DNA of 26,450 nt from a virus, in the IMG/VR virus record IMGVR_UViG_3300032268_000793, positions 1 to 26,450 of that record. One strand, 5' to 3'. Shown here piece by piece: positions 1-26,450 of this stretch. A program made the position numbers and the translations under genes. Each line of letters opens with the position of its first letter. Position 1 is the stretch's first letter. The notes beneath the pieces were generated by a model, which made no database searches, was not told the DNA's origin, and saw nothing but the letters and a program-made list of their open reading frames with translations.

Positions 1-34
1 CGCGCGGAGTGAGTAGGTCAGGTGTCGTGCTCAT
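1..34 (-). CDS. Start of a truncated gene running off the left edge
   Basis: An ATG at 34 opens a frame reading MSTTPDLLTPR before the window ends. The start overlaps the TGA of the preceding minus-strand gene as ATGA (31-34), the same junction style used by the other genes of this operon. It lies inside the repeat at 27-70, whose second copy carries an equivalent ATG at 401. Only eleven codons are visible, so no function can be given. Confidence 0.35.
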   Translation of the reverse strand, partial: MSTTPDLLTPR

Positions 35-70
35 GGGTTTTGCGTCGGCGAGTTGCTGTGCTCCCCGTTC
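27..70. repeat. 44-bp direct repeat, copy 1
   Basis: This 44-bp stretch is repeated at 394-437 with one mismatch (G at 36, C at 403), 367 bp apart in the same orientation. On the minus strand it encodes the last residues of the 94-aa gene (NGEHSNSPTQN) and then the ATGA junction with the next gene, so the repeat spans a gene boundary rather than a protein domain. See also the copy at 394-437. Confidence 0.95.
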
Positions 71-315
71 TCAGACTTCGCTTTGAGTGCGCGCCACCGT
101 TTGTGCCAACCCTCCCACCGCCGCCACACTGCTTTGTTCGGGTTTTGGCACCGGCGCGGCTCTCCGTCTTTGCGGAGCCACAGCGGGCCGCAATATTCGT
201 CGAAGTCGAAGCGCCATACCTTGCCGTTCACGCGGATGCGTTGGTCACAGGCATCCGGCCCGTGGACGAGACCAACCACCCTGCCATTCTCTACGATTGT
301 AGCTATTCTTTTCAT
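31..315 (-). CDS. Small phage protein of unknown function (94 aa)
   Basis: The frame can be extended upstream to 474, but ATG 315 is chosen because the protein from there (MKRIATIVENGRVVGLVHG...) is compact and protein-like, while the upstream stretch is a shadow of the 29-aa frame. ATG 315 overlaps the TGA of that frame as ATGA. The protein is rich in Trp and Arg, with a KVWRFDF..YCGPLW core followed by a basic W-rich segment (VWRRWEGWHKRWRALK). There is no membrane segment or recognised domain. Its C-terminal NGEHSNSPTQNP tail is nearly identical to the tail of the 71-aa protein encoded at 398-613 because both ends lie in the 44-bp repeat. Function unknown; it sits in the regulatory operon led by the XRE gene. 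Confidence 0.6.
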   Translation of the reverse strand: MKRIATIVENGRVVGLVHGPDACDQRIRVNGKVWRFDFDEYCGPLWLRKDGEPRRCQNPNKAVWRRWEGWHKRWRALKAKSENGEHSNSPTQNP

Positions 316-401
316 TGTCGTCTGAGAACCATACACAGCAGCAAACTCGCCTGTTGTCGCGAGGTGTAGCGGCGTGGCGATTGGAAGCGGCGAGTGCTCA
401 T
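312..401 (-). CDS. Possible 29-aa peptide linking two operon genes
   Basis: ATG 401 overlaps the TGA of the 71-aa gene (ATGA, 398-401), and this frame's own TGA overlaps ATG 315 (ATGA, 312-315). The peptide begins MSTRRFQSPRRY and is basic, with no recognisable domain. It fills the whole gap between its neighbours with a 4-nt overlap on each side. That is the main argument for translation, perhaps as a coupling leader carrying ribosomes to the 94-aa gene. It could equally be chance. Confidence 0.35.
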   Translation of the reverse strand: MSTRRFQSPRRYTSRQQASLLLCMVLRRQ

Positions 402-437
402 GCGTTTTGCGTCGGCGAGTTGCTGTGCTCCCCGTTC
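394..437. repeat. 44-bp direct repeat, copy 2
   Basis: Second copy of the repeat at 27-70, with one mismatch in 44 bp. On the minus strand it covers the C-terminal codons of the 71-aa gene (NGEHSNSPTQNA) and the ATGA junction at 398-401. Both copies therefore sit at the same kind of position: the end of one gene and the start of the next, reading MST. Confidence 0.95.
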
Positions 438-613
438 GGCGACTCAGAGTGCCGATGGGAGGTTTCCGAGCCACCCCCGCCCCCCGGCCTGCGATCTACA
501 CTCACAAAAAAACGCAAGAACGTGTAAAACGTGCAGGTCGCATAGCGGCGAATTTGAAAGCGGAACTTCCAGCAAAGCCCGTGACGATGAAATCCGAAGT
601 GCCAGTTTCTCAT
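398..613 (-). CDS. Small protein downstream of the XRE gene (71 aa), unknown function
   Basis: ATG 613 overlaps the TGA of the XRE gene (ATGA, 610-613), so it is preferred over starts further upstream, which would read through the XRE gene in another frame. The product has an aromatic, His/Cys-containing N-terminal half (WHFGFHRHGLCWKF, YATCTFYTFLRFF) and a Gly- and Ser-rich tail (RPGGGGGSETSHRHSESP) ending in the repeat-encoded EHSNSPTQNA. No domain is recognised. Supported mainly by the overlap context; the unusual composition leaves room for doubt. Confidence 0.45.
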   Translation of the reverse strand: MRNWHFGFHRHGLCWKFRFQIRRYATCTFYTFLRFFVSVDRRPGGGGGSETSHRHSESPNGEHSNSPTQNA

Positions 614-858
614 GAGTTCAGTAGGTAGTCCGCGCTCACGTTCAGATGGAGGCAGATTGCGCGCAGATGCTTGACGTGTGGTGCGCGGCGTCCGCATTCC
701 CAATGGCTGACCATCATTCCGCCAGTTATCGGCTTGAGTCCGATCTTCGTTGCAAGGTCGCTTTGGCTCATGCAGCGCATTTTGCGCACGCATTCGAGTC
801 GCTCACCGAGTCCTTCGATTCCGGGTCTTCCGGTGATTGCTGCTTTTGGTCTGTTCAT
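610..858 (-). CDS. XRE-family (Cro/CI-type) helix-turn-helix regulator
   Basis: An 82-aa protein with one HTH_XRE domain at about residues 20-80: an ERLECVRKMRCMSQSDLATKIGL helix-turn-helix start, then VSHWECGRRAPHVKHLRAICLHLNVSADYLL, the classic third and fourth helices with the WE.G.R.P...L..I...L.VS.DYLL signature. It is a DNA-binding, cytoplasmic regulator, probably the phage repressor or a Cro-like protein. It is the first gene of the leftward operon and reads away from a rightward promoter at 948-975. GGTG...CACC inverted repeats in the 860-970 gap are plausible operators. There is no Shine-Dalgarno sequence before ATG 858. Which of repressor or Cro it is cannot be decided, as there is no second regulator or cleavage domain in view. 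Confidence 0.88.
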   Translation of the reverse strand: MNRPKAAITGRPGIEGLGERLECVRKMRCMSQSDLATKIGLKPITGGMMVSHWECGRRAPHVKHLRAICLHLNVSADYLLNS

Positions 859-888
859 ATTTGGCTTTCAGCTTTGGTTATGAAACTC

Positions 889-916
889 CTCCCGCCAGTG
901 GTGATTTCACCGGGAG
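889..916. promoter_or_regulatory. Candidate operator: nested inverted repeat upstream of the XRE gene
   Basis: GGTGA-TT-TCACC at 900-911 is a perfect 5-bp-arm inverted repeat. It lies inside a wider pair of 6-bp arms, CTCCCG (889-894) and CGGGAG (911-916). Position (about 40 bp before the XRE start) and size suit an XRE dimer binding site, and the related GGTG-C-CACC at 959-967 shares the same half-site. The outer arms alternatively allow an RNA hairpin in the leader. Inference from symmetry only. Confidence 0.4.
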
Positions 917-947
917 TCGGGGAACCACCCGCATTTGTCGCAAGATT

Positions 948-975
948 TTGAACTCATAGGTGCCACCGATATAAT
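948..975 (+). promoter_or_regulatory. Sigma70-like rightward promoter
   Basis: A perfect -10 (TATAAT, 970-975) lies 16 bp after TTGAAC (948-953), which matches the first four bases of the -35 consensus. The region is a local AT-rich island and would drive the two small rightward genes starting at 1055 and 1267, divergent from the XRE gene. GGTG-C-CACC (959-967) falls in the spacer, where a bound repressor would block polymerase. Confidence 0.55.
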
Positions 976-1054
976 CACATCACCACCCCGCGTCAAATTA
1001 AATCCAAAACTTTTTTCCATTGCCATCGCCAGCGATGCGCGGCAACGTGCGGCC

Positions 1055-1270
1055 ATGAGCACACCGAATTGGCTCAGATTTAGGGCGGGAGAAAAGGCAC
1101 ACGTCGTCACCGGCATGAGCGGCCCCATGCACCTGGTGCCATGCGGCTACGCAGCGCACGGCGCGACTGGCGTGCCTGACAAGCGGGCGCGGAAATGCCG
1201 CACATGCTCGCGCGCTGTGCGGCCCGTGTCGCCGCAGGAACGGCGCAAGGCAGGACATTTTCCCGAATGA
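1055..1270 (+). CDS. Small rightward gene of unknown function (71 aa)
   Basis: ATG 1055 gives MSTPNWLRFRAGEKAHVVTG...; an earlier start at 935 would lie upstream of the putative transcription start, so the shorter form is preferred. The protein is basic towards the C-terminus and contains an RKCRTC motif plus an upstream CG, which could bind a metal, though no known zinc-finger spacing is complete. The stop overlaps the next start as ATGA (1267-1270), supporting the frame. It is the first gene behind the rightward promoter and so perhaps an early or regulatory gene. Function unknown. Confidence 0.5.
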   Translation: MSTPNWLRFRAGEKAHVVTGMSGPMHLVPCGYAAHGATGVPDKRARKCRTCSRAVRPVSPQERRKAGHFPE

Positions 1271-1437
1271 GCAAGCCATCCAAAAAACCCTCAAAGTGCA
1301 GCGCGTGCGCGAAGCTGGAGCGCGCCCGCGGCGCGCTCCAAATCATTTCAACGTGGGCCACGTTTGACGACGGCGCGGTATTTCGCCGCGCGGACGTGCT
1401 GGCCCTTGTCACGAAAGTTTTGCGCGAACTGAAATAG
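1267..1437 (+). CDS. Small rightward gene of unknown function (56 aa)
   Basis: ATG 1267 overlaps the TGA of the previous gene (ATGA). The product is MSKPSKKPSKCSACAKLERARGAL... and has a basic start, a CSAC pair, and a helical C-terminal half ending in ALVTKVLRELK. An in-frame extension to 1195 exists but would overlap the upstream gene widely. No family is recognised. It forms a two-gene coupled unit with the 71-aa gene and converges on the end of the leftward lysis cassette. Confidence 0.5.
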   Translation: MSKPSKKPSKCSACAKLERARGALQIISTWATFDDGAVFRRADVLALVTKVLRELK

Positions 1438-1457
1438 GGCTTGCCGAGGCGCGGACA

Positions 1458-1494
1458 CTAAACTTGGCCAGTGTATCATCCGTTCCGAGTTTAG
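1458..1494. terminator. Inverted repeat in the convergent gap (possible terminator or regulatory hairpin)
   Basis: CTAAACTTGG (1458-1467) and CCGAGTTTAG (1485-1494) form 10-bp arms with a single G-T type mismatch around a 17-nt loop. It lies between the 3' end of the rightward genes (1437) and the 3' end of the leftward lysis genes (1557), where a bidirectional terminator would be expected. Neither side has a real T-tract, so intrinsic termination would be weak. Apart from this I see nothing in 1438-1556 that I can call a gene. Confidence 0.35.
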
Positions 1495-1556
1495 CGAAAT
1501 ATTCGATTACCGCGCGAGAAAAACGCTTACGAATCGCAGCCTCACGGCAGAAACGA

Positions 1557-1628
1557 TTACAGACGCACGCACACGACGACGAGGCCCGCGAGGATGAGCA
1601 CGGCGGCGATGCCGATGGCGAGGCTCAT
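1557..1628 (-). CDS. 23-aa hydrophobic membrane peptide of the lysis cassette
   Basis: ATG 1628 overlaps the endolysin stop codon (ATGA, 1625-1628) and opens a 23-codon frame ending in TAA at 1557. The peptide is one hydrophobic helix, beginning MSLAIGIAAVLILAG and ending VVVCVRL, long enough to cross the inner membrane once, with one Arg close to the C-terminus. Its place, coupled to the endolysin, suggests a lysis accessory such as a holin modulator or pinholin-like peptide. That role is inference; the single-helix character and the coupling are visible directly. Confidence 0.5.
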   Translation of the reverse strand: MSLAIGIAAVLILAGLVVVCVRL

Positions 1629-2266
1629 GGCCACACAGCGACACCGCCTTGCACGCGCTTGATTAGCGCGTTGATGAACGCCGTCTCACCCATCGCGCGC
1701 AGGCTTGGCGGTCGCAGGCAGATGTGCGGGCGGTCACCGAAGTCGGCTCCCCAGTTGAAACCAGCGGCTCGCGCGAGCTTCCCGGCAACATCGTATTGCG
1801 GCCCCTCGTCAATGTAGGTGCCGTCAGACGAGAAAAAGCCGATGTCGCACGCGAAGCCGGTCGTGCCGCCGCCGCCATTGTGCGACGATGTAGGCCAGCG
1901 GGCGGAAGTGACGCGCGGCCCCGGTGCCGTGCGGCCCTTGGCGTATAGCGCGTTTTGCTCGGCCTCGCCACGGTAGCCGGAGATCCATTTGCCCACGTCT
2001 GGCGCGACGGCTGCGTTGATCGCGCGTAGCAGGTCGCGGAATGGCTGTTGCACCTGCGGGTGGAGTGTCGCGAGGATGCCCTCGCTACGCGGGTCTGCGA
2101 GGCCCGTAGGCGGCTGCGCGGGCGCGATAGGCTCCGGCGCTTCCGTGCCGCCGTGCGCGGCTATCCACGCCAGCCCGAGGTTGAGCGTGGCAGGGCCGAA
2201 GATGCCATCCGGATTCGCTCCAACGGCGCGCTGGAACTGCCGCACCTTGTCAGCGTCGAGGGTCAC
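1625..2266 (-). CDS. Endolysin: peptidoglycan-binding domain plus M15-type peptidase
   Basis: A 213-aa protein. Residues about 4-33 resemble a PG_binding_1 repeat (VRQFQRAVGANPDGIFGPATLNLGL). A Pro/Ala linker leads to an M15 peptidase domain (VanY/L-alanyl-D-glutamate peptidase superfamily) with SSHNGGGGTTGFACDIGFF (His129, Asp141) and DRPHICLRP (His181), the expected zinc ligands and active-site region. It should cut peptide crosslinks in host peptidoglycan at the end of infection. There is no signal peptide, so it depends on a holin. The start is GTG 2266, overlapping the lipoprotein stop as GTGA, which settles the start choice. The stop overlaps the 23-aa membrane peptide. Confidence 0.88.
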   Translation of the reverse strand: MTLDADKVRQFQRAVGANPDGIFGPATLNLGLAWIAAHGGTEAPEPIAPAQPPTGLADPRSEGILATLHPQVQQPFRDLLRAINAAVAPDVGKWISGYRGEAEQNALYAKGRTAPGPRVTSARWPTSSHNGGGGTTGFACDIGFFSSDGTYIDEGPQYDVAGKLARAAGFNWGADFGDRPHICLRPPSLRAMGETAFINALIKRVQGGVAVWP

Positions 2267-2643
2267 TTACTCCCGGCAAACGCCGCCTCGCTGAGTGCCG
2301 TCGCCACCGCGTTAATCACGGTCGCTTTGCTCACGCGGTGCGTCGCCATTGCCTCCGCCGCGATGCTTTCCACGGCGCGTGCGGCTGCGGGATGCCCCGT
2401 CGCGCTGCGGACAAGCTGGCCGATGTCCGCCACGTCCACCGCGCCCCAAGCGGCTGAGGCTGCGGCGTGCCCGTAGTCCGAGCCGAGGTTGCCCGCGACA
2501 AGCGTGCGGAGCTGTGCCACGGCTATCTTGCCGAGGATGGCCCCGGCGTCACGGCGCACGGCTGGCCAGTTGGTGCCCGCGCATCCCGCGAGGGCGTTGA
2601 TGAGCGTTGCGGCGAGGGCGAGGATGAGGAGTTGTTTTTTCAT
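2263..2643 (-). CDS. Phage lipoprotein in the lysis cassette (126 aa)
   Basis: The N-terminus MKKQLLILALAATLINALAGC is a complete lipoprotein signal: positive start, hydrophobic core and a LAGC lipobox with Cys21 as the lipidated residue. The mature part is Ala-rich and helical and is not recognised. In a cassette that also holds a membrane-anchored coiled-coil protein, a holin candidate and an endolysin, an outer-membrane spanin subunit (Rz1-like) role is possible. However, it is longer than typical o-spanins and not Pro-rich, so this is only a suggestion. The leader CTCAACCC-ATG has no Shine-Dalgarno sequence. Confidence 0.7.
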   Translation of the reverse strand: MKKQLLILALAATLINALAGCAGTNWPAVRRDAGAILGKIAVAQLRTLVAGNLGSDYGHAAASAAWGAVDVADIGQLVRSATGHPAAARAVESIAAEAMATHRVSKATVINAVATALSEAAFAGSK

Positions 2644-2656
2644 GGGTTGAGTTTGG

Positions 2657-2935
2657 TTAGTCGCGTGGCTTCGGGGCGAAGCCGAAAAGCGGAGTCTTCC
2701 AATCGTCCCCCTTTTCGGGCGGCGGCGGCGTCGGCGATGGCGTCGGCGATGGCGTCGGCGGCGCGTAGTATGCGAGGATTTTAAGCAGCACGGTCGCCAG
2801 TGCCGATGCGTATGTCACATACGGCGTCCACTTGGGGGCGATGAGTTGGAGTATGTCCTTGTCGTAGGACATGCCCGCGATGATGGTGAGAACGCCAGTG
2901 AGGGTGGCGAGTAGGTCGAGCTTGCGTTTGTTCAT
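2657..2935 (-). CDS. Putative holin with two membrane segments (92 aa)
   Basis: Two hydrophobic stretches, about residues 8-22 (LLATLTGVLTIIAGM) and 39-58 (YVTYASALATVLLKILAYYA), are separated by a short polar turn. They are followed by a proline-rich tail (PPTPSPTPSPTPPPPEKGDD) encoded by a 12-bp tandem repeat. Size, topology and position just before a lipoprotein and an endolysin fit a class II-like holin that would release the endolysin through the inner membrane. No holin family signature is certain. The start overlaps the upstream stop as ATGA (2932-2935). Confidence 0.6.
   Translation of the reverse strand: MNKRKLDLLATLTGVLTIIAGMSYDKDILQLIAPKWTPYVTYASALATVLLKILAYYAPPTPSPTPSPTPPPPEKGDDWKTPLFGFAPKPRD
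2727..2760. repeat. 12-bp tandem repeat encoding the Pro-Ser-Thr tail of the holin candidate
   Basis: GGCGTCGGCGAT is repeated about 2.8 times in tandem, with two perfect units and a partial third, and is read on the minus strand as PTPS. Such an array can expand or contract by slippage in steps of four residues without breaking the frame. Confidence 0.8.
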
Positions 2936-3225
2936 GGTTTTCGGCTGATTGCGTCGAGGGTTGCTGCGAGCTTGTCCTGCGTGCGGATTGCGAGCTGCTG
3001 CGACTCGGAAATCTTATTCAGGTTGGATTTTACTTCACTCATCGTGGTCTCCACCAATGCCAGACGAGCGTCTTGCCGAATCATCACCTCTCGCCCTTGT
3101 GTCCACACGCCGAGTCCGCCAATGAGCATCACGGCAGCAGTGAGGACGTGCCCGAGGTTCACGGTGCCGTCGAATTTCCAGCGGCGTGCCTCGGCTTTGC
3201 GTTGCTCTTGTTCGGTGTCACTCAT
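2932..3225 (-). CDS. Single-pass membrane protein with coiled coil, spanin-like (97 aa)
   Basis: A polar, charged N-terminus (MSDTEQEQRKAEARRWKFDG) precedes one membrane segment at about residues 24-42 (LGHVLTAAVMLIGGLGVW). A heptad-rich helix follows to the end (LALVETTMSEVKSNLNKISESQQLAIRTQDKLAATLDAI). Inner-membrane anchor plus periplasmic coiled coil is the topology of i-spanins (Rz-like), and it sits in the lysis cassette. Small holin-associated proteins look similar, so the assignment is tentative. Both ends overlap neighbours by ATGA (3222-3225 and 2932-2935). Confidence 0.6.
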   Translation of the reverse strand: MSDTEQEQRKAEARRWKFDGTVNLGHVLTAAVMLIGGLGVWTQGREVMIRQDARLALVETTMSEVKSNLNKISESQQLAIRTQDKLAATLDAISRKP

Positions 3226-3737
3226 TTCACGGCGGCGAGTTGCGCTTCAAGATCCTTCACACGCGCGGCCCTTGCAGCGGCCTCGCGATCGGCGAACGGC
3301 GCATTGATCGCGGCGGCTAGCGTCGCCAGCGCAGCGCGTGCGGCGTCATACTTCGCGCTGTTCGCGGCGAGCTTGGCTTGCAGGTCGGCATACTCCGCAT
3401 CAATGGCCGTCCAGTCCAGCGCAGCGAGCAATGCGGCGGCGTGCTGCTGGTCTTGCGCGGTCATCGCGGCGAGTTCCGATGCGGCCTTGTCGCGCGCTGC
3501 GTTGGCGTCGGCGAGTTCGGCGGCTGCTTTGTCAGCGGCTTCTTTCGCCGTGGCCTGCGCCGCTGCGAGGGCGTCCGCGCTGGCCTTGGTTGCGTCGGCG
3601 AGCTTCGTCTCCAAGTCCGCGATTACTCCAGCGTCGCTGGCGCGCACTGCGGCCTTTACGTCCGCAATGATAAGGGTGAGGTCTGCGGCTGTTTCGGTGC
3701 CGAGGATGTCGTTGATTTCTGCGAGTGTTTTAGGCAT
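3222..3737 (-). CDS. Alanine-rich coiled-coil protein (171 aa), unknown
   Basis: After a short head (MPKTLAEINDILGTETAADL), nearly the whole protein is a long Ala/Lys/Asp/Glu helix with heptad character (KLADATKASADALAAAQATAKEAADKAAAELADANAARDKAASELAAM and onward). It has no signal peptide or membrane segment. It lies directly after the tail fibre gene and before the lysis genes, so it may be a trimerising or assembly accessory of the fibre, or a structural rod; neither is proven. Its start follows a G-free leader (AACCCACAAACATC-ATG) without a Shine-Dalgarno sequence. The stop overlaps the next gene (ATGA). Confidence 0.65.
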   Translation of the reverse strand: MPKTLAEINDILGTETAADLTLIIADVKAAVRASDAGVIADLETKLADATKASADALAAAQATAKEAADKAAAELADANAARDKAASELAAMTAQDQQHAAALLAALDWTAIDAEYADLQAKLAANSAKYDAARAALATLAAAINAPFADREAAARAARVKDLEAQLAAVK

Positions 3738-3756
3738 GATGTTTGTGGGTTTTAGG

Positions 3757-6700
3757 TTAAGCGATTACTGCGCCGAAGCTGCCATGCACTGCCCATCCTG
3801 CGGATGTGTATCGCAGAGTTACAGAATCTCCGGCGTTGTTAAATGTGATCGTTGTAAAACCGATGCACGTTGTAGGCGTGAGGACTCCGGTTCCAAGTGT
3901 GCCCTTGACCGCATGGCAGATAAATTTGAACTGCCCTGCCGTTCCGTTGGCGAGCGTGAGGGCATTAGCCGCTCCGGTAGATGTGAAGTCGGTGGCGGTC
4001 GTCGTGACATTCACCGCTCCAGCTCCACTGAGAGCCTGCGGGGTGCCAATCAGCGCGCCGCTGGCGGTCAGGTTCTGCATTGAAACCGTCCCGCTTCCAA
4101 AAGTCGCAGTGGCGGCGTTGGCGGCAAGGGTTAGGTTGCAGGAGTTATTGTACGCGGTAAGCGTAACGATTCCGATACTCCCGTATTGCAAAAACGTCAC
4201 GCTGCCATTGTCCGCCGCCAGCGTTACCGCCGCCCCTCCAGACCCCAGGGTGCCGCCATTAAACTTAACAATGCCTGTGCTTCCGACCTTGAACTGACTC
4301 ACCCCATCCTTCATCAAATTCATCAAATCTTGCGTGCCGTCGCCATTCACGCCGAAGTAGGTGCCTGCCGTGCTCAGCGTTGTGCTCGCCGTGGCGTTGG
4401 CGTCGTTGATATAGACGAGCGGGAAGCTGGTCGTGCCGGTGCCTGCGAACGGAACGCCGCTAACCTTGAGCACCGGCTTGGATGCCGCGCCTGCGGTTGA
4501 TAGGACGTTGAATCCGAGCACTGTATTCGTCCCGCTCGCGTTGCCCATGTTCAGCGCCGTGGATGCGCCGCCCGCGAAGTTCACCGTGGTCGCCGTGGTG
4601 TTGAGCAGCGCGAACGTCGTGCTCGGTGTTGTGATGCTCGTGGTGATGTCCGGCGAGGTCATGCTTTGCACGCCGGTAAAGGTATTCGCGCCGCTGCTAA
4701 TCGCCAGCGTGCCACTCAGCGGCAGCGTGACAGTGCCCGTGCCGAGCGCGCCCGTGGCAGGCGCGAGCGTCGTGGTGCCCGAGGTGGCGTTGCGAAAGCC
4801 GACGTTGCCCACGGCGCTGCCTGCGGTGCCGAGGAGGAGGGACGTGGTGGAGCTTGCCGTCAGCGTGGTGAAGCTGCCCGTGCTCGGAGTGGTCGCGCCC
4901 ACGGTGCCGTTGATGTTGATGCTGGCTGTGCCGCTGGCGTTCGTGAGGACGATGGCGGACGGCGTGCCGAGGGCAGGCGTCGTCAGCGTCATGTTCGTCG
5001 CCGTGGTGCCCGATGGCAGCGCGAGCAGCCCGCCCGTGGCTGACACGGAAATTGTCGCGCTGCCGCTGGTGCTGCCAAGAAACGTCGCTGTCCCATAAAA
5101 ACTCACGTTGTTTGCGCCGCCGTCAAACTTCATGTAATTCAGCCCTGAGCGCCGCGCTATGTAGAAGTTATTGCCAGCGGGTGAACTTGCATTTGGGTCG
5201 GTGAAAATAGCCGCGCCGTTTTGGTTGCGTGTCGAGACATACAGGTAACTTCCGCCGCTGGCTCCGCCAAAGATCGTGAGTCCCTCTCCGTAGGGCCCAA
5301 AAGCCGACTCTGTGTTAATGTCGGGGTACCCGATGGCAACGGCTGTGTTTCCTGATCTCGTCGTGCTCCAGATCGGGTTTTTCTGGCCCTGCTCAAGCAT
5401 GGAAACCTTGTTGAGCAATGCCTGCGAAGTGACTTGTATCGCGTGCGGGTGGCCCATGTAGCCTTGCGTCACCGCGCTTTGCACCGATCCCCACGTCACC
5501 AGGTCTGTTGAGTCAGAGTATTTCAGTCCCGCAGTGGACTGCTGGTAGTTTTGCTCCGCATAGAGTCTGTATGTGCCATTAGCGAGCGTGATTATCGCCG
5601 GGCCTTCCGTGGCGGACGGAAAGGATGGATAAGTTCCTGCCGTGTTGAATCCACTTGTGAGGCTGGTCGATGTGGCGTGACGAATGCCTCCTGCCGATGG
5701 CAGATCGTAGAACAGATGATAGGTCGAACCGACCTTCACCATTGCGGGAGAGTTTCCGAGGTTGTTGGTAATCGCGCTGCCTGTGATTTGAACCGGCGTG
5801 CTCCATGCCGAGTAGTCGCCGGAAGTGGTCGGATGCGTCTCGTAGAGGTAAAGCCCGCCTGCCGCCTGCGATGCCGTGGTGCGTGCGGCAAACAGGACGT
5901 GCTCCGTGCCGTCAGCGTCCACAAACCAGTCCCCGATCCAGACGTCGGCTGGCGTTCCGGTGGCGAGCGACCCGGTGCTGATGGTGCTCCATGTCCACGT
6001 CCGTCCGTCCGTGGATGAGCCAAGCCCCCAGCTATTGCCGCCCGTAAAAGAATTGCGGGTGTAAGCGATGTGAAAGGTTCCCGTGGTCGCGTTGTAGTGA
6101 AACGCCGGATCGCGGATGGTGCCTTCAGTCGTGACAATGGGCGTGGTGTGAACGCGCTTCCAAGTCGCCGCGTCCGTGGATGAGATGAACGTCATCCACT
6201 CATCGAAGTAGTCGAACGTGGCGGCAAGGTAATTGGCCTGAGCCAGCGTTGCGGTGGCGAGTCCGCCTGCGGTTCCCGGCGCGATACCGAGTGCCGTGAG
6301 GACTCCGGTGCCGGTTGTCGCCTCGCCAAGCACGCCCGCGTTGTCGTAGAGGATGCGCCCGCTAGTGCCGCTGGCGATGGCTGTGGTGCCGACTGTCAGG
6401 CCGGTCGAGGTCGCAGGCTTTGGCGTAATCCACGCGCGCAAGTCGGTGTTGGCCGTGATCGCGCCCGCGCTCGCGACAACCGTGGCGAGCGGGTAGCTGC
6501 CAGCCGTGAATGCCGTGGTGTTGACGCTGGCCACGCCTGCCGCCGTCACCTCGATGTAGTTCGTCGCGTTGGTGATGGCGAGGCTTGCCTGCGCTGCCAC
6601 GAATGCGCCGTTGGCTGCGTAGCCGGCGGCGACGTTGACGAGCAGGCCGGTGCCGTTGCTGACGAGGAAATCGTTGCGGTTGAGTAGCGCGGTCGGTGCC

Positions 6701-7098
6701 GTGTCATCGTCGCGCGTCACGTTGTTCTTGAGGACAAGCGCGAGCGTGTCGCTTTCCACCACGCCAGAGCCGGCAAAGTCGAACACGCAGTTGGCTTGTT
6801 CCGTGGTCGTGCCGAGCAGCGTCGTGACAGCGGCGGCGTTGATCGTGGTCGAGGCCGTATAGACATTCGTCGCGCCAACCTGGGCGAACGTAGTCCACTG
6901 CGCGAGCGTGGTGCCGTAGGTGTTGACGGGTTTGAGCGTGCCGATGAGTCCTGCCGGAATGGTAGCCGATGCGCCGTTGCTCACGATGGTCACGGACAGC
7001 GTGAGCGTTTCCGAGCGCTTAACGTAGTTGCCAACAACGCGGTCAAGCGTGAGCGCCCCAGTGGAGATGTCGAATGTCAGGTCAAGGTCGCGCGGCAT
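3757..7098 (-). CDS. Tail fibre/spike with GH43-like beta-propeller (putative depolymerase, 1113 aa)
   Basis: Residues about 1-130 look like a beta-sandwich of the kind that anchors receptor-binding proteins to a baseplate. About 290-560 carry the blade pattern of five-bladed propeller glycosidases (GH43/GH62/GH32 superfamily): TIRDPAFHYNATTGTFHIAYT, DVWIGDWFVDADGTEHVLFAA, NSPAMVKVGSTYHLFYD, TEGPAIITLANGTYRLYAE. Asp330, Asp390 and Glu498 are candidates for the base, pKa modulator and general acid. From about 570 the protein is Thr/Ser/Gly/Ala-rich, beta-structured and repetitive, typical of trimeric fibre shafts, ending in GSFGAVIA. It should bind, and perhaps cut, a host surface polysaccharide. 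There is no C-terminal chaperone motif that I recognise. Gene size and place, after the tail tip genes and before lysis, support the call; enzymatic activity is inference. Confidence 0.8.
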   Translation of the reverse strand: MPRDLDLTFDISTGALTLDRVVGNYVKRSETLTLSVTIVSNGASATIPAGLIGTLKPVNTYGTTLAQWTTFAQVGATNVYTASTTINAAAVTTLLGTTTEQANCVFDFAGSGVVESDTLALVLKNNVTRDDDTAPTALLNRNDFLVSNGTGLLVNVAAGYAANGAFVAAQASLAITNATNYIEVTAAGVASVNTTAFTAGSYPLATVVASAGAITANTDLRAWITPKPATSTGLTVGTTAIASGTSGRILYDNAGVLGEATTGTGVLTALGIAPGTAGGLATATLAQANYLAATFDYFDEWMTFISSTDAATWKRVHTTPIVTTEGTIRDPAFHYNATTGTFHIAYTRNSFTGGNSWGLGSSTDGRTWTWSTISTGSLATGTPADVWIGDWFVDADGTEHVLFAARTTASQAAGGLYLYETHPTTSGDYSAWSTPVQITGSAITNNLGNSPAMVKVGSTYHLFYDLPSAGGIRHATSTSLTSGFNTAGTYPSFPSATEGPAIITLANGTYRLYAEQNYQQSTAGLKYSDSTDLVTWGSVQSAVTQGYMGHPHAIQVTSQALLNKVSMLEQGQKNPIWSTTRSGNTAVAIGYPDINTESAFGPYGEGLTIFGGASGGSYLYVSTRNQNGAAIFTDPNASSPAGNNFYIARRSGLNYMKFDGGANNVSFYGTATFLGSTSGSATISVSATGGLLALPSGTTATNMTLTTPALGTPSAIVLTNASGTASININGTVGATTPSTGSFTTLTASSTTSLLLGTAGSAVGNVGFRNATSGTTTLAPATGALGTGTVTLPLSGTLAISSGANTFTGVQSMTSPDITTSITTPSTTFALLNTTATTVNFAGGASTALNMGNASGTNTVLGFNVLSTAGAASKPVLKVSGVPFAGTGTTSFPLVYINDANATASTTLSTAGTYFGVNGDGTQDLMNLMKDGVSQFKVGSTGIVKFNGGTLGSGGAAVTLAADNGSVTFLQYGSIGIVTLTAYNNSCNLTLAANAATATFGSGTVSMQNLTASGALIGTPQALSGAGAVNVTTTATDFTSTGAANALTLANGTAGQFKFICHAVKGTLGTGVLTPTTCIGFTTITFNNAGDSVTLRYTSAGWAVHGSFGAVIA

Positions 7099-7106
7099 GA
7101 TGTTGG

Positions 7107-7135
7107 GTTGTAGCGGAGTTTCGGAAGTGCGTCAA
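7107..7135 (-). promoter_or_regulatory. Possible promoter just upstream of the tail fibre gene
   Basis: On the minus strand, TTGACG (7135-7130) is followed after 17 bp by TACAAC (7112-7107), 5/6 and 4/6 matches to sigma70 boxes. Transcription would begin around 7100, almost on the ATG at 7098, giving a leaderless or near-leaderless message. The same bases also belong to the G-free leader seen before other genes, so the -10 match could be incidental. Confidence 0.25.
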
Positions 7136-7138
7136 GTT

Positions 7139-7966
7139 TTACGGCCACGCCTGCGCCTCGGGGCCGATCCATGTGATTTGGCCGATTGAGTTCACCGTGA
7201 TCGGCGCGATGAAAATCTTCATCGTTCCCGCATCGTTATAGACTCTGCAAAGGCCGCTTTGATAGGTCTGAATCGAATTATAGCTTGGCGCGATGTCTGA
7301 GCCGTCCGACTTGTGCCCTTTGCTTGTGTAAAGTAAATCGTAGTATGCGGTATCAGCCGTGCCGGTTGCACCGTAGCGGAGCGTGTAGTTATCGGAGGCT
7401 GTCCCCGGCAGGTCGTCAATCGGCCCCCATCGGCTTTGACTAACAACCGGAACGTTCGAGGCTGGCAGCGTGATCGTGGCAAGTAGGTAGTGCCTTGTCG
7501 CGGTCAGGTAATCATTTGTTGGCACCGTTGCCGCCGCCTCCACCGTGCGGGTGGTGATGGTGCTTGCGATGTTACCAAACGCACTGACTGTCCTGTTCCA
7601 CGTCACCTTGGCGTAAACCTTGTCCCCGCTTTGAAGCGGCGATGAATCCACGCGCGCCGTTATCTCAAACACCGGGTCATCATTCGCCGAGAATCCCGTT
7701 GGCAGTTGCCCGAAAATTGTGCCGTTGAACACGCGCAGCTTTTTGCTCCCGGCTGCTTCGATGTGAAACTGCCGATGCTCGCGCTTAGGCTCTGGCGGTA
7801 GCAGCTTTTTCTTGATGGAGAAACGCACGCCGTCTGCCCCCTCGGTCACGTCGAAATCCTGCTGGCTTGGAATCGGCTGGCGCGAGTAAGCCCACGCCTT
7901 GAACCGCTCGATGCTGCGGTTAATCCACCCGTTCTTTGCTGGCTCTGGCTTGCTTGGAAATGCCAT
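7139..7966 (-). CDS. Putative tail tip/baseplate protein (275 aa), unrecognised
   Basis: Lies between the 237-aa tail protein and the fibre. The N-terminal 60 residues are basic and polar (NGWINRSIERFKAWAYSRQP). The rest is a beta-rich body (LRVFNGTIFGQLPTGFSANDDPVFEITARVDSS..., KVYAKVTWNRTV) typical of structural proteins, with a C-terminal VNSIGQITWIGPEAQAWP. No family is recognised. Place in the gene order suggests a tail tip component or the adaptor that carries the fibre. The start overlaps the previous stop by one base (TAATG at 7966). AT content is higher than in neighbouring tail genes. Confidence 0.6.
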   Translation of the reverse strand: MAFPSKPEPAKNGWINRSIERFKAWAYSRQPIPSQQDFDVTEGADGVRFSIKKKLLPPEPKREHRQFHIEAAGSKKLRVFNGTIFGQLPTGFSANDDPVFEITARVDSSPLQSGDKVYAKVTWNRTVSAFGNIASTITTRTVEAAATVPTNDYLTATRHYLLATITLPASNVPVVSQSRWGPIDDLPGTASDNYTLRYGATGTADTAYYDLLYTSKGHKSDGSDIAPSYNSIQTYQSGLCRVYNDAGTMKIFIAPITVNSIGQITWIGPEAQAWP

Positions 7967-8679
7967 TAGGCTCCTTTCAGGATGTATTCATTCACGCTCT
8001 GACACTGCCATAGCTTGCCGGGAACAACTTCCGAGACGGTGAAGGATGTGGTCTGCGAGACTGCCGAGAATGTGTTGAACACCGCAATTGCGTCACCTGT
8101 GGGAATGGTGCCGCTTGGTTCGCCTGCGTCGTCAACCATTCCGCTGAATGTCATTTGCCGGATGCCCGAACTGCCCATGTTCAGCACGGGGATATTGCGC
8201 ACCGCTGAATAAGTCGGCGTCGCACCGGGGTTGGCACCGGCTCCCCATTTGTAAGTCGTCCGCGAGCCAATGTAGGTGACTGAGCAGGTGATTGTTTTCT
8301 GGTAGTTCACCGAAGTTGCATCGGTGATTGCCTTGGTCGTCTGCGCGGTTTGCAGTGAAACGTCGTCCTCGGCCAGCACGCCACGCCCGGCTCCGCCGCG
8401 CATCCCCATGTATGTCAGCGTGACGGTGGGCAGCACCGGGTTATCATCGCTTGTCCAGCCTGTGAGGAACATGGATGCGTCGCTCAGGTTAGCGCCCGCC
8501 TCGTCTGTGCAGACGAGGTAGCCATAGCCGGAAATCGTATTAAGGAAAGCCGCCATGCGATACTGCGCGCCCTGATAGGTGACGGCGCATGTGTCAAACT
8601 CGCCGGTAAAGTTGCGGCTCCACTGCGCCGGCTTGACTTGGATGAAGGTCGAATCTTCGATGTAATGGAGTGCGCTCAT
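7966..8679 (-). CDS. Putative minor tail/distal tail protein (237 aa), unrecognised
   Basis: Directly follows the tape measure gene, with which it overlaps by ATGA (8676-8679). That is the usual place of the distal tail or minor tail proteins (lambda M/L, Dit). The sequence is beta-rich and soluble (FTGEFDTCAVTYQGAQYRMAAFLNTISGYGYLVCTDEAG, YIGSRTTYKWGAGANPG, SFTVSEVVPGKLWQCQSVNEYILKGA). No motif allows a specific family. The call rests on order, length and composition. Confidence 0.6.
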   Translation of the reverse strand: MSALHYIEDSTFIQVKPAQWSRNFTGEFDTCAVTYQGAQYRMAAFLNTISGYGYLVCTDEAGANLSDASMFLTGWTSDDNPVLPTVTLTYMGMRGGAGRGVLAEDDVSLQTAQTTKAITDATSVNYQKTITCSVTYIGSRTTYKWGAGANPGATPTYSAVRNIPVLNMGSSGIRQMTFSGMVDDAGEPSGTIPTGDAIAVFNTFSAVSQTTSFTVSEVVPGKLWQCQSVNEYILKGA

Positions 8680-10592
8680 TCTGATAAAACCTTTGCCATT
8701 TTCTTTGTCGAGGCGGCGGTTTCCTGCGCGGCTTTCATCACCTCGCTGAGTGTTTCAGCTTCGGTCAAATTGCCCATGCGCTTCCGCTCTTGGTCTTGAA
8801 GGAATGCCTTGCGACGCGCTGCGTCTCCACGGCGAACCTCGCCCGGCCTGCGCGTCGGTATCCCGTCAACATGCGTGATGCCGCGCGCAGCCGCCATGCT
8901 GCGGATGCTCTCTAGCTCGCGGTGTTTTAGCAGTCCAGTTGTCGGCACCGCATTGGGGTTCATCCCGCCCGGCAACGCCATTCCGCCGCGCTGAAATTCC
9001 GTCATGCCCTGCATACGTTTCAAAGCCTCAACTCCGCCGCCCGCTGTGGCGCGATCCTTTGCCATCTTAAGCGGTGCGCTTCCGGCGATGTCGAATCCTT
9101 TGAACCGCCATGAGTTGAACTGCTTTTGCAGCGCGTCATTGTTGGCCTTCGCGAATCCGGTTTGCGCCATGTGAGTTCCGGCCATACCCATCTCCATTGC
9201 TCCAAAGCCGGGGTTTGCGAATCCCATTCCCATGTTCGCGCGCATGTTGCGAACATCGGTTGCCGACTGCGGGCGGGACGCTTTGTCCGTGACTTCGGTG
9301 CCCTTGAATGATGCACCTATCCATTGGCCCTTCGGCATACTAAATCGCGACGCGCGCTCAATCGCGTCCTCCGCCGCCGCGTCTGCCGGGTTGAGGGCTT
9401 TGCGGGCCTTCGCTGCTTTTGCCTCCAAGCCAGCTTTGCCGAAAAGGTCAAACGTGTGATTCGCCTCCATCTTCGGCATGTCCTCGGGCTTCACCTTTGG
9501 AATCATGCCAGCCAACGGCCCTGCCATTCCGATGATTTTGTTAATCATTCCGGCGAGACCGGGTGCCATCGCGTTCCATACCTTGCCGATTCCGTTAGCC
9601 AAAGCCTCGGCGAACCAATCCACGAAATTCGCCGCGCCGAGCTTCATCGTTTCCCAGATCAAGGTGATTGTTTTCATCGGCTCCTTGATTGCGATGATGA
9701 TCCATTTCGCGGCATCCTTTAGCTTGTCGGCCAGCGCGCCACCTAATCCAGCAAGGTCGATCTTGTCCATGACGGCTGTTAGTCCGTCCATTATTGGAGC
9801 AAGTCGAGCGGCAACGCCCACGAAAAAACCGCGCAGCTTAATGCCCACACGTCCGAGCCGGTCACTGATTCGGTCAAACTGTTCCGCGTTGTCTCCAAGT
9901 ATTTTCGCCTGCTCGCCGATGCTATCACGCGCGGTCTGCATCGCGGCTCCGTCCGCAAAAAAGGAAAGCATGTTCATGCCGGATTTGCCGAACAGTTCAA
10001 CCGCCGCCGTCGCACGCGCAGCCGGATTTTCCATCTTGGAAATTGCCGCGCCGATACGCTCGAACTGTTCGCCGGGGTCGAGGTCGAGAAGGTCGCTGAC
10101 GTGTAGGCCGATTTGCTCGAATGCCTTTGCGCTTCCGCCTTTCGCAACGCTAACAATCGCAACCTGCATTTTCTTGATGGCTGGAACTAGCGCGCCAAAC
10201 TCGACGCCGCTGTCCTTGAGCGCCTGCGTGAGCACGACGAGTTTCTCCACCGCGATGCCGGTGCGGTCTTGCATGTCCTGCAATTCGCTGCCAAATGCGT
10301 AGGCTCCCTCTATCCCTTTTGCAAAGCCTGCCACGCCAGCAACGGCTGCGATCTTCGCATACAATCCAGTCATGGCCCGGCCAGCTCTTCCCGCCATATT
10401 TCCGAATGCCGAGCCCATCCCGCGCACGGCTTTCTCCGCGCCGAGAAATGCGCCCGTCGCGATCATCTTGACGGGGTTGCGCGCGAACTGCGCGGCGAGG
10501 GCTTTGCCGGTCGCAAGCGCCTTGGCAGCGCCGCGCGCAAATGGACTCATGTCCATTGACAATACTGCCTTCAACTCTGCTTTTTTTGCCAT
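8676..10592 (-). CDS. Tape measure protein (638 aa)
   Basis: A long Ala/Gly/Lys-rich helical protein with an N-terminal basic helix (MAKKAELKAVLSMDMSPFARG), hydrophobic Gly-rich segments around residues 50-100 (AVAGVAGFAKGIEGAYAFGSELQDMQDRTGI), and a TMP-type block (FERIGAAISKMENPAARATAAVELFGKSGMNMLSFFADG). A hydrophobic middle around 300-365 (IIIAIKEPMKTITLIWETMKLGAANFVDWF and following) may enter the host membrane. It sets tail length and is packed inside the tail tube. By the lambda ratio of residues to length, 638 residues would give a tail near 100 nm, a rough inference. The start is one base after the preceding stop. Confidence 0.88.
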   Translation of the reverse strand: MAKKAELKAVLSMDMSPFARGAAKALATGKALAAQFARNPVKMIATGAFLGAEKAVRGMGSAFGNMAGRAGRAMTGLYAKIAAVAGVAGFAKGIEGAYAFGSELQDMQDRTGIAVEKLVVLTQALKDSGVEFGALVPAIKKMQVAIVSVAKGGSAKAFEQIGLHVSDLLDLDPGEQFERIGAAISKMENPAARATAAVELFGKSGMNMLSFFADGAAMQTARDSIGEQAKILGDNAEQFDRISDRLGRVGIKLRGFFVGVAARLAPIMDGLTAVMDKIDLAGLGGALADKLKDAAKWIIIAIKEPMKTITLIWETMKLGAANFVDWFAEALANGIGKVWNAMAPGLAGMINKIIGMAGPLAGMIPKVKPEDMPKMEANHTFDLFGKAGLEAKAAKARKALNPADAAAEDAIERASRFSMPKGQWIGASFKGTEVTDKASRPQSATDVRNMRANMGMGFANPGFGAMEMGMAGTHMAQTGFAKANNDALQKQFNSWRFKGFDIAGSAPLKMAKDRATAGGGVEALKRMQGMTEFQRGGMALPGGMNPNAVPTTGLLKHRELESIRSMAAARGITHVDGIPTRRPGEVRRGDAARRKAFLQDQERKRMGNLTEAETLSEVMKAAQETAASTKKMAKVLSE

Positions 10593-10593
10593 A

Positions 10594-11283
10594 TCAGAAG
10601 CCCGCCTTCCTCGCTTGCTCCATCAGCTTTTTTTGCGCGTAGTTAAGAAGATCCTGCGCTGCGTTTTCCACCGCTTGCTGCAACGCTTCGCTGCCGATTT
10701 CCTCAGCTTGCGGCGCTGTGTTAATGATCGTAGCGACTAAATCATTCGGCGTCGCCTTGCTCGCGCTTCCGTGTCGAGCCTCGGATTGACCGAATCGCTT
10801 CGAATCTACTCCGCGAACGCCCCTGCCACCTAGCGCGGTCGCGGCCTTGTGCCACCCGGCGAAAGCGGTGTAGCCAGTCGCGGCCAAACGACTGGCTAAG
10901 ATTTTGTTCATCAACGTCTGAATTTGTTCGCTCGTCGGCCTTGCGATGCCGCGCTTTTTCAGTCGTGAAAGAGCGATGTATTTCAAAAGCGAATCACCTG
11001 CCGCCCCTTTGCTGCGTGAACTGCGGCGGCTGAATGTGCCATATTGGTTGCGGTAGATTTTCACGCCCTCAGATGCTTTCTTCCCACCCATGCTTCGCGC
11101 TAGGTCTGTTTTGATTTTCTCCTTTTTCGCGACTGGCGTAAGCTTCATCGCTCCCGGCCCCGCTCCGCTGCCAATGATTACGTGCAGCGCGGCTCGGTTG
11201 AGCGAATCTGCAAGTGGTCGTTTTGTCGCTGACTGCACTGCCGCCAGTGCTTTTTCCAAGCTGGATGTGTCGAGCGTGATCAT
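10594..11283 (-). CDS. Tail module protein between chaperone and tape measure (229 aa), unrecognised
   Basis: ATG 11283 (MITLDTSSLEKALAAVQSATKRPLADSLNRAALHVI...) is chosen. The frame stays open to 11589, but that part is a shadow of the chaperone frames and is low-complexity Arg-rich. The protein is basic, with many Lys/Arg/Ser patches (SRRSSRSKGAAGD, KKRGIARPTSEQ) and a helical acidic C-terminus (APQAEEIGSEALQQAVENAAQDLLNYAQKKLMEQARKAGF). Lambda has no gene at this point, as T is followed by H. The context suggests a tail assembly or minor tail role; no homologue is recognised. It starts five bases after the stop of the frameshift product. Confidence 0.6.
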   Translation of the reverse strand: MITLDTSSLEKALAAVQSATKRPLADSLNRAALHVIIGSGAGPGAMKLTPVAKKEKIKTDLARSMGGKKASEGVKIYRNQYGTFSRRSSRSKGAAGDSLLKYIALSRLKKRGIARPTSEQIQTLMNKILASRLAATGYTAFAGWHKAATALGGRGVRGVDSKRFGQSEARHGSASKATPNDLVATIINTAPQAEEIGSEALQQAVENAAQDLLNYAQKKLMEQARKAGF

Positions 11284-11288
11284 GGCGG

Positions 11289-11998
11289 CTAGACTAGCAC
11301 GTCCACGCCGTCCTTGGCAAACACGGAAAGCACGTAAATTCGCGCCACCTTGTCGAAGGCGTGCATTTGGCGTTGCCGGTCGAAGTCCTGCCACCATATT
11401 GCATCGTATTGAAGCGCCTCCGCCAGCGGCATCCGGTGCCAGATTTCTTCGGGAGACGCGCCGCAAACCGCATGGACGTGAGCGATGAGGTGCGCCCATT
11501 GCGATTGAGCGGCGCTTACACGTTTCCCGGCTCGTCCCCTGATTCGCCGCCGCCCGTTTTCTCCACCTCGATGCGGAACTGCGCGGCATCCACGCCAGTC
11601 ACGATGCCAAAGAACACTTGGAACGCCTCGCCAAACTTCGGCCCGCTCGAATCGGTGATGCCGCATTTGTCTGCCCATTCCAGCGCGGCGTCGCGCGCCT
11701 CGTCCGGTTTGGACAGTGCCCGCGAAGGCGTCCACACGCCCCGCGCGAGCGCCGTGCTTGCGTCGGGCAGCGTGCATAGCCAAAGCAGGATTGCGGTGTC
11801 ACGGATCGCGCCGGGATACATGTTGGTTGCCTGCAACTGCGCAAGCGCGGCCTCGCCGATGAACGGCCATTGCATCCCCATCGTCTGCGCTGCCACCTTG
11901 CGGCTGGCGCTGTATGGCTCGAGCGGGGTGCCGAATAGCTCGAAGCCTCGCTTGGCGTTGATGAAGGATGATTCTTCGGGTGTGATTTCGTTGCTCAT
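11289..11998 (-). CDS. Tail assembly chaperone, -1 frameshift fusion product (gpGT-like, 236 aa)
   Basis: Translation begins at ATG 11998. At the heptamer G GGA AAC (11528-11522) it can slip back one base, continuing as RVSAAQSQWAHLIAHVHAV...SPEEIWHRMPLAEALQYDAIWWQDFDRQRQMHAFDKVARIYVLSVFAKDGVDVLV to TAG at 11289. This gives 159 residues of the short form plus 77 new residues. The extension has no start codon of its own near the junction, is plainly protein-like, and has the PLAEALQY..IWW pattern seen in tail chaperone extensions. In lambda the GT product holds the tape measure and recruits tail tube protein; the same role is expected here. Confidence 0.82.
11492..11528 (-). other. Programmed -1 ribosomal frameshift signal
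   Basis: The zero-frame codons end CCG GGA AAC GTG TAA, giving the canonical X XXY YYZ heptamer G GGA AAC at 11528-11522. After a 6-nt spacer that contains the stop codon, GCGCC (11515-11511) can pair with GGCGC (11496-11492) around a 14-nt loop. This is the usual arrangement of slippery site, short spacer and stimulatory stem. It differs by a single base from the lambda G-T heptamer GGGAAAG. The -1 frame is open from the slip site to 11289. Confidence 0.85.
11516..11998 (-). CDS. Tail assembly chaperone, short form (gpG-like, 160 aa)
   Basis: ATG 11998 (MSNEITPEESSFINAKRGFELFG...) overlaps the upstream stop as ATGA (11995-11998), so the in-frame extension to 12055 is rejected. The protein is helical and ends in an acidic, Gly-rich linker (EVEKTGGGESGDEPGNV), as expected where a chaperone is joined to its frameshift extension. 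It should act in tail assembly on the tape measure and would be absent from mature particles. It lies downstream of the putative tube protein and upstream of the tape measure, the conserved position in long-tailed phages. Confidence 0.82.
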   Translation of the reverse strand: MSNEITPEESSFINAKRGFELFGTPLEPYSASRKVAAQTMGMQWPFIGEAALAQLQATNMYPGAIRDTAILLWLCTLPDASTALARGVWTPSRALSKPDEARDAALEWADKCGITDSSGPKFGEAFQVFFGIVTGVDAAQFRIEVEKTGGGESGDEPGNV

Positions 11999-12582
11999 GG
12001 TTTTTTCGGTGCTCCTATTTTTTCGCGGTTCTCTGATGTGGTGTTCAAGTTCCAAAAAACGGCACTGCCCTCGGCGGTGTAACTCAGCGGCGCGGACACT
12101 TCATCCGGCACGCCGTCAATCGGCTTCACCTTCACGCTGGCCTTGCCGAGACTCAGCGAGGGGCAGACAACCCAGATGTGGTCTTTCATCGGCTTGTGGT
12201 TTAGCCGTCGCATGTAGAGCGCCTGCATCACGGTTTCCGTCGAGATGTCGGGAAGGTTCGGCTCGCGCTTCTCCGCTTTGGCCTTGTGCATTTCCTCGGC
12301 CATCGCATCCCATGCCTTGATTGCGCGGGTGAACTCCGCGTCCTTCACGATGCGCCATGTCACGATGCCGGGGATTTTCCGCTCACGCGCTTCGATGACA
12401 GCCTTCTCGAATACCTGCGGCGATACGGGCGATTGCGGGAGCAGCCTGCGCGAGCGGCAAAGGTCGGGCGTGTAGTGGTTGATGCACGGCGGCACGACTC
12501 CGGTGTCGCTGCCTGCCAGCTTCGCGCCCGCCGTGATGAGCGCCAGCGCCAATTCCTCGTCTGTTGTCTCGAAAATTTCCAT
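11995..12582 (-). CDS. Tail module protein of unknown function (195 aa)
   Basis: A soluble protein beginning MEIFETTDEELALALITAGAKLAGS, with a mixed helical middle (VFEKAVIEARERKIPGIVTWRIVKDAEFTRAIKAWDAMAEEMHKAKAEK) and a beta-type C-terminus (DHIWVVCPSLSLGKASVKVKPID). No family is recognised. Its place just before the tail chaperone and the ATGA overlap with it (11995-11998) tie it to tail assembly. The leader before ATG 12582 is G-poor without a Shine-Dalgarno sequence. Confidence 0.6.
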   Translation of the reverse strand: MEIFETTDEELALALITAGAKLAGSDTGVVPPCINHYTPDLCRSRRLLPQSPVSPQVFEKAVIEARERKIPGIVTWRIVKDAEFTRAIKAWDAMAEEMHKAKAEKREPNLPDISTETVMQALYMRRLNHKPMKDHIWVVCPSLSLGKASVKVKPIDGVPDEVSAPLSYTAEGSAVFWNLNTTSENREKIGAPKKP

Positions 12583-12639
12583 GTGGTTTGATTGACGTTT
12601 GCGGGTTCCGTCTCCCGGCCTTTCGGCGGTGTTGAATGA

Positions 12640-13269
12640 TTAGCCTTGAATGGACGTGTAAAGCTCCGCCGCAGCCCACGCGCCGATGACGGCGGTGCCG
12701 GTACCAGCGTCGGTCACGGCGATGGCGGCTTTGATGTCGAGCATGTCGCCGGGCAATAGGCCCGAGGACGTGAGCGCGAATGAAGTCTCGGCAAGCGTCA
12801 AGCTGCGAATGCTGACAGCGGCTCCGGCGTAAAGGTTCGCGCCAACCGTGCGGTCGCGGCTAACCTTGCGCACGTCCACGATGAGCGTCGCGGCGGTGTC
12901 GGCGATGGTCGTGATACAGCCTGCGGAAAAACGCACCGTTACGGTCGCGGCTGCGACGTAGGACGGCGGAAGCACTTTGAGGCAGCGAGCATAGCGCGTG
13001 GTTGCGCCAGCCGTCTTGAGGTCGCTGGTGCCGATGTAGCTGCCAGCCGTGCCGTGCGTGCCTGTGTAGTAGCCGAGGTCGTCGGTCGCGCTAGTCGCTG
13101 GCAGGACGGTGCCGACCGAATCCCACACGCGCCAGATGTCAAATGGCAGCGGAAGAATCTGATTCGTGTCCGTGGCGAGGCTGCTGCGCGGATACGATGG
13201 CAGGTTTCCAGCAACGGCGAGGTTGCCCTGAATCTGCACATTTGGGAAAACTGCCGTGTCCGTGGCCAT
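12640..13269 (-). CDS. Structural protein, possible tail or head fibre component (209 aa)
   Basis: The N-terminus has a repetitive beta pattern (VFPNVQIQGNLAVAGNLPSYPRSSLATD) like those that start fibre proteins. A beta-sandwich-like body follows (PLPFDIWRVWDSVGTVLPATSATDDLGYYTGTHGTAGSYIGTSDLKTAGATTRYARCLKVLPPSYVAAATVTVRFSAG). The blend of Thr/Ala/Gly, lack of signal or membrane segments, and location within the tail genes support a virion protein. I recall similar unnamed proteins in phage structural clusters but cannot give a family name. It begins three bases after the preceding stop. Confidence 0.6.
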   Translation of the reverse strand: MATDTAVFPNVQIQGNLAVAGNLPSYPRSSLATDTNQILPLPFDIWRVWDSVGTVLPATSATDDLGYYTGTHGTAGSYIGTSDLKTAGATTRYARCLKVLPPSYVAAATVTVRFSAGCITTIADTAATLIVDVRKVSRDRTVGANLYAGAAVSIRSLTLAETSFALTSSGLLPGDMLDIKAAIAVTDAGTGTAVIGAWAAAELYTSIQG

Positions 13270-13272
13270 AGC

Positions 13273-13653
13273 TTAGGCGACTGCGAAGCGGCTGGAATAC
13301 TTGGCCGTAACTTTCTTGAGGCCGTTGCGCTCGTTGTCCACGGTCGCGGTGTCGCGGTAGAATCCGCCAGCCGAGCGGCCAAAGTAGGTGACGCTGTTGG
13401 CAGGCACGAACGCCGTGTAGAAGTTATGGACGAAAAGCGAGGATGCCGTGGTGATGTCCAGCGTCTCGCCCTCGATGTCGAGTTCGCCTTGCGGGTCGCC
13501 GACAACCTTGCCGCGCGCCTGCCCGTTGATGCCGGGAATCCACTCGTTGATTTCCGGCGAGACTGACACGGAAAACTTAGAGCAGTTAATGCCGAGTTCT
13601 TCGGAGGCGATGCCCCAGACTCCGTTGGTGAATGATACGACTTGAACGGCCAT
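13273..13653 (-). CDS. Putative tail tube (major tail) protein (126 aa)
   Basis: Compact beta-rich protein: MAVQVVSFTNGVWGIASEELGINCSKFSVSVSPEINEWIPGINGQARGKVVGDPQGELDIEGETLDITTASSLFVHNF and onward, ending in FKKV-like NGLKKVTAKYSSRFAVA. The ISPE..EW.PG..G...G...GDP..E..IEGE stretch is typical of small tube-like proteins that recur in phage tail clusters, and the gene lies upstream of the chaperone and tape measure where the tube protein is expected. It is shorter than most tube proteins (lambda V 246 aa), so the assignment is by position and fold impression. Confidence 0.5.
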   Translation of the reverse strand: MAVQVVSFTNGVWGIASEELGINCSKFSVSVSPEINEWIPGINGQARGKVVGDPQGELDIEGETLDITTASSLFVHNFYTAFVPANSVTYFGRSAGGFYRDTATVDNERNGLKKVTAKYSSRFAVA

Positions 13654-13655
13654 GA

Positions 13656-13847
13656 TTAGGATTTGGTGGGTGTTGCGGGTGCGGGTTTGGAAAGCTGTTT
13701 TTCCAGCGAGGCGAGTTGCTGTTTTTCGTCGGCGATAGTCGCGCTGCGATCCACGTTGTCTTTCAGCGCCTCCAACGCGGCGATTGAGGCGCGCAATCCT
13801 GCGGCCATTTCGCGGAGTTGGTTTTCCTGCTGTGAAGATAGCGCCAT
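13656..13847 (-). CDS. Small coiled-coil protein of the tail module (63 aa)
   Basis: MALSSQQENQLREMAAGLRASIAALEALKDNVDRSATIADEKQQLASLEKQLSKPAPATPTKS is an amphipathic helix with heptads in two blocks and a Pro/Thr tail. It is set between two structural genes with tiny gaps on both sides. Function unknown; assembly factor or minor structural peptide are both possible. Confidence 0.55.
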   Translation of the reverse strand: MALSSQQENQLREMAAGLRASIAALEALKDNVDRSATIADEKQQLASLEKQLSKPAPATPTKS

Positions 13848-13864
13848 AATGGTTCGCTTCTACG

Positions 13865-14275
13865 TCAAACGGTTGCGACTTGCAAGGGCAAACTACGGGT
13901 GAACACGCGAAAGTTTCCGCGCGTTTCCATCGTCGTCCTTGCGGCCTCGGTCATTACGAGCAGCCAAGTGAAATTCGCCGTGACGTAAGCGGATGTTGCC
14001 GGGGATACCAGCGAAGCCTCGGCCTTGGCAAATACATCGTTTGCCTCGTCCGCGTCGCGGTTGACGGTGTGGAATGACACGTCGAGTTGCGCGGCGTATG
14101 GCTTCTGCCCTTCCAGCATTTTCTCGCCAACCTCGGCCTTCACCACGATGCGCTCCTTTGCTGTCTCCGCGCTGCTGTTGAACGCCTCAACCTGCAAGTC
14201 GAATGGTAGCGTTGCCGTCGCGCGCAGTGCCTGAATTGCCCACGCTTCGATTTTGTTGCCGATGGTCTGTTGCAT
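13865..14275 (-). CDS. Putative tail completion/terminator-like protein (136 aa)
   Basis: MQQTIGNKIEAWAIQALRATATLPFDLQVEAFNSSAETAKERIVVKAEVGEKMLEGQKPYAAQLDVSFHTVNRDADEANDVFAKAE... has an N-terminal helix followed by a strand-helix body ending RGNFRVFTRSLPLQ. Size and position, after the FII-like connector and before the tube protein, match the tail completion/terminator proteins (lambda Z/U, HK97 gp10 class). No sequence signature confirms this. Its ATG overlaps the upstream TAA by one base (14275). Confidence 0.5.
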   Translation of the reverse strand: MQQTIGNKIEAWAIQALRATATLPFDLQVEAFNSSAETAKERIVVKAEVGEKMLEGQKPYAAQLDVSFHTVNRDADEANDVFAKAEASLVSPATSAYVTANFTWLLVMTEAARTTMETRGNFRVFTRSLPLQVATV

Positions 14276-14628
14276 TATTCAGAGGCGGTCGGATCGCCAA
14301 CCGTGATATAGAAAATGCCGTCGCGCTCGTCCACGTCGAGGATGACGTGATCTTGCCCGCGCACCGTGACTGGCGTGAATTTCGGCGGTTCGCCGTTCGG
14401 ATATTTCACCGTGTCCGCGTAGTCCGTGAGCAGGCTCTTTTTGATGGCGAGCAACTGCGATCCCGATTCGCCGACTCCACCCGGCAAAAGCACGTCGCCG
14501 AATGCGTTCGTGCCGATGACGCACGCAATGGAACTCATCGTTCCAATGGTTGCGACGCAGGCGGTGCCGTATTCTGCCGATTGGCAGGCGGCTAGTTCAT
14601 CGTGTGCGGCGGCGAAGGCGTTTGCCAT
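14275..14628 (-). CDS. Putative head-tail joining protein, FII-like (117 aa)
   Basis: The N-terminal helix (MANAFAAAHDELAACQSAEYGTACVATIG) and a C-terminal strand block (PPKFTPVTVRGQDHVILDVDERDGIFYITVGDP) follow the plan of lambda FII-type head-tail adaptors: helix, short strand with a replaceable loop, then a rule such as GD.......F.V..V...DG....L. It is the first gene after the accessory cassette and begins the head-tail/tail module. Length equals lambda FII (117 aa). The resemblance is in layout, not strong identity. Confidence 0.5.
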   Translation of the reverse strand: MANAFAAAHDELAACQSAEYGTACVATIGTMSSIACVIGTNAFGDVLLPGGVGESGSQLLAIKKSLLTDYADTVKYPNGEPPKFTPVTVRGQDHVILDVDERDGIFYITVGDPTASE

Positions 14629-14658
14629 TCGCGCACATTAGCCGGGCGCGCGGAAGTG

Positions 14659-15636
14659 TCAAGACAACGCGTCGAGCACGGTGCGGGCGGCGGCTTCCCA
14701 CGTCCAGACCGGAGCGGGATTCATTTGCGGATACATCATTGCGCCGTTCATCGCGTCGGCGATTTCCTGCACCGATTGAACCGCCCAATGGTTCTCATCC
14801 TTGGTCGCGTAGATGCGGTGAGTGATGGCCCCGCGCACGTCCGCATGGCCGGTCATTGCGTTCGCTACGATGCGCCGCCCGCACGATGCGTATTCTTGCA
14901 ACACAAGGTTGTTGCCGCCCTCGCACCGATTCGGGAAAAGCCCGAAGTCGGTGTGCGCCATTTCGCGCGCGAGGTCGGTGTGGCTGAGTTGCGGAAGGAT
15001 GGTGAACTGCGAATCGGCGAGGCCGTTGTTGCGCATCAGGCTGCGGAAAAACTCCGGCTGAGTTGCGCCGTGCGCAAGCGGGCTGATTACCTTCGTGTGC
15101 GCCATCGTCTTGAAAAGCGCGGGCCAAGGGTTGAACCACGCGCAGACAAGGTGCGCTTCGGGATGCACCTTGGCGAACTCGCGGAAGGCTGCGATCACAA
15201 GGTCTTGCCCTTTGCGATACTCGAACTTGCCACCGCTGAAAATGCGGATGGTGCCGTCCGGTTCGCGCGGCGGCTGCGGTTTGAAGATGTCGCCGTCAAC
15301 TCCTTGGATGAGCACGCGCGTATTTAGGATGCCCGCCTCGATGCATCGCTGCTGGCACCATGTAGAGCCGACGAAACACACGTCGAATTGCGCGGCGTTC
15401 TCTCGCGCGTCCGGTTCAAGCGGCGACTCGAAAAAGTTCATGCACACGTTTACCTTCCCGCGCGCTGGCGTGAGCGGGCGGAATGCGCCGTCAACAGGCA
15501 TGAAGCACGCGTCAACCGGGTCGTGGTTTGATGTCACCATCACGAAGTGCTTGTCGAGTTCGCGATACATGTTGGCGTTAAACACGCCCCATCCGTAGCC
15601 GGTGCCGGGAGTGCCTGCGAAATGCATGGTTTTCAT
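14659..15636 (-). CDS. GT4-like (GT-B fold) glycosyltransferase (325 aa)
   Basis: Residues about 130-165 give the family's central strand-helix (IRIFSGGKFEYRKGQDLVIAAFREFAKVHPEAHLV), where RKGQD is the phosphate-binding loop typical of GT4 enzymes. Residues 231-258 (FGLFPNRCEGGNNLVLQEYASCGRRIVA) are the donor-binding site with Glu239 and Glu248, one residue wider than the usual EX7E. The N-terminal half is shorter than in cellular GT4 enzymes. It should transfer a sugar from a nucleotide-activated donor, to an acceptor not known. It ends the ATGA-coupled accessory cassette (overlap 15633-15636). The run of Trp near the C-terminus (PVWTWEAAARTVLDAL) fits the closing helix. Confidence 0.8.
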   Translation of the reverse strand: MKTMHFAGTPGTGYGWGVFNANMYRELDKHFVMVTSNHDPVDACFMPVDGAFRPLTPARGKVNVCMNFFESPLEPDARENAAQFDVCFVGSTWCQQRCIEAGILNTRVLIQGVDGDIFKPQPPREPDGTIRIFSGGKFEYRKGQDLVIAAFREFAKVHPEAHLVCAWFNPWPALFKTMAHTKVISPLAHGATQPEFFRSLMRNNGLADSQFTILPQLSHTDLAREMAHTDFGLFPNRCEGGNNLVLQEYASCGRRIVANAMTGHADVRGAITHRIYATKDENHWAVQSVQEIADAMNGAMMYPQMNPAPVWTWEAAARTVLDALS

Positions 15637-16235
15637 AGCTTGCGAGCAATCACGCTCAGATATTTGTCCGGCCCTGCCATAGTTTGCAGGCCAATCTCGC
15701 GGACTTCGTGAAGCTCAAAGCCTGAGCGGGCGATAAGACATAGCCATGCGTCCTTACCGAGAACGCTGTAATGGTTCAGATTTGCGACATGGTTGCATGG
15801 CGTGTCAGGCATTGGCACCTCCACGTATAGGATGCCGCCCGGTTTCAGCACGCGCGCAAATTCGTGCAGCACAAAAAAGGGAATCACGGAATGCTCCAGG
15901 ACGTGCCGCGCCCAGATGCAGTCGAACGGATACCGCTCGAACGAATCCGGCAGCTTGTGCATGTCCACCGGGTGAACTTCGTGGCCGTTTGCCTCGCACG
16001 CGCGAAGGTCTGCCGTGTTGGTGGTGATTCCGATTGGGTAGTGCCCGTGCTGCTGGAACCAATCCAGCGCCGGGCCTTGCCCGCATCCAACGTCAAGCAC
16101 GCTCGCGCCCACTGGCAGCATCGCAGCGACAAGCGGTGCCATCTGCGCTGTTAGGCCGTCGTGTCCGGTTGTGCGCGGCTCGGGATAAGTCTCAGCGGCG
16201 CGGGCCGCGATGAAGTCAGAAAGTCGTGAGGTCAT
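15633..16235 (-). CDS. Class I SAM-dependent methyltransferase (200 aa)
   Basis: Motif I VLDVGCGQG (46-54) binds S-adenosylmethionine; ARHVLEHS (109-116) is the post-motif II pattern of Methyltransf_11-type enzymes; ARVLKPGGILYVEVPMPD is motif III. No DNA-methylase catalytic motif (DPPY or PC) is present, so a small molecule, sugar or protein target is more likely than DNA. Coupled by ATGA overlaps to the Rossmann-like gene upstream and the glycosyltransferase downstream. This suggests that it modifies a glycan or a sugar put on by its neighbours, which is inference. Confidence 0.85.
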   Translation of the reverse strand: MTSRLSDFIAARAAETYPEPRTTGHDGLTAQMAPLVAAMLPVGASVLDVGCGQGPALDWFQQHGHYPIGITTNTADLRACEANGHEVHPVDMHKLPDSFERYPFDCIWARHVLEHSVIPFFVLHEFARVLKPGGILYVEVPMPDTPCNHVANLNHYSVLGKDAWLCLIARSGFELHEVREIGLQTMAGPDKYLSVIARKL

Positions 16236-17026
16236 GCTGCGAGCCTTTCGTTGCGGCGGCGGGTTGCGGTGGCGAGAGTTGCGGCGATGCGTGCTTTAAT
16301 GACCGGAATTGGTGGGCGCGATTCACCACACAACCATTCTGGCCACAGAAAAACCGCGCTATCCATAGAGACGACGCTGTTGCGATATGACCAATGGGCA
16401 AGCTCTGCATTTCCAATTAAATCACGCCCTAGTTTTTCAAGGTTTCCGTCTGGATATTTGACCTTAAGGAACTCGATGTTTTGCGCGGCCCATTCCTGTC
16501 CCTGCCACATAAATAATTGAACTACCCTGTGCTTGAAATGACTTGTGTGCTCTTCAGCGCCGTTCCGTGACAGAAACTCGCGTATCCCGTTTGATTTCGC
16601 GTCGCGTCCTCTTTGCATATTCAGATAAACAACTGGCCGAATCTTTGTTTTCTCAAAAAGATTTCCTAGAGAACGGATTGTTTCGGTAGCCGTGGTGTCA
16701 AGTCCGCAGCAGAGGTCGGCAAGAATGCAGTTGAGCCTTCGGTGTGATGGCCAATTGTCGATTACTTCATGCAACTTTCCCTCGATGCAATATCCGCCAC
16801 GGTCGCGCACGGCTTGCACGTTCTTGCCAAAGTCCACACCAAAGATGTTCTCGTTTCTGAATCCGATATTCAGGAGTGACTTGCGTTGGTAGTCGTGCGG
16901 CCCCGGCAGATAAAGCACGGTTGCGTTTGTCGGGTCTTTGATTCGGCGGAAAAGTTCTTCCGCGATGATTCTGCGCGACTGCTTTTTGGCGTCGCTTTCG
17001 TATGTATCTAGTCCGTTCTGTTTCAT
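16232..17026 (-). CDS. Rossmann-like protein of unknown function, possibly methyltransferase-like (264 aa)
   Basis: Residues 35-110 show alternating strand-helix signs (ATVLYLPGPHDYQRKSLLNIGFRNENIFGVDFGKNVQAVRDRGGYCIEGKLHEVIDNW, then LNCILADLCCGLD), resembling the SAM-binding core of class I methyltransferases. The motif I glycines are replaced by LPGPHDYQ, as in some phage proteins that I can recall only as unnamed. The C-terminal half (HRVVQLFMWQGQEWAAQNIEFLKVKYPDG...) is unrecognised. The gene is clearly lower in GC and differs in codon use from its neighbours, a sign of separate acquisition. ATGA overlaps at both ends place it in the accessory cassette. Confidence 0.6.
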   Translation of the reverse strand: MKQNGLDTYESDAKKQSRRIIAEELFRRIKDPTNATVLYLPGPHDYQRKSLLNIGFRNENIFGVDFGKNVQAVRDRGGYCIEGKLHEVIDNWPSHRRLNCILADLCCGLDTTATETIRSLGNLFEKTKIRPVVYLNMQRGRDAKSNGIREFLSRNGAEEHTSHFKHRVVQLFMWQGQEWAAQNIEFLKVKYPDGNLEKLGRDLIGNAELAHWSYRNSVVSMDSAVFLWPEWLCGESRPPIPVIKARIAATLATATRRRNERLAA

Positions 17027-18429
17027 AAGGAGTTTGTGATTCGTTGGATTGGAGTTTGCCAGTCATTACGGTCGGTCTGCCGGAAAAGGCGCATCTTGGG
17101 ATACCAAGGGCTGTCCTCGCGCGTGAGTTGCCAGCGGAAATCCGGCGACGTAGGGCAAAGCATGAATACCGGCGTGCCCATCGCGCCCGCGAGGTGAACG
17201 CACGCGGTGTCCACGCTCACCAGCAAGTCCATGCACGCGAGCATTTGCGCTGTCGTCGTCCAGTCCTTCACTTCCGGCGCGAGGTCGGTCACGCCGCGAA
17301 GCTCCGCAATCTCGGGCTGCGCTGGCCCGCATTGCAGGCTGAAAAAGTCGCACTCGGGATGCGCGTCAATTAGCGGCTGATACAGCCTCGCCGGGATGCT
17401 GCGGGCCTTGTCCTTGCCGTGCATCGGCGAGCCTGCCCACACAAACGCCACGCGCTTCCTGAGCACGTTGCCGACTTGAAGCGACCACGGCGACCACGAT
17501 GGCATGGTGCGAATGCAGTGCGCGGGCGGGATGTCAGCTTCGGATTTCATGCCGGTGCAATGCGGGAGATCCATCACCGGGGAAACGTAATCGAATCCAT
17601 CGGTCGGGTTGAACACCGCGCGATCCACTCCATACACGCCAGAAAGCAGCGCGTGCATGGCGGGGTCGCAGTGATACCAAACTGAGCACGAAGGCCAGCG
17701 GCGTTTCAACTCCTGCGCGTATCGGGCAAACATGATTTGATCTCCCCATCCTTGCTCCGCGACGATGAGCAGCGTCTTGCCGTCAAGCGGCTCGCCTTCC
17801 CACGGCGGCGCTTCGCTGGCAAACGGTTTCGACTTAAAGCTCGGTGCCTTATAGCGCCAGCGATACTCGCGCCATCCGCGCTCCCATTCGCCAAATAGCA
17901 GCGCAATCATGCCCGCGCAAAAGTGGGCCTCGGGTGATTCGGGGTCTTGGTCGAGCACGGCGTCGTATTCGCCACGCGCACCGGCGAAGTCGCCCATGAA
18001 TCGCTTCGCGTCTCCGAGGTTCACGCGCGCTGCTTTGTGAGCCGGAAACATTTTCAGTGCGAAGGCATACGCGGTTGCGGCCTTTTCAGTCTCGCCAACG
18101 CGTTCCATCATCAGGCCCATGTTATTCATGGCATCCGCCTTCCGCTCAATCTCCGCGTGCGGGCTTTGGACTACGCGCTCGAAAAACTGCGCGGCCTCGA
18201 ATCGAAGTGCAGGCGAATCAGCGCGACGCATGATGCACACGCCGACGTTGAAGCACACATCGGGGTCGTCTGGGCAGCTTTCGAGATACGTGCGCCAGAT
18301 GGCTTCGGCTTCATCGTGCTTTCCGTCCTCGCCGAGCTTGCCCGCGCGGATGAGTTCGGCACGATACGGGTCGCGCGACTGCGTGATCGTGCGCGGTGCT
18401 GGCGGTGCTGCCTTCTTGCGCTTGCTCAT
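17023..18429 (-). CDS. TPR-repeat glycosyltransferase, GT9/GT41-like (468 aa)
   Basis: Start ATG 18429 (MSKRKKAAPP...) is chosen because it overlaps the small upstream gene as ATGA; the longer frame to 18552 reads through that gene out of frame. Residues about 30-190 hold TPR-like helix pairs (GKHDEAEAIWRTYLESCPDDPDV, GETEKAATAYAFALKMFPAHKAARVNLGD, GDFAGARGEYDAVLDQDPESPEAH). About 218-468 form a GT-B transferase domain with AEQGWGDQIMFARYA (224-238) and LLVSVDTACVHLAGAMGTPVFMLCPTSPDFRW (402-433), then REDSPWYPKMRLFRQ, the pattern of heptosyltransferase/OGT-like proteins joined to TPRs. It probably adds a sugar to a protein or glycan acceptor recognised by the TPRs, perhaps a virion protein. 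Confidence 0.85.
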   Translation of the reverse strand: MSKRKKAAPPAPRTITQSRDPYRAELIRAGKLGEDGKHDEAEAIWRTYLESCPDDPDVCFNVGVCIMRRADSPALRFEAAQFFERVVQSPHAEIERKADAMNNMGLMMERVGETEKAATAYAFALKMFPAHKAARVNLGDAKRFMGDFAGARGEYDAVLDQDPESPEAHFCAGMIALLFGEWERGWREYRWRYKAPSFKSKPFASEAPPWEGEPLDGKTLLIVAEQGWGDQIMFARYAQELKRRWPSCSVWYHCDPAMHALLSGVYGVDRAVFNPTDGFDYVSPVMDLPHCTGMKSEADIPPAHCIRTMPSWSPWSLQVGNVLRKRVAFVWAGSPMHGKDKARSIPARLYQPLIDAHPECDFFSLQCGPAQPEIAELRGVTDLAPEVKDWTTTAQMLACMDLLVSVDTACVHLAGAMGTPVFMLCPTSPDFRWQLTREDSPWYPKMRLFRQTDRNDWQTPIQRITNSL

Positions 18430-18545
18430 TTCGCTTTCTTCTTCGGCCTGCCGCCGAGCTTGCCGTTGCGCCGGGATGACTTGGTTTTCTTCGCGCTTTT
18501 GATGCTGCCGAGCGCGACGGCGGCGGGGTGCTTTTTCTTTTCCAT
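18426..18545 (-). CDS. Small basic protein with GGRPKK motif (39 aa), first gene of the accessory cassette
   Basis: ATG 18545 has AGGA seven bases upstream, one of the better Shine-Dalgarno sites in the window. The product begins MEKKKHPAAVALG and ends RRNGKLGGRPKKKAK, one third Lys/Arg. NGKLGGRPKK resembles an AT-hook-like, nucleic-acid-binding basic motif found in short phage and plasmid proteins. Its TGA overlaps the start of the TPR glycosyltransferase (ATGA, 18426-18429). It could bind DNA or act simply as a translated leader. Confidence 0.6.
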   Translation of the reverse strand: MEKKKHPAAVALGSIKSAKKTKSSRRNGKLGGRPKKKAK

Positions 18546-18584
18546 GCGCCATTCCTAACGCTTGGTTTTTAGAATGGCAAGCAC

Positions 18585-18621
18585 AAAAAGCAAGGGCCGC
18601 GCAGATTTCTCCGCGCGGCCC
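18585..18621 (-). terminator. Intrinsic terminator closing the head gene module
   Basis: On the minus strand a perfect 9-bp GC-rich stem, GGGCCGCGC (18621-18613) and GCGCGGCCC (18602-18594), encloses a 10-nt loop and is followed by TTGCTTTTTG. It sits directly downstream of the putative decoration gene (stop at 18647) and before the accessory cassette. Read on the plus strand there is no T-tract, so the terminator serves leftward transcription. It would limit or separate expression of the cassette from that of the capsid genes. Confidence 0.85.
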
Positions 18622-18646
18622 GAGATGAATACCAACCAGAGTGTGA

Positions 18647-19042
18647 CTAGACGACCTGCTTCAAGCCAACTCCAATGAGCGCGCTACGGAACGTCGCTGT
18701 GGTCGAGGACGTGAGCAGCTTCCCTTGGATGTAGCGGCGGCAGTTGCGCGTGTCTAGCGCGACGCTCACCGTGCCGCTGTCAGCGGTGATGGCGGCAAAC
18801 GTCGGCAGGCCAGCGGTCGCGGCGAACGTGGTGTTGTCCGCGCTGTCGAGGATTGAGACTTGCAGCGAGTTCGAGCCGTCTGCGGCTGCGCCCGCGTGCG
18901 TGAAGATGAGCTTCACGTTGTTGATGTAGTCCTGCAGGTCAACGCCAGCATACGTCTGCGTGCCTGCGGCGACGAGAAGATTGACGGCGGGGACGAGCGA
19001 GAACGCTGTGAGTGAACCGTTGATGTCGGATTGTGTGGCCAT
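18647..19042 (-). CDS. Putative capsid decoration/head accessory protein (131 aa)
   Basis: Beta-rich small protein (MATQSDINGSLTAFSLVPAVNLLVAAGTQTYAGVDLQDYINNVKLIFTHAGAAADGSNSLQVSILDSADNTTFAATAGLPTF...) ending with CRRYIQGKLLTSSTTATFRSALIGVGLKQVV. The pattern SLQVSILDSADNTTF..... and R.Y....T....A...S....G recurs in small proteins beside phage capsid genes. Placed right after the capsid protein and before a terminator, a decoration or head-stabilising role is the best guess. The start follows a G-free leader (AGACCCAAACAAT-ATG). Confidence 0.55.
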   Translation of the reverse strand: MATQSDINGSLTAFSLVPAVNLLVAAGTQTYAGVDLQDYINNVKLIFTHAGAAADGSNSLQVSILDSADNTTFAATAGLPTFAAITADSGTVSVALDTRNCRRYIQGKLLTSSTTATFRSALIGVGLKQVV

Positions 19043-19081
19043 ATTGTTTGGGTCTGTTGGAGTGGTTGCTTTCGGCTAGGA

Positions 19082-20377
19082 CTACGTGGTGGAGATGCTG
19101 AACGATTTGGCGTGCCGGATGGCAACGTCGGTAAGCTGCTGCATCACGATGCGGACTTGGCCCTGCATGGAGAGCGAGTAGGGGTCAACGATCACTTCGT
19201 TGCTCGCCCAGTCGCCAATGATGAGGTCGCTCCAGTTGCCGAAGATGACACTCGGAAGCGTGGTCAGTTGGTTCGTAGCGCGGGCGGTGTAGCCGTTCAC
19301 CATGTCACCTTTCCAGACCGGGTTGCTGTTCGTGCTGCTGATTTCCGCGATGAGCTTGGCGTTGGCCTTGGTCTGCACGCTGGTCAGATAGCCGAGGCTT
19401 CCCATGTCCGCGTTGTTGAGCGCGACGTTCGTTTCAAACTGCACTGCGTTCGCGTAGGTCATGCTGTTCGCGCCCGCCAGCGTGACGCTGGTGGATTTGT
19501 TCGGCGTGCCGTAGATGCCGAGCGGCTCGCCGGAAGCGCCGGTGCCCTTGAGTGCAGCGCGGTCTTTCTCGATGGCGAGCACGGTCATCAGGTCATTGCG
19601 AACGAAGTTTTCCACGTCCTGCGAGGACTGCGCGAGAAGCTGATACGTGAATGCCGTGGCACCGGCGAGGCGGTGCGGCGTCAGCGACACCTGGCCGACC
19701 GTCTGCGCGCTGGCGGTGATGGTCGCATCCTCGGACAGCCACGATGCGGTTGCGCCGCCAGTCTGCGAGGGAATGGCGAGGTTGCCTTGCAGTCCGGTCA
19801 GCACGCGAGCGCCGAGGGCGACAACGTGCATTTTGTTCCGGTAAAGCTCGATGAGCGACTGACCCTGCGCGGAGGTATCCACGAAAGCGCCGGCTGCGCT
19901 GAACACGTTGGTTGTCAACGCGCGGGACTGCATCACGTCGTGCGGGATGAAGAAGCCCTGCGTCGAGCGGCCCGCGATCTTCGCGGCGGCTTCGCTGGCG
20001 TCCTTTTCGAGGCCGCTCCAGCTTTGGCCCTTCATCGCGCCAATCGCGCCGTTCATGGCGCGGACGATGGAATAGCCGGAGAGGTCGCGCTTGCTCATGC
20101 CGACTTCGGGCGAAGTCTCGATTGGCTTGAGTTCGGGGAGTTCGGTGCGGATGACTTCGTTGCGGAAGTCGTCAACGGTCTTGCCGTCCGCAATCATGCG
20201 TTCGGCGAGCTTGCCAGCATCCACGCGACGGCCTGCAATGCCTTTCTGCGTGAAGTGGGTGTTGAGTTCCTGAATATCAGCTACGCGCTTGCGTTCCGTC
20301 GCAACCGCCGATTGGCGCTCCGCGACGATGTTGATGCTCGGGGTTTCGGGTGCGTTAGGTGCGATTGGATCGGCCAT
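19082..20377 (-). CDS. HK97-fold major capsid protein from an internal in-frame start (431 aa)
   Basis: ATG 20377 lies inside the protease-capsid frame (Met202 of the fusion) and is preceded by CACCAACCCACACAACT, the same G-free ACCCA leader seen before independent genes. From here the protein has a helical N-terminal part like a delta/scaffold domain (NIVAERQSAVATERKRVADIQELNTHFTQ... to about residue 110). The HK97-type coat follows: GRSTQGFFIPHDVM, FVDTSAQGQSLIELYRNKMHVVALGARVLTGLQGNLAIPSQTGGATASWLSEDATIT, SSQDVENFVRNDLMTVLAIEKDRAALKGTGASGEPLGIYG. It forms the icosahedral shell. Capsids need hundreds of coat copies but few proteases, which makes an internal start sensible; this needs experimental support. 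Confidence 0.65.
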   Translation of the reverse strand: MADPIAPNAPETPSINIVAERQSAVATERKRVADIQELNTHFTQKGIAGRRVDAGKLAERMIADGKTVDDFRNEVIRTELPELKPIETSPEVGMSKRDLSGYSIVRAMNGAIGAMKGQSWSGLEKDASEAAAKIAGRSTQGFFIPHDVMQSRALTTNVFSAAGAFVDTSAQGQSLIELYRNKMHVVALGARVLTGLQGNLAIPSQTGGATASWLSEDATITASAQTVGQVSLTPHRLAGATAFTYQLLAQSSQDVENFVRNDLMTVLAIEKDRAALKGTGASGEPLGIYGTPNKSTSVTLAGANSMTYANAVQFETNVALNNADMGSLGYLTSVQTKANAKLIAEISSTNSNPVWKGDMVNGYTARATNQLTTLPSVIFGNWSDLIIGDWASNEVIVDPYSLSMQGQVRIVMQQLTDVAIRHAKSFSISTT

Positions 20378-20980
20378 AGTTGTGTGGGTTGGTGCGTTTG
20401 TAGCGAATTTGGGTTTGTTGTCAACAGAAAAAGTAACGCTGCGCGTAATCATGCCTTCCGGCTTTACTCCGCGCCCTACGCCGACCGTAGTATCGGCAGG
20501 CACCGTAACAAGCGATGCTTCATGCGGTGCCCACTTAAATTTATAAATAGGGCAACCGTCTTTTGCGCCGATGCACTCGCCGTCGTCCGTGATACGATAG
20601 CCAACGCTGGTGTCGGGCAGCGATCCGTTCATTGCGTCGGCTTTTTTCTCCTGCGCAAATTCGCTGCTGCTCCACCTGAGTCCGCTCACGGTAATTTTCT
20701 TTCCGTCATTCTCAAACGACGTTGCGCGCGCAAGGTGCTTGTCGGTGTCGTGATTGAACAGAATGGGCAGGCCAGCCTTGAGCCGTGTTTCGTCGCAAGC
20801 GCCGCGCCCGTGGTCGAGCACTTCCCAGTAGTATTCATCGTTCATCCAGTCGTAACGCTTATACGGCACGTCGCTGGAAATGCTCATGCACATTTCATCT
20901 TCGGTGCCGTCGCGCTTGCTGAGTTCAACGGATGCGCTTCGGAAAAGCTGCTCGGGGATTTGGATGTTCTTGGTGCTCAT
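19082..20980 (-). CDS. Prohead protease fused to HK97-fold major capsid protein (632 aa)
   Basis: Residues 1-about 185 are an HK97-family S78 prohead protease: WEVLDHGRGACDETRLKAGLPILFNHD (His77), GSLPDTSVGYRI (Ser125) and HEASLVTVPAD (Glu154), the normal order of the catalytic region. The frame continues without a stop into the major capsid protein. The protease would cut the scaffold/delta domain during maturation and also release itself. Separate protease and capsid genes are the rule, with fused versions known in some phages. The start ATG 20980 overlaps the 32-aa upstream gene as ATGA (20977-20980). Confidence 0.9.
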   Translation of the reverse strand: MSTKNIQIPEQLFRSASVELSKRDGTEDEMCMSISSDVPYKRYDWMNDEYYWEVLDHGRGACDETRLKAGLPILFNHDTDKHLARATSFENDGKKITVSGLRWSSSEFAQEKKADAMNGSLPDTSVGYRITDDGECIGAKDGCPIYKFKWAPHEASLVTVPADTTVGVGRGVKPEGMITRSVTFSVDNKPKFATNAPTHTTMADPIAPNAPETPSINIVAERQSAVATERKRVADIQELNTHFTQKGIAGRRVDAGKLAERMIADGKTVDDFRNEVIRTELPELKPIETSPEVGMSKRDLSGYSIVRAMNGAIGAMKGQSWSGLEKDASEAAAKIAGRSTQGFFIPHDVMQSRALTTNVFSAAGAFVDTSAQGQSLIELYRNKMHVVALGARVLTGLQGNLAIPSQTGGATASWLSEDATITASAQTVGQVSLTPHRLAGATAFTYQLLAQSSQDVENFVRNDLMTVLAIEKDRAALKGTGASGEPLGIYGTPNKSTSVTLAGANSMTYANAVQFETNVALNNADMGSLGYLTSVQTKANAKLIAEISSTNSNPVWKGDMVNGYTARATNQLTTLPSVIFGNWSDLIIGDWASNEVIVDPYSLSMQGQVRIVMQQLTDVAIRHAKSFSISTT

Positions 20981-21075
20981 CGTGTGAATAATTGTTGAGG
21001 GTCGCGGTTTTCGATTTCAAATGGAAGCGGCTTGCGCGGCTTCTTTTTCTTTTTGGCTGGGCCTGGTTTCTTCAT
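20977..21075 (-). CDS. 32-aa lysine-rich peptide between portal and protease
   Basis: ATG 21075 overlaps the portal stop (ATGA, 21072-21075) and the TGA overlaps the protease start (ATGA, 20977-20980), filling the whole gap. The peptide is MKKPGPAKKKKKPRKP followed by LPFEIENRDPQQLFTR, a strongly basic head and a mixed tail. It may bind DNA or the acidic portal C-terminus, or only couple translation from portal to capsid. Frame, exact fit and sense-like composition support it. No homologue is known to me. Confidence 0.6.
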   Translation of the reverse strand: MKKPGPAKKKKKPRKPLPFEIENRDPQQLFTR

Positions 21076-22829
21076 TTGAGTTTCACGCGCTTGCTTTTTG
21101 TCATGCGCGATTTCTTCGCAGCCGGTTTGGGCTTTTCATCTTCCGGTTCTGTTTCAACTTCCACTTGGTCGTCCTCCTCGGCTTCGGCGGGTGCCTGCGG
21201 CGGCGGTGTCTCAACCGTCTTGATGGTGCCAATGCCGAGCGATTCCTTCATCATGTTGGCCTCGGCCTGCTCGAAAAGCATCGTCTCGAAGTCCACGCCG
21301 TATTGGTCGCATTCGTGCTGGTCGCTGCTGAAATGATTCGCGATGCGCAGCGCGGCTGCGGTCGCTTCCTTCACTTCGTCAACCTGCGGCGTGCGCGGGC
21401 CTTGGAAGTGCGGTGCGTTGAACTTGTCGAACTTCGCAGCGGGAAGCGGGATAGCGCCAGTGAGCAGCGACATTTCCAGCCATGCTTCAAAGATTGGCAC
21501 CTCGGCAACGTCAATGTCGAACCGCTGGATCATGTAGGTCATTGCATCCGTCGCGAGCCGTTGAAGTCTACCGGCTGAAAAGTTGATTGACTCGTAATCG
21601 TTCGCCAGTTCGCTGTAAGCAGCGCCGGGCATTCCAGCCGCTTGGTGCCGAAGTTGCGCCTTGCGGAATGCCTCGAAATTCCCGTTGGGATGTTTCGGGT
21701 CGCTCTCCGTGTATTCCACGCCCCACGGCAGGCCGACGATGCTTCCGGGTGTCAGTTCTTGGCGAGGGACGCCAGTGCGCGGGTCAACGTTTGTTGGCAC
21801 GCCGCCCTCGGGGACGACGGTGCTTGAAAGCCAGCCCACCTTGCACGCCTGCGAGCGCGCGGCGACAACCTCGGCAATGGCGTATTGGTCAAGCTGGCGG
21901 GCGGTAGGGATGGCGCTTGCCACCCACGGCGCGGGCCGTGTGGCGTCTGCGTCAACCGGGCGCGCATAGTGAATGATGTCGCGAGCGTCCACGCGGTCAT
22001 GCAGCGGGCCGACGCTGCCGAATGCTTTCTGGACTGAGAACTGCCAGTCCATCGGCTGGCGTTTGATGAAGTAATATGCGACGGGCTTGCCGGTGCCGAA
22101 CTCGGTGAACTCGTATTCGATGCCCATGCGAACCTCGTTGCCGTTAGCGAGCTTGGCATTGGCGAATCTGTCCACCCATTCGGCGTTGATGAGTTGCAGC
22201 GAAAAGCCGAACTTGTTCACCTTCGGACTGCGAATCATGCGGATGAAAAAGTCGCCGTCACGAATGGCGCTCCACAAGCGAAGCTGCCGGATCTGCGAGT
22301 AGGTGCGGGTGCCGCGCACGTCGCAATACTGCGCGCGCTGCCATTCCTTCCACCTGCGCTCGATGAGCTGATTTGCGAACACGTCCGGCTCGCCGACTTT
22401 GATTTGCGCGACGCGGTTGCCGTTGTTTCCAAAGCCTCGGTAAAGCGGTTCGTGCGTGTATTCGCGCCCGTCCTTTTTCGCTGCCCATTCCATCACGCGA
22501 CGGCGGCGCTCATCGTGCGCGAGGATGGCAGACTTTTCCTGCGGGGTGTGAATGACGCGATCTTCCTGCTCCTTCACCTTCATGCGCAGCATTGTCCCGG
22601 CCTCGCCGAATACGCTGCCCCAGATGAGTTCACGATAGCGGATGAACGTCGGGTTCGTGCGTGCTAGGTCGCGCGTCCGGGCGGTCAGTGCATACGCGGA
22701 CTGCCACAAGTCGGCGTCCTCGCTCTGCGTGTTCAGCGCCCAATCTTTGTTGTAGCTCACGCCGACGCCCGCAATGTCCTTGTAGGAGCGCGAGAGCTTT
22801 TCTTTGAGCCAGCGGAAAGGGTTTTTCAT
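21072..22829 (-). CDS. Portal protein, lambda GpB family (585 aa)
   Basis: Family signs are visible along the length: the start (KNPFRWLKEKLSRSYKDIAGVG), DLARTNPTFIRYRELIWGSVFGEAGTMLRMKVK, EWQRAQYCDVRGTRTYSQIRQLRLWSAIRDGDFFIRM, INAEWVDRFAN, IHYARPVDADATRPAPWVASAIPTARQLDQYAIAEVVAARSQACKVGW, PGSIVGLPWGVEYTESDPKHPNGNFEAFRKAQLRHQAAGMPGAAYSELANDYESINFSAGRLQ. The protein forms the dodecameric ring at the unique vertex through which DNA is packed and ejected. The C-terminus is a long acidic/Pro stretch (PPPQAPAEAEEDDQVEVETEPEDEKPKP) ending in a basic tail. Length is close to lambda B (533 aa). The terminase and the gpW-like gene are upstream, the protease-capsid downstream. Confidence 0.93.
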   Translation of the reverse strand: MKNPFRWLKEKLSRSYKDIAGVGVSYNKDWALNTQSEDADLWQSAYALTARTRDLARTNPTFIRYRELIWGSVFGEAGTMLRMKVKEQEDRVIHTPQEKSAILAHDERRRRVMEWAAKKDGREYTHEPLYRGFGNNGNRVAQIKVGEPDVFANQLIERRWKEWQRAQYCDVRGTRTYSQIRQLRLWSAIRDGDFFIRMIRSPKVNKFGFSLQLINAEWVDRFANAKLANGNEVRMGIEYEFTEFGTGKPVAYYFIKRQPMDWQFSVQKAFGSVGPLHDRVDARDIIHYARPVDADATRPAPWVASAIPTARQLDQYAIAEVVAARSQACKVGWLSSTVVPEGGVPTNVDPRTGVPRQELTPGSIVGLPWGVEYTESDPKHPNGNFEAFRKAQLRHQAAGMPGAAYSELANDYESINFSAGRLQRLATDAMTYMIQRFDIDVAEVPIFEAWLEMSLLTGAIPLPAAKFDKFNAPHFQGPRTPQVDEVKEATAAALRIANHFSSDQHECDQYGVDFETMLFEQAEANMMKESLGIGTIKTVETPPPQAPAEAEEDDQVEVETEPEDEKPKPAAKKSRMTKSKRVKLK

Positions 22830-22833
22830 GGGG

Positions 22834-23394
22834 TTAATCGGCGGCGATGAAGTCGAGTGCGACGCGGCCCGCGCAGACTTCTCCGCGCAGTGCGGCCTGC
22901 GTCTGCTGCTCGCGAATCACGGCGGCTTGGAAATACACAAGCTGCTTTTGGTAGTCCGCGATGGCGTATCGCGTGAAGCTCTGCCCGTTGAAATTCACGG
23001 TCTGCTTGTCGGTCGCTGCGAACGAAGCCATCACCGTCTTGAGTAGCGCAACCTGCGCCTCGGCAAACGTCGCCGTGCGCGCGACGGCCAAGTTGGGCAG
23101 AATGGAAATCTTGCCAGTCTCCGCTGTGGTTCGCTGGCTGCTCGATGTGACATAAACCGCAAAGGTGTAGTCACCGGGCGCGAGTGCTGCCGTGACCGCG
23201 CTGGTGAGCGTGACAAGGAAGTCGCTGCCGCTGGTGGTCGCTGCCGTGCTGCTCGGGGTGCCGGTGCTCAACACGATGACGAATGCCGCCGTCCAGGTGC
23301 CCACCGGATAGTCGGGGTAGTTCACCGTGAAGTGATACTCATTGCCGCTCTCAATCGTGAGCGGCACGCCCTGCGTTGTCGTGACTGCGGCCAT
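22834..23394 (-). CDS. Beta-sandwich domain fused to a gpW-like head-tail connector (186 aa)
   Basis: ATG 23394 is preferred over GTG 23418 because neither has a Shine-Dalgarno sequence and ATG is the norm here. Residues 1-about 100 look like an Ig/baseplate-type beta-sandwich (VPLTIESGNEYHFTVNYPDYPVGTWTAAFVIVLSTG..., SAVTAALAPGDYTFAVYVTSSSQ). About 106-165 match the gpW plan: helix (FAEAQVALLKTVMASFAATD), hairpin (KQTVNFNGQSFTRY), helix (AIADYQKQLVYFQAAVIREQ). Lambda W lies at the same place, between A and B, and stabilises filled heads before tail joining. The sandwich fusion is unusual, gpW alone being 68 aa. I am fairly sure of the gpW-like end, less of the role of the N-terminal domain. 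Confidence 0.65.
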   Translation of the reverse strand: MAAVTTTQGVPLTIESGNEYHFTVNYPDYPVGTWTAAFVIVLSTGTPSSTAATTSGSDFLVTLTSAVTAALAPGDYTFAVYVTSSSQRTTAETGKISILPNLAVARTATFAEAQVALLKTVMASFAATDKQTVNFNGQSFTRYAIADYQKQLVYFQAAVIREQQTQAALRGEVCAGRVALDFIAAD

Positions 23395-23442
23395 TGTTGT
23401 CGCTGCGTATAGCCGCACCGCGCCGGGGTTGCAAGCGCAAAG

Positions 23443-25341
23443 CTACATCCCCCACCCGCGCCCGCTGAACACCGCAACCTGCGGCGCTTCCTCGCGCGGC
23501 TTCGCGTTGGGCGTGCGCAGGGCCTCGGCGTCGTCCGCAATGGCCTGCTCCAACGCGTCCCAGTTGCGCGGGTGCAGCCGTAGCGCGGCGAGACAGCCCA
23601 CTTCGATGTCGAGGGCTTCATTGCGCGCGTTCTTTTCGTTCTCGTATTTCCGAATCTCCTGCCCGCCGTCAAACGTGATGGCGACTTTTTCCACCGTGAG
23701 TTGCTGAAAGTATTCTTCGGAAAAACGCTGGTTGAAGTGCATCGCTGTCGCGCCCGGCTCCGTCACGCGCAGGCGTTCGTAAATGCGATCCTTCGCCTCC
23801 CATGTGCCGATTTCGTGCCCCTTCAAATTCTTGGCAACCGTGCTCATCTTGCGCGTGATAATCGGTGCGCCGAATCTGCCGACGCCCTTGCTCGCGCGGA
23901 CGTGGCCAGTGACGTGTTGCACCGGCTCGCGCGCGATGCGCTGGAAAAAGCGATACACTTCCTCGGCGTATGCGCCGCCGTCCACGAATGCCATTCCGAG
24001 ACGTAGCTTCGCGCCGCTGGCGTGCGTCCACTCGCGGCCAAGCTCCTTTGCCAGCGCCGTCCAGACTTCTTGGTGCGAAGTGTATCCGTCTAGGACGACG
24101 TGGTCGAGTCCCCAAGATTCTTCCTCGCGATTCCACGCGCGCCAGCCAACCTCTAGCCGGTTGCGTTGCACGTCGCAAAAAGCCGTGATGAACGATGCGG
24201 CCTGCGGAACGGTGTCATAATTTTCCCGCCGCGCGTGCAAGGCTTTCCAGTCTGGCGGTTGCTCGCTTTCGTCGGTTGGGTCGAACGGCTCCGCGTCCAC
24301 CGTGTTCACAAGCGGTCGCAATGCTCGCTTTCGATCCGCGCTGGCTTCCACTTCCATTTCCTGCTCTGCGAGCATTTGGAGAAATCCGCCGGGGTATTTT
24401 TTGTGATCAACTGGATGAGGCCAGAGCATCGCGTTTCCATGAAATCCTCTACGCCCGCGAAACTCATTGCGCGGTTGCCAGCAATCAAATCCTTGCTTGT
24501 GCGCCATTTCGTATCGCTGAGAATCCGTTAGAAGCGCCGAGCATCGCGGGCATTCCAGTCGGGCGGCTTCGGGGTTTTCTTTTTCGTAGCGCAGCATTTT
24601 TCTGTGCATCACAAACGGTTGGCCGCCGCACGCCACGCACGTTGAATGCCATTCATTAAAATCTGAGTTTTCGAGACGTGCTGAAATTCTGGAATGTCCA
24701 AGCAGTGACGGATACGATGCAAACACTTGAATCGTGTCAGGATATTCACTTCCCCGACGCTCGAATATTTTAAGCTGATCTCCCTCGTCTGTGACTTCGG
24801 ATGCAATCGCGTCGATTTCATCTGCATACAGAAACGAGCCTTTCGATCTGCGCAGGTCGCCCGGCGCGTTTGCGCCAAAGATATTGATCAGCCCACCGGG
24901 GAAGTGCTTTAACAAAATCGTGTTTGCGGAAAGCCTGCGATTGCCCTGTGACCCCAGATAATTGAGGCACGGAGTGGTGTCTAGCAATTCGCCGCAAAGG
25001 TTGTCTTTGCTGAACCGTTCGCCCTGCGAGTTTGTCGGCCAAAGGCAAAGAATCCTCCTCGGCGCTTGGTCGATCAAATACCCCATTGCGAGCAAAATGA
25101 CGGTCGATTTCAAACCGCGAGAATACAGCATGAAGTCCGTTGAAATCGTGTGCTTGTCAAAAAGCGAAAGAAACATTCGCTTTGTGTATGGAGCGAAATC
25201 GAAGCGAAATCTTCCGCCCTTTGGAAGCCGGTAAATATTTTCACTCCATTCAACTGGGGTGATTCTTGACCACGGAGCAAACGCCTTGCCCATTTCGTTT
25301 GCGCACGCCTCTGAATATCCTGTCAGGGAAATCTCATCCAT
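23443..25341 (-). CDS. Large terminase subunit, lambda GpA family (632 aa)
   Basis: ATG 25341 (MDEISLTGYSEAC...) is chosen; it overlaps the HNH stop by 8 bp, and the frame further upstream is a shadow of the HNH gene. PVEWSENIYRLPKGGRFRFDFAPYTKRM is the GpA start. SRGLKST (74-80) stands in the Walker A position in a deviant form, and FLYADEID (170-177) is Walker B with the catalytic Glu. A zinc ribbon follows (Cys235/238 and Cys264/267). The nuclease part has FCDVQRNRLEVGWRAW (Asp390) and AFVDGGAYAEEV (Asp454), then the family's ENEKNARNEALDIEVGCLAALR. It cuts concatemers and drives DNA into the prohead with ATP, together with the small subunit. Confidence 0.93.
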   Translation of the reverse strand: MDEISLTGYSEACANEMGKAFAPWSRITPVEWSENIYRLPKGGRFRFDFAPYTKRMFLSLFDKHTISTDFMLYSRGLKSTVILLAMGYLIDQAPRRILCLWPTNSQGERFSKDNLCGELLDTTPCLNYLGSQGNRRLSANTILLKHFPGGLINIFGANAPGDLRRSKGSFLYADEIDAIASEVTDEGDQLKIFERRGSEYPDTIQVFASYPSLLGHSRISARLENSDFNEWHSTCVACGGQPFVMHRKMLRYEKENPEAARLECPRCSALLTDSQRYEMAHKQGFDCWQPRNEFRGRRGFHGNAMLWPHPVDHKKYPGGFLQMLAEQEMEVEASADRKRALRPLVNTVDAEPFDPTDESEQPPDWKALHARRENYDTVPQAASFITAFCDVQRNRLEVGWRAWNREEESWGLDHVVLDGYTSHQEVWTALAKELGREWTHASGAKLRLGMAFVDGGAYAEEVYRFFQRIAREPVQHVTGHVRASKGVGRFGAPIITRKMSTVAKNLKGHEIGTWEAKDRIYERLRVTEPGATAMHFNQRFSEEYFQQLTVEKVAITFDGGQEIRKYENEKNARNEALDIEVGCLAALRLHPRNWDALEQAIADDAEALRTPNAKPREEAPQVAVFSGRGWGM

Positions 25342-25936
25342 TCCATTTGTTGCTCTTGATGTGGTTTTCTTCCGCCCAAAGTGGTTGCATGTTTGTGTAG
25401 TGAAAACACTCGCGCTGTTGCGATTCGTGGTCGAAGTCGAAAGACGAAACGGGGCGAACGTGGTCAATGTGCCAGCCCTTTCTTCCGTGATTTTCCCATG
25501 TCATCCCGTCTCGGAATTTCGATTCAATGTGCCGCCTGAAATCCGACATTGAGCATCCAACCAAGGCCGCTGTCCCTGCTGCTTTCTTGTAGCTTTTTTT
25601 GAGCGCCCTTCTGATTCTGTCTCTGAGCAACTGCTTGAGTTTGAAGTCTATTTCAGAACCGAGCCTTCGGCGCATGTATTCGCGCTTGTAGGTTCGGAAC
25701 GCCTCCTTATTTTTCACGTAGTATCCAGCGTGATATTTCTTCACGACGTCGCGGTTTTTTTCCGTGTGCAGTTTTACGCGCGTGACGATTTCGGCCCGAT
25801 TCGCTTGGTAGTATTTCTGCTTTCCAGCGCACTCACACGATTTACATTTGTGAGCGAATCCTCGCTTGCACTTCTTTGGATAAAAGTCGCGCTCAGATTT
25901 TTCAGCAAGACAGCCGGTGCATTTCAATTTTCGCAT
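25334..25936 (-). CDS. HNH endonuclease located between the terminase genes (200 aa)
   Basis: A zinc-binding N-terminus (Cys6, Cys9, Cys31, Cys34) precedes a long basic helical region (KYYQANRAEIVTRVKLHTEKNRD...). The HNH domain is at 150-196: GWHIDHVRPVSSFDF (His156, Asp158, His159), Asn182, and ENHIKSNKW (Asn191, His192), with the beta-beta-alpha metal arrangement. HNH proteins near terminase genes stimulate cos cleavage in HK97-like phages; free-standing homing endonucleases also have this shape. AT content is clearly higher than most of the window, a sign of recent arrival or exchange. Overlaps of 13 bp with the small terminase and 8 bp with the large terminase show it is fully integrated in the operon. 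Confidence 0.88.
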   Translation of the reverse strand: MRKLKCTGCLAEKSERDFYPKKCKRGFAHKCKSCECAGKQKYYQANRAEIVTRVKLHTEKNRDVVKKYHAGYYVKNKEAFRTYKREYMRRRLGSEIDFKLKQLLRDRIRRALKKSYKKAAGTAALVGCSMSDFRRHIESKFRDGMTWENHGRKGWHIDHVRPVSSFDFDHESQQRECFHYTNMQPLWAEENHIKSNKWNG

Positions 25937-26355
25937 GTCGCAATCCTAAACTTCTCGGAATAACTTTTCAACTCAGAAAACAGATCAGAAATCGTTTCGT
26001 GTGTCATCACCTTTCCCTCGGTAGCTTTGAGCATTCCGGCGATGTTTGAAAAAATTCGTTCGTTGATCATTGTGAGCACGTTCAGCGGAATCCTTTCTTT
26101 TCTCGTCACTTCCATTTCCAGATCAATCTGCTGCCGCCGCGCAATGGTAAGCAGCCGCGATGCCTCTTGCGCCGTCACTGAGCCGGTGCCGTCCTCGCCT
26201 GCCACGCCGTAGAGCTTGGCCAGCGCGAGCTTGGAATCGTAGAGCTTGCCCGACTTCGGGCCGGGCTGAAACGTGAGGCCGTCCATGCTTTTCGTGACGG
26301 TCGCGCGCGTCTTGCCGGTCAGTTTGTGCAGTTCGTTGATGCTTAAAAGTGGCAT
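25924..26355 (-). CDS. Small terminase subunit, Nu1-like (143 aa)
   Basis: The N-terminal winged-helix part (MPLLSINELHKLTGKTRATVTKSMDGLTFQPGPKSGKLYDSKLALAKLYG) is the DNA-binding domain of Nu1-type small terminases. It is followed by SVTAQEASRLLTIARRQQIDLEMEVTRKERIPLNVL, the conserved oligomerisation helix, and a C-terminal region that would contact the large subunit. It recognises the packaging site (cos or pac) and starts packaging. AGGGAA lies seven bases before ATG 26355, a fair Shine-Dalgarno site. Its place at the head of the late operon matches lambda. Confidence 0.88.
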   Translation of the reverse strand: MPLLSINELHKLTGKTRATVTKSMDGLTFQPGPKSGKLYDSKLALAKLYGVAGEDGTGSVTAQEASRLLTIARRQQIDLEMEVTRKERIPLNVLTMINERIFSNIAGMLKATEGKVMTHETISDLFSELKSYSEKFRIATCEN

Positions 26356-26409
26356 GTGATTCCCTATTAAATTCGTCGGCTTTGTAAATGCTTTATGTTG
26401 TTGCCTTTC

Positions 26410-26421
26410 TATGCGCGCATA
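26410..26421. other. 12-bp perfect palindrome upstream of the small terminase gene
   Basis: TATGCGCGCATA is its own reverse complement and lies 55 bp before the small terminase start, where lambdoid phages keep cosN/cosB. Twofold symmetry is a feature of nicking sites and of operators. There are no clear R-type repeats in the 95 bp visible, so packaging site is one option among several. The remainder of 26356-26450 holds no gene I can support. Confidence 0.3.
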
Positions 26422-26450
26422 CAGCTACAGGCTGAGCGCAATTCGGAACC

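Follow-up and report, generated by a model that had tools for sequence, protein, structure and literature searches.

A probable programmed -1 ribosomal frameshift at the putative tail assembly chaperone locus of an uncultivated phage

Ribosomal frameshifting in the tail assembly chaperone gene is well known in long-tailed phages. The closest described system is the G/GT pair of phage lambda: A short G protein and a GT protein extended by a -1 shift, with an X_XXY_YYZ heptamer close to the 3' end of G. The tape measure gene lies downstream; its protein is bound by both gpG and gpGT, and the tail tube protein by the T part (PMC5009743). The lambda slip site is GGGAAAG. In the chaperone genes of phage Colossus (PMC3556154) and of HCTV-1 (PMC5009743), GGGAAAC has been reported as the slip site, and PMC4626039, after Xu et al. 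2004, gives GGGAAAA for TM4.

We have analyzed the virus record IMGVR_UViG_3300032268_000793, which comes from a metagenome. The window referred to here is the whole record, 26,450 bases long. Its minus strand carries the structural genes: terminase, portal, major head protein and a tail module. One glycosyltransferase-like gene and one methyltransferase-like gene are found between the head and tail genes (14659-16235, minus strand). All genes of the frameshift locus are also on the minus strand, a point which was absent from the first-pass annotation. The features of the locus are listed below in the direction of transcription.

11516..11998, minus strand: G-like ORF, the short form, 160 aa (ATG at 11998, TAA at 11518-11516), with 11 relatives at 88-98% identity
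11535..11540, minus strand: possible Shine-Dalgarno-like stimulator AGGGGA, 6 nt 5' of the heptamer, purine-rich in all relatives
11522..11528, minus strand: slippery heptamer G_GGA_AAC, in frame and separated from the TAA by one codon; replaced by G_GGA_AAA in 11/11 relatives
11516..11521, minus strand: 6-nt spacer GTGTAA, which contains the zero-frame stop; 5 nt in relatives
11458..11515, minus strand: candidate stimulatory hairpin of about 20 bp, from its fold energy and a basal helix paired in 12/12 sequences
11289..11522, minus strand: T-like -1 frame extension, 77 aa plus stop codon, with a third-position bias of variable sites
10594..11283, minus strand: gene for a 229-aa protein between the extension and the tape measure gene, without notable Pfam or PHROG match
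8676..10592, minus strand: tape measure protein gene (PHROG 9483, tail length tape measure protein, E 1.4e-18)

The 160-aa ORF ends with CCG GGA AAC GTG TAA, and the heptamer (11528-11522) is in the X_XXY_YYZ register. The first-pass annotation had proposed a zero-frame heptamer near the stop of the short form, a 77-residue extension in the -1 frame ending five bases short of the next gene, and products of 160 and 236 residues. The recomputed coordinates and lengths agree with all of this: The -1 frame runs for 77 residues at 11522-11292, its stop codon is TAG at 11291-11289, five bases separate it from the ATG of the next gene at 11283, and the predicted long product has 159 + 77 = 236 aa. 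The locus has the architecture of lambda G/GT. There are also differences: The last base of the heptamer (Z) is G in lambda, C in the window and A in the relatives, the window has a long hairpin, and an extra gene, coding for 229 aa, precedes the tape measure gene. No sequence similarity can be detected between the proteins of lambda and those of the window. The heptamers of Colossus and HCTV-1, found in the same kind of gene, are identical to that of the window, and the one given for TM4 is identical to that of the relatives; the comparison with these three papers covered the heptamers, and protein similarity, sought in the phage collection, gave no match.

G_GGA_AAC is the sole in-frame heptamer of this type within the 160-aa ORF. 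A scan of 24 genes has detected nine in-frame X_XXY_YYZ heptamers, two of them less than 45 nt from the 3' end of their gene; of these two, only G_GGA_AAC opens a long -1 frame. When the codons of the ORF are shuffled, only 0.8% of the shuffles have any such heptamer among the 15 codons at the 3' end. The open -1 frame of 77 codons is by itself weak evidence, since open frames of this kind are not rare at 59% GC: The weight is carried by conservation in the relatives. We have also found an in-frame AAAAAAG at 10633 (minus strand), 40 nt from the 3' end of the 229-aa gene at 10594-11283. As a slip site it would open a -1 frame of only 18 codons, and several relatives do not have the heptamer; we have taken it as incidental.

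The relatives are 11 viral contigs from separate metagenomes, whose identity to the window is 88-98% for G and 76-97% for the extension, a closeness which limits the depth of the conservation test. A search of homologues for the heptamer had been suggested as a check: All 11 relatives have GGGAAAA instead of GGGAAAC, as G_GGA_AAA in the same arrangement, with the first six bases invariant and a different Z base. The heptamer is followed by GTC TAG in the relatives, with the TAG one codon on, and by GTG TAA in the window. The relatives are three bases shorter just 3' of the slip site, and their extension has 76 residues. Variable sites in the extension fall mostly at the third position of the -1 codon, 31 of 42 overall (p = 9.6e-8 against one third) and 14 of 17 in the first 30 codons (p = 4.7e-5); these counts omit L008, whose C-terminal part is divergent, and the p-values are indicative only, as sites are shared by descent and there are few haplotypes. 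Judging from this pattern, the -1 frame is under selection at the protein level from the junction onward.

Could the extension be a separate protein, translated from its own start by internal initiation upstream or by re-initiation after the TAA, with the heptamer being incidental? We give this very little probability. The -1 frame upstream of the slip site is closed at 39-66 nt in 10 of the 11 relatives, with no start codon in between, and within the extension the earliest ATG comes after 87-90 nt. Independent initiation is therefore unlikely. Given that selection on the protein begins at the junction, much the simplest way to make the extension is a frameshift. It is true that this late ATG is present in all sequences, and that the open -1 frame of the window and of L010 reaches 276 and 489 nt back from the slip site and contains ATG codons, but coding selection is already apparent in the approximately 29 codons which precede the first ATG of the extension, and conservation would not be expected of an incidental heptamer. 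The first-pass annotation had named homologues having the extension as a separate gene, with its own start and no slippery site, as evidence against its reading; the slippery site is present in all 11 relatives. A single ORF split by a sequencing or assembly error, or by gene decay, has a practically negligible probability. In its favor, the window is only one viral record, derived from a metagenome, and in more distant phages this position is occupied by an uninterrupted ORF of about 200 aa. Against it, the same two frames are present in 11 contigs from different metagenomes, which differ from the window in their stop codon and by 3 nt in length, and coding selection acts on both frames.

We consider it highly probable that a programmed -1 ribosomal frameshift at this locus yields the two predicted proteins, G-like with 160 aa and GT-like with 236 aa. 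This reading, already proposed from the window alone, is strengthened by the slip site in 11/11 relatives, by coding selection from the junction and by the lack of a usable start for the extension in 10/11 relatives. The spacing of the hairpin, the tape measure gene downstream and the occurrence of GGGAAAC or GGGAAAA at reported frameshifts of phage tail genes also speak for it, as do the GGGAAAC or A-rich heptamers which end the ORF in the G position at distant loci with related tape measure genes. Most ribosomes would reach the TAA of the ORF at 11998-11516 and release the short protein. A minority of them, we infer, would be held back on G_GGA_AAC by the downstream hairpin; the tRNAs for Gly (GGA) and Asn (AAC, or Lys AAA in the relatives) would then move back by one base to pair with GGG and AAA, and translation would go on in the -1 frame to give the long protein. 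If the proteins work as in lambda, the tape measure protein would be bound by the G part, and the tail tube protein recruited by the T part.

The 80 nt located 3' of the heptamer have a fold energy of -32.5 kcal/mol (z = -2.87 against dinucleotide shuffles) and form a hairpin of about 20 bp, whose base is a GC helix of 7 bp (11515-11509 with 11464-11458). The spacer of 6 nt proposed in the first-pass annotation is correct, and lies within the 5-9 nt usual for such structures, while its stem of 5 bp falls short of the full structure: What the relatives preserve is the larger hairpin rather than the small local stem. Their folds are about as stable as that of the window, with the matching helix starting 5 nt after the heptamer. 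When the basal helix is counted from the base of the stem, a register chosen by hand, 7/7 pairs are formed in all 12 sequences. At one position of the helix the window has G-C where the relatives have C-G, a compensatory double change which counts as one event, and at another the pairs are C-G and U-G; combining the arm of the window with that of the relatives breaks a pair. RNAalifold, applied to a MAFFT alignment which places the 3-nt indel in the 5' arm, gives a covariation score of about zero and reports broken pairs. The large hairpin is likely to be the stimulator of the frameshift.

A second candidate is the purine-rich AGGGGA found upstream of the heptamer, which could act as a Shine-Dalgarno-like stimulator. 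The relatives have AGGGGA, AGGAGA or AGAGGA at this position, and stimulators of this type have been reported for dnaX and many IS elements (PMC5009743). It is also conceivable, although we find it rather unlikely, that the window and its relatives present two versions of a cassette, one with GGGAAAC, a 6-nt spacer and one stem, the other with GGGAAAA, a 5-nt spacer and a compensated stem, in which the coupled differences would adjust the ratio of short to long protein or keep it constant. If true, the pair would be a natural experiment on the joint change of slip codon, spacer and stem.

The identity of the proteins must be approached by position, because neither G nor T has a family match. 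There is no match for either protein in Pfam, PHROG or PDB, nor by tblastn against 50,697 phage records, and no relative of G is found among the genome contigs. The AlphaFold model of T (pLDDT 62) has no structural match, and that of G (pLDDT 43) is too poor for a structure search. Tail assembly chaperones are often too divergent for a match in sequence or fold. Chaperones of the G/GT type are encoded between the tail tube and tape measure genes. In the window, a single gene separates the G-like ORF from the tape measure gene downstream; a tail tube gene has been searched for and not identified. From this position and from the architecture of the locus, we infer that the G/GT pair is very probably a tail assembly chaperone. 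There is little probability, although somewhat more than for a separately initiated extension, that the frameshift is real and the pair is something else. The failure to match any known chaperone in sequence or structure and the gene which separates the pair from the tape measure gene would agree with this, but the G/GT organization, the size, the position of the slip site and the tail-module context all fit the known case.

Around this locus, the tape measure protein (8676-10592) is 46% identical over the alignment to those of L041, L042 and L044, while G and T are near-identical in the same contigs. Such a low identity beside the conserved pair suggests module exchange next to the chaperone.

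More distant loci have been collected through distant tape measure homologues, with the addition of L099, the one weak match of the tape measure alignment against genome contigs. Several arrangements are found. The ORF in the G position ends with GGGAAAC in L077-L079 and L099, and with an A-rich heptamer in others, such as L080, L084-L086 and L088. In other loci, one uninterrupted ORF of about 200 aa directly precedes the tape measure gene. An example is Verrucomicrobia phage P8625, whose gp18 (L035:4208-4828) has counterparts in L060, L065-L069, L071, L072, L075, L076, L082 and L083: All of them carry a C-terminal motif like that of T and lack a slip site close to the end. The ORF of P8625 gp18, L065-L069 and others resembles the window in having about the size of G plus T and adjoining a homologous tape measure gene, and differs in that it is read in a single frame. 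Comparing profiles of GT and of gp18 and its kin gives no significant result, and a test with a T-only profile gives p of about 0.02; homology of these single-frame proteins to the GT of the window is only suggestive. They are possibly a chaperone which needs no frameshift.

The Synechococcus phages S-LBS1 and S-CBS1, which have a related major head protein, also show an in-frame slip site ending the ORF in the G position. From there the -1 frame adds 114 or 110 aa and runs to the tape measure gene. Unlike the window, their heptamer is AAAAAAC, the stop comes directly after it (L100:8324-9045 for S-LBS1, L101:6664-7316 for S-CBS1) and the proteins are different. In both records no frameshift is annotated, and the end of the extension is called a separate gene.

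In summary, the mechanism is already known: This locus adds to a long-known kind of frameshift, and the known picture of tail assembly is unchanged. What it adds is the difference in the Z base between the window and its relatives, a hairpin larger than first described and a family of proteins to which no database entry corresponds. The two versions of the cassette would provide a small comparative case for frameshift tuning. A well-supported frameshift annotation also becomes available for a family which neither Pfam nor PHROGs recognize, so both the short and the long product may be annotated in these uncultivated phages.
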